Shown one piece after another: positions 1 through 64,000 of a stretch of 64,000 nt of DNA (position 1 is the stretch's first letter; the number at the start of each line of letters is the position of its first letter). Source of the DNA: Bradyrhizobium canariense (GTDB lineage: Bacteria > Pseudomonadota > Alphaproteobacteria > Rhizobiales > Xanthobacteraceae); contig NZ_LT629750.1 in NCBI RefSeq assembly GCF_900105125.1, forward strand, positions 6,413,001-6,477,000, in the 5' to 3' direction. Both the position numbers and the translations under genes were made by a program. The notes under the pieces were generated by a model. The model made no database searches. It was not told the DNA's origin and worked only from the letters and a program-made list of their open reading frames with translations.

Positions 1-869
1 TGAACGGTGCGGCCAAGTCGGGCAGTTACATGGTCCCACGTGAGCGTCAGCGTGAAGAAATCGGTTCCGACTATTACTACGGCGGCATGGTGGTCGAGCG
101 ATCCGCCAACATGCATCCGGCGCTTTATTACAAAGGTCTGCTGGAGGCGGCGCGCCGGCGCGGCGTCACGATCTGCAGCATGACGCCGGTCAGGTCCATT
201 ACGCGCAGTGGAAGCGGATGGTCGCTGAAAACCGCGCGCGGTGCCGTCGTCGCAGGCGATGTCGTGATCGCGACCAACGGGTATACCGGTGATGCGACGC
301 CGAAGTTAAAGCGCAGGGTCGTTCCAATCGGAAGCCACATCATTGCCACGGAAGAGTTGCCGCCGGATCTGGCGGCGTCGCTCAGTCCCAAAGGTCGTAC
401 GCTCGCCGACACCAAACGCGTGTTGTGCTATTATCGGATGTCACCTGACGGCCGTCGCATGATTTTCGGCGGACGGGCCCGGTTCACAACCGTCTCGCCG
501 GAAGTGAGCGCACCGATCCTGCAGCGCTTCCTCACCGATCGGTTTCCCGAACTCAGGGGTGTCAAGGTGACCCACGCCTGGACGGGCAATGTTGCCTTCA
601 CCTTCGATGCGCTGCCGCACACTGGTCTGATGGACGGCATGCATTACGCGCTCGGTTGCAATGGCAGCGGCATTGCCATGATGACCTACCTGGGCACCGA
701 AACTGCTCGTCGGATCTCCGGACGCGCAAACCGGCCTTGCGGTTTCGAGCGCGAGGACTTTCCGGATTTCCCGCTGTACAATGGCAATCCAAATTGGGCT
801 TTGCCGGCTATCGGGGCGTATTATCGGTTTCGCGATGGCTTGAGCCGGTTCCTGGCAAGGGATGCCTAA
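1..869 (+). CDS. FAD-dependent oxidoreductase, DAO family (5' end outside window)
   Basis: The frame is already open at base 3, so the N-terminal FAD-binding part lies before the window and about 288 C-terminal residues are visible. They carry DAO-family hallmarks: a GSDYYYGGMVVERSANMHP block, a strand ending VVIATNGYTG, and the C-terminal FAD-contact segment GCNGSGIAMM. Relatives (gamma-glutamylputrescine oxidase, sarcosine and glycine oxidases) oxidise a C-N bond in the cytoplasm with O2 and release H2O2. The substrate cannot be read from the sequence. The gene ends with TAA and is followed by 700 bases holding only recombinase remnants, so it is probably the last gene of an operon that starts outside the window. 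Confidence 0.8.
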   Translation, partial: NGAAKSGSYMVPRERQREEIGSDYYYGGMVVERSANMHPALYYKGLLEAARRRGVTICSMTPVRSITRSGSGWSLKTARGAVVAGDVVIATNGYTGDATPKLKRRVVPIGSHIIATEELPPDLAASLSPKGRTLADTKRVLCYYRMSPDGRRMIFGGRARFTTVSPEVSAPILQRFLTDRFPELRGVKVTHAWTGNVAFTFDALPHTGLMDGMHYALGCNGSGIAMMTYLGTETARRISGRANRPCGFEREDFPDFPLYNGNPNWALPAIGAYYRFRDGLSRFLARDA

Positions 870-1134
870 GAGTATTGCCATTTAAGTCTGTGCCGACGTA
901 GCCGAACGCTATTCGGAAAATCGGGCGAGGATTTTGTTTCGGAGGGGACGGCCAACGCCGGGGATCGACCGGTCAGGCAGTGTCAACTTCAATGTAATCA
1001 GGCGGCTCATCCCAATCCATAAGTTCCAGCGCGATAGATTCCCTGGCCTGTTTAAAACATTGTTGACGATGGCCAGCGGATCGAAATCTGAACGTGGAAA
1101 CGGACAGAGCGGGGTGCGTTGGCCGCGCTCATCA

Positions 1135-1293
1135 GCTTTCGATCGAGGAGCAATTGGGGAGGCCCGGGAGGACATCCGCTCGCTGGTTGGCGAGGTGGTG
1201 ATAACCCCCGGCTACAAGCGGGGTGAGAGCCACGCCATCCTACGCGGCGAGTTGATGGCTATTCTCGATCTTGCCGCCGGCCGTCGAAGGTCT
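1135..1293 (+). pseudogene. Remnant of serine recombinase C-terminus
   Basis: In this frame the translation contains REDIRSLVGEVVITPG followed by SHAILRGELMAILDLA. That matches the C-terminal tail of large serine recombinases (resolvase/invertase superfamily), where a helix ending IRSLI..V is followed by a strand and a GEL..ILxLA helix. No catalytic domain, zinc ribbon or start is visible, so this is a decayed fragment. Apart from it and the convergent remnant at 1324-1484, I see no gene in the 870-1578 gap. Confidence 0.55.
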
Positions 1294-1323
1294 CCCAAGC
1301 CGGAAGTTATAACAAACGCGCTT

Positions 1324-1484
1324 GCGTGTCCCGAAACCACCGATACCGACACTCCCGTAACGAAAGCCGCGGGAGTTCCGCGTTTCCGGGTCTTTCAGTG
1401 GCTTGTGCTTCGATCCAACCGAGGATCGTGCCCAATTCGCCATGCAATATAGCGTCAATTTCGCCCGGTCGACTTGTCCAGAAT
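1324..1484 (-). pseudogene. Second serine recombinase C-terminal remnant, frameshifted
   Basis: The minus strand reads GEIDAILHGELGTILGWIEAQ-like sequence and then, after a change of frame, AAFVTGVSVSVVSG. Both pieces are typical of the extreme C-terminus of alphaproteobacterial serine recombinases, where GVSVSVVAG is a common ending. The frame change and the absence of the rest of the enzyme make it a pseudogene. It points toward the remnant on the other strand, so two different recombinase tails meet here. Confidence 0.5.
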
Positions 1485-1578
1485 AGCTGGCTCAGAGCCG
1501 ATGGCAAACAGCGCGACGGACGATTAGAGGCCATTGCCCCGAGCCGTTCCGACAGTGAGTCGTGCATTGATATATTGA

Positions 1579-3255
1579 TTATGGCACCTTTTCGTAGACG
1601 ACGCGACCGCCCACCATTGTCTTCAACACGACGATGTCCTTGATATTCTCTTCATCGATCGTGAGGAGGTCGTCCGAGAGGATTGCAAGGTCAGCCAGCT
1701 TGCCAACCTCGATCGAGCCGGTCTTATGCTCCGAGAACGAATACCAGGATGCCGAACTCGTATAGAGGCGCAGCGCTTCCTCGCGGCTGATGGCCTGCGC
1801 GGGACCGTACACCGTACCGCTGATGTCCTTGCGTGTGATGCTGATGGACATGTTGATGAATGGGTTGAGTGGGTTGATTGGATAATCGGTGCCCTGCGCC
1901 ACCGCATTCAGTCCCATGTGATCGATCATGTCGCGCGCCGGGATGGCGCGGTCCGCCGTTTCCTTGCCGAGGAAGCGTGCGATGGTCGAGGCCTTGTCCC
2001 AGAGGAAAGCGCTCTGCGTATCGACGCGCACGCCAAGGCTCTTGGCGCGGTCCATCTGATCGGGCTGCATCAGGCTGCCATGAATGACGATAAATCGGCG
2101 GTCGCGGATCGAGCGCTCCTTGTCGGCCAGCGCATAGGCGTCGAGCACCTTGTCGATCGCGCCGTCGCCGACGGCATGGATGCCGACGCGCCAGCCGTAG
2201 CGATTGGCGATCGACACCAGTCGATTGAGGCGTTCCTGACCGATAACCACCGTGCCGTGATAGCCGGGCTGGTCCGGATAGCTCTCGCGCATGTCGGCGG
2301 TCCGCAGCGTCATGCCGCCATCGACCTGCATCTTCAGGCCGGAATAGCTCAGCCAGTCGTCGCCAAAATCGGAAAATACGCCGATTTTCGCAAGGAAGGC
2401 TTCCCATTCGTCCTCCGACATTGTCGGATTGAGACCGCCAGTTGGCGCGAACATCGCGCTGATGCGCAGTGTCGCCATGCCATTGCGTGCGATGATCTGA
2501 TGCACGCGCATATCGAACGGATTCACTCGCGCGCTGATCGCACTCGTGATTCCGAAGCTGTTGAAATACGCCATGGCTTCTTGAATTTGGCTGATCCGAA
2601 CCGTTTCCGGCCAGGCCGGCAGCAGCTTCTTGACCAGGTCTTCCGCGTTTTCCTCGAGCACCCCGTTGGGCTCGCCGGCAGCATCATGGTGAATTTCGCC
2701 ACCATCGGGATTGGGCGTATTTCGATCGATGCCGGCGAGCTTCAGCGCAAGACTGTTCGTCAACGTAAAATGGCCGACCGGCAGACACACCGGATGATCC
2801 GGCGCCGCTTCGTCGAGCTCGGAGCGATGGACGAAACGCTTCTCCTCCAGTTGCGATGGCGGATGCCACATTCGGCCGCGGATCCATTCGCCTGCCGGCG
2901 TGCGGGCTGCCATCGCAGACACTTGTTCCTGCACTTCGGGAATCGAGGTCACACCGTCGAACGAGACGGTATATTTGAGCAGGCCGGCGGCTTCGACATG
3001 CGCATGGGTGTCGATCAGCCCGGGAACAATGGTTTTTCCGCCGGCATCAATCACGACCGTCTCGGGACCACTCCAGCTTCGTATGTCGGCTTCGCCTCCG
3101 ACCGCAATGAACTTGCCGTCGCGGATGGCAACGGCCTGTGCAAACGAAAAGGCGGCATCCACCGTGATGACGTGAGCGTTGACGATAATCGTGTCGGCGG
3201 GGGATCGCATCGCGGCGTTGCCTAAGCCACCGGTCCCCTGAGTGTATTTGTTCAT
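1579..3255 (-). CDS. Amidohydrolase family 3 protein (YtcJ-like)
   Basis: A 558-residue cytoplasmic TIM-barrel metal hydrolase of the YtcJ/N-substituted-formamide-deformylase type. The metal-site motifs are complete: HAH in LIDTHAHVEAAG (about residue 85), a lysine in GLKMQVDGGM, His in GIHAVGDGAIDKVLD, His in FIVIHGSL and Asp in GTDYPIN. A C-terminal beta-sandwich segment (GSIEVGKLADLAIL) closes the barrel as in the family. Such enzymes hydrolyse amide, formamide or ring C-N bonds; the substrate is unknown. The ATG at 3255 is preceded by AAGAGAT. A LivK-type binding protein lies about 100 bp away on the same strand (ending at 3358), suggesting uptake and hydrolysis of the same compound. Confidence 0.85.
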   Translation of the reverse strand: MNKYTQGTGGLGNAAMRSPADTIIVNAHVITVDAAFSFAQAVAIRDGKFIAVGGEADIRSWSGPETVVIDAGGKTIVPGLIDTHAHVEAAGLLKYTVSFDGVTSIPEVQEQVSAMAARTPAGEWIRGRMWHPPSQLEEKRFVHRSELDEAAPDHPVCLPVGHFTLTNSLALKLAGIDRNTPNPDGGEIHHDAAGEPNGVLEENAEDLVKKLLPAWPETVRISQIQEAMAYFNSFGITSAISARVNPFDMRVHQIIARNGMATLRISAMFAPTGGLNPTMSEDEWEAFLAKIGVFSDFGDDWLSYSGLKMQVDGGMTLRTADMRESYPDQPGYHGTVVIGQERLNRLVSIANRYGWRVGIHAVGDGAIDKVLDAYALADKERSIRDRRFIVIHGSLMQPDQMDRAKSLGVRVDTQSAFLWDKASTIARFLGKETADRAIPARDMIDHMGLNAVAQGTDYPINPLNPFINMSISITRKDISGTVYGPAQAISREEALRLYTSSASWYSFSEHKTGSIEVGKLADLAILSDDLLTIDEENIKDIVVLKTMVGGRVVYEKVP

Positions 3256-3357
3256 TGTGATCTCTTTTTTACGCCGGAGCCGAGGGGCGGGCGCCGCTGC
3301 CCTCGTTACAAGTTTTGTCGATTGATATGTGGGAGAAGGTAGCCGGCGTAACCGCGC

Positions 3358-4563
3358 TCAGTGGATCAGCGGACAGCCACCCTGGTCGATCGGCCGGAAC
3401 GCGTCCTCCGCCGAAATCGTTCGCACCAGCTTGTAATAGTCGTAACGGCCTTTGGATTCCTCTGGCGTTTTTACTTCGAACACGAACATGGGGTGGATCG
3501 CGCGTCCGTCCTTGCGGACCTTGACCTTGCCGAACAGGGGATCGTCGATCTCCGCGCTCTCCATTTGCGCCACTACCTTGTCGCCCTCGATGGTCTGCGC
3601 TGCCTGCACCGCACGCAGATAGGCGAGGGTCGCGGAATAGGTGGCCGAGTGATTGATCGTCGGCATGCGTCCGTTCATGCGCTCGGCGAAGCGCTTGCTC
3701 CAGGCGCGGGTGCTGTCGTTGAGGTCCCAATAGAACGCCTCGCTGAGCAACAGGCCCTGCGCGGCCTTGAGCCCAAGCGAATCGATGTCCACGATCTGCA
3801 TGAAAAGGGCTGCCAGTCTCTTGTCCTTGCCCAAAATCTGGAACTCGGCGATCTGCTTGATCGCGTTGATGGCGTCGGCGCCGGTGTCGCCGAGCGCGAT
3901 CACATCGGCACCGGATGCCTGCGCCTGCAGGAGGTAGGAGCTGAAATCGGCGGTGCCGAGTGGATGCGACACCGATCCCAAAATCTTGCCGCCCTGCTTC
4001 TCGACCGCTTCCGTCGTGTCGCGCTGAAGCGCCTTGCCGAGCGCGTAATCGAAACTGACGAAGTACCAGGACTTGCCGCCGCGCTCGGTAATGGCGCGGC
4101 CCATGGCGTTGCCGAGTGCCCAGGTGTCGAGCGCCCATTGCACTGTTGTCGGCTGGCAGAACTTGCCGGTCAGATCAGACGTCGCCGAGCCGGACGCGAG
4201 CATCGTCCGGTTCTTGTCCTTCATGATGGTGTTGACCGCGAGTGCAACGCCTGAATTCGGCAGATCGACCACTGCGTCGACGGCCTCCTGATCGACCCAG
4301 CGGCGCGCGATGGCGGCGCCGACATCGGGCTTGTTCTGATGATCCGCCGACAGAATCTCGACCTTGAGGCCTTTCGATTCCTTGGCGAAATCTTCCGCCG
4401 CCATCTGAGCGGCAACCAGCGAGCCCTTGCCCGCCTGATCCGAAAACGGGCCCGAGAAGTCGCTGAGGACGCCGATCTTGACGGTGGCTGGCACCTGCGC
4501 CACGGCAGCGCCGATCATCGAGAGGCACAGAAGAACACATCCGATTGGCAGGCCATGACGCAT
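3358..4563 (-). CDS. ABC transporter substrate-binding protein (LivK/Peripla_BP_6 type)
   Basis: A 401-residue periplasmic binding protein. The first 22 residues are a signal peptide ending AAVAQ. The mature part starts VKIGVLSDFSGPFSDQ, the first strand and ligand loop typical of branched-chain amino-acid/amide-type receptors. Later blocks (a DVIALGDTG-like loop and LLLSEAFYWD) fit the two-lobe fold. No permease or ATPase genes adjoin it, so it must use one of the LivHMGF sets in the window or elsewhere. It lies upstream of the amidohydrolase at 1579-3255 on the same strand. Family members bind amino acids, amides, urea or aromatic acids; the ligand is not predictable. Confidence 0.85.
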   Translation of the reverse strand: MRHGLPIGCVLLCLSMIGAAVAQVPATVKIGVLSDFSGPFSDQAGKGSLVAAQMAAEDFAKESKGLKVEILSADHQNKPDVGAAIARRWVDQEAVDAVVDLPNSGVALAVNTIMKDKNRTMLASGSATSDLTGKFCQPTTVQWALDTWALGNAMGRAITERGGKSWYFVSFDYALGKALQRDTTEAVEKQGGKILGSVSHPLGTADFSSYLLQAQASGADVIALGDTGADAINAIKQIAEFQILGKDKRLAALFMQIVDIDSLGLKAAQGLLLSEAFYWDLNDSTRAWSKRFAERMNGRMPTINHSATYSATLAYLRAVQAAQTIEGDKVVAQMESAEIDDPLFGKVKVRKDGRAIHPMFVFEVKTPEESKGRYDYYKLVRTISAEDAFRPIDQGGCPLIH

Positions 4564-4703
4564 CTAACGGACTCCGTCCCAGGCGAGTGGGCGCGTCACG
4601 CTCACATCGGCGATTGAGAAATTTCTAAATATTTGATTTTTTATGTTGTAATATACATTGTATGACGTTTCCTTGTGATGTCAAACGAACCGGATTGACG
4701 CCA

Positions 4704-5618
4704 ATGACCCTGATACTGGCGTGCGGGAACTACGATCGCACGCGCCGGCTAATCGATGGAGAGATCGGCATCGAAGGTCATGGCCTCGATGTGCAGACCT
4801 TGCCACCGGAAACGATGTTCGCGCGCGCTTTCAACGACCTTGCGTTTGACATCAGCGAGTTGTCGTTCAGCACATATTTGATGCACGTTGCGCGAGGAAC
4901 GTGCGGCTACGCCGGAATTCCGGTTTTTCCATCGCGAGCCTTTCGTCATTCCGCGATCTATGTGCGTGCCGACGGCGGCGTGGAGACCCCGGAGGATCTC
5001 AGCGGGCGCGTGGTCGGCGTGCGCAATTATCTCAATACGGCGGCGCTCGTGGTGCGCGGCTTGTTGTCCGACGTTTACGGCGTTGCCGCGAGCGACATCA
5101 GCTGGCGCATCGGTGACGTCGACGATGTCGAGCGCGACACCATTGCGGTTCCTGACGTGTTGGGAGACACGGACATAAGGGCTGTGCCGCGCGGCGCGAC
5201 GTTGTCGTCGATGCTTGTCGCCGGCGAGATCGACGCGATCGTGCACTACCATCCGCCACATGGCTTCGGTCCCGCTCCGGCACCGATCAAGCGCCTGTTC
5301 GCTGACTCATCGGCCGCCGAGCAAAGATATTTCGCCGACACCGGTGTATTTCCAATCATGCATCTCGTCGGGGTTCGCAGAACGCTTTTGCGGGATCAGC
5401 CATCGCTGGCATCGAAAGTCTACGATGCTTTTGAGCGCGCGAGGAATGTATCGGAAAACCCGAGGGAACAAGAAACCGCCTGTGATCGCTGGGCTAATGG
5501 CGTTGCTCGCAACCGCGCTGCGCTGGAAATGCTGAGCCGCTATGCGTTCGAGCAGGGCATCACGGAACGTCAGCTTCGGCTGGACGAGCTGTTCGTTCCC
5601 GATCTGATGCAGACATGA
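4704..5618 (+). CDS. 4,5-dihydroxyphthalate decarboxylase-like / NMT1-type binding protein
   Basis: About 304 residues. The protein starts MTLILACGNYDRTRRLIDG, followed by the typical EISELSFSTYL-like and GVRNYLNTAALVVRGLLSDVYGV blocks. This set belongs to the family annotated as 4,5-dihydroxyphthalate decarboxylase or ABC nitrate/taurine-like substrate-binding proteins (type II periplasmic-binding fold). No signal peptide is evident from this start, so it may be cytoplasmic and act on or sense an aromatic acid. An in-frame ATG at 4662 exists, but conservation begins at 4704. The promoter side holds an AT-rich stretch with ATACATTGTAT at 4653-4663, similar to GntR half-sites. It diverges from the binding protein ending at 4563. 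Confidence 0.7.
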   Translation: MTLILACGNYDRTRRLIDGEIGIEGHGLDVQTLPPETMFARAFNDLAFDISELSFSTYLMHVARGTCGYAGIPVFPSRAFRHSAIYVRADGGVETPEDLSGRVVGVRNYLNTAALVVRGLLSDVYGVAASDISWRIGDVDDVERDTIAVPDVLGDTDIRAVPRGATLSSMLVAGEIDAIVHYHPPHGFGPAPAPIKRLFADSSAAEQRYFADTGVFPIMHLVGVRRTLLRDQPSLASKVYDAFERARNVSENPREQETACDRWANGVARNRAALEMLSRYAFEQGITERQLRLDELFVPDLMQT

Positions 5619-5739
5619 TTGCAACAGGACGTAAGATAGTTGAACATGCCGGCTGCGAAAGCGGTGCTCGACGCGTGAACTTGCCGGGTATCGGCGAGCG
5701 AAGCGCGCGCGATCGCTGCGTCTGATCAGACAGGCCGCC

Positions 5740-6807
5740 ATGTTTTGCTTGTGCTGCAATCCGTCCAGCTCCTTCTCGGCTTCCGGCTTCTTCGCTGAAG
5801 GGCTGACGGACACCGTGCCTGATGTCACGAGCGCATTGCAGCGCCGGGCAGCGTATGAACGGCGTAAGGCCTATTCTCGTGCGCCGGTTATTCACCCCGC
5901 CCAGAGCGAGTTCATCGTCCGTAACGTGCAAGCGTTGACGATGGACGCGGATATCGGCGCGCTGCCGCGCGCCGATATCCATGTCCGTGACGGCGAGATC
6001 GTCAATATCGGCCAAGCGCTGCAAGCCTCGGCGATGCTCGAGATCGACGGCAACAGGTTCGTTGCTCTGCCGGGCCTCATCGCCGATCATCGCCATCCCG
6101 CCATCGATGCGCTGGCGGACGAGGGCGGCTGCGACGTGGCGGGCGCCGATGCGGAAGACATTTACCGCATCGTGCGGCTGGCGATGCTCGACCTGATGTC
6201 GTCAGGCATCACTAGCGTGTATCACTGTGCGCACAAAATTGGCGCCGACCGCGCCGAGACGGCGATGCTGGCGCAGATCGACTCCGGGCTGCGTGGCTGC
6301 TTCAGCTATCCGTCGTCCGCCGCGGACAAGCAACGCGAAGTCCTGACCGAGCTGAGCGAACGTTGGTCGGCGGAACGTAGCGACTATCGCCTTGAGATCG
6401 GGCTCCCTCCCGAGGACGGCGACGGAATAGTTTGTCCGGCAGGCGAACCGGTCGCGTCCGGTTTGGTGCCGGAATCGCAAGAGGCCGATCTCGCGGGTTG
6501 TACCATAGGCGCGGCGCTGCGGCTCAAGCTTGATCCGCGGGTCGGATCCCTGTCGCCGGGCAAACGCGCCGATTTCATTCTGGTCGATCCCAACATCGCG
6601 GCGCGCGGACACGCCACAGCGGCGCGGGCGCTGGTGTCCGCTCGCGACATCAACGCGGCAAATGTGGTGCTGGTCTGCATCGATGGGCGCATCCGCAAAC
6701 GCAACGGCGTGGTCGTTGAGCCCAACGAGGGCTTAATCCGTAAGGAAGGGCAGGAGGCCATCGCCCATCTTCGCAATCCAGCAACGCAGCAATCGAATCG
6801 GAGTTAG
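5740..6807 (+). CDS. Internally deleted amidohydrolase (ATZ/TRZ-like), probably non-functional
   Basis: The open frame gives 355 residues, short for the 440-480 usual in the chlorohydrolase/cytosine-deaminase-like amidohydrolases. The N-terminal half looks normal: the ADIHVRDGEIVNIG sandwich, HRH in GLIADHRHPAID, then LDLMSSGITSVYHCAH. The C-terminal end is also normal (GAALRLKLDPRVGSLSPGKRADFILVDP). The middle of the TIM barrel is missing between about residues 220 and 255, and with it the third and fourth metal-binding histidines and the aspartate. The frame is intact, so a small inactive protein could still be made, but I infer a deletion allele. The true start is unclear because the first 45 residues do not resemble the family. 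Confidence 0.55.
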   Translation: MFCLCCNPSSSFSASGFFAEGLTDTVPDVTSALQRRAAYERRKAYSRAPVIHPAQSEFIVRNVQALTMDADIGALPRADIHVRDGEIVNIGQALQASAMLEIDGNRFVALPGLIADHRHPAIDALADEGGCDVAGADAEDIYRIVRLAMLDLMSSGITSVYHCAHKIGADRAETAMLAQIDSGLRGCFSYPSSAADKQREVLTELSERWSAERSDYRLEIGLPPEDGDGIVCPAGEPVASGLVPESQEADLAGCTIGAALRLKLDPRVGSLSPGKRADFILVDPNIAARGHATAARALVSARDINAANVVLVCIDGRIRKRNGVVVEPNEGLIRKEGQEAIAHLRNPATQQSNRS

Positions 6808-6813
6808 TCATTC

Positions 6814-7707
6814 GTGTTGAAAGTCGGCGACGTCGTTATTTCCCAGATCGAAGAGAGTGTGCAGCCGAGTTTCGTCCCGCTCGAATTGCTGCCGGATTGC
6901 AATGGAGATGCACTGGCCAAGCACATGCACTGGATGGATCCACTGCATTATGACGTGGCCGCGGGCAAGTTTCGCACCTCGGTCCGGTCATATCTTGTCA
7001 AGACCGGTCGTCATACGGTGCTGATCGATGCCTGCGGAGGTAACCACAAGAACCGGCCTTATTTCCCGCGCTTTCACCAGCGCGATCACGCCTGGCTTGA
7101 ACGCCTTGCCGCGGCTGGTGTGGCGCCAGAGCAGATCGACTTCGTGATGTGCACCCATTTGCACGCCGATCATGTCGGCTGGAATACAGTGCTTAAGGAT
7201 GGCCGCTGGCGACCGACATTCCCAAACGCGAAATACATTGCGCATCGTCATGAACTCGACCGCTGGAATCCTGAGCACGCGTCGTATCGATTCTCTCCCC
7301 ACAACGAATTCACCTGGGAGGATTCGATCCTGCCGGTGATCGAGGCCGGCCAGTCGGTCGCCGTCGACGACGGCTATACGCTCGACGACATGCTGACGGT
7401 CGAGCCCGCCCCCGGTCACACGCTGGCGCACACCGCCATCCGGTTGCGTTCACAGGGAAAGCGTGCGGTGTTTTCCGGCGACGTCATGCACGTTCCGCTG
7501 CAGATTCACTATCCGCGTTGGGGTACGAGCCTCGATGACGATCCGCAGCTAGGCGTGCAATCGCGGCTGCATTTGCTCGAGTCCTGCGCCGAACACCGCA
7601 CCCTCGTCCTGCCGACGCATTTTGTCCCGGGCACAGGCTGCTTCATAACCCGTACCAGCGAGGGCTTTGCGTTCGAATGGAATCGCGACCCGCTGCTACC
7701 GAGCTAG
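6814..7707 (+). CDS. MBL-fold metal-dependent hydrolase
   Basis: A 297-residue metallo-beta-lactamase-fold protein starting at GTG (GTG-TTG gives Met-Leu), 7 bases after the preceding gene. The zinc motif CTHLHADHVGWN (HxHxDH) is complete. It is followed by a conserved His in PGHTLAHTAIRL, Asp in VFSGDVMHVP and a final His in VLPTHFVPG, so a dinuclear site is expected. Family members include lactonases, glyoxalase II and small amide or ester hydrolases; no signal peptide is seen, so it should be cytoplasmic. Linkage to amidohydrolases suggests hydrolysis of a lactone, lactam or ester intermediate, but that is inference. Confidence 0.85.
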   Translation: MLKVGDVVISQIEESVQPSFVPLELLPDCNGDALAKHMHWMDPLHYDVAAGKFRTSVRSYLVKTGRHTVLIDACGGNHKNRPYFPRFHQRDHAWLERLAAAGVAPEQIDFVMCTHLHADHVGWNTVLKDGRWRPTFPNAKYIAHRHELDRWNPEHASYRFSPHNEFTWEDSILPVIEAGQSVAVDDGYTLDDMLTVEPAPGHTLAHTAIRLRSQGKRAVFSGDVMHVPLQIHYPRWGTSLDDDPQLGVQSRLHLLESCAEHRTLVLPTHFVPGTGCFITRTSEGFAFEWNRDPLLPS

Positions 7708-7720
7708 TCTCTTTGTTTGA

Positions 7721-7770
7721 GCATGATCTTTTTCGGAAAACCGGTTCCCACTTTTCCGGACCATGCTCTA
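7721..7770. repeat. Intergenic palindromic repeat (REP-like), copy 1
   Basis: An imperfect palindrome starts GCATGATC, contains TTTTCGGAAAACCGG and CACTTTTCCGGA, and ends CCATGCTC. The same element in opposite orientation lies at 34698-34746. This type is widespread between genes in Bradyrhizobium. Here it follows the MBL-fold gene and may also act as a transcript 3' end. Confidence 0.75.
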
Positions 7771-7926
7771 GTCGTCGCGAAGCTGACCGCAGCCGCCGAA
7801 AGCACTGCGGTGCAACAAGCGCGGGCACAACGACTAATTTTTCGTGGGATATTGCCCGCAATAGCGGCAGGCGCGGCGCGACAGCCTCGCCGGATAATCC
7901 TATACATTTGACGAAATATGACTAAA

Positions 7927-7945
7927 ATTATACAAAGCGTATGAT
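7927..7945. promoter_or_regulatory. Candidate GntR-type operator (7+5+7 palindrome)
   Basis: ATTATAC-AAAGC-GTATGAT: seven-base arms with one mismatch and a five-base spacer, in an AT-rich stretch 55-75 bases before the amidohydrolase start at 8001. The same geometry is seen at 22237-22255 and 27092-27110. Predicted from sequence symmetry only. Confidence 0.35.
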
Positions 7946-8000
7946 TTTATGAAGCTGAAAATGAAGGGCATTGCGTTCTCTATGCGTACCGGAACATGCG

Positions 8001-9683
8001 ATGACACATAGAGGCGGGACGGCCGACTGCATCTTGCTTGGAGATGTGTTGCCGTTGGACGCGGCAAATTCGCAGGCTGATGCCGTTGCAATTGCCGATG
8101 GCCGCATTCTCTTTGCCAGCCGCCGCGACGACGTCATGCAGCTGCGCGGGAACAGTACCCGCATTCATGATTTCGGCGCCAGCACCATCATTCCCGGTTT
8201 CAACGATACCCACGCGCATTCGGACAGTCTGGGATTGAAGACCATCCGCCCCTCGCTGCAGGGCGCGCGATCCATCAAGGACGTCCTCGATCGCATCCGT
8301 GCGCTCGTTGCCGGGACGCCTCAAGGCGAATGGGTAGTGACGATGCCGATTGGCGAGCCGCCTTATTACTGGGAGGCGGACAAATCGCTTGCCGAGGGCC
8401 GGCTCCCCGACCGGCACGATCTCGATAGCGTTGCACCCGATCATCCGGTCTACATCACGAGTCCGAGCGGCTTTTGGGGCGAGCCGCCGTGCTTCATGAT
8501 TTTGAACAGTCTTGGGCTGAAACTGAACGGAATCGACAGGACCACCAAGCCGCGCGTCGACGGCGTCGAGATTCTCCTCGATGCGTCTGGCGAGCCGACC
8601 GGCATCATTGTCGAGCGCAATTACATGCGCATGGCGGAGCCGGATCTCCTTCCGGCGACGCCGCGGTTCAGGCTCGAGGATCGCATCGAAGGCCTGCGCC
8701 GCTCATTGCCGATGTATCACGAGAAGGGGACGACCAGCGTCTACGAGGGACACGGTTGCGCGCCTGATGTCGTGGCGTCGTTCCGCGAGCTGTGGGAGCG
8801 CAAGGAACTGTCGCTGCGCAGCGGCCTGGTTCTCAGCCCGGCATGGCTTGGGACATCGGAAGCGGAATACGCGATGCGCCACTGGATGCCATGGGCGCGA
8901 GGCCAGGGCTTCGGTGACGAAATGCTGAAGATCTCCGGCGTATTTGTCGGCTATGGCGGCAATCTACAGTTCAATGATCTGCTCAGAAAGAATATGGGCG
9001 ATATCGGCTGGGGCGGTGGTTTGCCGAATGTCAATTCGCCGGCCGATTACGAAGAGATCTGCATGCTGGCGGCCAAATATGATTTGCGCCTGCATACGCT
9101 GGCGTCCGACAAACTGCATGAGGTCGTTCCCATCCTCGAGCGCGTCGCCAGGCATTATCCGATCGGACAGCGACGCTGGGTCATCGAGCACATCAGCAAG
9201 GCGAGCCCGCGGGATCTCCAGGCGATCAAGGCGATGGGCGTCGCCGTCACGCTTATTCCAGCCCATTATCTCTGGAAGGTGGCTAGGCCATTTGCTGACC
9301 TCGATGAACAACAGCTCGATCTGTTGTCGCCGGCCAAGGCTCTTGTCGAACTGGGCGTACCAGTGTCCGCCGCTACCGATGCGGTGCCGAACGATCCGCT
9401 ATTCTGTATGTGGACGATGATCGCGCGCAAGGATCGCAGAACCGGCCGCGTAATGGGACCAGGCGGCTCGGTGTCGAACGAAACAGCGTTACGGCTTCTG
9501 ACCGTGAATGGCTCATGGCTGACCTTTGAAGAGGACCGCAAGGGGCCGCTGCTGCCGGGGTATTACGCCGACCTTGCCGTGCTGTCGGGCAATCCGCTAA
9601 CCGCAACGACCGAGGGTCTGCTCGATATCAGTTGCACCGCGACCATGGTTGGCGGACGCTGGGTGTATGGCGCGCCATCTTGA
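8001..9683 (+). CDS. Amidohydrolase family 3 protein (YtcJ-like)
   Basis: 560 residues from the ATG at 8001; an in-frame TTG at 7971 adds ten residues without family resemblance. A cytoplasmic metal-dependent amidohydrolase of the YtcJ group. Metal-site elements: HAH in FNDTHAHSDSLG, Lys in EMLKISGVFVGYG, His in LRLHTLASDKLHE (where most relatives have HAxGD), His in WVIEHISKAS and Asp in SAATDAVPND. The C-terminal sandwich ends KGPLLPGYYADLAVLSG. It lies 42 bp before a binding protein and a complete LivHMGF transporter on the same strand, so it probably hydrolyses the imported compound. The changed HAxGD segment hints at a substrate different from that of the paralogue at 1579-3255. Confidence 0.85.
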   Translation: MTHRGGTADCILLGDVLPLDAANSQADAVAIADGRILFASRRDDVMQLRGNSTRIHDFGASTIIPGFNDTHAHSDSLGLKTIRPSLQGARSIKDVLDRIRALVAGTPQGEWVVTMPIGEPPYYWEADKSLAEGRLPDRHDLDSVAPDHPVYITSPSGFWGEPPCFMILNSLGLKLNGIDRTTKPRVDGVEILLDASGEPTGIIVERNYMRMAEPDLLPATPRFRLEDRIEGLRRSLPMYHEKGTTSVYEGHGCAPDVVASFRELWERKELSLRSGLVLSPAWLGTSEAEYAMRHWMPWARGQGFGDEMLKISGVFVGYGGNLQFNDLLRKNMGDIGWGGGLPNVNSPADYEEICMLAAKYDLRLHTLASDKLHEVVPILERVARHYPIGQRRWVIEHISKASPRDLQAIKAMGVAVTLIPAHYLWKVARPFADLDEQQLDLLSPAKALVELGVPVSAATDAVPNDPLFCMWTMIARKDRRTGRVMGPGGSVSNETALRLLTVNGSWLTFEEDRKGPLLPGYYADLAVLSGNPLTATTEGLLDISCTATMVGGRWVYGAPS

Positions 9684-9725
9684 TACGTTTTCAATGGAAA
9701 CGAGCTCTCACGTCGGAGATGACGA

Positions 9726-10937
9726 ATGGATAGTCTGAAGACATTAAGCGCCGTGATTGCAGTCGCCGTTACGAGTATCCTTGCAACATGGCATAGCGCC
9801 GACGCAGCCGACAAGATCTACAAGATCGGCGCGCCGTTGCCGCTTACCGGCGCCCTGTCGCCGGAAGGCCTGCGAATGAAGTCGGGATACGATCTATGGG
9901 CGAAAACCCAGAACGAGGCCGGCGGTATCAAGGCTGGCGACGACACCTACAAAGTCGAAATCACCTATTCCGACTATCAGTCCAATACGCCTCGCGCCGT
10001 GCAGTCGGCGGAATTGATGATCACCGAGGGCAAGGTCGATGCGCTCTTCGCCCCGTTCGGGTCGGGCGCCACCAAGGCTGTCAGCGCCGTGAGCGAGAAA
10101 TACGGCGTACCGATGATCGCGGCTCAGGCGGCGTCCGCCCAGGTCTATGATCAAGGTTTCAAATACCTGTTCGGCATGTACACACCGAACAGTACTGTGG
10201 TCCAGCCGCTGGTCGATCTGGTGCAGGCGACGAACCCGACCGTGAAGAAGGTCGCCGTGCTGGCTCGCAACGACCTGTTCCCGCTGGCGATCGCCGAGGA
10301 ATTTTCGACCTACGCCAAGAGCAAGGGTCTCGAAATCGTATCCGATCAGAAGTTTCCGATCGGTAGCGTCGATTTCGGCTCGGCGCTGACGCAGATCCGC
10401 GCCGCGCAGCCGGACTGGATTTACGCGACGGGCTACGTCAACGACATGATCCTGATCCGCAAGCAGATGCAGGAGCAGGGCGTCAAGACGCAGTTGATCA
10501 CGATGCTGGTCGGCCCGAGCACGCCTGAATTCATCGAAAATACCGGCAAGCTCGCGGAGAACGTCGTTACTTCCACCTGGTGGGACGTCGCAGCCAAGTT
10601 CAACGGCGAGGACGTGTTCGGCTCGGCGGAGAATTTCGAACAACTGTTCCGCAAGACTTACAACAACATCTATCCCGACTATTCGGTTGCCTCGGCCGCT
10701 GCCTGCGGCGCAGTGCTCGCAATCGCTGTTAACAAGGCGGGCTCAGTCGACAAAGCGAAGGTCCGCGATCAACTGGCGGCGATGGATACAGACACGTTCT
10801 ACGGCCACATCAAATTCGGTCCGACCGGTCAGATTTCGTCGTTGAAGCCGCCGGCGATCCAGGTCCAGGGCGGCAAGCCTGTCGTGGTTCTTCCGCCTGA
10901 TATCAAGCAAAGCGACTTGCGTTTCGACAAGAAGTAA
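9726..10937 (+). CDS. Branched-chain amino acid/amide-type ABC binding protein
   Basis: A 403-residue periplasmic receptor with a signal peptide of about 27 residues (cleavage after HSADA). The mature start YKIGAPLPLTGALSPEG and the ITYSDYQSNTPRAVQ block are typical of Peripla_BP_6 receptors. The ATG is preceded by CGGAGATGACGA. It heads the transporter operon receptor-livH-livM-livG-livF. A hairpin at 10967-11003 between it and livH would let the receptor be made in excess, as is usual for such systems. The ligand is unknown; an amidohydrolase is encoded directly upstream. Confidence 0.9.
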   Translation: MDSLKTLSAVIAVAVTSILATWHSADAADKIYKIGAPLPLTGALSPEGLRMKSGYDLWAKTQNEAGGIKAGDDTYKVEITYSDYQSNTPRAVQSAELMITEGKVDALFAPFGSGATKAVSAVSEKYGVPMIAAQAASAQVYDQGFKYLFGMYTPNSTVVQPLVDLVQATNPTVKKVAVLARNDLFPLAIAEEFSTYAKSKGLEIVSDQKFPIGSVDFGSALTQIRAAQPDWIYATGYVNDMILIRKQMQEQGVKTQLITMLVGPSTPEFIENTGKLAENVVTSTWWDVAAKFNGEDVFGSAENFEQLFRKTYNNIYPDYSVASAAACGAVLAIAVNKAGSVDKAKVRDQLAAMDTDTFYGHIKFGPTGQISSLKPPAIQVQGGKPVVVLPPDIKQSDLRFDKK

Positions 10938-10966
10938 GTCGGGGTCGATGCGACAACGCTCCGATC

Positions 10967-11003
10967 GCGAAGGATCGCCGCCGGTATCGGCACCGTCCTT
11001 CGC
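10967..11003 (+). terminator. Intercistronic hairpin after the binding-protein gene
   Basis: GCGAAGGA at 10967-10974 pairs with TCCTTCGC at 10996-11003. No T-run follows, so it is better read as an mRNA-stabilising or partial-termination hairpin between the receptor and the permease genes than as a full terminator. Confidence 0.5.
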
Positions 11004-11037
11004 AGCTGGATAACCTCCTCAAAACGAGCCGCAGCCT

Positions 11038-11901
11038 ATGATCTTTTTCCAATATCTCGCAAACGGCCTCATTCTTGGCGGGCTCTATGCATGCATCGCG
11101 GCCGGCTTCTCGCTCGTCTGGGGCGTGCTGAGCATCATCAATCTGCTGCACGGCTCCTTCATCGTGTTGGGCGCCTATATCGCGTTGTTCTCCTACAATC
11201 TGCTGGGCATTCATCCCTTCGTCTCGGTCATCACAGCGGCGATCGCGCTCGGCGCGCTCGGCTATGTGGCCCAGCTCTTCATCATCAATCGTGTCGTTGC
11301 TCAGTCGGTGCTGGTGACGCTGATCCTCACCTTTGGGCTCGAATTGATGATGAACAATGCGATGCTGGTAGGGTTTTCCGCCAATTACCGCAAAGTGATC
11401 CTCGAACACTCGCTTGGCGTCGCCGAGATCGGCAATGTCTTCATCCCGCTCGATCGGGCGCTGTCGGCGGTCCTCGCCTTTCTGCTGATCCTTGTACTCT
11501 GGCTGTGCCTGCGGTTGACCTCGATCGGCCGCGCGATCGTCGCCGTGCGGTTCGATCGCGACGCCGCCTTGCTAATGGGCATCGACGTCAAGCAGACTTA
11601 CGCCATTACGTTTGCGCTGGGCGCCGCGCTTGCCGGCGCCGCGGGTAGCCTGCTCAGCGTCTCATTTCCTGTGTCGCCATTGTCAGGACCGCTGTTCCTC
11701 AGCAAGGCCTTCGTTATCTGCATCCTGGGCGGCGTTGGCAGCGTTCCCGGTGCGGCACTCGGCGGATTGATCTTTGGTCTTCTTGAAAGCTTCGGCGCGA
11801 TTGCGTTCGGATCGGAATATGCCCTGACATTGGCGTTTGTTGTGCTGATCATTTTGCTTTTGGTTCGCCCGCATGGGCTTCTCGGTGTGAAGGGCTACTG
11901 A
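11038..11901 (+). CDS. livH: ABC transporter permease, LivH type
   Basis: A 287-residue inner-membrane permease with about eight hydrophobic helices. Family blocks: NGLILGGLYACIAAGFSLVWG at the N-terminus, INLLHGSFIVLGAY, the ATPase-contact region around MGIDVKQTYAITFALGAALA, and the C-terminal LGGVGSVPGAALGGLIFGL. It pairs with LivM to form the translocation path of a HAAT-family importer. The livM ATG overlaps its stop codon by one base (TGATG), indicating translational coupling. Confidence 0.93.
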   Translation: MIFFQYLANGLILGGLYACIAAGFSLVWGVLSIINLLHGSFIVLGAYIALFSYNLLGIHPFVSVITAAIALGALGYVAQLFIINRVVAQSVLVTLILTFGLELMMNNAMLVGFSANYRKVILEHSLGVAEIGNVFIPLDRALSAVLAFLLILVLWLCLRLTSIGRAIVAVRFDRDAALLMGIDVKQTYAITFALGAALAGAAGSLLSVSFPVSPLSGPLFLSKAFVICILGGVGSVPGAALGGLIFGLLESFGAIAFGSEYALTLAFVVLIILLLVRPHGLLGVKGY

Positions 11902-12836
11902 TGTCCCGTCTGCAGCTCGCGATTGCCATCGTCATTGCGCTCGCCGTTCTGGCGATGCCGCTTCTCGGCAACAACTACTTTCTCCGACTTGCGACCATCA
12001 TGCTGATGTATGCGACATTGGCGATGGCGTGGAATTTCATTGGCGGCTTTGCGGGCTATCCGTCGTTCGGACTGGCGGCCTTCTTCGGGCTTGGCGCCTA
12101 TGCCGGGGCGGTGCTGCAATCGAGAGGCCTGCCGATCCCGCTGGCCTGGATATTCGCGGCTATCGTTGGCACGCTATTCGCGTTGCTGCTCGGTGCGATC
12201 TTGCTCAGGTTGCGCGGCCACGCCTTCGCGATCGCGACTCTGGTTGTGACCGAAGTGTTGCGCGAGTTGACGAATGGCTGGACCAGCGTGACCGGCGGCG
12301 GCATGGGCCTAAATCTGCCGTTTTTTGGCTGGAGCCCGTCGGCATTGGCCCAATTCTTCTTCTACGCGATGTTTGCCCTAGCGGCGGTGACCTTCGCGGC
12401 GACCTATATTGTCGCCCATAGCCGGTTCGGCTTCGGGCTGACCTGTATCAGGCAGAACGAGGATGCTGCCAATATCGTCGGCATCAACACCACCCGCTAC
12501 AAGATCTACGCATTCTCGTTGTCGGGGGGCTTCGCCGCCATCGCTGGAGCGATCTACGCCTCCTGGACTGGCTATATCGAGCCGACCGATGTCTATGACG
12601 TGCTGTTCTCGATCAAGCCTATCTTGATGACGCTGCTCGGCGGCATGGGCACTTTGTTCGGGCCGATCATCGGAGCCGTCGCGTTTCTCGTGCTCGACGA
12701 GGTGGTGTGGCGCAACCTGCTCGAATTGCATACCGGCGTCCTTGGCCTGTTGATCGTAATCCTCATACTATTCCTGCCGGCCGGGCTGTCGTCCTTCAAC
12801 CTGCGGAATTACTGGCGCAAGGCGGCCACGGCATGA
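11901..12836 (+). CDS. livM: ABC transporter permease, LivM type
   Basis: A 311-residue inner-membrane permease, partner of LivH. Family blocks: MLMYATLAMAWNFIGGFAGY, FGLGAYAGAVL, the coupling-helix region NEDAANIVGINTTRYKIYAF, and LLGGMGTLFGPIIGAVAFLV. The stop overlaps the livG start (ATGA at 12833-12836). Length and topology are normal for the family. Confidence 0.93.
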   Translation: MSRLQLAIAIVIALAVLAMPLLGNNYFLRLATIMLMYATLAMAWNFIGGFAGYPSFGLAAFFGLGAYAGAVLQSRGLPIPLAWIFAAIVGTLFALLLGAILLRLRGHAFAIATLVVTEVLRELTNGWTSVTGGGMGLNLPFFGWSPSALAQFFFYAMFALAAVTFAATYIVAHSRFGFGLTCIRQNEDAANIVGINTTRYKIYAFSLSGGFAAIAGAIYASWTGYIEPTDVYDVLFSIKPILMTLLGGMGTLFGPIIGAVAFLVLDEVVWRNLLELHTGVLGLLIVILILFLPAGLSSFNLRNYWRKAATA

Positions 12837-13585
12837 GCGCGCTTCTCGAACTCAGGAATGTGAGCCGTTCATTTGGCGGCATTCACGCCATTCGTAACGT
12901 GTCGCTGACGCTTCAACCTGGTCAAATCGTCGGCCTGATCGGACCGAACGGTGCAGGCAAGAGCACGCTCGTAAACATCATCACCGGCGTTCATCCCGCC
13001 ACGTCAGGTACGATCGTACACAAGGGTGAACGGATCGATCGGCTGAAGCCATTTCAGATTTCGGCACGGGGTATCGCGCGGACGTTTCAGGTGGTTCAGC
13101 CGTTTCCGAGCATGACGGTCATCCAGAACGTGATGGCAGGCGCGATGTTTGCCGCCAACATCCGCTCCATGGACGAGGCCCGCAGTGTCGCGATGGAGCA
13201 TCTCACATTCACCGGTCTCGCCGCGATGGCTGACCGGCCAGCCGAGCAGCTAACGCTGGCGAACCGCAAGCGGCTGGAGTTGGCCAAGAGCCTGGCGATG
13301 AACCCGCACATTTTGATGCTCGACGAGGTCAATGCCGGCCTCAACACGTCCGAAGTCGAGCAAGCGCTCGATCTGATCCGCGCCATCGCGGCGCGTGGCA
13401 TCTCGATCGTCATCATCGAGCATCTGCTCAAGGTGGTGACCGGCCTGTGCAGCCGCATCATCGTTCTTCATCACGGTGAGCTGATCGCCGACGATCCGGC
13501 CGCCGATGTCATCAAGGATCCGCGCGTGATTGAGGCGTATCTCGGCTCGAAATTCGCCCAACGGCAGATGGTGCGGCATGGTTGA
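12833..13585 (+). CDS. livG: ABC transporter ATP-binding protein, LivG type
   Basis: About 250 residues from the ATG that overlaps the livM stop. Walker A is GPNGAGKST, the signature region is LTLANRKRLELAKSL, and Walker B is ILMLDEVNAGLN with Val where most relatives have Pro. The FQVVQPFPSMTVIQNV block and C-terminal EAYLGSKF are typical of LivG. It energises the LivHM permease on the cytoplasmic side. The next gene, livF, starts inside its last codons (8-base overlap). Confidence 0.93.
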   Translation: MSALLELRNVSRSFGGIHAIRNVSLTLQPGQIVGLIGPNGAGKSTLVNIITGVHPATSGTIVHKGERIDRLKPFQISARGIARTFQVVQPFPSMTVIQNVMAGAMFAANIRSMDEARSVAMEHLTFTGLAAMADRPAEQLTLANRKRLELAKSLAMNPHILMLDEVNAGLNTSEVEQALDLIRAIAARGISIVIIEHLLKVVTGLCSRIIVLHHGELIADDPAADVIKDPRVIEAYLGSKFAQRQMVRHG

Positions 13586-14297
13586 TCCGCTGCTCAGCGT
13601 CAAAAACCTGATGTCGGGTTACGGCGACATCCAGATCCTTTGGGGTGTCGACTTTCATATCAATGAAGGCGAGGCGGTCTGCCTCGTCGGGGCAAACGGC
13701 GCCGGCAAGAGCACACTGCTGCGTACACTGTCCGGATTGCTGCGCGTGCGCTCCGGGCAGATCGCGTTCATGGGCCAAGATCTGACCAACCGGTCGCCCA
13801 GGCAGGTTCTTTCCCACGGGATCGTTCACGTCCCGGAAGGCCGTCGGCTATTTGGGCCGATGAGCGTGCTCGATAATCTCCTGACCGGCGCCTATCTGCG
13901 CACCGACCGTGCCAATATTCGCCACGACCTCGAGCGCATGCTCGATCTGTTTCCGATTCTTGCCGAGCGTCGTCACCAGGCTGCCGGCACGCTGTCGGGC
14001 GGTGAGCAGCAGATGTGCGCGATTGCGCGCGGCATCATGAGCAAACCGAAATTGCTGATGATCGATGAGTTATCGCTTGGGCTGGCGCCAAAGATGGTCG
14101 ATCATCTCGGCGAGGCGCTGCAAAAGGTCAAGCGGGAAGGGCTTTCGCTGCTGCTCGTGGAGCAGGACGTCGCCACGGCGTTCGAATTGACGGGGCGGGG
14201 GATTGTGCTCGATTCCGGCCGAGTCAGCCTGATCGGGCCGACGGAAGAACTCTCGATCAATCCGATGGTGCAGCAGGCCTATATGGGCATCGCCTGA
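13578..14297 (+). CDS. livF: ABC transporter ATP-binding protein, LivF type
   Basis: 239 residues. Walker A GANGAGKST, signature LSGGEQQM, Walker B LLMIDELSLGLAPK, and the HVPEGRRLFGPMSVLDNL block diagnostic of LivF. It forms the second ATPase of the importer. It is the last gene of this operon and is followed by a GC-rich hairpin shared with the convergent operon. Confidence 0.93.
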   Translation: MVDPLLSVKNLMSGYGDIQILWGVDFHINEGEAVCLVGANGAGKSTLLRTLSGLLRVRSGQIAFMGQDLTNRSPRQVLSHGIVHVPEGRRLFGPMSVLDNLLTGAYLRTDRANIRHDLERMLDLFPILAERRHQAAGTLSGGEQQMCAIARGIMSKPKLLMIDELSLGLAPKMVDHLGEALQKVKREGLSLLLVEQDVATAFELTGRGIVLDSGRVSLIGPTEELSINPMVQQAYMGIA

Positions 14298-14304
14298 ATG
14301 AAGA

Positions 14305-14332
14305 GGCCGGACGAGCTTCAACCGGTCCGGCC
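14305..14332. terminator. Bidirectional hairpin between convergent operons
   Basis: GGCCGGAC (14305-14312) pairs with GTCCGGCC (14325-14332), an eight-base perfect stem lying between the livF stop and the convergent RidA-family gene. No clear T-run is present. Confidence 0.55.
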
Positions 14333-14341
14333 CGATACCTG

Positions 14342-14746
14342 TCAGTCGAACATGGCGACGCAATCGATCTCGACATTGACGCCCTTGCGGTGGGGCGTAC
14401 CACCGACGCAGGTGCGCGTGACGCGCTCGTGCTCGAAATAGGTGCGGAACACTTCGTTAAAGTGCGGGAAGTCAGCGACGTCGCGCAGGATCACGCGCAT
14501 ATTGACGACGTTGGCGAGCGTCGCGCCGCCGGCATCGAGAACGCTCAGCAGATTGTCGAGCGTGCGGCGGGTCTGAACTTCGATGTCGCCTTCGACAACG
14601 GTCTTGGTCGCCGGATCGAGCGGCCCTTGTCCCGACACGAACAGCATGTTGCCGAAGCGAATGGCCTGCGCGATCGGCGGTGGCTTCTGCAGGTCGGTAA
14701 AGCCGGTCGTCGGCGCAGCGGCTGATGTCACGTATGTCTTGGGCAA
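14342..14746 (-). CDS. RidA/YjgF-family protein, probable 2-aminomuconate deaminase
   Basis: 134 residues, full length for the RidA (YjgF/YER057c/UK114) family, with blocks NMLFVSGQGPLDP, RRTLDNLLSVLDAGGATL and GVNVEIDCVAMFD. The start is a TTG preceded by AAAGGACG; no ATG fits. RidA proteins deaminate reactive enamines or imines. In the 3-hydroxyanthranilate/2-nitrobenzoate pathway a RidA-type protein (AmnD/NbaF) converts 2-aminomuconate to 4-oxalocrotonate. It is the last gene of an operon with a 3-hydroxyanthranilate dioxygenase and a semialdehyde dehydrogenase, so that role is likely here. A generic RidA housekeeping role is the alternative. Confidence 0.75.
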   Translation of the reverse strand: MPKTYVTSAAAPTTGFTDLQKPPPIAQAIRFGNMLFVSGQGPLDPATKTVVEGDIEVQTRRTLDNLLSVLDAGGATLANVVNMRVILRDVADFPHFNEVFRTYFEHERVTRTCVGGTPHRKGVNVEIDCVAMFD

Positions 14747-14821
14747 TTCGTCGTCCTTTCGTTTCGGCGGTCTGGGGTCGGCCGACGATCGGATATCGAT
14801 CGGCGGCAGCCAAATTCGTGG

Positions 14822-15355
14822 CTAGGACGTCTTGGCCGCCTCTGCGAGCGCGTTCGGCATCACATTGCCACACTTCTTGCATGTGCGGGCGTCTTCGTTG
14901 TCGAAGAAATTCTTGTAGGCCTGCGACACCGGATCAGCGCGATAGTCGCTGACGACGAAGGTCTCCTCGTGGAGAAAATTGTCGCACTTCGGGCAAAACC
15001 ACTGGAACTTGTCGATCTCCCCTTCGTGACGCTGGCGTTCGACGATCAGGGCGAAAGCGTCCGGCGGGAAGCGCGGCGAATGCGGCGTGTTCGGTGGCAT
15101 CCAGTTGGTCGATCCCTCCGGAATGACCGCGATCTCTTCCTTGCCCTCCGGGGTGCGATAATGCAGGTTCATCGTGCCCTTGATCATGTAGGTCACTTCG
15201 TCGCTGCCGTTGATATGGAATTCGCTGCGATATTCACGGCCGCGGGCGACGAAGGCCAGCGATCCGGGCTCTTGCCACAGGACCTTGACGCGCTTGCCGG
15301 TCTCGGCGAGCTCTTTGGCGATCTCCTGGAGTTCCAGGACCGGGAGTTGTTTCAT
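14822..15355 (-). CDS. nbaC: 3-hydroxyanthranilate 3,4-dioxygenase
   Basis: 177 residues starting at the ATG at 15355 (MKQLPVLELQ). A cupin extradiol dioxygenase opening 3-hydroxyanthranilate to 2-amino-3-carboxymuconate 6-semialdehyde. All catalytic positions known for the family fit: iron ligands H47, E53 and H92, substrate residues R43, R95 and E106. Four cysteines near the C-terminus (C121, C124, C159, C162) form the rubredoxin-like site seen in bacterial enzymes. Spacing between these residues matches the family to within one residue. It lies between the RidA-family gene and the aldehyde dehydrogenase that would process its product after decarboxylation. Confidence 0.88.
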   Translation of the reverse strand: MKQLPVLELQEIAKELAETGKRVKVLWQEPGSLAFVARGREYRSEFHINGSDEVTYMIKGTMNLHYRTPEGKEEIAVIPEGSTNWMPPNTPHSPRFPPDAFALIVERQRHEGEIDKFQWFCPKCDNFLHEETFVVSDYRADPVSQAYKNFFDNEDARTCKKCGNVMPNALAEAAKTS

Positions 15356-15469
15356 GGCCGTCTCCTTTGCACAGGGGTGCCGACTAACGCGGTGGTTCGA
15401 AATCGGCTTCACGCGACGCTACGCCGCTTTGTGCCGCGGTTCAAATTGACGCCGCCGTTCGGCTGCGCC

Positions 15470-16960
15470 TCAGAGTTTGACGCAGACGTTGCGCAGTTCG
15501 GTATAGAATTCCATCGAGTGAACACCGCCTTCGCGTCCGATGCCGGACTGCTTTGAGCCGCCGAACGGGGTGCGAAGATCACGAAGGAACCACGAGTTCA
15601 CCCAGGTGATGCCGACTTCGATTTGCGCGGCGACGCGGTGCGCCCGTGTCAGGTTCTCGGTCCAGATCGACGTCGCCAATCCGTACGGGCTGTCGTTGGA
15701 GAGCGCGATAGCTTCCTCCTCGCTGTCGAACGGCGTGATGTGGCAGCACGGTCCGAAGATCTCGTCGCGGATTACCGAGGAGGTTTCGGGGAGCCCGGTC
15801 CATATTGTCGGCTGCACGAACGAACCGCCGTGAAATCTTGCATCGAGTGACGGCACGGCGCCGCCGAGCACGACATTGGCGCCCTCGGCCTTGGCCTTGT
15901 CGTAGAATGACAGCACCTTCTTGCGGTGTTCCTGGCTGATCAGCGGTCCCATCGTGGTCGCCCTGTCAAACGGATCACCCATGCGCAGGTTCGCCGCGGC
16001 CGATTTCAGGCGATCGACGAACGTATCGAACAAGGTCCGCTCGACATAGACGCGTTCGGTGCCGAGGCAGACCTGGCCGCAATTGGCAAACACCGAGCGC
16101 ATCGTGCCTTCGATCGCCTTGTCGAGATTGCAATCCGCGAACACCACGGCGGCGTTCTTGCCGCCGAGCTCGAGCGAGACGGGGCGCACGTGATTGGCCG
16201 CGGCCGTCATGATCGCGCGGCCGGTGGAGGTTTCCCCGGTGAAGGTGATGCCGTCCACGCCGGGATGCTGGGTCAGGAATTCGCCGGTGCTGCCGGGTCC
16301 GAAACCGTGCACGACGTTATAAACCCCGGGAGGCACGCCGGCCTCGTTCATGATCTCGCCGAGCAGTGTCGCGGTCGTCGGCGTCTCCTCGGACGGTTTC
16401 ACCACGACGGTGTTGCCGCAGGCAAGCGCCGGCGCAACCTTCCACGTCATGAGCAGGAGCGGCAGATTCCACGGGCACACCACGGCGATGACGCCACGCG
16501 GAACGCGGATGGCGTAATTCAGCGCGCCCGCGCCATCGGGCGTCGCCATCCGAAAACTTTCCGTCGACAGCGTGAGCACTTGATCGGCGAATACGTTGAA
16601 ATTGGCGGCTCCGCGCGGGATGTCGATATGCGAGGCCAGGGACACGGGCTTGCCGGTATCGAGAATCTCGGCCTTCAAGAACTCATCGAAGCGGCGCATG
16701 ATGCCATCGGCAACCTTGCGCAGGATCGCAGAGCGTTCCTGTTCGCTCATACGGCCCCATGGACCCCTGAGCGCGCGTTGCGCCGCTTTGACCGCATCGT
16801 CGACCATCGCCGCATCGGCCTCCGCAACGAGATTGACCAACTCTCCGGTGGCCGGATTGCGATTCTCGAAGGTTGATTTGCCGGAGGCGACAAAACGGCC
16901 GTCGATGAAGTTGCGCAGGGGCGAGGCGGCGGCCTCGGTCTTCGTTGCTGTCAGTGCCAT
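15470..16960 (-). CDS. nbaE: 2-aminomuconate/2-hydroxymuconate 6-semialdehyde dehydrogenase
   Basis: A 496-residue NAD-dependent aldehyde dehydrogenase. Catalytic N165 (CPWNLPLLLMTWK), E264 (LELGGKN) and C298 (NCGQVCLGTERV) are present. The C-terminal SWFLRDLRTPFGGSKQSG block, with its arginines, is characteristic of the ring-cleavage semialdehyde dehydrogenases (AmnC/NbaE/XylG/DmpC) and recognises the muconate carboxylate. It is the first gene of a leftward operon with 3-hydroxyanthranilate dioxygenase and RidA, which favours the aminomuconate variant. The upstream 250 bases are AT-rich and shared with the divergent amidohydrolase gene. Confidence 0.85.
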   Translation of the reverse strand: MALTATKTEAAASPLRNFIDGRFVASGKSTFENRNPATGELVNLVAEADAAMVDDAVKAAQRALRGPWGRMSEQERSAILRKVADGIMRRFDEFLKAEILDTGKPVSLASHIDIPRGAANFNVFADQVLTLSTESFRMATPDGAGALNYAIRVPRGVIAVVCPWNLPLLLMTWKVAPALACGNTVVVKPSEETPTTATLLGEIMNEAGVPPGVYNVVHGFGPGSTGEFLTQHPGVDGITFTGETSTGRAIMTAAANHVRPVSLELGGKNAAVVFADCNLDKAIEGTMRSVFANCGQVCLGTERVYVERTLFDTFVDRLKSAAANLRMGDPFDRATTMGPLISQEHRKKVLSFYDKAKAEGANVVLGGAVPSLDARFHGGSFVQPTIWTGLPETSSVIRDEIFGPCCHITPFDSEEEAIALSNDSPYGLATSIWTENLTRAHRVAAQIEVGITWVNSWFLRDLRTPFGGSKQSGIGREGGVHSMEFYTELRNVCVKL

Positions 16961-17104
16961 TTTTCAACTCTGGTAGGAAATTTTCAAAGACGCGGGGATC
17001 GCTGCTCAGCCGTCCGTTGCCGCGATCCGTTCGCCGCACGAGGCGGCTTGCAGTCGCTCGGGCAGGGTGGCTGCGTTTCAGGTGGTGAAATCATAATCAG
17101 CCCG

Positions 17105-17131
17105 TTTCATAAAATCTATTGATTTCATAAA
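17105..17131. promoter_or_regulatory. Candidate operator in divergent promoter region
   Basis: Two direct copies of TTTCATAAA (17105-17113 and 17123-17131) enclose an inverted pair AAATC/GATTT. They sit in the AT-rich stretch between the semialdehyde dehydrogenase (leftward) and the amidohydrolase (rightward). The arrangement suits a regulator controlling both directions. No known consensus is claimed. Confidence 0.35.
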
Positions 17132-17216
17132 TACCATCGTGATCTAATAAAAGCTAGGCCGACGGAATGGGTCGGGCCGCGTCACCATCCACTTCTGCCC
17201 AGGCAAAGTTGCTCGA

Positions 17217-18938
17217 ATGACCCATCCCGACACCGTCCTTTATCGCGGCCGGATCTACACGGTCGACGCCCGCGACACGGTGGCCGAAGCGGTCGCGATC
17301 CAAAATGGCCAGATTGTTGCGGTCGGTTCGTCGCAAGACATCCTTGCCCTTGCTGGTGCCGGCACGCGCCGGGTCGATCTCGAAGGCCGCGCGGTTATTC
17401 CCGGTTTCGTCGATGGCCATCCGCACATGGACGGCGTCGGCATTCGCTTTCTCAAGCCATCATTCGATGGTGTCAGGTCGATCGAGGAGGTGCTCGACGT
17501 CGTGCGCCGCGAGGTCGGCCAGCGCAAACCGGGTGAATGGATCATCTGCAATCCGGTCGCCAGCGAGCCGGAATTCTTTGCGTTTCCCGGCGTTTTGCGC
17601 GAAGGCCGCTGGCCCAATCGCTACGACCTCGACAGGGTATCGCCGGACAACCCTGTCTTCATCGAGCCATCGGGACTGGTCGCGCCGGGCATCGGCATCG
17701 CCAACAGTGCGGCGATCAAAATCGCGGGCATCACGGCATCGACCGAAACGCCTTCAGGCGTCGAGATCGACAAGGACAGCGCTGGTGAGCCGACTGGCAT
17801 CTTTCGCGATTTTAATTTCCCGAAGATCATGCCTGACACCTACGGCACGATCCGCGGCAAGCGGGCGCTGTTTCCCATGATCCCGCCCATGGATCAGGAC
17901 TACATGAACCGCGCCGTCGAGGCCGGCATGCACGCGTTCAATCGTGCCGGCGTCACCGCGATCTACGAAGGTCATGGCATCCCGCAGCCTCAGCAAAGGG
18001 CCTATACCGAGCTGTGGCAGCGCGGCAAGCTCTCTGTGCGTACCTATTTCGTGGTGGCGTTTCCGCAGCCTTATTTTCTCAACGTCGAGCAGGGCCAGGC
18101 CCTGATTGACGAGACAGCGCTCTACGCCGCAGGCCAAGGCTTCGGCGACGACCTGCTCCGTTTCGGCGGTCTCGGCTATTCCTTCGACAGCGCCACCGCG
18201 ATCGGCGCGTGCCTGATGCGTGAACCCTATGTCGGTGCTCGCGGCTACGCCTGGACCGGCGTCCAGCATACGCCGGACGAGGCGTTTCTCGATGGCCTGT
18301 TCCGGGCGGCGCGCGCCAATCTGCGCGTCCAGGTGCAATGCGCCGGCGGGGGCGCCATCGACAAGGTGTTGTCGATGTTCGAGACCATCAACCGGGAGAT
18401 CCCGATCCTGGGCAAGCGCTGGGCGATCGAGCACTGCCAGTTTCCCAGCACCGAGAATATGGCATCTTGCCGCCGTCTCGGCGTGGTCGCGACGACGACG
18501 ACCAACTTCCTGTGGAACTACGACACGGTCTATCTGCGTTGCTTCGGCGAAGAGATGTCTGCCAATTCGGTTCCGCTTCGCGACTGGATCGACGCTGGCG
18601 TCATGATCGCGCAATCGACCGACGGCCGGCCGTTCGATCCGCTGTTTACGTTCTGGCAGAGCCTGGCCCGCAAAGGTGGCGTGACCGGCCATGTGTTCGG
18701 CCTGCCGCATCAGAAGATCACGCGGGCCGAGGCGCTCCGCCTGATGACCTGGAATGCGGCCTATGCCGCATTCTGGGAGCATCGCATCGGTTCGCTCGAG
18801 GTCGGTAAGCTTGCCGATCTCGCGATCCTGTCCGAAGACATCATGACGATCGACGAGGACCGTATTCCCGAGGCTAAGGTGATAACCACGCTGCTTGCCG
18901 GAAAACCGGTGCATGACATCGGCCTGTTCGGCAGCTGA
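17217..18938 (+). CDS. Amidohydrolase family 3 protein with altered metal site
   Basis: A 573-residue YtcJ-like protein. The N-terminal HPH (VDGHPHMDGVG), the His in WAIEHCQFPS and the Asp in AQSTDGRPFDP are kept. The family lysine (compare LKMQVDG in the paralogue at 1579) is Arg in LLRFGGLGYS, and the HAxGD histidine is Gln in RVQVQCAGGGAIDKVL. Two usual metal ligands are therefore missing, while fold segments and C-terminal sandwich (GSLEVGKLADLAILSED) are normal. It may be a mononuclear enzyme or have changed chemistry. An MBL-fold hydrolase follows 60 bp downstream and is probably cotranscribed. No strong ribosome-binding site is seen before the ATG. Confidence 0.8.
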   Translation: MTHPDTVLYRGRIYTVDARDTVAEAVAIQNGQIVAVGSSQDILALAGAGTRRVDLEGRAVIPGFVDGHPHMDGVGIRFLKPSFDGVRSIEEVLDVVRREVGQRKPGEWIICNPVASEPEFFAFPGVLREGRWPNRYDLDRVSPDNPVFIEPSGLVAPGIGIANSAAIKIAGITASTETPSGVEIDKDSAGEPTGIFRDFNFPKIMPDTYGTIRGKRALFPMIPPMDQDYMNRAVEAGMHAFNRAGVTAIYEGHGIPQPQQRAYTELWQRGKLSVRTYFVVAFPQPYFLNVEQGQALIDETALYAAGQGFGDDLLRFGGLGYSFDSATAIGACLMREPYVGARGYAWTGVQHTPDEAFLDGLFRAARANLRVQVQCAGGGAIDKVLSMFETINREIPILGKRWAIEHCQFPSTENMASCRRLGVVATTTTNFLWNYDTVYLRCFGEEMSANSVPLRDWIDAGVMIAQSTDGRPFDPLFTFWQSLARKGGVTGHVFGLPHQKITRAEALRLMTWNAAYAAFWEHRIGSLEVGKLADLAILSEDIMTIDEDRIPEAKVITTLLAGKPVHDIGLFGS

Positions 18939-18998
18939 AGGTTGCTCAGAGCCACCGGCACGAGAGGCGCGCGTTCGAGCGCGAGGGAAAGACAGGGA

Positions 18999-19844
18999 AT
19001 GAAAGACTGGAGTATCTGGACGTTTCAGTACGCCGAAGGCCGGCTGCCGCTCGATTTCGTGCGCGGCACCCCGGTGGCAAGCAATCAAGGCCATATTGAA
19101 GTGCCGATGATCTTCTCGCTGCTGCAATCGAACGACGGTGAGCGTGTCCTGGTCGATACGGGCTTCAGCTCCGGTACCTCGATGACCGGTCCAGGCTTCA
19201 AGGATTTCGTGCGCAGCGACGAGGTGCTGCGGCGTCACGGCATCGACGCCGCCGGGATAGATACGCTGGTGCTGACTCATCTGCATTTCGATCATGCCGG
19301 AAATCTCGACGCTTTTCCCAACGCGCGCATCTTCGTGCAGCGCTACGAGTATGAAAGCTGGAAGAAAGTGCTTGCGGAATATGGTCGGGACGGGGTGACC
19401 AAGGACCGCTGGGTGTTCTCCTCGCTCGACGCCAACAATTTCGACTCACTGGACGCTGCAATTGCGCAAGGGCGCGTCACGCTTCTCGACGGCGACCATG
19501 TCTTGCGCAAAGGCGTGACATGCCGCCTGGCCAAGGACACGCATAGCTTCGGAATCCAGTGGCTCGAGGTCGAGACCAGCGTGGGCACCTACGCGCTCGC
19601 CGGCGATGTCTGCTATTCCTACTTCAGCGTTGAGCGGATGTGGCCGCCGGGCTATCTGCAGGGCAACGTCTGGAACCTGCTGCGCGAGATGGAGCGGGTC
19701 AAGAAAGTGGCGGGCGACGATCTGGCGCGGATGCTGCCCGGCCATGACATCGAGATTTTCACGCGTCATCCGTCTGGAAAATCGCACGACGTGCGCGTCG
19801 CGGAACTTCATCTCGCCGCCAGCCACCAGAGCCTGCTGGGATAG
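18999..19844 (+). CDS. MBL-fold hydrolase (lactonase-like)
   Basis: 281 residues from the ATG at 18999 (MKDWSIWTFQYAEG), preceded by GACAGGGA. The zinc motif LTHLHFDHAGN is complete, with His in KDTHSFGIQW, Asp in LAGDVCYSY and a final His in MLPGHDIEIF. HLHFDHAGN with this spacing is typical of the lactonase-like branch that contains 4-pyridoxolactonase and AHL lactonases. Its position behind an amidohydrolase and near aromatic-cleavage genes makes a catabolic lactone or amide more likely than a signal molecule. A rho-independent terminator follows. Confidence 0.82.
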   Translation: MKDWSIWTFQYAEGRLPLDFVRGTPVASNQGHIEVPMIFSLLQSNDGERVLVDTGFSSGTSMTGPGFKDFVRSDEVLRRHGIDAAGIDTLVLTHLHFDHAGNLDAFPNARIFVQRYEYESWKKVLAEYGRDGVTKDRWVFSSLDANNFDSLDAAIAQGRVTLLDGDHVLRKGVTCRLAKDTHSFGIQWLEVETSVGTYALAGDVCYSYFSVERMWPPGYLQGNVWNLLREMERVKKVAGDDLARMLPGHDIEIFTRHPSGKSHDVRVAELHLAASHQSLLG

Positions 19845-19960
19845 GTTCCGCTGCATCGGCGGTTCAGTGATGTGAGGTGACGCACATCGAACTGTCACCG
19901 GGCTTTACAGACGCCGCTGGCTACAAATCCGGTTAATAACCGTTTCGAGTCTTCCCCAAT

Positions 19961-19999
19961 GCAACACGGCCGTAATCGAAGTTGCGGCCGTTGCTTTTT
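19961..19999 (+). terminator. Rho-independent terminator
   Basis: GCAACACGGCCG (19961-19972) pairs with CGGCCGTTGC (19985-19994), allowing a two-base bulge, and is followed by five T (19995-19999). It ends the rightward amidohydrolase-MBL transcript, facing the convergent binding-protein gene. Confidence 0.75.
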
Positions 20000-20049
20000 G
20001 CGGATCGGAAAGCAGAGGCCGGTGGTAAATCCGCCTTGCTCAATGCCAC

Positions 20050-21222
20050 TTACTTGACGGCCTCCCACTTGCCGTCCTTGGCGACCAGCACCGTCGGCTT
20101 GAGCTGTGCGTCGCCGTCGGCGTCGAAGGACATCGGACCGGTGATGCCCGACAAGTCTTTCACATGCGCCAGACAATCCCTGATGCGCTCGCGGTCGGCA
20201 GCCAGATCTTCCGGCTTGTTGGTCACGCCCGACTTCTCGATGCAGTTCTTTGCAAGGAAGATCGTGTCGTACATCAGCGCTGCCGTGTTGCCGGGCGCCA
20301 CCTTGGCGCGGTTCTGATATTCGGTTGCCCAGGCGTGTACTTTCGGATCCGGATCATCCGGCCAGAACGGATTTACCACGGTGGTGCCGTCGCCGGCCTT
20401 GCCGGAGATGTCGAGGAAGCGTGTCTCGGACATGCCGAGCGCGCCGACGATTGGCTGCGCCATGCCCTGTTTTCGGATTTCGCGGACGATATTGCCGCCT
20501 TCGTTATAAAGACCGGCGATCAGGATGCCCTCGGGATTGAGACCCTTGGCCTTGGTGACTTGCGCGGAATAGTCGATGTCGCCGGTCTGATAGGAAATAT
20601 TGTCGAGAACGTTGACGCCCTTTTCCTTGAATTCGGCCGGGAACACCACCGTGCCGTCGACCTTGGTGAAGGCGTCCTTCACGTCGGTGAGGATCACCAC
20701 CGATTTCACCGGGTTGCGCTTCAGCCAGGTATCAAGCAGGAAGCCGTTCATCTGGTCCGACGACAGTGCGTTACGGAAGGCCCACGGCCGGTTCTTTCCG
20801 GCGATGCCGGGCTTGGCCGACGACGCGGTGATGATCGGGATCTTGCCCTGCACGGCGATAGGGAATGCGACTTCGCACTCGGCGCTGAAGAATGGGCCGA
20901 TGATTGCCAGCACCTTGTCGTTGAAGATCAGTTTGCGGGTGAGGGTGATCGCTTCAGCATTTTCACCGCGCGTATCATAGACGACGGCCTCGACCTTTTC
21001 GCCCTTGATGCCGGTTTTCTGGAGTTCTTCGAGCGCCATTTTCATGGCGATCTCCTGGTGCTGGCCGTACGAAGCGCCCTTGCCGGACAGCGGCATCAGC
21101 ACGCCAATCTTGACGTCGGCGAACGCAGGGCGAACCGCGCCGTAGCCGAGCGTCACCGCGGCCAGCAAAGCCGCTCGATGGATCCACATCCGCCTTGATT
21201 TCTCAGCCTTCCGGGTGTCCAT
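20050..21222 (-). CDS. ABC transporter substrate-binding protein (LivK type)
   Basis: 390 residues with a positively charged signal peptide ending AVRPAFA. The mature start DVKIGVLMPLSGKGASYGQ and the YDTRGENAEAI block are typical of Peripla_BP_6 receptors. AAGGAG lies six bases before the ATG. It is transcribed leftward, with the GntR regulator gene (21384-22193) upstream on the same strand. The LivHMGF set at 23873-27054, also leftward and lacking its own receptor gene, is the likely partner. The ligand is unknown; the linked enzymes point to an aromatic or amide compound. Confidence 0.88.
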   Translation of the reverse strand: MDTRKAEKSRRMWIHRAALLAAVTLGYGAVRPAFADVKIGVLMPLSGKGASYGQHQEIAMKMALEELQKTGIKGEKVEAVVYDTRGENAEAITLTRKLIFNDKVLAIIGPFFSAECEVAFPIAVQGKIPIITASSAKPGIAGKNRPWAFRNALSSDQMNGFLLDTWLKRNPVKSVVILTDVKDAFTKVDGTVVFPAEFKEKGVNVLDNISYQTGDIDYSAQVTKAKGLNPEGILIAGLYNEGGNIVREIRKQGMAQPIVGALGMSETRFLDISGKAGDGTTVVNPFWPDDPDPKVHAWATEYQNRAKVAPGNTAALMYDTIFLAKNCIEKSGVTNKPEDLAADRERIRDCLAHVKDLSGITGPMSFDADGDAQLKPTVLVAKDGKWEAVK

Positions 21223-21383
21223 CGAAACTCCTTATCAAAGATAAAAAGTATATTATGAGAGCAATAATTTATTACAACGCCAATTTTTAATGTTCGAGTG
21301 CCTAAGCGTAAGGCAAGCCCGCGGCCGCGCAAAGCGGTCGTCGTCAAGCTGCGATCTCTTGATTTGTGAACCAGTATCCGCGG

Positions 21384-22193
21384 TCAGGCGACGCGGGCGT
21401 TGCTGCGCTTGGCCGCCGGCTTGTCCTTGGGACGGGCCACGGCTTTTTCTTTTTCTTTTTTGATCCGGGGTACGATTTTGGCGCCTTCGGCCTTTTCCAT
21501 CATGCCACCGATCACGCGTGCGGCATGTTCGAAATGCTGCTTGAGAACCTTGCACGCGGCGGTATCGCGCGCCAAAGCCAATTCCATGATCTGCTTGTGC
21601 TCTTCGCCGATGGTCGGATCGATATCGGTGTAAACGACGAAGCGGCGCCGATAACGCTCGAGCTGATCATAGAGGATGTCGCAGAAATGCAGCAGCCAGG
21701 GCGAGCCGCAGCCGGACTCGAGAGCCTGATGGAACGCGCGGTTGCGTCGCTCCCATTCATCGTGGAACGTGCCGGGCTCGCGATGCACCTGGTTCTCCAG
21801 TTTGTTCAGCTGGTAATAGGCGGTAACAACGGCGTTCTCCCAATCGTCGCCGCCGGTGCGGATCGATCGCTCCAGCGACAGCACCGAAAAATTGATGCGC
21901 AGGTCAGCGATGTCGAGCAACTCCTCACGTGTCGCAGGCGCGACGAAGAATCCGCGCTGCCCTTCGGCGACCGCGAGACCCTCCAGTGCAACGCGCGACA
22001 ATGCTTCGCGCACCGGACTTAGCCCGATGTTGTAACGCTCGCGCAGGGCGTCAGGTTGGAGCTTGTCGTTCGGAGCGAATTCGCCGCGAATAATATCGTC
22101 ATGAATGCGCTGATACGCCTCATCGGCGAGCGTCTTCGGCGCGTCGATCTGACGACGAGGTGCCGGTCCCCAAAGAAGTTTGCTCTTGCTCAT
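21384..22193 (-). CDS. GntR-family transcriptional regulator (FCD type)
   Basis: 269 residues. A winged helix-turn-helix (about 25-90; PDALRERYNIGLSPVREALSR is the recognition region) is followed by an all-helical FCD ligand-binding domain with the usual Asp and His residues (DLRINFSVL, NRAFHQALESG, EEHKQIMELAL). The C-terminal 35 residues are a Lys/Arg-rich tail (KKEKEKAVARPKDKPAAKR), which is unusual and may help DNA binding. It lies between a binding protein and the isochorismatase-creatininase-LivFGMH genes and probably controls them in response to the substrate. A palindrome at 22237-22255 just before it suggests autoregulation. Confidence 0.88.
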   Translation of the reverse strand: MSKSKLLWGPAPRRQIDAPKTLADEAYQRIHDDIIRGEFAPNDKLQPDALRERYNIGLSPVREALSRVALEGLAVAEGQRGFFVAPATREELLDIADLRINFSVLSLERSIRTGGDDWENAVVTAYYQLNKLENQVHREPGTFHDEWERRNRAFHQALESGCGSPWLLHFCDILYDQLERYRRRFVVYTDIDPTIGEEHKQIMELALARDTAACKVLKQHFEHAARVIGGMMEKAEGAKIVPRIKKEKEKAVARPKDKPAAKRSNARVA

Positions 22194-22236
22194 GCTATCA
22201 TCTGTTCTCGGCGCAGAAATTTGTGAAATCGGCGCA

Positions 22237-22255
22237 ATATTATGCCGAATACTAT
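22237..22255. promoter_or_regulatory. Candidate GntR operator before the regulator gene
   Basis: ATATTAT-GCCGA-ATACTAT, seven-base arms with one mismatch and a five-base spacer, 44 bases before the start of the GntR gene. Its geometry equals that of the palindromes at 27092-27110 and 7927-7945. Confidence 0.4.
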
Positions 22256-22312
22256 AGCACCCCCCGATTCTTGTCGCCCTGATTTTGAGCTATTTCCATC
22301 AAATACAGTGAG

Positions 22313-22969
22313 TTATCCGGTATTTCGTCGACTCTGTGGCGCCGCCGACCAGACCGCGGCGATCCGGCGGCGCTCGAGAACGTCACCGAACAAAAACTGG
22401 ACATTCTTCAGCGTTGCCTCATGAAGAGGCAACGTATGCGACGCCACGCAATCGCTTGCCACGACGGCGTAGAAACCGCGACAGACCGCATCCCGCAAAC
22501 TGCTTTCGACGCAGACGTTGGTTTGCACTCCCGCAAAAACCAGGGTCCTTACATCCCGCGCTCTGAGCTGCTGCTCCACATCGGTGCCAGCGAAGGCGCT
22601 GTAGGAATGTTTTTCGATCACCGGTTCGCCGGAATCGGGCGCGACGCCATAGAAATCAATGCCCCAACTTCCGGTGCCGCAGCAGATATCCGAACTTTTC
22701 TCTCTCTGCTTTACGAGCATGCCTTCAGGCAGACGATCCGGATCGTAATTGGCTTTAATCCAGAACACCGGCACGCCATGCTCGCGTGCTGCGCCGACCA
22801 GCGCCATGATCTCGGACGCTACCGCCCGACAGGGCGTCGCATCCTTGCCGACCACGGTCTCGACATAGCCCTTTTCGGCGCAGAAGTCGTTCTGCATGTC
22901 GATCACCATCACAGCCGAATGTGCGGGGCTAAGCCGCTTATCGACCGTATCCAGAAGCGTCTTGGTCAT
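22313..22969 (-). CDS. Isochorismatase-family cysteine hydrolase
   Basis: A 218-residue cytoplasmic hydrolase. The triad of the family is visible: Asp in VIDMQNDFC (about residue 24), Lys in the VIEKHSYSAF strand and the nucleophilic Cys in AGVQTNVCVESSLRDA. Relatives hydrolyse amides such as N-carbamoylsarcosine, nicotinamide, maleamate and ureidoacrylate. It is the last gene of the LivHMGF-creatininase operon, so hydrolysis of an amide derived from the imported compound is likely. Maleamate or carbamoyl amidase are possible guesses that the sequence alone cannot separate. Confidence 0.82.
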   Translation of the reverse strand: MTKTLLDTVDKRLSPAHSAVMVIDMQNDFCAEKGYVETVVGKDATPCRAVASEIMALVGAAREHGVPVFWIKANYDPDRLPEGMLVKQREKSSDICCGTGSWGIDFYGVAPDSGEPVIEKHSYSAFAGTDVEQQLRARDVRTLVFAGVQTNVCVESSLRDAVCRGFYAVVASDCVASHTLPLHEATLKNVQFLFGDVLERRRIAAVWSAAPQSRRNTG

Positions 22970-23022
22970 CGCTGTTTTCCTTAAGTCCTATCGAGAAAGC
23001 CCTGTCGATCGATTTCGGATGG

Positions 23023-23862
23023 TCAAACGACGGCAGCCACTTTGGCCGCAATCGCCTCGGCGACGATCTCGGCGTGTTCCGCCATCATCCGCTCGCCGAG
23101 TTCGCGGCTCGACGCCGCGGGATCGCCGAGATAGCCCTGCGGCGTTTTGCGGAGTGCGTGCTCGCCGCCCTTGCGCCATTCGGTCAGATCCTCGATGCCA
23201 AAATCGGTCGACTTCAGCGTCGGCAGCAATTCGTCCTTCACGAGATCGGGATAAACCGCCCACATCGACGACGTCTCGAACTCGCCGGCATGCACGTCGA
23301 AGTATTTGCTGTTGCGTTCGACCTCGGTCATGGTCGGTAAGACGCGTGGGCTCGCCGGGTCGATGCCGATGCGCTTGAAGAACGACGGGGCGCCGACGAA
23401 ATGGGCACTCAGGCCGGACTCATCGGCTCCGCGGCAGACGCCGTCGAAGATCGTGCGGTTATGCAGCGCATCGCCATGGCCGGAAACGCAGAACAGCGTC
23501 GAGAAGCTGTCTTTCTTGAGGCTTTTGATCAGATCGACCATCAGCTCGATCATGACCTCGGGCCGCACCATGAAACTGCCCGGAAACAGTCCGCTGACCT
23601 GGTTCACTCCCCAGTAGAAGGGCGGCATGATGACGCTGGCCACGCCTTTCGACGCGAGAATCTTGCGCACGCGGCGCAACAATTCGGAGGGCATGTAAAC
23701 GTCGGTGCCAAGTGGAAGATGTGGACCGTGCTGCTCGATGACGCCAAGGCCCCACAACACCACGGCGCGATCGGCCGCTGCCTTGGCGAGGTCCGGGAAC
23801 GTCATGTTCGCGATCGTGTCCTGGAAAATGGAATGGGCTTCGGTCGATCGTGGTTCGCTCAT
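23023..23862 (-). CDS. Creatininase-family amidohydrolase
   Basis: 279 residues from the ATG at 23862. The metal-binding pattern of the creatininase/FAPy-deformylase family is present: GVIEQHGPHLPLGTDVYMP (Glu, His, Asp), VSGHGDALHNR and DVHAGEFETSSMW with Glu. Relatives open creatinine, deformylate formamidopyrimidines or hydrolyse lactams, using Zn or Mn in the cytoplasm. It begins 11 bases after livF of the same operon and is followed by the isochorismatase-family amidase. The two may carry out successive C-N hydrolyses of a cyclic amide; the substrate is not established. Confidence 0.85.
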   Translation of the reverse strand: MSEPRSTEAHSIFQDTIANMTFPDLAKAAADRAVVLWGLGVIEQHGPHLPLGTDVYMPSELLRRVRKILASKGVASVIMPPFYWGVNQVSGLFPGSFMVRPEVMIELMVDLIKSLKKDSFSTLFCVSGHGDALHNRTIFDGVCRGADESGLSAHFVGAPSFFKRIGIDPASPRVLPTMTEVERNSKYFDVHAGEFETSSMWAVYPDLVKDELLPTLKSTDFGIEDLTEWRKGGEHALRKTPQGYLGDPAASSRELGERMMAEHAEIVAEAIAAKVAAVV

Positions 23863-23872
23863 GATACTGTCC

Positions 23873-24577
23873 TCACACTCCCAAATAGGCCTCGCGAACG
23901 CGCGCATCGCTCGCGAGATCGGCACCCTGCAGCACGACCTCGCCGTTCTCCAGCACGTAGGCCCGATCGGCGAGGTGAAGCGCTTGATTGGCGTTCTGTT
24001 CGACCAGCAGGATCGTCATGTTGTCCCTGGTCTTCAACTCGTGAACGAAATCGAGGATCTTGGCCGTGATCAGCGGTGCAAGGCCGAGCGACGGCTCGTC
24101 GAGCATCAGAAGGCGCGGCCGCGACATCAGCGCGCGGGCGATCACCAGCATTTGCTGTTCGCCACCGGACAGCGTGCCGGCGCGTTGCTTGAGACGATCG
24201 CGCAGAATCGGAAAGCGATCGAGCAGATGCTCCATGTCCTTGGCAATCTCATCATGATCGCTGCGAGCGTAGCCGCCCAGGATCAGGTTTTCCTGCACCG
24301 TCATCTGCTTCAGGGTCGAGCGGCCTTCGAGCACGAGCGCCAGTCCGCGGCGCATCACTTCCGCAGCCGGCAAGTTGGCGATGGTCTTCCCGTTGAACGC
24401 GATCGTGCCGCGACTGGCCGGCAACAATCCGGCGATGGTCTTGAGCAGGGTACTCTTGCCCGCTCCGTTAGGACCGATCAGCGCGACGATCTCGCCCTCG
24501 CCGATATTGATCGAGACGCCCTTGACGGCGGCGATCTTGCCGTAGCTGACATGCAGATTGTCGACCTCAAGCATCAT
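23873..24577 (-). CDS. livF: ABC transporter ATP-binding protein, LivF type
   Basis: 234 residues. Walker A GPNGAGKST, signature LSGGEQQML, Walker B LLMLDEPSLGLAPL, and LVLEGRSTLKQMTVQENL in the LivF-specific position. The ATG overlaps the stop of livG by four bases. One of two ATPases of the second LivHMGF importer in the window. Confidence 0.93.
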   Translation of the reverse strand: MMLEVDNLHVSYGKIAAVKGVSINIGEGEIVALIGPNGAGKSTLLKTIAGLLPASRGTIAFNGKTIANLPAAEVMRRGLALVLEGRSTLKQMTVQENLILGGYARSDHDEIAKDMEHLLDRFPILRDRLKQRAGTLSGGEQQMLVIARALMSRPRLLMLDEPSLGLAPLITAKILDFVHELKTRDNMTILLVEQNANQALHLADRAYVLENGEVVLQGADLASDARVREAYLGV

Positions 24578-25359
24578 GCCGCCGCCTCGGTCCCAAGGTA
24601 GGCGGCCAGTACTTCAGGATCGCGCTTGACGGCTTCGGGCGGGCCTTCGGCGATCTTGCGGCCGTAGTTCATCACCGAAATCACATCGGAGATTGCCATC
24701 ACCAGGCTCATGTGATGCTCGGTGATCAGGATCGTGATGCCGTCATCGAGCAGCGATTTGAACAGCCTGGCGGCTTCTTGCACCTCGACGGGGTTCATGC
24801 CGGCGACCGGCTCGTCCAGCAACAGCAGCTTCGGATCGACCGCGAGCGCGCGGGCGATCTCCAGACGCCGCTGATCGGCCAGTGCCAGTTCGGTCGCCAG
24901 CACGTTACGCCGAGCCGAGAGGCCGACCCGCTCCAACAGCTCTTCGGCGCGGCGCCGCGTGGCCGCCTCGGTCGGCGTCGCAAGGCCCGGCACGCGTGCG
25001 AGAGCGGTGAGAAAGCCGCCGCGGGTACGGCTGAAGCGTCCAACCTCGACGTTTTCGAGCGCGGTCATGGACGGGAAAAGACGCACGCCCTGGAAGGTTC
25101 GCACGACGCCACGGCGCGCGATGCTGTCCGGGCGCGAGCCCGAGACATCGACGCCATCGATTATGATCTGACCTTCGGTCGGAGGCAGCACGCCGGTCAT
25201 CAAATTGAACAGGGTCGTCTTGCCGGCGCCGTTGGGGCCGATGAGGGCGTGGATCGTGCCTCTTCGAATCGTGAGATCGACATTGGATACAGCGGAGTAA
25301 CCGCCGAAGCGCCGCGTCAGGTTGCGCGTCTGGAGCACAGGTGTATCGGTGCTGCTCAT
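24574..25359 (-). CDS. livG: ABC transporter ATP-binding protein, LivG type
   Basis: 261 residues from the ATG at 25359, which overlaps the livM stop; the frame stays open far upstream but that part is antisense of livM coding. Walker A GPNGAGKTT, LivG block FQGVRLFPSMTALENV, signature region LALADQRRLEIARAL, Walker B LLLLDEPVAGMNP. It energises the LivHM permease. Confidence 0.93.
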   Translation of the reverse strand: MSSTDTPVLQTRNLTRRFGGYSAVSNVDLTIRRGTIHALIGPNGAGKTTLFNLMTGVLPPTEGQIIIDGVDVSGSRPDSIARRGVVRTFQGVRLFPSMTALENVEVGRFSRTRGGFLTALARVPGLATPTEAATRRRAEELLERVGLSARRNVLATELALADQRRLEIARALAVDPKLLLLDEPVAGMNPVEVQEAARLFKSLLDDGITILITEHHMSLVMAISDVISVMNYGRKIAEGPPEAVKRDPEVLAAYLGTEAAA

Positions 25360-26171
25360 CGGCGCACTCCCAAGAGGCCCCAGGGGCGGACGATCATGAT
25401 GAGCACCAGCAGCGCGCCGAACACCGTCATGCGCCATTCCTGTGCGTCGCCGATCCGCAATAGTTCGGGCAGGACCGTGACGACGATCGCGCCGACGGCC
25501 GCGCCGATGAAATTGCCCATTCCGCCCAACACCACCATCATGAAAATTTCCGCCGAGCGTGCGTACGAAAACTGGCTCGGATCGATGAACGTGGCATAGT
25601 GCGCGAACAGGCCGCCCCCGATTCCCGCGACGAAGGCGCCGAGACCGAAGATCGAGACCTTGATCCTCGTGAGATTGATGCCGATCACTTCGGCAGCGAG
25701 TTCGTCTTCGCGAACGGCCTCGATCGCGCGGCCGATGCGGGAGCCTCGAATTTGGAAACACAGAAACAGCGCCAGGAATGCAACGGCCCAGACAACCGGC
25801 AAAGTGGTGTAGGTTGGAATGCCGCCGAGGCCGGATGCCGCGCCGGTCGGCTCGAAGTTGAGAAAGAACACGCGAACGATTTCGCCAAATCCCATCGTCA
25901 TGATGATGAGATAGACACCCTTGATCCGCAGCGTGGGGATGCCGACGATCAAGCCGACCATGCCGGCCATCAGCCCGCCGCACAAGAGAGCGATGCCGAA
26001 CGGCCACGCCGCCACCGCAGTGAGGTAGCCGGACGTATAGGCGCCGATCGCCATGAAGCCGCCCTGACCGAGTGACAGCAGACCCGCAGAGACCGGAAGA
26101 TACAGGCTCAGCGCCAGGACGACGTTGATGCCGGTGAAGATCAGGACCGACTCGATATACGGATCGAGCAT
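25356..26171 (-). CDS. livM: ABC transporter permease, LivM type
   Basis: 271 residues starting MLDPYIESVLIF. Blocks SLGQGGFMAIGAYTSGYL, EDELAAEVIGINLTRIKVSI (coupling region) and LGGMGNFIGAAVGAIVV are family-typical. About eight membrane helices. The stop overlaps the livG start, and its own start lies two bases after the livH stop, so the four transporter genes are tightly coupled. Confidence 0.92.
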   Translation of the reverse strand: MLDPYIESVLIFTGINVVLALSLYLPVSAGLLSLGQGGFMAIGAYTSGYLTAVAAWPFGIALLCGGLMAGMVGLIVGIPTLRIKGVYLIIMTMGFGEIVRVFFLNFEPTGAASGLGGIPTYTTLPVVWAVAFLALFLCFQIRGSRIGRAIEAVREDELAAEVIGINLTRIKVSIFGLGAFVAGIGGGLFAHYATFIDPSQFSYARSAEIFMMVVLGGMGNFIGAAVGAIVVTVLPELLRIGDAQEWRMTVFGALLVLIMIVRPWGLLGVRR

Positions 26172-26172
26172 C

Positions 26173-27054
26173 TTACCCCTCGACGTGGTCGGTGGTGCCG
26201 AAGATGCCGCGTGGGCGTAGCAGCAGCACGGCGATAATGACGAAGAATGCAAAAGCATCGCGGTAGGACGATGACAGGTACGCCACGCTCATCACCTCGA
26301 CGATGCCGATCACGAGACCACCGAACATCGCGCCGTATACATTGCCAAGGCCGCCGAGCAGCATCGCCGCGAGGCCCTTGATGCCGATATCGACGCCCAT
26401 ATAGGGCGAAATCGAATTGAACGACATGCCCACCAGCACGCCGGCGACACCCGCCAGGGCGGAGGCGATGGCGAATGTGAGAATGATAATGCGATCGCTG
26501 CGGATGCCGAGCGTGTGCGAGATCATCGTGCTTTCGGCGGTGGCGCGCATCGCCATGCCAACGCGCGTCAAGGTGATGAACAGATGCAGCGCGAACATCA
26601 GGCCGAGCGAGACGAACAGAATGACAAGCTGAACGGATGTCAGCGTGACCGCGCCGAGATGCCAGACATAACTTTCCATCTGGACGGGAAAGCCGACCTG
26701 CTCGCCGCCGAACGCCCGTGTCGCGAGCTCTTGCAGAACGACGCCGACACCGATCGTGCTGATCATCGGCGCGAGGAAATGCCCCTTGCGTGCCTTGATC
26801 GGCTTGATCGCGAGGAGGTAGACCAGCACGCCGAGCACCGCTGACGCCGCTGCGGCGGCCGCGATCGCCGTTGTGACACCGCCACCGGCCAGCAGAACCA
26901 CCTGTAATCCGACGAAAGCGCCGATCATGAAGACCTCGCCATGGGCGAGATGCACCAAGTGCAGCACACCGAACACCAGCGTGTAGCCGATGGCGACCAG
27001 CGAATAGGTGCTGCCCAGCATTACGCCATTCACAATCTGCTGGATCAACATCAT
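26173..27054 (-). CDS. livH: ABC transporter permease, LivH type
   Basis: About 293 residues from the ATG pair at 27054/27051 (MMLIQQIVNGVMLGSTY). Blocks VFGVLHLVHLAHGEVFMIGA, ATAESTMISHTLGIRSDRI and LGGLGNVYGAMFGGLVIG are those of LivH. It is the first gene of the leftward operon livHMGF-creatininase-isochorismatase and diverges from the class III dioxygenase genes across a 110-base promoter region with a perfect palindrome. Confidence 0.92.
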   Translation of the reverse strand: MMLIQQIVNGVMLGSTYSLVAIGYTLVFGVLHLVHLAHGEVFMIGAFVGLQVVLLAGGGVTTAIAAAAAASAVLGVLVYLLAIKPIKARKGHFLAPMISTIGVGVVLQELATRAFGGEQVGFPVQMESYVWHLGAVTLTSVQLVILFVSLGLMFALHLFITLTRVGMAMRATAESTMISHTLGIRSDRIIILTFAIASALAGVAGVLVGMSFNSISPYMGVDIGIKGLAAMLLGGLGNVYGAMFGGLVIGIVEVMSVAYLSSSYRDAFAFFVIIAVLLLRPRGIFGTTDHVEG

Positions 27055-27091
27055 CGTTGGAGGCCTCGGCGCTTCCGTGTTGGGTGGATTA

Positions 27092-27110
27092 CATAATTTA
27101 TACAATTATG
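27092..27110. promoter_or_regulatory. Perfect 7+5+7 palindrome in divergent promoter
   Basis: CATAATT-TATAC-AATTATG is an exact inverted repeat with a five-base spacer, located midway between livH (leftward) and the dioxygenase beta subunit gene (rightward). It is the best candidate operator for the GntR/FCD regulator encoded at 21384-22193. A strong ribosome-binding site (GAGGAGG) precedes the ATG at 27167. Confidence 0.5.
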
Positions 27111-27166
27111 ATGATTGAATAATTCTCGTCAATGTATATAAAACGTCTTCAGACAGAGGAGGCTGT

Positions 27167-28012
27167 ATGGCAGAGATCGTTTTTGCGGCCGGTGCGCCGC
27201 ATGCGCCCGCTATCGTCGGCTTGTTCGACAAAGCGCCGGACGAATCGAAGAAGGTCGTCACCGACACCTACAGCGCAATCTCCAGGGAACTGAGAGATGC
27301 ACGTCCTGACGTGCTGATCGTGTTCGCGAACGATCACCTCGCCAACAGCCGCATCACCTTCTATCCGGACTTTTTGATAGGCACCGCTCCGGAGCATAGT
27401 GGTCCGCATGAATGGTTTCAGGAGTGGATCGGCTGCCGCGATTACACCGCGAAGGGTAATCCCGATGTTGCCAAGGCGCTGTTCCAGGGCATGACCCGCC
27501 GCGGGGTTCGCATGTCGGTGCGGGACGAGAACCTCAAATTCGACGATAATATCTCCGTGCCGGTCACGATGACCAATCTCGACCAGACCGGCATCACACT
27601 CGTGCCGGTGCTGCAAAATTGCACGGTGCCGCCGTTCCCCAATGCCGAACGCTGCTTCGAGGTCGGACACGCCTTGCGCGACTTCATCGAAAGGGACCTG
27701 CCCGCGGACATGCGTGTGGCGCTGTTCGGCTCGGGCGGATTGAGCCACGAACCGGGTGGCGTGAAATACTACAAGATCGATGAGGAATTCGACCGCAAGT
27801 TTCTCGAACTTTGTGCCAAGGGCGACCACAGGGCGCTGCTCAAGGAGATTACGGTCGATCGCATGGAAGAAGCCGGAATCGGCGGCACTGCCGAAGTCCT
27901 GTCGTGGTTTCCCGTGATGGCAGCGATCGGCGAGCGGCCGGGACGTACGTTCGGATACACCGGCTGGCCGAGCTTCCGGTGCGGCATCGGCGGCGTGATC
28001 TGGGATCTCTAG
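27167..28012 (+). CDS. Class III extradiol dioxygenase, LigB-type catalytic (beta) subunit
   Basis: 281 residues. The family iron and base residues are recognisable: His in GAPHAPAIVG near the N-terminus, FANDHLANS (Asp-His pair around residue 60) and GSGGLSHEPGG with its conserved His near 190. LigB-type enzymes cleave catechol-like or aminophenol-like rings next to the hydroxyl group with Fe(II) and O2. A LigA-type small subunit gene follows 20 bp later and an amidohydrolase-2 decarboxylase/hydrolase after that. The real substrate (protocatechuate-like, gallate-like or amino-hydroxybenzoate) cannot be told. Strong GAGGAGG ribosome-binding site. Confidence 0.85.
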   Translation: MAEIVFAAGAPHAPAIVGLFDKAPDESKKVVTDTYSAISRELRDARPDVLIVFANDHLANSRITFYPDFLIGTAPEHSGPHEWFQEWIGCRDYTAKGNPDVAKALFQGMTRRGVRMSVRDENLKFDDNISVPVTMTNLDQTGITLVPVLQNCTVPPFPNAERCFEVGHALRDFIERDLPADMRVALFGSGGLSHEPGGVKYYKIDEEFDRKFLELCAKGDHRALLKEITVDRMEEAGIGGTAEVLSWFPVMAAIGERPGRTFGYTGWPSFRCGIGGVIWDL

Positions 28013-28032
28013 GCAAAGCAGTGGGGAACGTC

Positions 28033-28350
28033 ATGGCTTGGGAAAAATTCAATCCAAACCTCGCCGCGCATGACCTTGTTCAGGACATGAAGTGGAATCC
28101 GGAGATTCGAAAGCAATTCAAGACCAACGAGGCGGCGGTGCTCGACCGTTACAAAATGTCTCCGGAGGAGCGCAAGGCGATCGAGGAGCGCGATTTCCGC
28201 AAGCTTTACGATCTCGGCATGCACCCCTATCTCGGCGGCCAGTTGTCGCGCTTCATCTGGGGTAACGACGCCGGCAAGGGCGCAGTCGAGGCTTCCAACA
28301 AATTGGTTGCCTCGTTGCAGGGCCACGACCGCGATATTCCGAAGAACTAA
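28033..28350 (+). CDS. LigA-type small (alpha) subunit of extradiol dioxygenase
   Basis: 105 residues from the ATG at 28033 (MAWEKFNPNLAAHD). The pattern KTNEAAVLDRYKMSPEERKA followed by DFRKLYDLGMHPYLGGQLSR fits the LigA superfamily, the helical cap subunit that closes the active site of LigB. Together with the preceding gene it makes an alpha-beta class III dioxygenase, with the usual gene order reversed (beta first). It also resembles LigA-like domains in other systems, but the adjacency supports this role. Confidence 0.8.
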   Translation: MAWEKFNPNLAAHDLVQDMKWNPEIRKQFKTNEAAVLDRYKMSPEERKAIEERDFRKLYDLGMHPYLGGQLSRFIWGNDAGKGAVEASNKLVASLQGHDRDIPKN

Positions 28351-28445
28351 GGCCAGCGATTTCGATGGCTTTGTCGCCTCCGCGCGCCGACGTGCGGTGC
28401 TTGCGAAGATAGTGACTTCAGTACAAAGGGTCCGGGTCGATCCGG

Positions 28446-29399
28446 ATGATTTCCGCCATGTCAGCACATCGAATTGACGTCCACCATCATATCCTGCCGC
28501 CGGGCTATGTTCGGGCGGTGGGCGATGATCGGATCGGACCTCTGATCGTCGCTGGCAAGACGCCGGAATGGACTCCGCAACATTCGATCGAGGCGATGGA
28601 TCGCAATGGCATCGAGAAGGCGATCACCTCGATCTCCGCGCCGGGCCTGTGGTTCGGTGATATCGATGCCACCCGACACCTGACGCGCGAGTGCAACGAC
28701 TACGCGGCCAGGATTCGGCTTGATCACCCGGGCCGGTTTGGAGTGTTTGCGAGTCTGCCGCTGCCGGACGTCGAAGGCAGTTTGCGCGAGATCGCCTATG
28801 CGCTCGACGAACTGAAAGCCGATGGCATTGGTATGCTTACCAACTATGACGGCAAGTACCCTGGCGACCCGGAATTCGCGCCGGTGCTCGACGAGCTCAA
28901 TCGGCGCGGCGCTGTGGTCTACTTCCATCCGACTGAAGCGCCATGCTGCCACATGCATGGGATCGGCGTGCCGGCTGCGACGCTCGAATTTCCCTTCGAC
29001 ACCACCAAGGCGGTGACGAACCTGCTGTTCAGCGGCACATTCGCGCGCTGCCGCGACATCCGCTTCATCTTTTCGCATGCAGGAGGCACGGTGCCGTTTC
29101 TGGCTGAGCGCATCGCGCGGCTCGAGGTTCGCCCCGAATTCCGCGCCAGCGTGCCGGATGGCGTGATGTTCGAATTGAAGCGTTTGTTCTTCGATACCGC
29201 GCTGTCGGCCAACCAGCTCGCGTTCAGCGCGCTGCTCAAGCTGGTCGCGCCCGAGCAAGTGTTGTTCGGCAGCGATTACCCGTTTGCCCCTGAATCCACG
29301 ATGGTTGCGACCGTCAAGGGATTGTCCGAACTAGGGCTGCCTGCAGATGTGCTTCTCGCGATCGAGCGCACCAACGCGCAGCGGTTGCTTAAAGGCTGA
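28446..29399 (+). CDS. Amidohydrolase-2 family protein (ACMSD-like decarboxylase/hydrolase)
   Basis: 313-317 residues (start at 28446 or at the ATG 28458, MSAHRIDVHHH). The metal site of the ACMSD/gamma-resorcylate decarboxylase superfamily is complete: HHH in DVHHHILPP, His in VVYFHPTEAP, His in FIFSHAGGTVPFL and Asp in LFGSDYPFAP. Members decarboxylate or hydrolyse ring-cleavage products without oxidation. It is probably cotranscribed with the LigAB-type dioxygenase. Because a 3-hydroxyanthranilate dioxygenase, aminomuconate-semialdehyde dehydrogenase and RidA are encoded 12 kb away, it could also be the missing ACMS decarboxylase of that route. Confidence 0.78.
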   Translation: MISAMSAHRIDVHHHILPPGYVRAVGDDRIGPLIVAGKTPEWTPQHSIEAMDRNGIEKAITSISAPGLWFGDIDATRHLTRECNDYAARIRLDHPGRFGVFASLPLPDVEGSLREIAYALDELKADGIGMLTNYDGKYPGDPEFAPVLDELNRRGAVVYFHPTEAPCCHMHGIGVPAATLEFPFDTTKAVTNLLFSGTFARCRDIRFIFSHAGGTVPFLAERIARLEVRPEFRASVPDGVMFELKRLFFDTALSANQLAFSALLKLVAPEQVLFGSDYPFAPESTMVATVKGLSELGLPADVLLAIERTNAQRLLKG

Positions 29400-29550
29400 C
29401 GCTTATCGGCAGTTGGAACCGAAGCTCGTGATTGGCCAAAGCGGAGCGTTACCACAGTATCGGATTGGGTTTGCTGGACCCGGCGTGGACGAGGGTCACG
29501 CTGAGCCTGGCGCGTTGTGGGCGTCACCGCACGCAGCCATCTGTGCCGCT

Positions 29551-29862
29551 TCAACAGGTCCAACACCCGGCCGCATCAGCGGCAAACTGCTTGACGACAT
29601 CATAGCCAAAACAAAGGCCGCCGCCGGATTTTCCGTTCTCGACGTGCCCGCGCAAACCACGGCGGGTCTTGTCCACCAGGTCCTCGAGGAACAGAGCAGT
29701 CATTGTCCCTTTGAGGCCAACGTGTAGATGCGTCACGTCGCCCTCTGAAAGGGTCACAATCCTCACGCCGGCGAACGCGATCCGCTTAAACATTCCGGCG
29801 ATATCTTCCTGGTCCCGACTAAGGCGATCCATTGCCTCAGCGAGTACGACCGTGAACCGGCC
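29551..29862 (-). pseudogene. Serine recombinase catalytic-domain remnant
   Basis: The minus strand encodes GRFTVVLAEAMDRLSRDQ followed by EDIAGMFKRIAFAGVRIVTL, a GLKGTMTALFLEDLVDKTRRG helix and GKSGGGLCFGYDVVKQF. This is the end of the resolvase catalytic domain and the start of the recombinase domain of a large serine recombinase. The N-terminal serine-bearing part and the whole C-terminal half are missing. The gap 29400-29954 contains nothing else I can name. Confidence 0.75.
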
Positions 29863-29954
29863 ACGACACGTCGATAGCCATACCTACGAATCCCTTCTTT
29901 GCGCTGATGGGTTATCTTGAGACTCTCAGCGTTGATGTCGCGCGGACGTTCACA

Positions 29955-30773
29955 CTATGCTCGAGCTTTTCGCTTCGATTGGGAAGGGCCCTTCCGGTTA
30001 GGCGCGGCGTTTTTGGTGGCGGGCGGCACTACTTGCTTGGATGGCCGTTGCTGAGTCGGAGCTTCCTTGCGTTCACCTAGAAGCATCAACGGCCCGTCTC
30101 CCGCGTTGAGCCCGACCAGAAAATCCATTCCGGCTCGCATCACATGCTCGGCCGCCAGCGTAGCGGATGTTCGTTCATCGCCGTCGATGATCGCGCGCAA
30201 AATGGCGGCGTGCTCCTCCCAAGTTCGGGCTTGCCTGCTCGGATCCATAGGCGCGAAAAGCATCGCGGTCCGTTCTCTAAATTTCTGGAGCAGATCCCCG
30301 AGCACAGTATTCTGTCCGGCCGCAGCGAGTTCGCTATGAAACTTTTGGTTGAGGTCGAATAATTGATCGAATCGCTTGCTTGCGACCGCCGCCGTGCCTT
30401 TATTCAAAATCGCCTCAATGCGCTTGATGATTTGCTTGTCACCACGGCGCGCCGCCAGTCTCGCGTTCTGTCCCTCTAGCAACGCGCGGACTTCGATTGT
30501 TTCTCGAGCTTCCTGCTCCGTCATGGTCGCAACCGTTGCACCGCGACGAGCCGTGACGTTGACCAAGCCTTCGGATGCGAGCGCACGAATGGCTTCTCGT
30601 ACCGGATTGCGAGAAACCCCCAATTCATCCGCTAGTCGCTCTTCAACCAAACGCTCGCCCGGCCTCAATCGCCCCGATAGAATTGCTTGGCGCAGCTCCG
30701 CGACGACACGATCGTGGAGTGAAAATTGGTCCTGGCCAAGTCGCCGCATTAGCGATCCGGGCATAAGAGTCAT
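29955..30773 (-). CDS. GntR-family transcriptional regulator (FCD type)
   Basis: 272 residues. Winged helix-turn-helix at 18-85 (ERLADELGVSRNPVREAIRAL), then the FCD helical domain (IEVRALLEGQNARLA, NQKFHSELAAAG, WEEHAAILRAI) with the usual metal/ligand His and Asp positions. A basic, Pro/Lys-rich tail follows, as in the other GntR of the window. It lies next to the diiron-oxygenase/ferredoxin operon on the same strand, 308 bp downstream. TTGTATAC-type palindromes around that operon and before the amidase operon are its likely binding sites. Confidence 0.88.
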   Translation of the reverse strand: MTLMPGSLMRRLGQDQFSLHDRVVAELRQAILSGRLRPGERLVEERLADELGVSRNPVREAIRALASEGLVNVTARRGATVATMTEQEARETIEVRALLEGQNARLAARRGDKQIIKRIEAILNKGTAAVASKRFDQLFDLNQKFHSELAAAGQNTVLGDLLQKFRERTAMLFAPMDPSRQARTWEEHAAILRAIIDGDERTSATLAAEHVMRAGMDFLVGLNAGDGPLMLLGERKEAPTQQRPSKQVVPPATKNAAPNRKGPSQSKRKARA

Positions 30774-31081
30774 GTCGTCAATCCTTCCCCAAAAATGCTA
30801 TCGGGCTCTGAGGGGACGTGCCCAAGCGCCGACCCTTACCGCGGCTTGCTTCGCGTTGCATAGTGAGGCCGGAAGCATGCCATGACCGTACCTTGAACCA
30901 GTTTGAATGTCATCTCGTTGCACGATCGCTGGTCGATTGCCACAAAATCGCCGAGCAAGAATTTGTCGGCTCAACCGCCGCAGATTGCCAGTTTCGCGCG
31001 GACAGCAAAGTCAAGACGGTGTCATAAGGCTCTTTGGAGTTAGTGTTCAAGGGGGGCTTGCTCCCCCAAGGATAAACTTGA
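30774..31081. other. Intergenic region without recognised gene
   Basis: 308 bases between the GntR gene and ferredoxin 2. No coding segment with family resemblance is visible. It holds the hairpin at 31049-31070 and, presumably, the promoter of the regulator gene. Confidence 0.5.
31049..31070 (-). terminator. Hairpin downstream of the ferredoxin operon
   Basis: On the minus strand CTTGGGGG and CCCCCTTG flank a short loop, directly after the ferredoxin 2 stop. The stem is strong but no T-run follows, so the terminator call is moderate. Confidence 0.5.
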
Positions 31082-31450
31082 TCAACTTTCGTCTAGCCCG
31101 CTGCCCCTGGGGCACGAGACAACAGCGGGAATCTCCGTTCGCTGCGCCGGCGCGCGGCGCTCGGCCAACGGCACCCAAGAAACGCTCACGTCGCCATTGA
31201 GGAACGTCTGACAAGCCATACGATAACCCGCTTTGAACTCATCGTCGGTCAAATGCTTGCGCTCCTTTGGCTTGATAGCATCTGTGTGTTCAAGGCCCTG
31301 TTCGACCCGACATTTGCATGTGCCGCACAACCCGCCGCCGCATTTGAACGGAATGCCGCCTTGCTCGCGCAACGATACCCGGAGCAGGTTGCTGTTCGCA
31401 GGCGCGTTCGCCACTTTGCCCTTGTTGGTAAGGAAGGTGACCTGAATCAT
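31082..31450 (-). CDS. [2Fe-2S] ferredoxin (plant type), ferredoxin 2 of the oxygenase operon
   Basis: 122 residues from the ATG at 31450 (MIQVTFLTNKGK). The cluster motif is CGGGLCGTCKC (C-x5-C-x2-C, with one further Cys) with the last ligand in YRMACQTF, the plant/vertebrate-type [2Fe-2S] arrangement. A tail of about 35 residues after the domain is unusual. It is the fourth gene of the operon diiron protein-ferredoxin-small protein-ferredoxin and probably passes electrons from an NAD(P)H reductase to the diiron centre. An alternative GTG start at 31465 adds five residues. Confidence 0.85.
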   Translation of the reverse strand: MIQVTFLTNKGKVANAPANSNLLRVSLREQGGIPFKCGGGLCGTCKCRVEQGLEHTDAIKPKERKHLTDDEFKAGYRMACQTFLNGDVSVSWVPLAERRAPAQRTEIPAVVSCPRGSGLDES

Positions 31451-31469
31451 GTCGTATCCAGTCACACCG

Positions 31470-31778
31470 TCAGCTTGTCGGAAGCGTCGTTTTGCGCAGC
31501 TCGGTGTCCATGTGGCCGAACGTCGTTAGATGCCTCAATTCTTCGAGGGCTTGTTGAGTCGTCTCGAATTTCTCAAGAAACTTTGAAGGCACGTCGTTGA
31601 CGATCGCGGTATCGTCCTCGATCACCCGGATCCGGGTGCTATCTTCGAGCAGCTCCGCGATCACGAAATGCGCCTTGGTCTGGCCGTAAAACAGATAATC
31701 GTAGGCCTCTAACGGCTTCAGGCCTTGAACCACCTTGGTCCTGAATTGTCCGGGCTTGCTTGTCAGAATGACATACAT
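31470..31778 (-). CDS. Small conserved-looking protein between two ferredoxin genes
   Basis: 102 residues from the ATG at 31778 (MYVILTSKPGQFRT), preceded by AAGGAAATCTC. No signal peptide, cysteine, or membrane segment. It reads as a compact alpha/beta protein: two strands (YVILTSKPGQF, AHFVIAELLE), a charged strand (TRIRVIEDDT) and a C-terminal helix (TTQQALEELRHLTTF). I do not recognise the family. Its place inside a diiron-oxygenase operon suggests an effector/coupling protein that adjusts oxygenase-ferredoxin contact, or an assembly factor; this is inference from position only. Confidence 0.75.
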   Translation of the reverse strand: MYVILTSKPGQFRTKVVQGLKPLEAYDYLFYGQTKAHFVIAELLEDSTRIRVIEDDTAIVNDVPSKFLEKFETTQQALEELRHLTTFGHMDTELRKTTLPTS

Positions 31779-31822
31779 GAGATTTCCTTGTGTTGTTGGC
31801 TGCATCTGCTCGGCAGCGCTTG

Positions 31823-32149
31823 TCACGGTACAACCGGCGCCAAAGGCTCGAGCGGAGTCTTGTCTTGTGCCAGTTCGATGTCGTGGTTGATCCAGAGCTG
31901 GCAGATCAGTCGGTAGCCCTCTTCCAGCCGAGGACCGAGCCGCTGTTTCTCCTTCCAGTTCGGAGCGGGCAGTTGCTCGGCGCCCTTAAGCACGCGGCAG
32001 GCACATTTCGCGCATTTTCCCATTCCGCATCCGTAACGCAGATGCGGATAAGGGAACTGCTTGATGCCCGCCCTGACGACAAGATTGCTGTTCGAGGCGA
32101 CCTCGCCCTGGTGGGCGTGGCCGTCACGATGAAGAATGACCTTGGGCAC
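31823..32149 (-). CDS. [2Fe-2S] ferredoxin, ferredoxin 1 of the oxygenase operon
   Basis: About 108 residues from the GTG at 32149, four bases after the diiron gene stop; longer upstream frames overlap that gene and lack resemblance. Cluster motif CGMGKCAKCACRV (C-x4-C-x2-C) and last ligand in YRLICQLW fit [2Fe-2S] ferredoxins. The spacing differs from ferredoxin 2, so the two are not recent duplicates. Cotranscribed with the diiron protein, whose redox partner it probably is. Confidence 0.82.
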   Translation of the reverse strand: MPKVILHRDGHAHQGEVASNSNLVVRAGIKQFPYPHLRYGCGMGKCAKCACRVLKGAEQLPAPNWKEKQRLGPRLEEGYRLICQLWINHDIELAQDKTPLEPLAPVVP

Positions 32150-32153
32150 TTGC

Positions 32154-32924
32154 TCAGGCCTGCAGCAGTTTTCGCTCGCCCTGTGGCACCTTGTGTTCGA
32201 CATTCTCGATCTCGTTGATCGGCACGTCCTTGGCAACATAGTCCCAATACAGAGCAGTCGTGTACAGCAGGCGCATCTGCGCGCCGACCTCGCAGATCTT
32301 CAGGCAGCGCTGTTGCAACTCGACCGTGTTGGCATGCTCAAGAACGATTTGATAGCCGCGCTCGCCGTGGATCTCATCGGACACGATATGGAGATCGAAG
32401 AATTCGACTTCCTCATCTGTGAATTTGTACTTCTCGCGCAGCGTCGGCGTCTGCTTGCGGTAGATCGAGGGCACCTGCGACTCCAAGCCGACGACCAGAC
32501 CGGCCACCGCAACGATCGGATCCTCGCGCATCGCGACCGAATAGCACCAGCTCTGCAAACCCCGGGTGGTGGGTGTCATATTGTCCGGATCGATGACCCG
32601 AGCCCGCGTCGTGCCGCACGCTTCCGCGAAACGGATGAGCAGATCCGTGTGGCGATCCCCGCCGATCTCTTCCTCGTACATGTTGGCCAGCAGGAAGTCC
32701 TTGGCCTCAGTATATCCTTCCGGCATCCGGGCATAGATGTAGGCGAGATAGTCCGCGAACGGACCGACATAGTGATAGTGGTTCTCGGCCCATTTGCCGA
32801 GATGTGCGCGGCTGAGCTTGCCGCTGGCCCAGGCGATGCTGAATGGAGCTTTGTTGGCACTCTTGCCTTTGATTGCGTTCTCGAGGGCCGATCGGAATTC
32901 TACATGGTTCATGAGTTCGGGCAT
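32154..32924 (-). CDS. Heme-oxygenase-like diiron protein (PqqC/TenA/CADD-like fold)
   Basis: 256 residues, ATG at 32924 preceded by AAAGGAG. It shows the six ligands of heme-oxygenase-like diiron oxygenases: E85 and H92 in NMYEEEIGGDRH, E148 in GLESQVP, and H179, D183, H186 in DLHIVSDEIHGE. The spacings (7, 31, 4, 3) agree closely with those I remember for CADD/UndA-type enzymes. Known members use Fe2 and O2 to cleave C-C or C-N bonds or to N-oxygenate amines. PqqC itself lacks this metal set and no pqq genes are nearby. First gene of an operon with two ferredoxins, so a ferredoxin-fed oxygenase is likely; the substrate is unknown. Confidence 0.82.
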   Translation of the reverse strand: MPELMNHVEFRSALENAIKGKSANKAPFSIAWASGKLSRAHLGKWAENHYHYVGPFADYLAYIYARMPEGYTEAKDFLLANMYEEEIGGDRHTDLLIRFAEACGTTRARVIDPDNMTPTTRGLQSWCYSVAMREDPIVAVAGLVVGLESQVPSIYRKQTPTLREKYKFTDEEVEFFDLHIVSDEIHGERGYQIVLEHANTVELQQRCLKICEVGAQMRLLYTTALYWDYVAKDVPINEIENVEHKVPQGERKLLQA

Positions 32925-32960
32925 TCATGGGCTCCTTTTCCGGTGTTTCCAGTCGTGCAA

Positions 32961-32975
32961 TTTTGTATACGAAAA
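32961..32975. promoter_or_regulatory. TTGTATAC-type GntR operator, oxygenase side
   Basis: TTTTGTATACGAAAA, a near-perfect palindrome around GTATAC, 37 bases before the diiron-protein start. It matches the TNGT-AC-NA style of GntR/FCD operators and recurs at 33079-33089 and 42910-42928. Confidence 0.55.
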
Positions 32976-33078
32976 GGTGTTATTGTCAATTCATTAGGCT
33001 GGAAGGAATCGGCAAATAGGGCATAAATGTCGCGTTTTTGGTCATTTTGCGATTTATTTGACGTTGTAGATCAGAATA

Positions 33079-33089
33079 CTGTATACAAG
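33079..33089. promoter_or_regulatory. TTGTATAC-type GntR operator, transporter side
   Basis: CTGTATACAAG with core GTATAC, 52 bases before the permease start, in the same divergent region as the site at 32961-32975. The two centres are about 116 bases apart. Confidence 0.5.
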
Positions 33090-33140
33090 AAAATGAGATG
33101 AGCCGACCGCTCGACGCTCAAGTATCAACAAGGGGGGAGT

Positions 33141-34697
33141 ATGCTCCAGCAGGCCACTATCAGTGCGGCTCATTGGACTTATCTTGCAGGGGTCGCGGCG
33201 GTCGTGCTCACCATGGTCTTTCGCGCGAACGTGGTTGTCCCATCCATAATCGCCACGTTTGCCGTTGCTTTGGCGTGGACCGGGAGTCCGGTAACTGCCC
33301 TCGCAAGCATCTTCAATGCGAGTTTCGTCGCCGCCAAGGAGCTGTTCAACATCTTCCTGGTGATCGCCCTGATCACCTCGCTGCTGAACGCGCTGAAGTC
33401 GCTGCGCTCCGACGTGCTGATGGTGCAGCCGTTCCGCGCGGTGATGACCAACGGCCACTCCGCGTTCTTCATCCTCGCCGCCGTGACTTACGTCATTTCG
33501 TTGTTCTTCTGGCCGACGCCTGCGGTTCCGCTGGTGTCCGCGGTGCTGCTGCCCGCGGCGATCGTCGCCGGGCTGCCGCCGCTCGCCGGCGCCATGGCGA
33601 TCGCGATCGCCGGGCAGGGCATGGCGCTGTCGTCCGATTACGTGATCGGCGTAGCACCAGGCATCAGCGCCAAGGCTGCCGGCGCGGCGATCAGCGCCGC
33701 GGCGGTGGCCGACCGCGCGCTGTCGCTATCGCTGATCACCGGCGGCATCGCATTGCTGTTGGCCTATTTCTCGATCCGCAAGCTGATCCAGCCGGGCAGC
33801 GAGGCGTTGCTCGAGCGGTGGCAGCGCCAGTCGGTCAACGGCGAACTTGAGCGGCTGGAAGCCGTCGGCACGTTCGACAAGGCCGAGATGGCCCGCGGCA
33901 CCAGCACCAGCTACGAAGAACCGCTCACCATTGATGCCGAGATCCGGCACGAGCGGCCGCACGTCGCGACGCGCCACGAGGCCTGGTCGAAACTATTCGC
34001 GATTCTCGCGCCACTCGGCTTCGCCGCCGTGATCGCGGTGATGGTGCTGCCGAAACTCGGCGTCGACATTGGCTCGGCCGAACTCAAGGGCGGCGCCGCC
34101 GCCGCTTTGGTCGGCGGCATGGGCGCGGCGCTGATGATCCTGGCGACGCTCGCCGCCGAGGGCGCGCGCCGCAGTCTCGACGTCTGCGCCGACCATATCA
34201 CTGACGGCTTCGTGTTCGCGTTCAAGGCGATGGGCTCGGTGCTGCCGATCGCCGGCTTCTTCTTCCTGGGCGCGGGCGGCGACCTCGCCGCCGGCGTCCT
34301 CAATGTCCCGGTCGGCGACGCGCCGCCGCTGCTGTTCAACCTGATCCAGAGCGCGGAGCCGTGGATTCCGCACAGCCACATCCTGGTGGCGTTCGGCGTC
34401 CTGCTGGTCGGCATGATCACCGGCGTCGACGGCTCCGGTTTCGCTGGCCTGCCGCTGACCGGCTCGCTGGCCGGCGCGCTCGGACCGACCGTCGGGCTCG
34501 ATGTCACCACGTTGTGCGCCGTCGGACAGATGGGCGCGGTGTGGACCGGCGGCGGGACGTTGATCGCGTGGTCGTCGTTGATTGCCGTGGCCGGGTTCGC
34601 GCGGGTGTCCGTGCTCGACACAGTTCGGGCGCTGCTGCTGCCCGTGCTGGCCGGGCTCGCCGTCTCCACAATCTGTGCCGTGTTGTTCTGGAGCTAG
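33141..34697 (+). CDS. Multi-span inner-membrane permease of unassigned family
   Basis: 518 residues with about a dozen hydrophobic segments and one hydrophilic central loop (around residues 220-285). Conserved-looking stretches are FFWPTPAVPLVSAVLLPAA, GQGMALSSDYVIGVAPG and GVDGSGFAGLPLTGSLAG. They recall ion-transporter-superfamily carriers (DcuC/GntP/CitM-like), but I cannot assign a family with certainty. The start ATG follows AAGGGGGGAG-like sequence. As first gene of the operon divergent from the diiron oxygenase, it probably imports the substrate. GC content is clearly higher than in the facing ferredoxin operon. Confidence 0.75.
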   Translation: MLQQATISAAHWTYLAGVAAVVLTMVFRANVVVPSIIATFAVALAWTGSPVTALASIFNASFVAAKELFNIFLVIALITSLLNALKSLRSDVLMVQPFRAVMTNGHSAFFILAAVTYVISLFFWPTPAVPLVSAVLLPAAIVAGLPPLAGAMAIAIAGQGMALSSDYVIGVAPGISAKAAGAAISAAAVADRALSLSLITGGIALLLAYFSIRKLIQPGSEALLERWQRQSVNGELERLEAVGTFDKAEMARGTSTSYEEPLTIDAEIRHERPHVATRHEAWSKLFAILAPLGFAAVIAVMVLPKLGVDIGSAELKGGAAAALVGGMGAALMILATLAAEGARRSLDVCADHITDGFVFAFKAMGSVLPIAGFFFLGAGGDLAAGVLNVPVGDAPPLLFNLIQSAEPWIPHSHILVAFGVLLVGMITGVDGSGFAGLPLTGSLAGALGPTVGLDVTTLCAVGQMGAVWTGGGTLIAWSSLIAVAGFARVSVLDTVRALLLPVLAGLAVSTICAVLFWS

Positions 34698-34746
34698 ACC
34701 ACGATCCGGAAAAGTGGAAACCGGTTTTTCGAACGGACCATGCTTA
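34698..34746. repeat. Intergenic palindromic repeat (REP-like), copy 2
   Basis: Reverse-oriented copy of the element at 7721-7770: it contains GATCCGGAAAAGTGGAAACC, then GGTTTTTCGAACGGACCATGC. It sits between the permease and aldehyde dehydrogenase genes of one operon and may influence mRNA stability there. Confidence 0.75.
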
Positions 34747-34776
34747 GAAAAGAAGATGAGATGAGGAAAAATCGTC

Positions 34777-36276
34777 ATGACTGAAACCGCAACCTCCCTC
34801 GGGCGCGCCTACGCGGCGCGTACCGGAAGCATTGAAGACTTCAGGAATTACATCGACGGACAATGGTCGGCGGGCGAAACCGGCGAAACCATCGACAATA
34901 TCAGTCCGGCGGATACCCGCGACATTGTCGGCCGGTTTCCGGCCTCCTCGGCGAAGGATGCGGATGCGGCGGTCCGCGCGGCCGCAGCAGCCTTCGCAAG
35001 CTGGAAAAAGACTTCCGTGTCCGCCCGGGCGAAGATTCTGAACGCCGCAGCCGACTATCTGGACGCCAATGTCGATCGCTTCGCCGCGGAATTGACGCGG
35101 GAGATGGGCAAGGCGCTCAATCTGAGCAAGGACGAGATCCTGCGCTCGGCACAGACCCTGCGGTTCTATGCGGTCGAAGGCCAGTCGTTCACGGGCGAGA
35201 CCTTTCCCAACGACGATCCCGACATGATCGTCTACAGCCAGCGCGAACCGCTCGGCGTGGTGTCGGTGATCACGCCGTGGAATTTTCCGGTGTCGATCCC
35301 GGCGCGCAAGATTGCGCCGGCGCTGATCGCCGGCAACACCGTGGTGTTCAAGCCGTCGTCGGATGCGCCGATGAGCGGCTATCGCCTCACGGAGGCCTTC
35401 GTCGCCGCCGGGATTCCCAAGGGCGTGCTCAATTTCATCACCGGAGGCGCCGCCGATGTCGGCCCGGCCATCACGGTGCCGTCGGTGGTCCGCGCGATCT
35501 CGTTCACCGGCTCGACCACGGCCGGTGAGCAGATCCATCGCTCGGTCGGCTTCACCACCCGCACCCAGATGGAGCTTGGCGGCAAGAACCCGCTGATCGT
35601 GATGGAGGATGCCGATCTCGACAAGGCCGTCGATCTAACCATCAAGGGCGGCCTGTCGCTCAGCGGCCAGGCCTGCACGGGCACCAGCCGCGTGCTGGTG
35701 ATGAAGCAGGTGAAGGCGGCATTCACCGAGAAGCTCGTCGCTCGGGTGAAGGCGCTGAAGGTCGGCGACGGCATGGTCGCGGGTTACGATATCGGACCGC
35801 TGGCGACCGCGCGGCAACTGGACACGGTGCTGCGCTACATCGCGATCGGAAAGAGTGAGGCGACGCTGTTGTGCGGCGGCGAGCGCCTGAGCGGTCCGGC
35901 CTATGATCACGGTTATTACGTGTCGCCGGCGATTTTCACCGATGTCACCCAGGACATGCGGATCGCCCGCGAGGAAATCTTCGGGCCGGTGATCGCCCTT
36001 ATCGAGGTAACGAGCTATGCGGATGCCATCGCCAAGGCGAACGACACCGAGTACGGGCTGTCCTCCGCGATCGCGACCCGCAATCCACGCTACATCCACG
36101 ACTTCGCGAGCGACATCGAATCCGGAACGGTCAAGATCAATCGCACCACCACCGGCAACCTAATCAACGCGCCGTTCGGCGGCCTGAAGCGCTCCAGCAC
36201 CTCGACCTTCCGCGAGTCCGGCCGCGCCGCGCTGGAATTCTATACCCAGATCAAGACGGTCTATCGCGGCTGCTGA
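34777..36276 (+). CDS. NAD(P)-dependent aldehyde dehydrogenase
   Basis: 499 residues, full length. N in TPWNFPVSIPARK, catalytic Glu in MELGGKNPLIVM and nucleophilic Cys in LSGQACTGTSRVLV are present. The YSQREPLGVVSVITPWNFP and NAPFGGLKRSSTSTFRESG blocks resemble alpha-ketoglutaric- and succinate-semialdehyde-type dehydrogenases. It probably oxidises an aldehyde formed downstream of the diiron oxygenase. It belongs to the operon permease-dehydrogenase-HbpS-reductase-GGT. Confidence 0.88.
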   Translation: MTETATSLGRAYAARTGSIEDFRNYIDGQWSAGETGETIDNISPADTRDIVGRFPASSAKDADAAVRAAAAAFASWKKTSVSARAKILNAAADYLDANVDRFAAELTREMGKALNLSKDEILRSAQTLRFYAVEGQSFTGETFPNDDPDMIVYSQREPLGVVSVITPWNFPVSIPARKIAPALIAGNTVVFKPSSDAPMSGYRLTEAFVAAGIPKGVLNFITGGAADVGPAITVPSVVRAISFTGSTTAGEQIHRSVGFTTRTQMELGGKNPLIVMEDADLDKAVDLTIKGGLSLSGQACTGTSRVLVMKQVKAAFTEKLVARVKALKVGDGMVAGYDIGPLATARQLDTVLRYIAIGKSEATLLCGGERLSGPAYDHGYYVSPAIFTDVTQDMRIAREEIFGPVIALIEVTSYADAIAKANDTEYGLSSAIATRNPRYIHDFASDIESGTVKINRTTTGNLINAPFGGLKRSSTSTFRESGRAALEFYTQIKTVYRGC

Positions 36277-36335
36277 CCCGCGACTGACTTCACTCATCCG
36301 ATAATTTTCACAGGTCAAACCACCGGGACACCCAC

Positions 36336-36815
36336 ATGAGATCGTCATTCAAGCTCGAACTCGAAGAAGCGCGTGTTATGGTCGCCGCCGCTATCCGCAA
36401 ATCGCAAGAGATCGGCGTACTGGAAACCGTCTGCGTCGCCGACGAGGGCGGCTATCCGCTGGCGCTGGAGCGCATGGACCGTGCCCGTGTGACCGGACCG
36501 CAGATCGCCTGGAACAAGGCCTTCACCGCAGCCGGGCACAAGCGCTCGACCCATCTGTTCAACCAGTCGCCTAATGGCCCGGCGCTGCCGGGCAACGAAG
36601 CATTCGGCATTCAGTGGAGCTTCGAGGGCCGCTTCGCGGTGTTCGTCGGCGGCTTTCCGATCGTGGTCGACGACGAGGTCGTCGGCGGCATTGGCCTCAG
36701 CGGCGGCAACGGCGAGCAGGATACCGCCTGCGGCGTCGCGGCCCTGCAGGCGCTGCAGGAGCTGCTGACGCCGAAGAAGCATCGCGTGCTGGTCAAGGCC
36801 GACATCAAGTTGTGA
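36336..36815 (+). CDS. GlcG/HbpS-family protein
   Basis: 159 residues with the GlcG/HbpS (DUF336) pattern: an N-terminal helix, VCVADEGGYPLALERMDRA, GPQIAWNKAFTAAGHKRST, GGFPIVVDDEVVGGIGLSGG and GEQDTACGVAALQAL. Family members bind haem or act as small cofactor or substrate-binding proteins, often encoded with oxidoreductases and oxygenases of catabolic operons. The role here is unknown. The stop lies 11 bases before the start of the reductase gene. Confidence 0.85.
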   Translation: MRSSFKLELEEARVMVAAAIRKSQEIGVLETVCVADEGGYPLALERMDRARVTGPQIAWNKAFTAAGHKRSTHLFNQSPNGPALPGNEAFGIQWSFEGRFAVFVGGFPIVVDDEVVGGIGLSGGNGEQDTACGVAALQALQELLTPKKHRVLVKADIKL

Positions 36816-36826
36816 CGGAGGAAGTC

Positions 36827-37840
36827 GTGACTTTCCGAATACAAATCGCGCACACGGACCAATCCTTCGACGTGGAGTCCGGCGAGACAATTCTGGCGGC
36901 TGCGTTGCGCGCGAACGTCAATCTGGAACACGATTGTCAACTTGGCGGCTGCGGTACGTGCCGCATCAAGCTGATCGAGGGCTCAGTCGCGTATGATGAG
37001 TTTCCGCTGGCGTTGACGCCGGAAGAAGAAGATCAAGGTTACGCACTGGCCTGTCAGGCCAAGCCCGAATGCAACCTCGTCATTAGCTCGGCCTTCGCCC
37101 AAGCAGAGATGCCGACCGCCGCGCACCATCTTGCAACAGTTCACGCCATTCGGCCCGTCAGTCCACTGGTTACCCGTCTTGTGCTGGAAGTTCCTGCTGT
37201 AACAGAGTTGGACTACCGGCCAGGGCAGCACATGAACGTCATCCTTCCCGATAATAGCACACGAAGTTTTTCAATGGCGTCCGCCCCACAAGACAATCGG
37301 ATCGATTTCCACGTGAGGCATATCGAAGGCGGTAGATTCACCCAAGATATACTTGGAAACCTAAAGGTCGGCGAGGCGCTGCATGTAGAGTTGCCGCTGG
37401 GAGGTTTTTATTTCCGCGCCGATGATGACCGGCCTTTACTGATGGTTGCGACCGGCACCGGGTTGGCGCCCATCAAAGCGATCCTTGAGTCTCTAATGTG
37501 CGATCCGAGCTGTCCGCCGGTCTGCCTATATTGGGGTGCACGGACCGCTGCCGATCTCTATCTGCATGATGAGATCTTGACATGGTCCGACCGGCTCTAC
37601 GAATTCAAATTCATGCCGGTACTATCCCGTGCTGCGCCCACGTGGCGGGGACGTCGCGGCTACGTGCAAGATGCGGTGGCTGCAGATTTCGAGGACCTCT
37701 CTGAACACGCGATCTATCTGTGCGGATCACCCGAGATGATCTTCAGCGCCAAGCAAGCCTTTGCAGCTCGCGGCGCTTCGATCGAGCACATATATACCGA
37801 GGGTTTCACTCTGCAGCATTCTCTGCCGGTTCCTTCCTGA
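36827..37840 (+). CDS. [2Fe-2S]-FAD-NAD(P)H ferredoxin-type reductase
   Basis: 337 residues from the GTG at 36827, preceded by ACGGAGGAA; a GTG at 36812 overlapping the previous stop is the alternative. N-terminal ferredoxin domain (CQLGGCGTCRIKL, last Cys in ALACQAKPE), then FAD domain (RSFSMAS) and NAD domain (GTGLAPIKAIL, YLCGSPEMI). The order is that of phenol/methane monooxygenase and CDP-glucoseen reductases. It is the only NAD(P)H-dependent electron donor in the region and could feed the two ferredoxins and the diiron protein encoded divergently. Base use is less GC-rich than that of its operon neighbours. Confidence 0.88.
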   Translation: MTFRIQIAHTDQSFDVESGETILAAALRANVNLEHDCQLGGCGTCRIKLIEGSVAYDEFPLALTPEEEDQGYALACQAKPECNLVISSAFAQAEMPTAAHHLATVHAIRPVSPLVTRLVLEVPAVTELDYRPGQHMNVILPDNSTRSFSMASAPQDNRIDFHVRHIEGGRFTQDILGNLKVGEALHVELPLGGFYFRADDDRPLLMVATGTGLAPIKAILESLMCDPSCPPVCLYWGARTAADLYLHDEILTWSDRLYEFKFMPVLSRAAPTWRGRRGYVQDAVAADFEDLSEHAIYLCGSPEMIFSAKQAFAARGASIEHIYTEGFTLQHSLPVPS

Positions 37841-37848
37841 CAGAATCC

Positions 37849-39651
37849 ATGCGCAAAAATATCACCGATCCGTTCACCACGAGGCCGGAAATCGAAGGCA
37901 CTTTCAGCGTCGTCACCTCGACCCACTGGATCGCCACCGCGGTCGGAATGGGCATTCTGGAGAAAGGCGGCAACGCTTTCGACGCCGGTGTCGCCACCGC
38001 GTTTACGCTGCAGGTTGTCGAGCCGCATCTGAACGGCCCGGGCGGCGACGTGCCGATCATCGTGCACGATGTCAAACGCGCCCGCACCGAGGTGATCTGC
38101 GGCCAGGGCCCGGCGCCGTCGGGCGCAACCATTGCGCACTACCGCAGCGAAGGCCTCGACATGGTGCCCGGCACGGGGCTGTTGGCCGCCTGCGTCCCCG
38201 GCACGTTCGAATCCTGGATGCTGCTGCTGCGCGATTACGGCACGATGCGGCTGCGCGATGTGCTGGAACCGGCCATCGCCTATGCCCGTGACGGCTATCC
38301 GCTGGTGGAGCGCGCCGCGGCGACGATCCAAACCGTCGAGCAATTGTTCAGGAACCACTGGACCACGTCGGCGGCGGTCTATTTGCCGAACAATGAAGTG
38401 CCAAAGCCCGGCACCCTCTTCACCAACCCAAGGCTTTCCGAGACTTATGCCCGCATCTTAAAGGAAGCCGAAAGCGCGGGCGCCGACCGTGTCGCGCAGA
38501 TTGAACGGGCGCGAAAGGCCTGGTCCCATGGTTTCGTCGCCGAGGCGATCGGTCAATTCTGCCGGACCCAGGAGATCATGGATGTCAGCGGCGCGCCGCA
38601 TCGCGGCGTGCTGACTGCCGACGACATGGCGCGCTGGCAGCCCACCATCGAAGCCCCGCTGACCTACGATTATGGCCGCTATACCGTCTGCAAACCCGGG
38701 GTCTGGAGCCAGGGACCGGTGATGCTGCAGCAGCTCGCGCTGCTCAAGGGATTCACGCTGGACGGGCTCGACCCGGCAGGACCCGAGTTCATTCACCTGC
38801 AAATCGAATGCGCCAAACTGGCCTACGCCGACCGCGAGAAGTTTTACGGCGATCCGAAGTTCAGCGAAATCCCGATCGCGACGCTGTTGTCCGATGCCTA
38901 TAATGACGAGCGACGCAAGTTGATCTCGGATCAGGCCTCGCTCGATTTCATCCCCGGCTCGGTCGAGGGCTTCGGTGCGGTGGTGAAATTGCGCCGCCAG
39001 GAAGGTCACCGCGAAGCCGTCGGCGCCATGGGCGCTGGCGAGCCGACCGTCGGCCGCTTCGGCGAGGTGCGCGGCGACACTGTGCATTTCGACATTATCG
39101 ATTCCGCCGGCAACATGATCTCGGCAACGCCCTCCGGCGGCTGGCTGCAATCATCGCCGGTCATCCCCGAACTCGGCTTCTGTCTCGGCAGCCGCGCACA
39201 GATGTTCTGGCTCGAGGAAAATCATCCTGCCGCACTGGCGCCGGGCAAGCGCCCGCGCACCACGCTCAGCCCGACCATGGCGCTGCGCGACGGTGAGCCT
39301 TATCTGGCCTGGGGTTCGCCCGGCGGCGATCAGCAGGATCAATGGATCACGCAATTCTTCCTGCGGCATGTCCATGCCAAGCTGAACCTGCAGGAAGCGA
39401 TCGACGCGCCCGCCTGGCATTCGGAGCATTTCCCGATCTCGTTCTGGCCACGCACCGCGCGGCCCGGCGTGCTGGTGGTGGAAGATCGCGTGTCGAAGGC
39501 GACCGTCGATACGCTGAAAGACCGCGGCCATATCGTCGAGACCGGCCCAAGCTGGTCGGAGGGCCGCCTTACGGCGGCCTCGAAAATCGGCAAACGCCGG
39601 CGTGCCGCCGCGAACCCGCGCGGCATGCAGGGCTACGCGGCCGGACGGTAG
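37849..39651 (+). CDS. Gamma-glutamyltransferase-family Ntn hydrolase
   Basis: 600 residues from the ATG at 37849. The N-terminal large-subunit blocks (ATAVGMGILEKGGNAFDAGV, EPHLNGPGGD) and the small-subunit start GDTVHFDIIDSAGN, with T411 as the expected self-cleavage nucleophile, place it in the GGT family. The catalytic-loop region TTLSPTMALRDGEPYLAWG is typical. No signal peptide is visible from this start, so it may be a cytoplasmic amidase- or acylase-like member (YwrD type) instead of a periplasmic glutathione enzyme. Last gene of the operon; cleavage of a gamma-glutamyl or other amide of the substrate is plausible. Confidence 0.85.
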   Translation: MRKNITDPFTTRPEIEGTFSVVTSTHWIATAVGMGILEKGGNAFDAGVATAFTLQVVEPHLNGPGGDVPIIVHDVKRARTEVICGQGPAPSGATIAHYRSEGLDMVPGTGLLAACVPGTFESWMLLLRDYGTMRLRDVLEPAIAYARDGYPLVERAAATIQTVEQLFRNHWTTSAAVYLPNNEVPKPGTLFTNPRLSETYARILKEAESAGADRVAQIERARKAWSHGFVAEAIGQFCRTQEIMDVSGAPHRGVLTADDMARWQPTIEAPLTYDYGRYTVCKPGVWSQGPVMLQQLALLKGFTLDGLDPAGPEFIHLQIECAKLAYADREKFYGDPKFSEIPIATLLSDAYNDERRKLISDQASLDFIPGSVEGFGAVVKLRRQEGHREAVGAMGAGEPTVGRFGEVRGDTVHFDIIDSAGNMISATPSGGWLQSSPVIPELGFCLGSRAQMFWLEENHPAALAPGKRPRTTLSPTMALRDGEPYLAWGSPGGDQQDQWITQFFLRHVHAKLNLQEAIDAPAWHSEHFPISFWPRTARPGVLVVEDRVSKATVDTLKDRGHIVETGPSWSEGRLTAASKIGKRRRAAANPRGMQGYAAGR

Positions 39652-39655
39652 CGAA
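39633..39655 (+). repeat. 23-bp direct repeat, copy 1
   Basis: CTACGCGGCCGGACGGTAGC plus GAA, covering the last codons and stop of the GGT-like gene. The second copy at 43093-43115 differs in one base. The two bracket the MFS-amidase segment. Confidence 0.6.
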
Positions 39656-40016
39656 GAAAGAATTGACCCTTGGCGAGGTAGGCCGGCCGCTCTAACCGTA
39701 GACGGCGCTGTTGCTTTCCCTGTCGGTCAGCCTTGTCCACATGCGGTCGATCACTGCGCCGAGCGAAGAGTTTCGCCGCCCCGCCGCACACGTGGCGGTC
39801 GTTCGAGCCGGTGTTCTCCCAGGAATTGTTGTTCAGTTAGGCAGATAGGGGCGCGGCGAACAACATCGGTCCGAACGGATCGATGTCGCCGTCATTCGCG
39901 TCTTCGTTCGATCAGGTTACCATCGAGGGATCGCCGCTGCGTTGCGGGTACCGAATCTCGCGCAACTGCGATGGCGACGCCAGAGTCTACCCCACCAAAC
40001 CACGCAGCCCCCGTGA
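39652..40016. other. Intergenic region without recognised gene
   Basis: 365 bases between the convergent GGT-like and MFS genes. Short open frames exist on both strands but none resembles a known protein or has a convincing ribosome-binding site. A minus-strand stretch at about 39700-39785 has coding-like codon order but is too short to name. Confidence 0.5.
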
Positions 40017-41324
40017 TCACGCAAGCCGGCCCGCGGGTGCCGGCTGGCGCCCGTCGTCATGGACGGTTACGCCCTCACCAGCTGTCTCGTCCAGTTCGAT
40101 GCCGGTGGTTTCCGGCAGCAGTGCGGCGGAGAGTATCACCATGGCATAACCAACGCCGGCCACCATAGCAATCGCCAGCGGCAGAGAGGTGCCATTGCTG
40201 CTCAGCCATCCCACCGACAGCGGGAAGAGCGAACCGATGACACGGCCCACGTTGTAGGACACGCCATAGCCGGTCGCGCGAACGTCGTTCGGATACGACT
40301 CCGAGATAGTCGCGCCGATGCCGGAGAACACGCCTTGCATCATTACTCCGAGCGGAAAGCCAAGGAACAGCATCGACGTATTGGAGACGGGGATCACCAT
40401 ATACGCCAGCGCCATCGCGAAGGCGCCTGCCGCGAAGACAATATAGGTCAGGCGGCGGCCCCATCGGTCCGTGGCGTAGGCGCCGGCCACGTAGCCGACA
40501 AACGAGCCGAGGATGGTCACGGTTAGATACGAACTGGTGCCGAAGACGGACAAGCCGCGCTCGGTCTTCAGGAAGGTCGGCAGCCACGTGGCGATCGCGT
40601 AATACGCTCCCAGCATGCCGCCGGATAACAGGCTGCACAGCACCGTCTTCCTCATCAGCGGTTTGCGGAACACGCGCATGAAGCTCTGCGCCGGCGACAC
40701 TCCGTTCTGCCGCGCGCGGCTCCTGAGAAAAAGCTCGGGTTCTTCCAGATTGCGACGCAAATACACCACTACCAACGCTGGCAGGATGCCGAGGAAGAAG
40801 CAAACCCGCCAAGCAATGTCCGGCGCGAACAAGTTGAAAGTGATCGCATAGGCGATCGCTGCGGCGCCCCAGCCAAACGAAAAGCTGCTTGCGGTAAAAC
40901 CGGAATATTTGCCTCGGTGCGCCGGGTTGCGGATCATCTCCGTCACCAGCACCATGCACAGCGACGATTCACCGCCGAAGCCAAGCCCCTGGATGGTGCG
41001 GAAGATCATAAGCTGCTCGGGCGAATTGGCCATGCCGCACAGGAAACAAGCTACCGCAAACACGACGATCGTCCAGCGCAGCACGCGCACGCGACCGTAG
41101 CGGTCCGCCAGCAGCCCCGCACCGATCGCGCCCACGAGGGACGATACCAGCGTCCACGTGACGATGGCGCCCGCTGCCGATTTGCTCATGCTCCACTGCG
41201 TAAGCAGCGTGGGAATCAGGAACGAATAGATCATGAAGTCGAAGACGTCGACCGCGTGTCCGAGGAACGCGCCATAGAAGCCCTTGCGTTCCATGCGTGA
41301 CAGCTCTTTAAACCAATCCAGCAT
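40017..41324 (-). CDS. MFS transporter (aromatic acid/metabolite:H+ symporter-like)
   Basis: 435 residues from the ATG at 41324, chosen because AAGGAGGGAG lies seven bases before it; the frame is open to 41360. Twelve membrane helices with MFS signatures: DVFDFMIYSFLIPTL in helix 1, GLLADRYGRVRVLRW after helix 2, and GAYATDRWGRRLTYI in the second half. The N-terminal FD motif in helix 1 is typical of the AAHS/metabolite symporter branch. It follows the amidase gene by 32 bp in one operon and probably imports the amidase substrate or a related acid. Confidence 0.88.
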   Translation of the reverse strand: MLDWFKELSRMERKGFYGAFLGHAVDVFDFMIYSFLIPTLLTQWSMSKSAAGAIVTWTLVSSLVGAIGAGLLADRYGRVRVLRWTIVVFAVACFLCGMANSPEQLMIFRTIQGLGFGGESSLCMVLVTEMIRNPAHRGKYSGFTASSFSFGWGAAAIAYAITFNLFAPDIAWRVCFFLGILPALVVVYLRRNLEEPELFLRSRARQNGVSPAQSFMRVFRKPLMRKTVLCSLLSGGMLGAYYAIATWLPTFLKTERGLSVFGTSSYLTVTILGSFVGYVAGAYATDRWGRRLTYIVFAAGAFAMALAYMVIPVSNTSMLFLGFPLGVMMQGVFSGIGATISESYPNDVRATGYGVSYNVGRVIGSLFPLSVGWLSSNGTSLPLAIAMVAGVGYAMVILSAALLPETTGIELDETAGEGVTVHDDGRQPAPAGRLA

Positions 41325-41356
41325 TATCGCTCCCTCCTTGCGGTTGTACGTGGCCT

Positions 41357-42871
41357 TCACTGGCCGTGAACATCTTGCGCCGGCATAACTGCTGGCGGCG
41401 GCTGGAATGCGTGACCGCTACTCTCCAGCAGCTGGGCAAAACGCAGCGACGTCAGATCGCCAAAGCGCGGAGCGACGATCTGCACGCCGACCGGTAGTCC
41501 GCTGTGCCCGGGGCCGATGGGCGCTATGGTCGACGGCAGACCGCACAGGCCAGAATACCCGGCCCAGAATAGCTGGGTCGTCATCGGCTGCGGGTTGCCG
41601 TTGACGGACAGCACGCGCTGCCACGGCTCACCCGATTCGTTGAGCGGGAACGCGGTAGTGGCGGCAGCCGGGCACAGCAGCACATCGTAGTCGCAAAAGA
41701 ATCGCTGCCATGCCTCCGCGAAGCGCCTGCGCGCCGCCTGCAGGAGCAGCCAGCGCCGGTGGTGCATGCCGGCGCCGACGAATTGCAGGGCCGCATAGCT
41801 GTGGTCGGTGGAATTAGGTTCCGCTCGGTCGAGCAGAGCGGCAAACGCCGTGTCGTCCGTGTAGATGGATGTGGTTGCTCGGAGCAGCAGGATATAGGTG
41901 TGCCACAGCTCGATCGCATCGATGTCGGGGCGCGCCTGCCAGCTAACCTTGGCATTCTGGCTCTCCAGCCACCGTCCGAGCGCTTCGATGGTCTCGCTCA
42001 CTTCCGCGTCGACTTCGGCAAAGGGGTGGCTGGGAAGAACGGCAACGCGGAACGTGCTCAATGCCGTATGCGCGCAGCGCGGCAAAGTCAGGTTGTAGGC
42101 CAGCGCCTCGTCCGCCTCGGGCCCGGCAATTGCCTGCAGCACGCATTCGAGGTCGTGCGCGCTGCGGGCCACCGGTCCGGCAACGTTGATGTCTTGGGCG
42201 ACAAACCCAGGGGCCGCAGTTCCGTGGCCCGTCAACGGTACGATGCCGAGACTGCTCTTGTGCGAGAACACACCGCAATAATGTGCCGGATTGCGCAGCG
42301 ACGAACCGATGTCCGAGCCGATGTCGAAAAAGCTCATACCAGCACACACGGCCGCTGCGCTACCTCCCGACGATCCGCCTGGCGTCCGGCTCGGGTCGCG
42401 CGGATTGCGGGTCGTGCCATAGAGGGCGTTGTAGGTCTGCCAGTCGCGCAGGCCGAGGGGCACGTTGGTTTTGCCGAGCAGCACAGCGCCTTGCGCCCGC
42501 AGGCGCTCGACCACAAGCGCATCCTGGCTCGCGCGATGAGTGGCGTGGGCGGGACTGCCGCAGGTAGTGGGCCATCCCTGCACGTCGAAGGATTCCTTGA
42601 TGCTGAAAGGAATGCCATCCAGCGCGCCGAGCGCGGCGTTGGCGCGCCGACGCTGGTCACTTTCGGCGGCGGCCCGGTGAGCGCCCTCGAAATTAGCCAC
42701 CACCATCGCGTTAACGGTCGCGTTCGCTGCGAGGTAGGCGCGTTCGCAAGCGTCCACCAGCTCGGCCGCGCTGGTTTGTCCGGACTGCAGCCACTGCACG
42801 GCGCGCCAGAGTGGCGCGAAGCAAAGGCTGCCCCGGCTGTCGTCAGGACAGGGCAGGTCTAAAGCATTCAA
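41357..42871 (-). CDS. Amidase (amidase-signature family)
   Basis: About 504 residues from a TTG at 42871, selected because ACAGGAGGAAAC lies seven bases upstream; a GTG at 42901 is in frame but has no such site. The Ser-cisSer-Lys triad is visible: Lys in IPFSIKESF (about 92), the TPGGSSGGSAAAV loop and the nucleophile in GSDIGSSLRNPAH (about 191). Members hydrolyse carboxamides in the cytoplasm. A TTGTATAC-type palindrome 39 bases upstream ties it to the diiron-oxygenase regulon. It is followed by the MFS gene. Confidence 0.86.
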   Translation of the reverse strand: MNALDLPCPDDSRGSLCFAPLWRAVQWLQSGQTSAAELVDACERAYLAANATVNAMVVANFEGAHRAAAESDQRRRANAALGALDGIPFSIKESFDVQGWPTTCGSPAHATHRASQDALVVERLRAQGAVLLGKTNVPLGLRDWQTYNALYGTTRNPRDPSRTPGGSSGGSAAAVCAGMSFFDIGSDIGSSLRNPAHYCGVFSHKSSLGIVPLTGHGTAAPGFVAQDINVAGPVARSAHDLECVLQAIAGPEADEALAYNLTLPRCAHTALSTFRVAVLPSHPFAEVDAEVSETIEALGRWLESQNAKVSWQARPDIDAIELWHTYILLLRATTSIYTDDTAFAALLDRAEPNSTDHSYAALQFVGAGMHHRRWLLLQAARRRFAEAWQRFFCDYDVLLCPAAATTAFPLNESGEPWQRVLSVNGNPQPMTTQLFWAGYSGLCGLPSTIAPIGPGHSGLPVGVQIVAPRFGDLTSLRFAQLLESSGHAFQPPPAVMPAQDVHGQ

Positions 42872-42909
42872 GCAGTTTCCTCCTGTAGCTGATGAGGACA
42901 CGCCGCTGG

Positions 42910-42928
42910 ATTGTATACTACATACAAT
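42910..42928. promoter_or_regulatory. TTGTATAC-type operator before the amidase-MFS operon
   Basis: ATTGTAT-ACTAC-ATACAAT is a perfect inverted repeat (7+5+7) that also contains TTGTATAC, the core of the sites at 32961 and 33079. It lies just upstream of the amidase ribosome-binding site. Confidence 0.6.
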
Positions 42929-43162
42929 AATATCACGCGCAATACGCGATATTTGCTAGAAATAATGAAATATCATGGTTCCAAAGAAGAATACAGTAGA
43001 CAATCCTAGCTGCCCAACCAACCTGCATCGTCGCTTGGGGCAGCTGCTTGCCACCGAGGTGGGGGGTGGCATGATACATGCGCGTCACCATCCTACGCGG
43101 CCGGACGATAGCGAAAACGAGTAGGAGCGAGGCTACCGATCGAAGAGGCAGATGGGCGTAGA
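42929..43162. other. Intergenic region with stem-loop, no gene recognised
   Basis: No coding segment is recognisable. AGCTGCCCAA at 43008-43017 and TTGGGGCAGCT at 43035-43045 can pair, with one extra G. The second copy of the 23-bp repeat (43093-43115) lies here. Confidence 0.5.
43093..43115 (+). repeat. 23-bp direct repeat, copy 2
   Basis: Same as 39633-39655 except for one base (GACGATAGC instead of GACGGTAGC). It lies between the amidase operon and the IS5-type transposase tail. Confidence 0.6.
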
Positions 43163-43264
43163 CTAGGGCGCGAACTCATTAGCACGCAACCAAATGCGGA
43201 TTGATGCAAGCTCGACGAACGCTAGATAGTTGGCTGCGAGTTTGTCGTATCGGGTTGCGACACG
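43163..43264 (-). pseudogene. IS5-family transposase C-terminal fragment
   Basis: The minus strand encodes RVATRYDKLAANYLAFVELA followed by SIRIWLRANEFAP and a stop. This is the usual C-terminus of IS5-family (IS427/IS1031-like) DDE transposases in Rhizobiales. Everything upstream, including the catalytic residues, is missing, and the sequence switches directly into the integrase remnant. Confidence 0.8.
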
Positions 43265-43490
43265 CCGACATCCTAATGCAGCGTGGGGCTCCTATGTGGG
43301 AAGCAGCAGGGTTTTTGGGCATGAGCGAAAAGACCCTTCGGGACACCCACGGTCACCATCACCCGGCCCATTTGCGCGGTGCTGCAGACGATATGGGCTC
43401 GCGTCCAGAGTCGAAAAAGGTAGCGTTGGTTGTTTCGTTGGTTGAGGAAAAAGCCAAGCGGGCAGGAGCGCCAAAAACCCCTGCAAATAT
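43258..43490 (+). pseudogene. Tyrosine recombinase (integrase) C-terminal remnant
   Basis: The frame encodes LMQRGAPMWEAAGFLGMSEK followed by TLRDTHGHHHPAHLRGAAD, the C-terminal block of phage-type tyrosine recombinases. The catalytic tyrosine before GHHHP is replaced by His (codon 43348-43350), and the box I/II region is absent because the fragment begins at the IS junction. The frame runs into the neighbouring tRNA gene, as happens with integrases encoded at a tRNA attachment site. Confidence 0.75.
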
Positions 43491-43566
43491 TGGTGGGCCC
43501 GGCAGGACTCGAACCTGCAACCAGACCGTTATGAGCGGCCGGCTCTAACCATTGAGCTACAGGCCC
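43491..43566 (-). tRNA. tRNA with anticodon CAU, probably tRNA-Ile2
   Basis: 76 nt with CCA encoded. All arms fold: acceptor GGGCCTG/CGGGCCC, D-arm GCTC-AATGGTTA-GAGC, anticodon loop CTCATAA, T-arm GCAGG-TTCGAGT-CCTGC. CAU could be Met or the lysidine-modified Ile2. The eight-base D-loop and the overall pattern are closer to Ile2 than to elongator Met, and initiator features (mismatch at 1:72) are absent. Its 3' end adjoins an integrase remnant, the usual layout of a tRNA-integrated island. Confidence 0.88.
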
Positions 43567-43657
43567 CGCCGCAAGCTGCCGCGGAAAGCGGCTCAGCAAC
43601 GGTGCTGCCCCCCTTACAATGTGGCAGGCGATCCGGCAATGCCGCGACGCAGATTCT

Positions 43658-43746
43658 GTCATGCCCGGGCTCGACCCGGGCATCCATCAGTCTCCCAAAG
43701 ATCTCTCGCCAGGGAGATGGATTGCCGGGGCAGGCCCGGCAATGAC
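43658..43746. repeat. Inverted-repeat intergenic element (MITE/REP-like)
   Basis: GTCATGCCCGGGCTCGACCC at the left and GCCGGGGCAGGCCCGGCAAT before GAC at the right are imperfect inverted ends. Each end forms a small hairpin itself (CATCCATC and GATGGATTG flank the core). This is a common intergenic element type in Bradyrhizobium. Confidence 0.65.
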
Positions 43747-43759
43747 GAGGTGCTTTTCC

Positions 43760-44740
43760 TCAATCCACCGAAACGCCGGCGAATTCGACCACTTTGCGCC
43801 ATTTCTCGGTTTCGTCCGAAAGCAGCTTCCCGAACTCTGCCGGCGTCATCGGCTTGGGAATGCCGCCGACTTCGGTCAACCGCGCCACCAGCTTGGGGTC
43901 TTTCAAGGCTTCGTTGACCGCCTTGTTGAGGATGTCGACGATCTCCGGTGGCGTGCCCTTCGGCGCGGAGATGCCGTAGAAGCCGACCGATTCGAATCCG
44001 GGCACGGTTTCGGCAATCGCCGGAACATCGGGCACACCCGGCCAACGCTGCGGCGAGGTGACGCCGAGCGCGCGCACGGTGCCGGCACGTGATTGTTCCA
44101 GCGCCGACGGCAGATTGTCGAAGATCAGCTGCACCTTGTTGGAAATGATGTCGGGAAATGCGATGGCCGAGCCGCGATAGGGCACATGCACCATCTCGAC
44201 ATGGGTCATCGCCTTGAACAATTCGCCGGACATGTGCACCGACGTACCGTAACCGGAAGATGCATAGGACACCTTGCCCGGATTGGCCTTGCAGTAGTCG
44301 ATGAACTCCTGAACGTTTTTGACCGGCAGCGCATTCGACACCACGAGCATATTGGCCAGTTGCATGATGCTCGCGACCGGCACGGTGTCGCGGATGAAAT
44401 CATAGGACAGATGTTTGTAGAGCGAGGTGCTGATGGCGTTGTTGGGGGCGTCGAACAATATCGTGTAGCCGTCCGGCGGCGAGTTGATCGCGGCCGCGGC
44501 TGCGATATTGCCGCCGGAGCCAGCACGGTTCTCCACCACGAATTGCTGGCCGAAATGTTCCGACAGCCACTGGCTCATGATCCGCGCCACGATGTCGACC
44601 GGGCCGCCGGCGGCAAAGCCGATCAGCCAGCGCACGGGGCGGTTCGGATAGTCTGACGCGGCGGATGACGGCGCGATGCCTGCCGCAAGGCTTGAAAGGC
44701 AAACCAGACCGAATAAAGCCGCGCGTAAAAATCCAACCAT
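43760..44740 (-). CDS. Tripartite tricarboxylate transporter receptor (TctC/Bug family)
   Basis: 326 residues from the ATG at 44740 (MVGFLRAALFG), preceded by GGGGGCGGAA. Signal peptide ending SSAASD, then the Bug signature YPNRPVRWLIGFAAGGPVDI and the later GYGTSVHMSGELFKA and HVPYRGSAIAFPDI blocks. Bug proteins are periplasmic receptors for carboxylates. No TctA/TctB genes are near, as is frequent for orphan Bug proteins. It diverges from a TAXI-type receptor gene. Confidence 0.9.
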   Translation of the reverse strand: MVGFLRAALFGLVCLSSLAAGIAPSSAASDYPNRPVRWLIGFAAGGPVDIVARIMSQWLSEHFGQQFVVENRAGSGGNIAAAAAINSPPDGYTILFDAPNNAISTSLYKHLSYDFIRDTVPVASIMQLANMLVVSNALPVKNVQEFIDYCKANPGKVSYASSGYGTSVHMSGELFKAMTHVEMVHVPYRGSAIAFPDIISNKVQLIFDNLPSALEQSRAGTVRALGVTSPQRWPGVPDVPAIAETVPGFESVGFYGISAPKGTPPEIVDILNKAVNEALKDPKLVARLTEVGGIPKPMTPAEFGKLLSDETEKWRKVVEFAGVSVD

Positions 44741-44861
44741 TTCCGCCCCCGATATTTTGTTGTCGTTATCGCTTAAACCCATGCTTTCATAAAATCGCGG
44801 GCTTGCCTACAACGTCGGCGCGACCATTCGCCATCCCGGCGGAACGATAGCTGAGGCCGAC

Positions 44862-45827
44862 ATGAAGATTGCTCATATTGTTTGCGTTGCAACGGCGTTG
44901 ATCGCTACAAGCGTCGCGGCGCAGGACGGAGGCAAGACCATTTCAAAGACCACCATTAATTTCGGGACAGCGACGCCGGGCGGCGGCTTCCCACTTTACG
45001 GCAACGCTTTTGCCGCGGTCATGAATGACGCCGATCCGACCCTGTCGATCGAGCCGCGCAACACCAAGGGCAGCAACGAGAACATTCCGCTGCTGGAGGC
45101 GGGCACGATCGATATCGCTACTGTCGCGGGAGAGCCTTCCTATGAGGCATTCATGGGGATCGGCCGGCCGCGTACCCACCTGAAGATCTTGACCGCGATG
45201 TATTCCAGCCCCGGCATGTTCGTGGTGCGGGCCGACAGCCCGTACAAGACCATTCGGGATCTCGTCGGCCAGCCGATTGCGTTCGGCGCCAAGGGCTCCG
45301 GCCTTCCGATCCTGTCGCGCTACATGCTCGATGGGCTCGGATTGAAGCAGGATGAGGATTTCAAATCTGTTTATCTCGACCACGCCGGCGATGGACCGGC
45401 GATGGTGCTGGACGGTCGGGTCGCCGCGTTGTGGGGCGCCGGTGTCGGCTGGCCCGGCTTTACCGCGATCGCGACAAGCCCCGGCGGCGCCAGGTTCATC
45501 GCGCCGGATGCCGACGAGATCGCGCGCATCAGAGCCAAGCACTCGTTTCTCAAGCCGCTGACGATCGCGGCCGGCAGCTATCCGAACCAGAACGCGGCGA
45601 TCAACTCGGTCGGCTCCTGGAGTTTTATTCTGGTGCGCGAGAGCCTGCCGGATGACGTCGCCTATCGCCTGGCAAAGACGCTGCATGCTTCTGAGGCCAC
45701 GTTCTGCAAGAAGCTCGCGCAGGCCTGTGAAACCACAGCGGCGAACACCGTCGCTGCCGCGCCGGAAACCGATCTGATCCATCCCGGCGTGCTGCGCTAT
45801 TTCCGCGAGATCGGGGTGGTGAAGTAG
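44862..45827 (+). CDS. TAXI-family TRAP transporter solute receptor
   Basis: 321 residues with a signal peptide ending SVAAQ. The TAXI (NMT1-like) blocks are INFGTATPGGGFPLYGNAF, IEPRNTKGSNENIPLLEAG, and a GKGSGLPILSRYML-like helix. Such periplasmic receptors serve TRAP carriers of unknown or carboxylate substrates. No TRAP membrane subunits are encoded nearby. It is followed within 20 bp by a MoeA-like gene, so it may be cotranscribed with the molybdenum-cofactor cluster; a link to formate or oxyanion uptake is speculative. Confidence 0.85.
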   Translation: MKIAHIVCVATALIATSVAAQDGGKTISKTTINFGTATPGGGFPLYGNAFAAVMNDADPTLSIEPRNTKGSNENIPLLEAGTIDIATVAGEPSYEAFMGIGRPRTHLKILTAMYSSPGMFVVRADSPYKTIRDLVGQPIAFGAKGSGLPILSRYMLDGLGLKQDEDFKSVYLDHAGDGPAMVLDGRVAALWGAGVGWPGFTAIATSPGGARFIAPDADEIARIRAKHSFLKPLTIAAGSYPNQNAAINSVGSWSFILVRESLPDDVAYRLAKTLHASEATFCKKLAQACETTAANTVAAAPETDLIHPGVLRYFREIGVVK

Positions 45828-45845
45828 GGGAGGTGCCGGCGGCGA

Positions 45846-47003
45846 ATGGTTGCCAAGCGGACGATACGTGGTCCACCATCGCGCATGACCTCAACCCAGC
45901 GTCTGCCGGCTTCGCTTACGCCACTCGACGCGGCCCTCGCCGCGTTGCTGCATGGCCTTATGCCCGTCAGGCCGATTGAATTGCCGCTCGCGGAGGCATT
46001 GGGCTGCATTGCCGCCGATAGTCCGCCGTTGAAAGCCTCTCCGCCGCATGATGTCGCAATTTCCGATGGCTGGGCGCTGCGTTCCCGCGACCTCGTTGGT
46101 GCGTCCTCCTATACGCCGCTGCCGCTGGCGATCGCGCCGGTCTGGGTCGAGGCCGGTGACGCGATCCCGGAGGGATGCGACTGCGTGGTCGATGCCGATT
46201 CCGTCGATCAGACGGGTGCGCTGATTCAGGTGCTGGCGGAAGCGATCCCAGGGCAGGGCGTTCGCCGGAGCGGCGGCGATATCGCCGAGGGAAGCTTTGT
46301 CGCGGTCGGGCAGCGCATTCACCCGCTCGATCTGTTGATCGCGTGCGGGGCAGGATTGGACAAATTGAACGTGCGCCGCCCGCGTCTGCGCGTTGTCAAT
46401 ATTCCTGCGGCCTCAGGCTCGACGATGACGACGGAGCTGATCTGCGAAACCGCGCGTGCAACTGGCGTGGAAGTGATCCTCGCTGAGGCCGCGTCGCGCG
46501 ATGCGTCATCGATCGCCAAGGCGTTCGATATCGACGCATGCGATTTGCTCGTTACGACCGGCGGCAGCGGCGTCGGCCGCACTGATGCTGCGGTCGTCGC
46601 GCTAGCGAAGCATGGCGAAGTCGTCGCCCATGGCATCGCGCTGGCGCCGGGCCGGACCGCTGCCATCGGCCGGATCGGAAAAATCCCGGTCGTGGTGCTG
46701 CCGGGTGCGCCGGATCAGGCACTTGCGGCATGGTGGACTCTTGTTGTCCCGGCATTGGACCGATTGTCCGGACGCGCGAGGCGGCAGCCGATGTCGCTGC
46801 CGCTGGCCCGCAAGATGGCTTCAACCGTCGGTATTACCGAAATCGTTCTACTGGAAAGGCAACGAGATCTCTGGATGCCGCTGGCCGTGGGCGAACTGTC
46901 GCTTGAGATGATCGCCCGCGCCGATGCCTGGCTCGTCATCCCCGCGGGCTCCGAAGGGTTTGCTGCGGGCGCCGCAGTTGATGCCTATATGTTGCGGGAA
47001 TGA
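45846..47003 (+). CDS. MoeA-like molybdopterin-binding protein
   Basis: 385 residues from the ATG at 45846 (an ATG at 45885 is possible). The MoeA layout is recognisable but divergent: PLAEALGCIAADSPPL, AISDGWALRSRDL (compare FDRSNVDGFAVRS in MoeA), LLVTTGGSGVGRTDAAV and KIPVVVLPGAPDQAL. MoeA inserts molybdenum into adenylylated molybdopterin. The altered PP-NVDGYA loop suggests a changed or regulatory role. Its stop overlaps the start of the next gene, a MoeA fusion protein, by four bases. Confidence 0.82.
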   Translation: MVAKRTIRGPPSRMTSTQRLPASLTPLDAALAALLHGLMPVRPIELPLAEALGCIAADSPPLKASPPHDVAISDGWALRSRDLVGASSYTPLPLAIAPVWVEAGDAIPEGCDCVVDADSVDQTGALIQVLAEAIPGQGVRRSGGDIAEGSFVAVGQRIHPLDLLIACGAGLDKLNVRRPRLRVVNIPAASGSTMTTELICETARATGVEVILAEAASRDASSIAKAFDIDACDLLVTTGGSGVGRTDAAVVALAKHGEVVAHGIALAPGRTAAIGRIGKIPVVVLPGAPDQALAAWWTLVVPALDRLSGRARRQPMSLPLARKMASTVGITEIVLLERQRDLWMPLAVGELSLEMIARADAWLVIPAGSEGFAAGAAVDAYMLRE

Positions 47004-48961
47004 GTTCCAAAATGGCCCATACGCCCCTGCCGAGCGCCCGCGACAGCATGGAACAGGATCAGTTCCTCACGATCCTGTCGCGCGAAGATGCGCTGGCGCG
47101 GTTTGAGGCGGCTTTGTTTCCGCGCGCGCTGCCGAGCGAGCGCCGGTCGCTCGCCGGTGCGCTCGGCTGCGCGCTCGCCGAAGACATCGTGGCGCCGATC
47201 GACGTGCCCCCGTTCGATCGTTCCAACGTCGACGGTTTTGCAGTGCGCTCCGCTGACCTTTCTTCAGTGAGCGAGGCGGCGCCGGTTCGCCTCAAGCTGA
47301 ACGACGAAGTGATTGCCTGCGGCATCGCGCCGGAAAAGCCGGTGCTGTCGGGAACCGCCACGTCCATCGCGACCGGCGGTCCGGTGCCGCGTGGCGCCGA
47401 CGCCATCGTGATGGTTGAGCACACGCAGCCGACAGGTCCTCGCGCGATCGAGGTTCGCCGCGCCGCGTCGCCCGGACAATTCGTTTCCTATGCGGGTTCC
47501 GACATCGCCCGCGGCGAGGCGCTGCTGCGCGCCGGTACCCTGATCGGCTCGCGCGAGATCGGCATGTTGGCTGCCTGCGGCATCGAGCGGGTTTCGGTGG
47601 TGCGACGTCCGCGCGTCGCCGTCATCTCCACCGGCGACGAACTGGTTCAACCGGGCCAGCCGCTGCGGCCGGCTGCGATCTACGACACCAATGGCGCGAT
47701 CGTCACCGCGGCGATTACCGAGAATGGCGGCGATGCGACGTTTTTAGGCGCCATTCCCGATAACGAGCAGCAGCTTGAATCCGCGATGCGCAAGGCGCTG
47801 GCAAATAGCGACATGCTGGTGCTCTCAGGCGGCACGTCCAAGGGCGCGGGCGATGTCTCCCACCGCATCATCGCGCGGCTCGGAAAACCCGGCATCATCG
47901 CCCATGGCGTCGCGCTGAAGCCGGGCAAGCCGCTGTGTCTTGCGGTCTGCGATGGCAAGCCGGTGATCATCCTGCCGGGATTTCCGACCTCGGCGATGTT
48001 CACCTTCCACGACATGATCGTGCCGGTGCTGCGGCGGATGGCGGGCCTGCCGCCGCGTTCGGACGCGAAAGTCGCGGCGAAAATTCCGGTGCGGATCGCG
48101 TCCGAACTCGGCCGCACCGAATTCGTCATGGTGTCGCTGGTCGAAGGCGCAGATGGCCTGATCGCCTATCCCACCGGCAAGGGCTCAGGCGCGATCACGT
48201 CGTTCGCGCAAGCCGATGGTTTTCTGAAGATCGATGCGCTGGCCGACCAGATGCCGGCGGGATCTGAGACCGAGGTAACGCTGTTCACGCCGCATGTGCG
48301 GGTGCCCGATCTCGTGATCGTCGGCAGCCATTGCACCGGGCTCGATCTGGTGACGGCGCCGCTGGCGCGCGCCGGGCTTGTCGTGCGCTCGATCGCGGTC
48401 GGCAGCCTTGGCGGGCTCGCCGCGGCCAAGCGCGGCGAATGCGATTTCGCACCGATCCATCTGTTCGATGAGAAATCGGAAACTTACAACACGCCATTCC
48501 TCAGCGAGGGGCTCGAACTGGTGGTTGGCTGGCGGCGGATGCAGGGCATTGTGTTTCGCCAGGACGACAAGCGTTTCGAAGGCTTGAGCGCGCAGGACGC
48601 GGTGCGTGCGGCGCTGGCCGATCCAGCCTGCATCATGGTCAACCGCAACCAGGGCGCGGGCACCCGCATCCTGATCGATCGCCTGCTTGGCGAGGCGCGG
48701 CCCGATGGCTACTGGAACCAGCCGCGCTCGCATAACGCGGTCGCCGCCGCTGTCGCGCAGCATCGCGCCGACTGGGGCATGACGATTGCGCCGGTCGCGC
48801 ACGCGACGGGCTTGGGCTTCATTCCGCTGGCGGAAGAGCATTATGATTTCGCGCTGGTGAAGGCGCGCAAGCAGCGCCCGGCGGTGCAGGCGTTTCTGGA
48901 TGCGCTCGCGTCAGATGAAAGCCGCGCGGCGCTGGCGCGGGCGGGTTTCAGGCCGGCGTAA
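47000..48961 (+). CDS. MoeA fused to a periplasmic-binding-protein-like domain
   Basis: 653 residues. Residues 1-430 are MoeA-like: FDRSNVDGFAVRSADLSS, GTATSIATGGPVPRGADAIV, LSGGTSKGAGDVSHRI and PVIILPGFPTSAMF. Residues 440-650 form a second domain beginning IVGSHCTGLDLVTAPLARAG, with VGSLGGLAAAKRGECDFAP, NRNQGAGTRILIDRLLG and HNAVAAAVAQHRADWGMTI. This is the PBP-like domain (molybdate/tungstate-sensing-like, also seen next to ModE-type HTH) fused to MoeA in some bacteria and archaea. Such proteins may couple oxyanion binding to cofactor insertion. Full-length in frame, overlapping the previous gene. Confidence 0.85.
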   Translation: MSSKMAHTPLPSARDSMEQDQFLTILSREDALARFEAALFPRALPSERRSLAGALGCALAEDIVAPIDVPPFDRSNVDGFAVRSADLSSVSEAAPVRLKLNDEVIACGIAPEKPVLSGTATSIATGGPVPRGADAIVMVEHTQPTGPRAIEVRRAASPGQFVSYAGSDIARGEALLRAGTLIGSREIGMLAACGIERVSVVRRPRVAVISTGDELVQPGQPLRPAAIYDTNGAIVTAAITENGGDATFLGAIPDNEQQLESAMRKALANSDMLVLSGGTSKGAGDVSHRIIARLGKPGIIAHGVALKPGKPLCLAVCDGKPVIILPGFPTSAMFTFHDMIVPVLRRMAGLPPRSDAKVAAKIPVRIASELGRTEFVMVSLVEGADGLIAYPTGKGSGAITSFAQADGFLKIDALADQMPAGSETEVTLFTPHVRVPDLVIVGSHCTGLDLVTAPLARAGLVVRSIAVGSLGGLAAAKRGECDFAPIHLFDEKSETYNTPFLSEGLELVVGWRRMQGIVFRQDDKRFEGLSAQDAVRAALADPACIMVNRNQGAGTRILIDRLLGEARPDGYWNQPRSHNAVAAAVAQHRADWGMTIAPVAHATGLGFIPLAEEHYDFALVKARKQRPAVQAFLDALASDESRAALARAGFRPA

Positions 48962-48982
48962 TTTGGTTGTCACCTCCGCGAG

Positions 48983-49106
48983 TCGTCCCGGCGAACGCCG
49001 GGACCCCATAACCACCGGTCATCATCGTTGAATGAGATCTAGCGACCTGCACTTCCTTAAGTCGAAATGTCACGGCGTATGGGTCCCGGCTCAAGGCCGG
49101 GACGAC
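48983..49106. repeat. Inverted-repeat element between convergent genes
   Basis: GTCGTCCCGGCGAACGCCGG followed by GACCCCATA at the left and TATGGGTCCCGGC followed by CGGGACGAC at the right are inverted copies flanking about 65 bases. Each end is itself a GC-rich hairpin, so it may act as terminator for both the MoeA-fusion gene and mobA. Bradyrhizobium-type MITE/REP element. Confidence 0.7.
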
Positions 49107-49128
49107 ACTGAAAAGTATGGGGCGGGCC

Positions 49129-49812
49129 TCAGCCCCCATCCAGCGCTGCCAGCCGCTCCGCTTCCGCGATGTCGTCCATGGTGTTGGCGTTGAAGAACGG
49201 ATCGAGCGGTGTCGTCGGCCAGGTCACGGTTGCCAATTTATAACGCGCGGTCCAGCGGTCGATCTTCCTGACATCCTCCACCACCAGCGCGTGGCGAAGT
49301 TCGTCGCGCAATCCGACGCTCCATATTCCGATCACCGGATGCGATTGTCCATCAGACGCCGCGACCGCAAGCTGTGCGCTCTCTTTCACAAGTGCCTCAT
49401 ACAGGCGCGCTACAAGATCGCGCGGCAGAAATGGACAATCCGCCGCGGCGCTCAGCACCCAGGAAACCTCGGGCCGGTTGGCGGCGGTCCAATCGAGTGC
49501 GGCGAGGATACCCGCGAGCGGTCCCGGAAAATTTTCCACCGTGTCGGCAATGACGCGCAACCCAAAGCTCGCAAAGCGCGCGGGGTCACCATTGGCGTTG
49601 AGGATGAGCCCGTCGCATTGCGGTTTCAGCCGCGCGATCACGCGCTCGAGAATAGTGCGGCCGCCGATCTGGCGCATCGGCTTGTCGCCGCCGCCCATCC
49701 GCCGCGCCAGACCGCCGGCCAGCAGCACGCCTGGAATTGCCAGCGCGTCTCTTGACGTCGCCCGCGCGTCTCTTGACGTCGCCCGCGCGTCGCTTGACGT
49801 CGCTTCAGTCAT
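49129..49812 (-). CDS. mobA: Molybdenum cofactor guanylyltransferase
   Basis: 227 residues from the ATG at 49812. MobA attaches GMP to molybdopterin to give the bis-MGD used by formate dehydrogenase. The nucleotide-binding start [19 protein letters not shown], the [19 protein letters not shown] block and [12 protein letters not shown] are family hallmarks. The first 27 residues precede the domain and come from three tandem 21-base repeats. The start lies inside the end of fdhD (8-base overlap), so both are translated from one message. Confidence 0.88.
49743..49805. repeat. Three tandem 21-bp repeats in the mobA 5' end
   Basis: Units at 49743-49763, 49764-49784 and 49785-49805. The first two are identical; the third has small changes. 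On the minus strand they encode (S/R)DARATS-type heptads between the start codon and the catalytic domain of MobA, and touch the fdhD stop codon. Confidence 0.8.
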
Positions 49813-50695
49813 CACGGTCTTCGCCCTTGCGCTTGTGTCGGGCGGATTCCTCTTCGACAAAGGCGAGGTTCTGATCGTAGATAATCCGCTGCTGACCGGA
49901 GAGCGCGATGAAACGCTTGCCCCGCGCGCGCCCGACCAGCGTCAAACCGACCTGCCGCGCCAGATCGACACCCCAGGCGGTGAAGCCCGAACGCGATATC
50001 AGAATCGGGATTCCCATCCGTACCGTCTTGATCACCATTTCGGACGTCAGCCGCCCCGTGGTGTAGAGAATCTTGTCGGCGGGATCGACGCCGTGGCGAT
50101 AGATCCAGCCGGCGATCTTGTCGACGGCATTATGCCGGCCGACATCTTCAGTGTAGCAGACCGGCGTGCCCTCCTTGCAGAGCACGCAGCCATGAATCGC
50201 GCCGGCCTCGAGATAGAGCGACGGCATGGTGTTGATCGCATGCGTCATCTGGTAGAGCCAGGAGGTGCGCAGCTCGGCTTGCGGCAGCGCGACGCTCTCC
50301 ACGGCTTCCAGCAGATCGCCAAACGCCGTGCCCTGCGCGCAGCCTGAGGTCTGCGTACGTTTTTTCAGCTTCTGTTCGAAGTTGGTATGATGCTCAGTGC
50401 GCACGACCACGACCTGCAGGTCGTCGTCATATTCGACCTCGGTGACGACGTCGCTGTATTTCAGCATGTTCTGATTGAGCAGATAGCCGAGCGCCAGGTA
50501 TTCCGGATAGTCGCCGATCGTCATCATGGTGACGATCTCCTGCGCGTTCAGGTACAGCGTCAGCGGCCGTTCCACCGGCACCTTGATCTCGACGGTGGCG
50601 CCGGTCTGGTCGGTCCCGACGACGCGCTCGGTCAGGCGCGGATCGTCCGGATGAGGGACGATCAGGGGGACGGGCGCTTTTTCGATCTTCATCAT
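49805..50695 (-). CDS. fdhD: Formate dehydrogenase accessory sulfurtransferase FdhD
   Basis: 296 residues. FdhD carries sulfur from a cysteine desulfurase to the molybdenum cofactor of formate dehydrogenase. Blocks [40 protein letters not shown] and [20 protein letters not shown] are diagnostic. The sulfur-transfer loop, CxxC in the E. coli protein, is SGCAQGT here with one Cys, a variant that should still accept persulfide. It diverges from mobB across a region with three palindromes and overlaps mobA downstream. Confidence 0.92.
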
Positions 50696-50740
50696 ACCGG
50701 CAGGTTAGCATGACATTGCCTGTCAGCCGATATAAAGCAC

Positions 50741-50781
50741 CCTTAGATAAGGTATCCTGGATAACGTACCCTTGGATAAGG
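50741..50781. promoter_or_regulatory. Cluster of three short palindromes between fdhD and mobB
   Basis: CCTTAGATAAGG (50741-50752), TATCCTGGATA (50753-50763, perfect with a central T) and CCTTGGATAAGG (50770-50781). The outer two are the same motif 29 bases apart, on one side of the helix to within a base (about 2.8 turns). A dimeric regulator binding cooperatively to control the divergent fdhD and mobB genes is a fair reading. Confidence 0.5.
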
Positions 50782-50818
50782 TCTTGGCCCCGGTTCCCGG
50801 TGCTTGTCGGAGAACGAG

Positions 50819-51346
50819 ATGAAAGTGATTGGCCTCGCGGGATGGAGCGGTGCCGGCAAGACCACGTTGCTGACGCGGGTCATCCCCTATCTTCTGAAGC
50901 AGGGGCTGCGCGTTTCCGTCATCAAGCACGCCCATCACGAATTCGATGTCGACGTGCCCGGTAAGGATTCCTGGGTGCATCGGCAATCGGGGGCGACAGA
51001 GGTTCTGGTGTCCTCCACCCGGCGCTGGGCCCTGATGCATGAATTGCGCGGCGCCGGCGAGCCGAGGCTGCCTGAATTGCTCGCTAAAATGTCGCGGGTC
51101 GATCTCGTTGTCATCGAAGGCTTCAAGCGCGAGCCGCACCGCAAGATCGAGGTGCATCGCATCGCAAATAACAAGCCATTGCTGTTTCCAGACGATCCCG
51201 GCGTCGTCGGCATCGCGACCGACGCCGTGGTTGAAACCACGCTCCCAACCGCCCATCTCGATGATGTCGAGGCTATCGCCGCCTTGCTGCAGCGTTCCGC
51301 GACATCGGTCGAGGATGTGCTGGCGAAAAGCGCCACGGAGGTCTGA
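50819..51346 (+). CDS. mobB: Molybdopterin-guanine dinucleotide biosynthesis protein MobB
   Basis: 175 residues from the ATG at 50819, preceded by GGAGAACGAG. P-loop GWSGAGKTTL at residues 7-16, then VIKHAHHEFDVDVPGKDSW and DLVVIEGFKREPHRKIEVHR, all MobB hallmarks. It binds GTP and assists MobA. It is followed by moeA within 10 bases. Confidence 0.93.
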   Translation: MKVIGLAGWSGAGKTTLLTRVIPYLLKQGLRVSVIKHAHHEFDVDVPGKDSWVHRQSGATEVLVSSTRRWALMHELRGAGEPRLPELLAKMSRVDLVVIEGFKREPHRKIEVHRIANNKPLLFPDDPGVVGIATDAVVETTLPTAHLDDVEAIAALLQRSATSVEDVLAKSATEV

Positions 51347-51354
51347 GAAGCAAG

Positions 51355-52611
51355 ATGGCGCAATTGTCCGACGATTGCTTTGCCTTCGGCGGCCCGATGA
51401 TGTCGGTCGATGAGGCCGTCGGCATCGTTGCCACGCGCGTGACGGCGGTGCAGGACGTTGAGACCGTTTCGCTCGCGCAGGCCGATGGGCGGATTCTCGC
51501 CAATGATATTTCCGCGCCGTTGCCGCTGCCGCCGTTTACCAATTCCGCGGTCGATGGTTATGCCGTGTCGAGCCGCGATCTTCCGCAAGCAGAAGAGAAG
51601 ACCTTTCCGGTAATGGGACGGGTTCAGGCCGGCGCGTCGGCAAGCGAGGCGATCAAGCCGGGTCATGCCGTGCGGATTTTCACCGGCGCGCCGATGCCGC
51701 AGGGCGCCGACACCGTCTTCATGCAGGAAGACGTGCGGGTCGAAGATGATGGCAAGGTGGTTCTCCCCGCGGGATTGAGGTCCGGCGCCAATGTGCGGCT
51801 CACCGGCGAAGACATCGCTGCCGGAACCCCCGCGCTCTCGGCGGGCCGGCGTTTGCGGCCGCAGGATGTTGCGCTCGCGGCCGCATTCGGGCTGGCGAAT
51901 ATCGAGGTGATCAGGCGCATTCGCGTGGCGGTATTTTCGACCGGCAATGAACTGGTATCGCCGGGAGGCCGGCGCGCCGCCGCACAACTGTTCGATTCCA
52001 ACCGCTTTATGCTGATCGCGATGCTGGCGCGGCTCGGCTGTGAGATCAGCGATCTCGGAATTCTCAGGGATGACCGCGCGTCGCTGGCGCGGGCTCTGAA
52101 AGCCGCAGCCGGCGCCCACGACCTCATCCTGACCACCGGGGGCGTCTCCACCGGTGAAGAAGACCACGTCAAGGCCAGTGTCGAGAGCGTCGGCAAGCTC
52201 GTGCTGTGGCGGATGGCGATCAAGCCCGGGCGCCCAGTCGCGATGGGAATTATCGCGGGCACGCCCTTCATCGGATTGCCGGGAAATCCGGTGGCGAGTT
52301 TCGTCACCTTCGTGCATGTGGTGCGACCGACCATTCTGGCGCTGTCCGGCGCCACACAACAACCGCTTATTCCGATGCCGGTTCGTTCAGGCTTTACTTA
52401 CAAGAAGAAAATCGCGCGCCGCGAATATGTCCGGGTCAGTTTACGCGCGGGTGAGGATGGCGTGCTCGAAGCCGTCAAATTTCCGCGCGAGGGCGCCGGA
52501 TTGCTTTCCTCGCTCGTCGACACCGATGGCTTGGTGGAACTCGACGAGGAGATCACGCGGGTCGAGCCGGGCGAGAGCGTCGGATTTCTGAGTTATGCGA
52601 GCCTGATCTGA
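51355..52611 (+). CDS. moeA: Molybdopterin molybdenumtransferase MoeA
   Basis: 418 residues, normal length. Canonical motifs: LPPFTNSAVDGYAVSSRDLP, VRIFTGAPMPQGADTVFMQE, VFSTGNELV, LTTGGVSTGEEDHVKA and FIGLPGNPVASFVTFVHVV. It inserts molybdate into molybdopterin-AMP. Of the three MoeA-type genes in the window this is the most typical and is the likely housekeeping enzyme. It is cotranscribed with mobB. Confidence 0.93.
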   Translation: MAQLSDDCFAFGGPMMSVDEAVGIVATRVTAVQDVETVSLAQADGRILANDISAPLPLPPFTNSAVDGYAVSSRDLPQAEEKTFPVMGRVQAGASASEAIKPGHAVRIFTGAPMPQGADTVFMQEDVRVEDDGKVVLPAGLRSGANVRLTGEDIAAGTPALSAGRRLRPQDVALAAAFGLANIEVIRRIRVAVFSTGNELVSPGGRRAAAQLFDSNRFMLIAMLARLGCEISDLGILRDDRASLARALKAAAGAHDLILTTGGVSTGEEDHVKASVESVGKLVLWRMAIKPGRPVAMGIIAGTPFIGLPGNPVASFVTFVHVVRPTILALSGATQQPLIPMPVRSGFTYKKKIARREYVRVSLRAGEDGVLEAVKFPREGAGLLSSLVDTDGLVELDEEITRVEPGESVGFLSYASLI

Positions 52612-52671
52612 CGGTTGCCGAACCGCCCCGATGGCGTTGACGAGGTCATCCGCCTTCGCCATGTTCGGGAC

Positions 52672-52923
52672 ATGGCCACGATAAAACTCGATCTTAGCGG
52701 ACTTAAATGTCCGTTGCCGGCGCTGAAAACGCGAAAGGCGCTCAAAGCGGTGCCTTCAGGCGATTTCCTGGAAGTTATTTGCACCGATCCGCTGTCGGTG
52801 ATCGATATCCCGAATCTGATCCGCGAGACCGGTGACAAGGTGGAGATTGTCGAGCGTGGGGAACAGCGGATTGTTTTCCTGATCGAAAAGACAGCGGATC
52901 TTACCCATGCCGTTCGGCCCTAG
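52672..52923 (+). CDS. TusA-like sulfur-carrier protein
   Basis: 83 residues from the ATG at 52672. The sulfur-accepting LKCPLPALKTRKAL motif (CPxP with an active Cys at about residue 13) and the C-terminal GDKVEIVERGEQRIVFLIEK strand pair are those of TusA/SirA-like proteins. Such carriers can pass persulfide to FdhD or to cofactor synthesis. It follows moeA within 60 bp, which supports a role in molybdoenzyme maturation. Confidence 0.88.
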   Translation: MATIKLDLSGLKCPLPALKTRKALKAVPSGDFLEVICTDPLSVIDIPNLIRETGDKVEIVERGEQRIVFLIEKTADLTHAVRP

Positions 52924-53261
52924 CCCGCGGTTGCTAAACTTGTGATCCGCTACTTTTTGTCTATCGACTCCGGGCCCAGCTTCTGTCCCAATTCAGCTCA
53001 TCCGCAGGGGCGCGGAGGTTAAGTTGCGCCTGTGGCGGTGCAAGCGGTCGGGGACGGCGCAGCTTTCAAATCAAGGCCGGCACCGGCGGCGGGCATAACG
53101 TGTCGCATCGGGTGTTAGAATTTTGGAATGCGCTTTGCGATTCCAGCGCATCTCGAAATTGTGCGGAGCAGCAACAAAGACGTTGATGCCCGCGATGGCT
53201 GGGGATGGAATCGTGGACTGCAGATACGTCCGGCAAGGGCGACTGCACAGGGGAGGAATCA
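52924..53261. other. Intergenic promoter region before the OFA antiporter
   Basis: 338 bases with no gene recognised. An inverted repeat TGGAAT/ATTCCA spans 53124-53145. GGGGAGGAATCA directly before the ATG at 53262 is a strong ribosome-binding site and decides that start. Confidence 0.55.
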
Positions 53262-54905
53262 ATGACGACAATGAGCGGGACCATGTCCGGCGTTGGTGCC
53301 GGCATCCTCGATAAGGAACGGACGGTCGCTTCAGCTGGCTTTAATCGCTGGATGGTGCCGCCTGCGGCACTTTGCATCCATCTTTGCATCGGCATGGCCT
53401 ATGGCTTCAGCGTGTTCTGGTTGCCGCTGTCGCGCGCGATCGGGCTGACCGCGCCGAAGGCCTGCCCGGACATGTCGCTGGTGCAGGAGCTGTTCACCAC
53501 GACCTGCGACTGGCGAGTGGCCAGCATGGGCTGGATGTTCACGCTGTTCTTTGTCGTGCTGGGCGTGTCCGCGGCGATCTGGGGCGGTTGGCTGGAAAAT
53601 GTCGGGCCGCGCAAGGCCGGTTTTGTCGCCGCACTGTGCTGGGCCGGCGGCCTGTTGATTGGCGCATTCGGCGTCTACGTTCATCAGCTCTGGATCATGT
53701 GGCTTGGCGCCGGCGTCATCGGCGGCGTCGGTCTCGGCCTCGGTTATATTTCTCCGGTCTCGACGCTGATCAAATGGTTCCCGGACCATCGCGGCATGGC
53801 GACCGGCATGGCGATCATGGGGTTCGGCGGCGGCGCCATGATCGGCGCACCGCTGGCGAACATCCTGATCAACTATTTCAAGAGTCCCACGTCGGTCGGC
53901 GTGTGGGAGACGTTCGTGGTGATGGGCGTGATCTATTTCGTGTTCATGACGATCGGCGCCTTCTCCTATCGCATCACGCCGCCGAACTGGCAGCCGGAAG
54001 GCTGGACGCCGCCGAACAAGGCGAACGTGATGATTTCCAAGGCCAACGTTCATCTCGACAACGCGCACAAGACCCCGCAGTTCTGGCTGATCTGGTGGGT
54101 ACTGTGCTTGAACGTGTCCGCTGGCATTGGCGTGATCGGCATGGCGTCGCCGATGTTGCAGGAAATCTTTGCCGGCAAACTGATCGGGTTACCCGATCTC
54201 GGCTTCAACGCATTGACTGCCGCGCAAAAGGCCACCATCGCGGGGATCGCGGCCGGCTTTACCGGCCTGCTCTCGCTGTTCAATATCGGCGGCCGCTTCT
54301 TCTGGGCGTCGCTCTCGGACAGGATCGGGCGCAAGACCACCTATTATACGTTCTTCATTCTGGGCATCGCGCTTTACGCACTGGCCCCGACCTTTGCGGC
54401 CATGGGCTCCAAGCTGCTCTTCGTTCTCGGCTTCGGCATTATCCTGTCGATGTACGGTGGCGGCTTCGCAACCGTGCCGGCCTATCTTGCTGACATGTTC
54501 GGAACGCAATTCGTGGGCGCCATTCACGGACGCTTGCTGACGGCGTGGTCGACGGCGGGAATCATCGGCCCGGTGGTCGTCAACTACATCCGCGAGTTCC
54601 AGCTTGCGGCCGGTGTGCCACGCGACCAGCTCTACAACACCACCATGTACATCCTTTGCGCCATGCTGATCGCCGGCCTGATCTGCAACTATTTGGTCAA
54701 GCCGGTCGATCCGAAGTGGCACATGAGCGAGGCTGAAGTGGCAAAACTTCAGGCGGCGAGCACCGCCGGCGCCGGACCTTCGGGTTCGTTCGGCATCGGC
54801 AAAGGCGGACTGGATGTAAGGGCCGCCTTGTTCTGGGCCTTTGTCGGCATTCCGCTCGCCTGGGGTGTCTGGATCACGCTGCAGAGCGCGGCCAAGATCC
54901 TGTGA
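53262..54905 (+). CDS. OFA-family MFS transporter (oxalate/formate antiporter-like)
   Basis: 547 residues from the ATG at 53262 with GGGGAGGAATCA upstream. Twelve membrane helices; OFA hallmarks include CIGMAYGFSVFWLPLSRAIG in helix 1, GGWLENVGPRKAGFVAALCW, GLGLGYISPVSTLIKWFPDH and NIGGRFFWASLSDRIGRKTT. A 30-residue periplasmic insert after helix 1 has two Cys (APKACPDM and TTTCDW). OFA proteins exchange oxalate, formate or related acids. Its position just before the formate dehydrogenase genes supports formate or oxalate import. A strong terminator follows. Confidence 0.9.
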   Translation: MTTMSGTMSGVGAGILDKERTVASAGFNRWMVPPAALCIHLCIGMAYGFSVFWLPLSRAIGLTAPKACPDMSLVQELFTTTCDWRVASMGWMFTLFFVVLGVSAAIWGGWLENVGPRKAGFVAALCWAGGLLIGAFGVYVHQLWIMWLGAGVIGGVGLGLGYISPVSTLIKWFPDHRGMATGMAIMGFGGGAMIGAPLANILINYFKSPTSVGVWETFVVMGVIYFVFMTIGAFSYRITPPNWQPEGWTPPNKANVMISKANVHLDNAHKTPQFWLIWWVLCLNVSAGIGVIGMASPMLQEIFAGKLIGLPDLGFNALTAAQKATIAGIAAGFTGLLSLFNIGGRFFWASLSDRIGRKTTYYTFFILGIALYALAPTFAAMGSKLLFVLGFGIILSMYGGGFATVPAYLADMFGTQFVGAIHGRLLTAWSTAGIIGPVVVNYIREFQLAAGVPRDQLYNTTMYILCAMLIAGLICNYLVKPVDPKWHMSEAEVAKLQAASTAGAGPSGSFGIGKGGLDVRAALFWAFVGIPLAWGVWITLQSAAKIL

Positions 54906-54919
54906 TCGATTGTCACGGT

Positions 54920-54963
54920 GCGCGGGGCGGTGACCTCACCGTCCCGCGCCGTTCTGTCTTTTT
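54920..54963 (+). terminator. Rho-independent terminator after the OFA gene
   Basis: GCGCGGGGCGGTGA (54920-54933) pairs with TCACCGTCCCGCGC (54936-54949) with one G-T pair, followed by CGTTCTGTC and TTTTT at 54959-54963. Confidence 0.85.
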
Positions 54964-54999
54964 CATCCCATCCAACGCATAAGATCAGGGGAACTTCCC

Positions 55000-55257
55000 A
55001 TGCTTCGCACCAGTGTTTGTCTTGCCGCCGTGATGCTTGTCGCCGGCAGTCTGCATACCGCCTCGGCCCAGACGGCCGCACCTGCGCCTGCGAAAATGTC
55101 GAGAATGAAATTGACCGTCGAAAAGCTCAAGCAGATGAGGGCCAAGTGGAGTGAGAACAAGGTCAAGCTGAAGGCCTGCCGCAAGGAAGTGAAGAGGCAG
55201 GGGCTGGTCGGCGACGACCGATGGTTCTACATCGAAGATTGCATGGACAAGACCTGA
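55000..55257 (+). CDS. Small secreted protein with PsiF-like C-terminus
   Basis: 85 residues. A signal peptide (LAAVMLVAGSLHTASAQ) is followed by an Ala/Pro linker, a basic helix and the segment KLKACRKEVKRQGLVGDDRW, FYIEDCM. The C...C spacing with QGLxGDxR recalls the PsiF repeat of periplasmic starvation proteins. Function unknown. It is flanked by terminators on both sides, so it forms its own small transcript between the antiporter and formate dehydrogenase genes. Confidence 0.8.
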   Translation: MLRTSVCLAAVMLVAGSLHTASAQTAAPAPAKMSRMKLTVEKLKQMRAKWSENKVKLKACRKEVKRQGLVGDDRWFYIEDCMDKT

Positions 55258-55283
55258 GAGCTTGCACGCCGCATCAATCTAAA

Positions 55284-55316
55284 AGGGGGGCATGCCAGCG
55301 ACGCTGCATGCCCCTT
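55284..55316 (+). terminator. Terminator after the small secreted protein
   Basis: GGGGCATGC (55287-55295) and GCATGCCCC (55306-55314) form a perfect nine-base stem, extended by AA/TT on the outside. Only two T follow, so termination may be partial. Confidence 0.7.
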
Positions 55317-55403
55317 AAATGCTTATGGGAACTCCCTAATTTATCTTGGCATCTGGCATGCCAGGGCTTAGGGTACGTGGCTGATGGAGAGCGAGATCTT
55401 CCA

Positions 55404-57113
55404 ATGAGTCACAATGTGCATCAGGTTCGCGCGTTCGAGCATCCCGGCGAAGGGCGCCGGCGAGCCACGGCGACCCCGAAGGGCCGTCAGGTCGACCCGA
55501 CCGCCGCGCACGAGATCGAAGTTCTGCTCGGCGACCGGCCACGGCGCCGCGACCTGCTGATCGAGCATCTGCATCTTATTCAGGACAAGTATCGTCAGAT
55601 TTCCGCCGCTCACCTCGCCGCACTCGCCGACGAGATGAAGCTTTCTTTCGCGGAGGTGTTCGAGACCGCGACCTTCTACGCGCATTTCGACGTGGTGAAG
55701 GAGGGCGCGCCCGACATTCCATCGCTGACCATTCGCGTCTGCGATTCCCTGACCTGCGCCATGCTGGGTGGCGAAAAACTGTTGCAGGAATTGCAGAACA
55801 CCGCCGGCCCCGGCATTCGCGTGGTGCGTGCGCCTTGTGTCGGCCGTTGCGATACAGCGCCGGCAGCCGAGGTCGGCCATCACTTTGTCGATCATGCCAG
55901 CGTCGAGGGCGTGCTGGCTGCGGCGAAAGGCGGTGACACCCACGCGCATCTGCCTGACTATGTCGATTACGACGCCTATGTCGCCGGTGGCGGCTATACG
56001 TTGCTCAGGCGCCTGCGTTCCGGCGATCTGGCGAAGGAAGATTTGTTGAAGGCGCTCGACGACGCGTCGTTGCGCGGTCTCGGCGGGGCGGGTTTTCCCA
56101 CGGGTCGAAAGTGGCGCGCCGTGCTCGGCGAGCCCGGGCCGCGGCTGATGGCTATCAATGGCGACGAGGGTGAGCCCGGCACGTTCAAGGATCGCTACTA
56201 CCTCGAGACCGATCCGCATCGTTTTCTCGAGGGCATGCTGATCGGCGCGCATGTGGTGGAAGCGACCGATATCTACATCTACATTCGCGACGAATATCCG
56301 GCCGCGCGCGAAATTCTCGATCGCGAGCTTGCCAAGCTGCCACCTGATGGTCCCGTGCTGCACCTGCGGCGCGGTGCCGGCGCCTACATCTGTGGTGAGG
56401 AATCCTCGCTGCTCGAAAGCATCGAAGGCAAGCGCGGGTTGCCGCGGCACAAGCCGCCATATCCGTTCCAGGTCGGATTGTTCGGCCTGCCGACGCTAAT
56501 CAACAATATCGAGACGCTGTGGTGGGTACGCGACATCGTCGAGAAGGGCGCCGACTGGTGGAAGAGCCATGGCCGCAACGACCGCCACGGCCTGCGCAGC
56601 TATTCGGTGTCTGGACGTGTCAAAAATCCCGGCATGAAGCTGGCGCCGGCCGGCGTCACGGTGCGCGAATTGATCGACGAATTCTGTGGGGGCATGGCAG
56701 ACGGCCATACCTTCCACGCTTACCTGCCGGGCGGGGCGTCCGGCGGCATCCTGCCGGCATCGATGGACGATATTCCGCTGGATTTCGGCACCCTGGAAAA
56801 ATACGGCTGCTTCATCGGATCGGCAGCAGTTGTCATTCTCTCCGAACAAGACAGCGTAAAGGCCGCGGCGCTGAATTTGATGCGCTTTTTTGAAGACGAA
56901 AGCTGCGGTCAGTGCACGCCCTGCCGCGTTGGCACCCAGAAAGCGGCGCTCTTGATGGAGCGGCCGGTGTGGAACCGCGAATTGCTCAACGAATTGAGCC
57001 AGGCGATGCGCGATGCTTCGATCTGCGGCCTCGGTCAGGCGGCCTCGAATCCGCTAACGTCAGTGATTAAATATTTCCCGGATGAGTTCCTTCCAAAGGA
57101 AGCTGCGGAATGA
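55404..57113 (+). CDS. fdsB: NAD-dependent formate dehydrogenase FdsG-FdsB fusion (NuoE-NuoF-like)
   Basis: 569 residues from the ATG at 55404 (GGAGAGCGAG upstream). Residues 30-190 are NuoE/FdsG-like with a [2Fe-2S] site (CDSLTC and PCVGRC). Residues 200-560 are NuoF/FdsB-like: GLGGAGFPTGRKW and NGDEGEPGTFKDR for FMN/NADH, AYICGEESSLLESIEG, and the [4Fe-4S] site CGQCTPC with a last Cys in SICGLGQAA. The fused protein passes electrons from FdsA to NAD+ in the cytoplasm. It overlaps fdsA by four bases. Confidence 0.92.
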   Translation: MSHNVHQVRAFEHPGEGRRRATATPKGRQVDPTAAHEIEVLLGDRPRRRDLLIEHLHLIQDKYRQISAAHLAALADEMKLSFAEVFETATFYAHFDVVKEGAPDIPSLTIRVCDSLTCAMLGGEKLLQELQNTAGPGIRVVRAPCVGRCDTAPAAEVGHHFVDHASVEGVLAAAKGGDTHAHLPDYVDYDAYVAGGGYTLLRRLRSGDLAKEDLLKALDDASLRGLGGAGFPTGRKWRAVLGEPGPRLMAINGDEGEPGTFKDRYYLETDPHRFLEGMLIGAHVVEATDIYIYIRDEYPAAREILDRELAKLPPDGPVLHLRRGAGAYICGEESSLLESIEGKRGLPRHKPPYPFQVGLFGLPTLINNIETLWWVRDIVEKGADWWKSHGRNDRHGLRSYSVSGRVKNPGMKLAPAGVTVRELIDEFCGGMADGHTFHAYLPGGASGGILPASMDDIPLDFGTLEKYGCFIGSAAVVILSEQDSVKAAALNLMRFFEDESCGQCTPCRVGTQKAALLMERPVWNRELLNELSQAMRDASICGLGQAASNPLTSVIKYFPDEFLPKEAAE

Positions 57114-59875
57114 CCAAGATCCAATTCGAACTCGACGGCAAGCAGGTCGAAGCCATCGACGGCGAGACCATCTGGCAGGTCGCCAAACGCCAGGGCCACG
57201 AGATTCCGCACCTTTGCTATTCCCCTGAGCCGGATTATCGGCCGGACGGCAATTGCCGCGCCTGCATGGTGGAGATTGAGGGCGAGCGCGTATTGGCGGC
57301 TTCCTGCAAGCGCACGCCCAGTGTCGGCATGAAAGTCAAATCGGAGAGTGCACGCGCCGTCGCAGCGCAGAAGATGGTGATGGAGCTTCTGGTTGCCGAC
57401 CAGCCGGCACGCGAAACCTCGCATGATCCGGATTCGAAATTCTGGCACTGGGCCGAAAAAGTCGAAGTGACCAAAAGCCGCTTCCCGGCGGCTGAGCGCT
57501 GGCAGGCTGATGCCAGCCATCCCGCGATGCGGGTCAATCTCGATTCCTGCATCCAGTGCGGCCTCTGCGTGCGCGCCTGCCGTGAAGTGCAGGTCAACGA
57601 CGTCATCGGCATGGCTTATCGTAGTCACGGGTCGAAAATAGTGTTCGACTTCGACGATCCGATGGGAGAATCGACCTGCGTGGCCTGCGGCGAATGCGTG
57701 CAGGCCTGTCCGACCGGCGCATTGATGCCGGCGGTCATGCTCGACGAGAACCAGACCCGAGTCACCTATCCGGACCGGAAGGTGGATTCGCTGTGCCCGT
57801 TCTGCGGCGTCGGCTGTCAGGTCACCTATCAGGTCAAGGATGAGAAGGTTATCTATGCCGAAGGCCGTGATGGCCCGGCTAACCACAACCGGCTCTGCGT
57901 CAAGGGCCGCTTCGGCTTCGACTACATCCATCATCCGCATCGTCTCACCAAACCGCTGGTGCGTTTGCCGAATGCGAAGAAGGACTCCAACGATCAGGTC
58001 GACCCGGCCAATCCGTTCACGCATTTCCGCGAAGCCTCCTGGGAGGAGGCGCTCGATGTTGCCGCCAAGGGTCTCGTCAAGATCCGCGACGGGAAGGGCG
58101 TCAAGGCGCTGGCCGGTTTCGGCTCGGCCAAGGGCTCCAACGAGGAAGCGTATCTGTTCCAGAAGCTGGTGCGTACCGGCTTCGGATCCAACAACGTCGA
58201 TCACTGCACGCGGCTGTGCCATGCCTCCTCGGTCGCAGCCCTGATGGAAGGGCTGAACTCCGGCGCGGTGTCGGCGCCGTTCTCGGCGGCGATGGATGCC
58301 GAAGTCATCATCGTGATCGGCGCCAATCCGACCGTGAACCATCCGGTGGCCGCGACCTTCATCAAGAACGCAGCCAAGCGTGGCGCCAAGCTGATCGTGA
58401 TCGATCCGCGCCGGCAGTCCTTGTCGCGTTACGCCTACAAGCACCTGCAATTCAAGCCCGGCAGCGACGTCGCGATGCTCAACGCGATGATCAACACCAT
58501 CATCACCGAAGGCTTGACCGACGAGCAATATATCGCGGGCTACACCGAAGGCTTCGACGAACTGAAGGAACGCATCAAGGAATTCACGCCGGAGAAGATG
58601 GAGCCGATCTGCGGCATTCCCGCGGAAACCCTGCGCGAGGTGGCGCGGACGTATGCGCGCGCTCGGGCCTCGATCATCTTCTGGGGCATGGGCATCAGCC
58701 AGCATGTTCATGGCACCGACAATGCGCGCTGCCTGATCGCGCTGGCGCTGATCACCGGGCAGGTCGGCCGGCCCGGCACCGGGCTGCATCCGCTGCGCGG
58801 GCAAAACAATGTGCAGGGCGCTTCCGACGCCGGGCTGATCCCGATGTTCCTGCCGGATTATCAACCGGTCGGACGCACCGATCTGCGCGAACCGTTCGAG
58901 AAGCTCTGGCATCAGGATCTCGATCCGAATCGCGGGCTGACCGTGGTCGAGATCATGAACGCGATCCATGCCGGCGAGATCACCGGCATGTATATCGAGG
59001 GTGAAAACCCCGCGATGTCCGACCCTGACTTGCAACACGCACGCGAGGCGCTGGCCAAGCTCGATCATCTCGTCGTGCAGGATCTGTTCGTCACCGAAAC
59101 GGCATTCCACGCCGACGTCATTTTGCCCGCCTCGGCTTTTGCGGAAAAGTCCGGCACCTTCACCAATACCGATCGCCGCGTGCAGCTGGCGCGCGAGGTG
59201 ATCAAGCCGCCCGGCGATGCACGGCAGGATCTATGGATCATCCAGGAGATCGCCAGGCGCATGGGCCTCGACTGGCGCTATGAGGGGCCGGCCGACGTCT
59301 TCGCCGAAATGACGCAGGTGATGCCGTCGCTGAACAACATCACCTGGGAGCGGCTGGTGCGCGAGGGCGCGGTGACCTATCCGGTCGACGATCCGCATCT
59401 GCCCGGGAACGAGATCATCTTTACGACCGGCTATCCGACCGAGAGCGGCCGCGGCAGGATCGTGCCGGCGCATGTGCTGCCGCCGGACGAATTGCCCGAC
59501 GACGAATATCCGATGGTGCTCTCTACCGGGCGCGTGCTCGAGCATTGGCATACCGGCTCGATGACCCGGCGTTCCCACGTGCTCGACCAGATCGAGCCTG
59601 AGGCGGTGGCTTTCATGTCGCCGAGGGATATGCGGCGGTTGCAGGTGTGGCCCGGCGATTTCATCCGGCTGGAAACGCGCCGCGGCGCCGTCGAACTCAA
59701 AGTCCGCTCCGACCGCGACGTGCCGGAAAACATGGTGTTCATGCCGTTCTGCTACGCGGAGGCGGCGGCGAACCTGTTGACCAATCCCGCGCTCGATCCA
59801 TTCGGCAAGATTCCGGAGTTCAAGTTCTGCGCCGTCAGGGCTGAAAAGGCCGAGCTTCGCAGCGCCGCTGAATAG
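57110..59875 (+). CDS. fdsA: NAD-dependent formate dehydrogenase catalytic subunit (Mo-bisMGD)
   Basis: 921 residues. N-terminal [2Fe-2S] domain (CYSPEPDYRPDGNCRACMVE), then two [4Fe-4S] clusters (CIQCGLCVRAC, CVACGECVQAC) and a third in the catalytic part (CPFCGVGC). The molybdenum ligand is C370 in DHCTRLCHA, so this is a cysteine and not a selenocysteine enzyme. The C-terminal STGRVLEHWHTGSMTRRS block binds the cofactor. It oxidises formate to CO2 with electrons to NAD+ through FdsB. No fdsD- or fdsC-like gene follows; fdhD and mobA are 6-7 kb upstream. Confidence 0.94.
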   Translation: MTKIQFELDGKQVEAIDGETIWQVAKRQGHEIPHLCYSPEPDYRPDGNCRACMVEIEGERVLAASCKRTPSVGMKVKSESARAVAAQKMVMELLVADQPARETSHDPDSKFWHWAEKVEVTKSRFPAAERWQADASHPAMRVNLDSCIQCGLCVRACREVQVNDVIGMAYRSHGSKIVFDFDDPMGESTCVACGECVQACPTGALMPAVMLDENQTRVTYPDRKVDSLCPFCGVGCQVTYQVKDEKVIYAEGRDGPANHNRLCVKGRFGFDYIHHPHRLTKPLVRLPNAKKDSNDQVDPANPFTHFREASWEEALDVAAKGLVKIRDGKGVKALAGFGSAKGSNEEAYLFQKLVRTGFGSNNVDHCTRLCHASSVAALMEGLNSGAVSAPFSAAMDAEVIIVIGANPTVNHPVAATFIKNAAKRGAKLIVIDPRRQSLSRYAYKHLQFKPGSDVAMLNAMINTIITEGLTDEQYIAGYTEGFDELKERIKEFTPEKMEPICGIPAETLREVARTYARARASIIFWGMGISQHVHGTDNARCLIALALITGQVGRPGTGLHPLRGQNNVQGASDAGLIPMFLPDYQPVGRTDLREPFEKLWHQDLDPNRGLTVVEIMNAIHAGEITGMYIEGENPAMSDPDLQHAREALAKLDHLVVQDLFVTETAFHADVILPASAFAEKSGTFTNTDRRVQLAREVIKPPGDARQDLWIIQEIARRMGLDWRYEGPADVFAEMTQVMPSLNNITWERLVREGAVTYPVDDPHLPGNEIIFTTGYPTESGRGRIVPAHVLPPDELPDDEYPMVLSTGRVLEHWHTGSMTRRSHVLDQIEPEAVAFMSPRDMRRLQVWPGDFIRLETRRGAVELKVRSDRDVPENMVFMPFCYAEAAANLLTNPALDPFGKIPEFKFCAVRAEKAELRSAAE

Positions 59876-59937
59876 CCGCCGGTTTCGACGCCGCGCCTGT
59901 GACGAGGCTAGCAACCCGCGTCACGATATGGACGTCG

Positions 59938-60342
59938 TCAGCCTGTCCGCAACGTTCTGGAGGCGAGCCCTCGCCACAGATCGCCGGTTCGTCCGGCTGG
60001 CCTGCTGATGGAAGGTTTTTCCGGTGGATCGCACCCGATGGCAGCTGCAAAAATGCGCTTCAGCCGCTCGTCGTCAATCCTCGCAAGGTATTGACGCAAG
60101 CACACCAGGCCGGCCTCGTTCGGATCCAAAATTGATGCGCAAAGGTCTGCGCTGGTCTTTCGAAAGAATCTGAAGCCGGGATTTGCGCTGTCGTCCAGGC
60201 TCAATTTGTCGATTTCGCCCGCGATCGCGAATACCGCCAGCCTGTCGGCATTGTCCAGCGTCACGACGAACCGCAGAAGGGCAAGCTGCCAGGCGCGCAA
60301 TGTCTTGATGTGCCGTTCCGTTCCAGATGCCCCCAAACCCAT
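59938..60342 (-). CDS. Hypothetical protein
   Basis: 134 residues, no signal peptide or membrane segment. Mainly helical; the stretch RHIKTLRAWQLALLRFVVTL followed by DNADRLAVFAIAGEIDKL looks like a genuine folded core, and a second helical part has ILDPNEAGLVCLRQYLARID. I do not recognise the family; it has the look of a Bradyrhizobium-restricted protein. It is convergent with fdsA. Confidence 0.6.
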   Translation of the reverse strand: MGLGASGTERHIKTLRAWQLALLRFVVTLDNADRLAVFAIAGEIDKLSLDDSANPGFRFFRKTSADLCASILDPNEAGLVCLRQYLARIDDERLKRIFAAAIGCDPPEKPSISRPAGRTGDLWRGLASRTLRTG

Positions 60343-60368
60343 AATAGCGTTTCGACAGCCCCTCAGCC

Positions 60369-60674
60369 TTATCTCTGGCCGGCCTTGGCTTGGCCCCCAT
60401 CAGCGATCGCGGTTGCGACCTTTGTTTTGGCTGAATCAACCAATTCGGCCGAGGTCAGGCGTGGGCTCGTGAGGCGAGCCAGGTAGATCTCGGTTTTCAG
60501 TGCGATGATTCCCACCAGGGCCGTCATGATCAGCAGCATTGTGATGGCGGATCTGATAACTCCTCGCTTCGCGGTTGCGCGCGCTGCTTCGGTCCGCGTT
60601 TTACCGGGATCAGTTTCCAGCGCGCGACGGACCCGATGGTCCGATCGGGCATCATGATGGATGAGGAGAGTCAT
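60369..60674 (-). CDS. Hypothetical single-span membrane protein
   Basis: 101 residues. A basic N-terminal half is followed by one hydrophobic helix (AITMLLIMTALVGIIALKTE) and a short hydrophilic tail. Function unknown. Its ATG overlaps the stop of the upstream gene, so the two are probably cotranslated. Confidence 0.55.
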   Translation of the reverse strand: MTLLIHHDARSDHRVRRALETDPGKTRTEAARATAKRGVIRSAITMLLIMTALVGIIALKTEIYLARLTSPRLTSAELVDSAKTKVATAIADGGQAKAGQR

Positions 60675-61252
60675 GGCCGCTTTCCGAGGCGAACGAGGGT
60701 TCGCGTAACAGCGGTCAACCGGCGCAGCCCCCGCGTGAGAAAACGCTGGGTGATCTCTATGTAGGAAACAAGCGGATTACCGCCATTCTCGATATCAAGC
60801 TCAAAGCGAGTTTGCGGAAAGATGGTGGCGCATCCGGCCGGCCAGATGTTTCTCGCAAAACGAATCGCAGCCTCCTTGGACCAGAACACACCACCAAACC
60901 TTCCGTCCACATCGCGCGCGATCCAAAAACCATTTCGGTTGCGGCCGATGAAGAATACCGGAATCGCCTCGCTGAGGACCTCCGGACCGGGCCGCTGAAA
61001 CGGCGCCGCTGCGGGATGTTGAAATTTTGGAAGCAGGTCGGACGCGAGCGGCTCAGATGACAACCTCGATCCGGCTGCCGCTTGAGAGACTTCTTTGCTG
61101 TAGGTCATCGCGTTCATGGACATGCTGGTCCCAAAGGCGCGCCGACGCATGGTCGGCGCCTGCATCCCTATTAAGTCCTGACCGCATGTAAATTCGAGAC
61201 GGCTCGGCCGCGCGCCGTATAGGGACGGCATAAAGAACGCATTTGGCTTCAT
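60671..61252 (-). CDS. Hypothetical protein with IGRNRxGxW motif
   Basis: Up to 193 residues; the start is uncertain, and ATGs at about 61123 or 61108 (MSMNAMTYSKE) are alternatives. The C-terminal half contains FFIGRNRNGFWIARDVDGR, FGGVFWSKEAAIRFARN and ELDIENGGNP. The same pattern recurs in the small protein at 63215-63502, so the two are paralogues. The domain looks like a short beta-rich module; function unknown. Confidence 0.55.
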   Translation of the reverse strand: MKPNAFFMPSLYGARPSRLEFTCGQDLIGMQAPTMRRRAFGTSMSMNAMTYSKEVSQAAAGSRLSSEPLASDLLPKFQHPAAAPFQRPGPEVLSEAIPVFFIGRNRNGFWIARDVDGRFGGVFWSKEAAIRFARNIWPAGCATIFPQTRFELDIENGGNPLVSYIEITQRFLTRGLRRLTAVTRTLVRLGKRP

Positions 61253-61433
61253 GGCGCGCGCCGGGGCTGCGTGGCGCGCCTATGGCGTTCTTATGACGAG
61301 GCGAAACGGGTCCTCTCGAATTCCTATGTCCTCCGGCGCATCTTCCGGCCGGGGCAGGGCGCGACCAAACAGGAAGCGACGAGTCTGATTCAGCGAAGCT
61401 TGATCGGAACTCTGGTTGCCATGGAGACAGAAG

Positions 61434-61721
61434 ATGACCTTGGTCTTTACCCGAAATCGGTTACCCGATCCGACGCTCGATCGTCGCTCACATCGCTTGA
61501 AGTTGCGTCCGGGCAACTACCGCTTTGGAAGAATCTCGGCAAAGCCTGCCCGCGCCTATGCCAGTCGCGTTATGAGCGGTGTAAAGGCGTTCTTCGGCGC
61601 TGTGCTCAAGGTCATCGCTGCCGCCAAGCTTCGTCGTATTGAACGAGAGTTCAGGGTTCGTGGTCCTCACCATGACTGGCTCCGGATTGACGACGACCAT
61701 TTTACGCGGATCGACCACTGA
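61434..61721 (+). CDS. Hypothetical small basic protein
   Basis: 95 residues from the ATG at 61434, which has GGAGACAGAAG upstream. Very rich in Arg and His; one amphipathic helix (SGVKAFFGAVLKVIAAAKLR) is followed by RIEREFRVRGPHHDW. No family recognised. The call rests on the ribosome-binding site and the plausible helix and is moderate. Confidence 0.45.
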   Translation: MTLVFTRNRLPDPTLDRRSHRLKLRPGNYRFGRISAKPARAYASRVMSGVKAFFGAVLKVIAAAKLRRIEREFRVRGPHHDWLRIDDDHFTRIDH

Positions 61722-61763
61722 AAGCCGGATCAGCGCGGTTGCGCGAGAGTGGCTTTCTGCAAG

Positions 61764-62720
61764 CTATCTCGCGTTGCTTCGTCGGTGTGCCGGCGGACGG
61801 GCGCTCGACTTGTCGATCTGATTTTCGCCCAGGGCAGCCGCAATCGGCAGCGTAATCGCCTGTTTGGCGTCATCGTCCAGCTCGACGAGCGGCAGTCTCA
61901 CCGCCGGCCCCATGAAGCCCAGCATGCTCATGCCGTACTTCAGCGCGGCGACCGATGAATCCGCGGAGAGCAGCGCGCCGAATGCCGCAAGGCGACCCGA
62001 AAGGTCTCGCGAAACCCGCACATTGCCAGTCATGCAGCTATCGTAGCTGCGGCGGCATAGATCGGGAAACAGATTGGCCACCATCGAGATGCAGCCGTCG
62101 CCGCCGCAGGCGAGATATGCCGCTGCGTTCACGTCGTTCCCGCAAAGCAATCGAAATTCGGCCGGCAGCATCGACCTCAAACGAAACAGACGGGCCACGT
62201 TTCCGGTCGCGTCGTTCAACCCGAGGAATTGCGACGATTCCGAAAGCCGCAGGATGGTCTCATCCGACATCTCGCGCATCGTGCGGGAAGGATTGTCGTG
62301 CAGAATAATGGGAAGACTGGTCGAAGCGGCAATGTTCTGGAAATGGGCCAGGATGCCCGCCTGCATCGGCTTGTTATAGTACGGCACGACCGACAATACC
62401 GCGTAGGCGCCTTCGGCTTCGGCCCTGGCGGTCAGTTCGATCGCCTGGCTCGTTGAGTTGGAACCGGCGCCGGCGATCACAGCTATTCTGCCGCGCGCTA
62501 CTTTAACGGCGGTGCCGATGATTGCCCCGTGTTCGTCCTCGCTGAGTGTCGAGGCCTCGCCCATGGTTTCGTTGACGACGATCGCGGTCGCGCCCGATCC
62601 GATCTGGTGTTCGCAAAGCATCTCGAACGCGGGCCAGTCGATCCCGTCGTGGTCATCAAATGGCGTAGGAAGGTCGGCGATGAAGCCGCCGAGCCAGTGC
62701 GATGGATAAATTCTGGCCAT
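61764..62720 (-). CDS. DapA-family protein lacking catalytic Lys and Tyr
   Basis: 318 residues from the ATG at 62720. The (beta/alpha)8 DapA/NAL fold is clear: VNETMGEASTLSEDEH (normally GTTGES.TLS.EEH), VVPYYNKPMQAGILAHF, LHDNPSRT and GLNDATGNVARL. In active members the last two read YNVPSRT and GIKEATGD. Here the Schiff-base Lys is N169 and the catalytic Tyr is H141. It can hardly perform the usual pyruvate aldol chemistry, so it may be a binding protein or use another mechanism. The preceding gene on the same strand ends two bases before its start. Confidence 0.85.
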   Translation of the reverse strand: MARIYPSHWLGGFIADLPTPFDDHDGIDWPAFEMLCEHQIGSGATAIVVNETMGEASTLSEDEHGAIIGTAVKVARGRIAVIAGAGSNSTSQAIELTARAEAEGAYAVLSVVPYYNKPMQAGILAHFQNIAASTSLPIILHDNPSRTMREMSDETILRLSESSQFLGLNDATGNVARLFRLRSMLPAEFRLLCGNDVNAAAYLACGGDGCISMVANLFPDLCRRSYDSCMTGNVRVSRDLSGRLAAFGALLSADSSVAALKYGMSMLGFMGPAVRLPLVELDDDAKQAITLPIAAALGENQIDKSSARPPAHRRSNAR

Positions 62721-62722
62721 GA

Positions 62723-63178
62723 TCACGCCACGTTTTGAATGACACCGAAGTCCTGGCCGAATTCGTGACGGTGCGCCGCCAGCACGAAGCTTTCCCGGCA
62801 ACGGGCGCCGGCTTCTATTCTGAATCCAAGCTGCTGCAATTTCACCCGAACCCTGGCGACAAGTCCGCTTTCGCGCGACTCGATCGATATGGCGATATTG
62901 GCGGCTGAGTTGAGAAATCTCGAGATCTGAACAACCGCGGCCTCAATGGCCTGATAGGAGTTACATCCGCCGATCAGCCCCGCCGCGTGTTGCCCACAGG
63001 GCGTGCGGCAGGCCGATGCGAGGACACCAAAGTCAAATCCTCGTCGCTTGAGAGCCAGATAAAGCTCGATGCTTTCGTTTCCGGCGACGACGATCCGATG
63101 CGATTTGGCAAGGTGTGCGAGATCGATCATCGTATCGACAATCTCGTCTCGTGGTGAAGAGAGCGGCTGTCGCGACAT
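62723..63178 (-). CDS. Hypothetical protein
   Basis: 151 residues. The core looks like a Rossmann-type fold: HRIVVAGNESIELYLALKRR, FDFGVLASACRTPCGQH, then two helices and a C-terminal FRIEAGARCRESFVLAAHRH. No catalytic motif recognised. Directly upstream of the DapA-like gene and probably cotranscribed with it, so it may belong to the same unknown function. Confidence 0.6.
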   Translation of the reverse strand: MSRQPLSSPRDEIVDTMIDLAHLAKSHRIVVAGNESIELYLALKRRGFDFGVLASACRTPCGQHAAGLIGGCNSYQAIEAAVVQISRFLNSAANIAISIESRESGLVARVRVKLQQLGFRIEAGARCRESFVLAAHRHEFGQDFGVIQNVA

Positions 63179-63214
63179 AGGAGTGTTCCCTTTGTTCGAG
63201 GTGAACGCGGGCGC

Positions 63215-63502
63215 CTAGGCGGCGCGGCTTCGAAGGGAGGTTTCGTCAATTCCGGTCGCTTCGGGGAGAAACGACGCCTTGCGGTGCATGTCGAGTTCGA
63301 CAATGTTGTTCGTCAGCACGATCGTTTCCGGATGATGACCGTTCTCGAACAATGCGTATTTCATGGCCTGCGCGCGGTTGACGAATAATCCGCCGAACAG
63401 TCCGTTCTGTTCCTGGGCGACCCAATTGCCCCTGCTGTTCCGTCCAATAATGACAATGTTAGATGTGCACGATGGAGGCTCTTCAATCGTCTTCACAGTC
63501 AT
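63215..63502 (-). CDS. Hypothetical small protein with IGRNSxGNW motif
   Basis: 95 residues. IVIIGRNSRGNWVAQEQNGL, FGGLFVNRAQAMKYALFENG and IVELDMHRK align with the C-terminal half of the protein at 60671-61252, so this is a one-domain paralogue. The ATG follows GGAGATGACTG-like sequence. Function unknown. First of three leftward genes ending with the DapA-like gene. Confidence 0.65.
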   Translation of the reverse strand: MTVKTIEEPPSCTSNIVIIGRNSRGNWVAQEQNGLFGGLFVNRAQAMKYALFENGHHPETIVLTNNIVELDMHRKASFLPEATGIDETSLRSRAA

Positions 63503-63685
63503 CTCCTGATGGTTGGCGGCGATGCCGTCGAAGCAATCGCACTGCCGTTTTTTTGTGATTGAGATATCGAGGAGATCGCATATGAATTCGAGAGCGGGGC
63601 AACTTCTATTTCATAAGAGAGATGTAGTGGTCGTGGCGCGTTGAACATTGATGAGAAGTTTAGGATTGGTTGTGAGAATGGGCCT

Positions 63686-63970
63686 TCACGAAGGAGCCAC
63701 CTGACTGACCGTGACCGTCAACGCACAAAGCAAGCCGTAGACCGCGGCTTCGTCCCAGTTCGTCAGCGTGCCTGCGAACGGTCGTTCCCTGCGCATGATG
63801 GCGGTGACGATGCAAACAACGACGGACAGCAGCAATAGTGCCGCCAGGCTCCGCGCGAAGCCAAGCTTGCCGAATGCCGAAAACAGGCAAAGCACCAGCA
63901 TTCGCAGACTGAACCGCATGATGACGTGAAGCGTTTTGCCGTTCAGTGTCACTGGAAACGAGCGAGGCAT
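63686..63970 (-). CDS. Hypothetical small membrane protein
   Basis: 94 residues with two or three hydrophobic segments (LRMLVLCLFSAFG, SLAALLLLSVVVCIVTAIM, AAVYGLLCALTVTVSQVA). No known family recognised. The ATG at 63970 is preceded by GGGGAACCAAATG-type sequence. A plausible inner-membrane protein of unknown function. Confidence 0.6.
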   Translation of the reverse strand: MPRSFPVTLNGKTLHVIMRFSLRMLVLCLFSAFGKLGFARSLAALLLLSVVVCIVTAIMRRERPFAGTLTNWDEAAVYGLLCALTVTVSQVAPS

Positions 63971-64000
63971 TTGGTTCCCCGGGGAGATTGCCGTCAGGCG

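Follow-up and report, generated by a model that had tools for sequence, protein, structure and literature searches.

A heme-oxygenase-like diiron protein encoded with two ferredoxins and a small partner protein in a probable catabolic oxygenase system of alpha- and betaproteobacteria

We have analyzed a 64,000-nucleotide stretch of the genome of Bradyrhizobium canariense (the window), in which a heme-oxygenase-like diiron protein (HDO) is encoded together with two [2Fe-2S] ferredoxins (Fdx1 and Fdx2) and a protein of 102 amino acids (P102). The four genes HDO, Fdx1, P102 and Fdx2 form a genomic unit. The system to which they belong is probably a multicomponent O2-using oxygenase (or oxidase), with HDO as its catalytic component, in a GntR-controlled catabolic regulon. 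An original prediction of such an oxygenase is partly supported: it was right in outline, but its reductase, GGT-like hydrolase and aldehyde parts are weaker than claimed and the regulon is wider.

The source genome (7.84 Mb) is a single contig. On the minus strand of the window the genes are ordered HDO (32154..32924, PF14518), Fdx1 (31823..32149, PF00111), P102 (31470..31778, family unknown) and Fdx2 (31082..31450, PF00111, E 4e-13), with short gaps; a GntR-FCD regulator (29955..30773, PF00392 and PF07729) then follows on the same strand. From reading of the sequence, Fdx1 likely starts at the GTG at 32149; the likely start of Fdx2 is the ATG at 31450. Divergent from these genes, on the plus strand, are a permease of 518 amino acids with hydrophobic segments and no Pfam match (33141..34697), an aldehyde dehydrogenase (ALDH; 34777..36276, PF00171, E 7e-162), a GlcG/HbpS-like DUF336 protein (36336..36815, PF03928), a [2Fe-2S]-FAD-NAD reductase with BenC as best NCBIfam match and a likely GTG start (36812..37840), and a GGT-like hydrolase (37849..39651, PF01019). 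An amidase (41357..42901, NF004816, score above cut-off) and, downstream of it, an MFS transporter that best matches the aromatic acid/H+ symport family (40017..41324) are again on the minus strand. These profile searches against Pfam and NCBIfam bore out the gene families named in the original prediction. Adjoining the cluster, at 27167-29399, an amidohydrolase gene and genes for LigB/LigA-like extradiol dioxygenases were recognised by eye; these neighbours may hint at an aromatic substrate.

HDO has the heme-oxygenase-like helical fold of its superfamily (PF14518), and its ligand set consists of three histidines and three carboxylates in the pattern E-x6-H, E, H-x3-D-x2-H. The six predicted diiron ligands (E85, H92, E148, H179, D183 and H186), already pointed out in the original prediction, align with those of CADD and are invariant in 56 aligned sequences, drawn from 44 of the 80 locus HDOs described below and 11 of 120 listed proteins. 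Family and ligand residues together place HDO in the heme-oxygenase-like diiron superfamily, as judged from sequence.

Gene neighbourhoods were surveyed in the best 80 of 293 genome relatives of HDO, all with at least 80% identity; the survey thus describes a close clade. The closest relatives among them are Hyphomicrobiales, including Bradyrhizobium. Flanks of up to 8 kb were fetched, and absence of a gene means absence within the flank. Among these best 80 of 293 loci, HDO is accompanied by Fdx1 in 79, by P102 in 79 and by Fdx2 in 78; contig ends cut both L049 and L015, and the P102 of L015 is a fragment at the contig end. A script found P102 flanked by Fdx1 and Fdx2, all on the same strand, in 77 of 79 cases, the two exceptions being L015, which ends ahead of Fdx2, and L037, where a start call overshoots and the order is correct. 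The copies from the best 80 loci have a median identity to the window proteins of 87% for HDO, 80% for the DUF336 protein, 77% for Fdx2, 68% for Fdx1 and 56% for P102. Gene order differs by genus: Bradyrhizobium has two divergent operons as in the window, and Cupriavidus and Achromobacter have other orders. That the genes are kept together without a fixed order argues for a joint function.

Genome samples gave the same association. P102 was found in 3 of 297 genomes of the window's own order, and these three are the only ones with an HDO of this clade (at least 85% identity); in the remaining 84 that gave an HDO match, identity is at most 32%. In a sample from the order of genome G521, P102 is present in 5 of 240 genomes, all five with an HDO of at least 85% identity. 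A phylum sample, searched for P102 without a separate search for HDO, yielded P102 in 4 of 398 genomes, and in one of them (G588) P102 again lies between Fdx1 and Fdx2. A small protein often found without the diiron gene would have spoken against the predicted system; among the 537 genomes sampled for P102 and HDO, P102 occurs only in those with this HDO. The prediction of an HDO with its own ferredoxins and small partner is supported, and the unit is conserved in alpha- and betaproteobacteria, on the evidence of the best 80 of 293 loci and the order samples.

The DUF336 protein (PF03928, 113 bits against a cut-off of 25) is present in 77 of the best 80 of 293 loci; L025 and L041 begin shortly before HDO, and L030 has no copy within the flank. 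The family, which also includes GlcG and NahX (PF03928), has as a member EfgA, described as a formaldehyde sensor that binds formaldehyde and not acetaldehyde (PMC8153426, text available in part). The residues with which EfgA binds, K57, S114 and D121, correspond to K61, S122 and D129 of the window protein and are kept in all 76 aligned sequences, comprising the window and 75 of the 77 copies from the best 80 loci, two copies being outside length or stop limits. EfgA is reported in the available text to lack a conserved gene neighbourhood, whereas the DUF336 protein of the cassette has one (PMC8153426). We allow a minor chance that HDO is an oxidative demethylase or another C1-releasing HDO, with formaldehyde lost from the substrate, as in the BesC reaction, and sensed or bound by the DUF336 protein, and the rest taken by ALDH. 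The constancy of the DUF336 protein in the surveyed loci, at a median 80% identity, and its kinship with a formaldehyde-binding protein favour this. However, NahX is itself a DUF336 protein, inspection of the loci, without a dedicated search, revealed no formaldehyde-specific dehydrogenase, and members of the family are described as also accompanying glycolate, propanediol and chloroaniline genes (PMC8153426, in part).

Both ferredoxins retain their cysteines. The motif CX4CX2C...C is found in 79 of 79 Fdx1 copies from the best 80 of 293 loci, and that of Fdx2 in all 79 rows; as the L015 row is the Fdx1 gene, 78 are true copies. No Cys or His of P102 is invariant in an alignment of 62 of the 79 locus copies with 24 of 120 listed proteins, and a search for the MmoB/DmpM effector family or fold returned no Pfam match above cut-off. 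Its homologues are named in the sources either "hypothetical" or "ferredoxin", the latter without any ferredoxin motif. Most likely P102 aids contact between HDO and the ferredoxins or gates O2 activation. Genome G815, from the order of G521, has an HDO of 79% identity and no P102 match. Its cassette (L155) keeps HDO, Fdx1, Fdx2 and DUF336, with HDO and DUF336 divergent from the ferredoxin genes, and the two ferredoxin matches are 5 bp apart, which leaves no space for P102; P102 is therefore not universally essential. G815 has four HDO matches (L155-L158), and no ferredoxin match was found within the 18-19 kb stretches fetched around the three others (34, 28 and 24% identity). Near two of these (L156 and L158), genes for Bug-type receptors were recognised by eye, and HDOs may recur in catabolic clusters.

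The remaining genes of the neighbourhood vary. The dedicated reductase and ALDH of the original prediction are both present in the window operon, but their conservation near the cassette is limited to 46 and 65 of the best 80 of 293 loci, respectively. A further reductase match has 26% identity, and the gene is missing within the fetched flank in 33 loci; the ALDH count is for at least 60% identity, with four more copies at 44-45%, and a close ALDH is missing in 15. The unit in the strict sense thus includes neither gene. The GGT-like hydrolase is likewise encoded in the operon as predicted but is lineage-specific, with a single close copy (L003) and five weak matches (24-33%) among the best 80 loci. 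The permease is present in 70 of these 80 and is 54-82% identical in four relatives compared. The amidase (E 1e-10) and the MFS transporter (at least 60% identity) are each found in 22 of the best 80 loci, the amidase of L051 being 65% identical to the window amidase stretch. Relatives add (E 1e-10) an ornithine-cyclodeaminase-like (OCD) gene in 34 of the best 80 loci and a TauE/SafE-like transporter, named by eye, in 37, and the ferredoxin genes of Caballeronia pSBC2-4 have an alpha/beta hydrolase gene next to them. Since the type of hydrolase varies while HDO, the ferredoxins and DUF336 are constant, the hydrolases may channel different conjugates into one common core.

A shared upstream site provides a second line of evidence, joining HDO, the permease and the amidase-MFS pair in one regulon. 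In the window GTATAC lies inside TGTATAC-like palindromes in both divergent promoters, at 32965 (TTTGTATACGAA, 32962..32973, ahead of HDO) and at 33081 (ACTGTATACAAG, 33078..33089, ahead of the permease), and at 42913, immediately upstream of the amidase (42910..42921); two more GTATAC sites, at 281 and 26335, are unconnected with the system. Among the best 80 of 293 loci, the 250 bp upstream contain a GTATAC in 74/80 cases for HDO, 68/70 for the permease and 21/22 for the amidase. The corresponding counts are 29/37 for the TauE/SafE-like gene, 36/76 for GntR, 17/65 for ALDH, 9/79 for Fdx1, 7/33 for OCD and 3/77 for DUF336; no site was found upstream of P102 (0/78), Fdx2 (0/78), the reductase (0/45), MFS (0/22) or GGT (0/4). 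The mean density in these loci is 0.069 per 250 bp. These counts omit copies with a start near a contig end, an alignment beginning past residue 60 or an identity under the script limits, and binomial values overstate significance because they treat related loci as independent. Six HDOs lack a site; in five of these loci (L063, L066, L067, L068 and L081) there are sites just before the permease that precedes HDO, and the sixth, L031, has none. The cassette stretch of G815 likewise contains no GTATAC site. The palindrome is a conserved operator-like site. The neighbouring GntR-FCD regulator, matched at 40% or more in 76 of the best 80 loci, presumably binds it, to judge from the habits of FCD-GntR proteins.

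Strict palindromes of the same form were also seen at L159 and L166, near succinyl-CoA-ligase-like and IclR-like genes and near a hydantoinase-like gene (by eye); they probably belong to other regulators. A small ORF of about 60 amino acids with a PVGxQLLxxxAxRDAVRHxTPL-like motif is present in 36 of 88 sequences (the window, the 80 loci and 7 others; for example L051:13466-13639, L116:18850-19029 and L082:7570-7776). The search admitted E values up to 1e-3, its weakest hits being short matches, and gave no match in the window; 24 of the 36 have a GTATAC within 150 bp.

Co-regulation could also unite unrelated activities, HDO being a stand-alone desaturase or lyase and the ferredoxins and P102 serving another oxygenase, but we think this improbable. 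Other HDOs are described as running with chemical reductants or mediators (PMC13185094, in part), which would suit such an enzyme. Possible clients are the ring-hydroxylating dioxygenases encoded near the cassette of Caballeronia pSBC2-4 and an MhpA-like FAD monooxygenase (by eye, cluster c29) that recurs in 7 of the best 80 of 293 loci (six from Bradyrhizobium, and L031). However, an MhpA-like flavin monooxygenase needs, to our knowledge, no ferredoxin. No other oxygenase cluster was noticed in six or more of the best 80 loci, with noisy clustering, and in the 537 sampled genomes P102 is seen only alongside an HDO of the clade.

For the multicomponent oxygenase that we favour, the electron order, chemistry, product and substrate class that we infer are as follows. 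An inducer would lift GntR off the TGTATAC operators, and the substrate would be imported via the permease or MFS; some lineages would beforehand release it from an amide or ester with the amidase, GGT or an alpha/beta hydrolase. Electrons from NAD(P)H would reach the ferredoxins through the reductase, or through some other reductase of the cell if this one is missing, and one or both ferredoxins would reduce the dimetal centre of HDO. By activating O2, HDO would then convert the substrate oxidatively into a carbonyl compound; the reactive aldehyde might be handled by the DUF336 protein and would be oxidised by ALDH. The predicted breakdown of an amine or amide to an aldehyde is plausible as a hypothesis.

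Soluble diiron monooxygenases (sMMO, toluene monooxygenases) comprise a reductase, a ferredoxin, a small non-redox protein and a hydroxylase, and by analogy the cassette, with its catalytic subunit, appears to have a common layout with them. Membership of that class was rejected for HDO, as the catalytic subunit is PF14518 with a heme-oxygenase-like fold and not ferritin-like; P102, unlike their small protein, has no Pfam match above cut-off. They are described as using an effector and a redox partner, and the HDOs studied so far are said to need no protein effector (PMC13108848, both from the part available). The original prediction had also noted that characterised HDOs (UndA, BesC, SznF, CADD) are not known to be encoded with a ferredoxin chain of their own. 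As a statement on dedicated redox partners this is partly outdated by MboA-MboB of mangotoxin biosynthesis: MboA is reported to need the flavin-[2Fe-2S] reductase MboB for full turnover and so has, as HDO of the cassette would, a dedicated NAD(P)H, flavin and [2Fe-2S] partner (PMC13185094, in part); MboB is, however, a single flavin-[2Fe-2S] reductase. The cassette's putative counterpart of MboB is the reductase gene in the divergent operon. Compared by description and not by sequence, MboAB is biosynthetic with a peptide substrate, and the available text mentions no separate ferredoxins or small partner, both of which the cassette has (PMC13185094). Among titles and abstracts, mainly of the open literature, we found no catabolic regulon that includes an HDO and separate ferredoxins, an absence that carries little weight. 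Only tentatively can the cassette be regarded as a full catabolic monooxygenase that evolved on the heme-oxygenase fold and converged on the reductase-ferredoxin-MmoB-hydroxylase arrangement of soluble diiron monooxygenases; its reductase would work with two ferredoxins, placed in series or in parallel, and P102 would be the first case of a protein effector for an HDO. The HDO cassette makes testable the electron supply to HDOs in vivo, the protein gating of any HDO and the use of the heme-oxygenase-like diiron fold in degradation, and it provides a context for the orphan 102-amino-acid family.

CADD is the nearest family to HDO by profile and by fold, and one source names many HDO homologues pyrroloquinoline-quinone synthase, but a CADD- or PqqC-type enzyme of p-aminobenzoate or PQQ synthesis, with ferredoxin genes beside it by chance, is very improbable: HDO scores 90 bits with TIGR04305 and 48 bits with TIGR02111 (curated cut-offs 200 and 240), S29 and Q158 of HDO align with Tyr27 and Lys152 of the self-sacrificing pABA synthases CADD/NePabS, described for CADD as the sacrificed residue and the amine donor (PMC11965152, in part), PQQ synthesis by PqqC is described as metal-independent (PMC13108848, in part) while HDO keeps the six-ligand set, and the transporters, ALDH and amidase give the regulon a catabolic appearance.

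Further HDO or HDO-like genes were also seen. G000:C1:6536370-6536909 encodes another HDO-like protein, only distantly related (19% identity), some 90 kb away from the first HDO, and G293:C5 carries two HDO copies (212731-213444 and 221634-222344) about 9 kb apart, each 85% identical to the window HDO.
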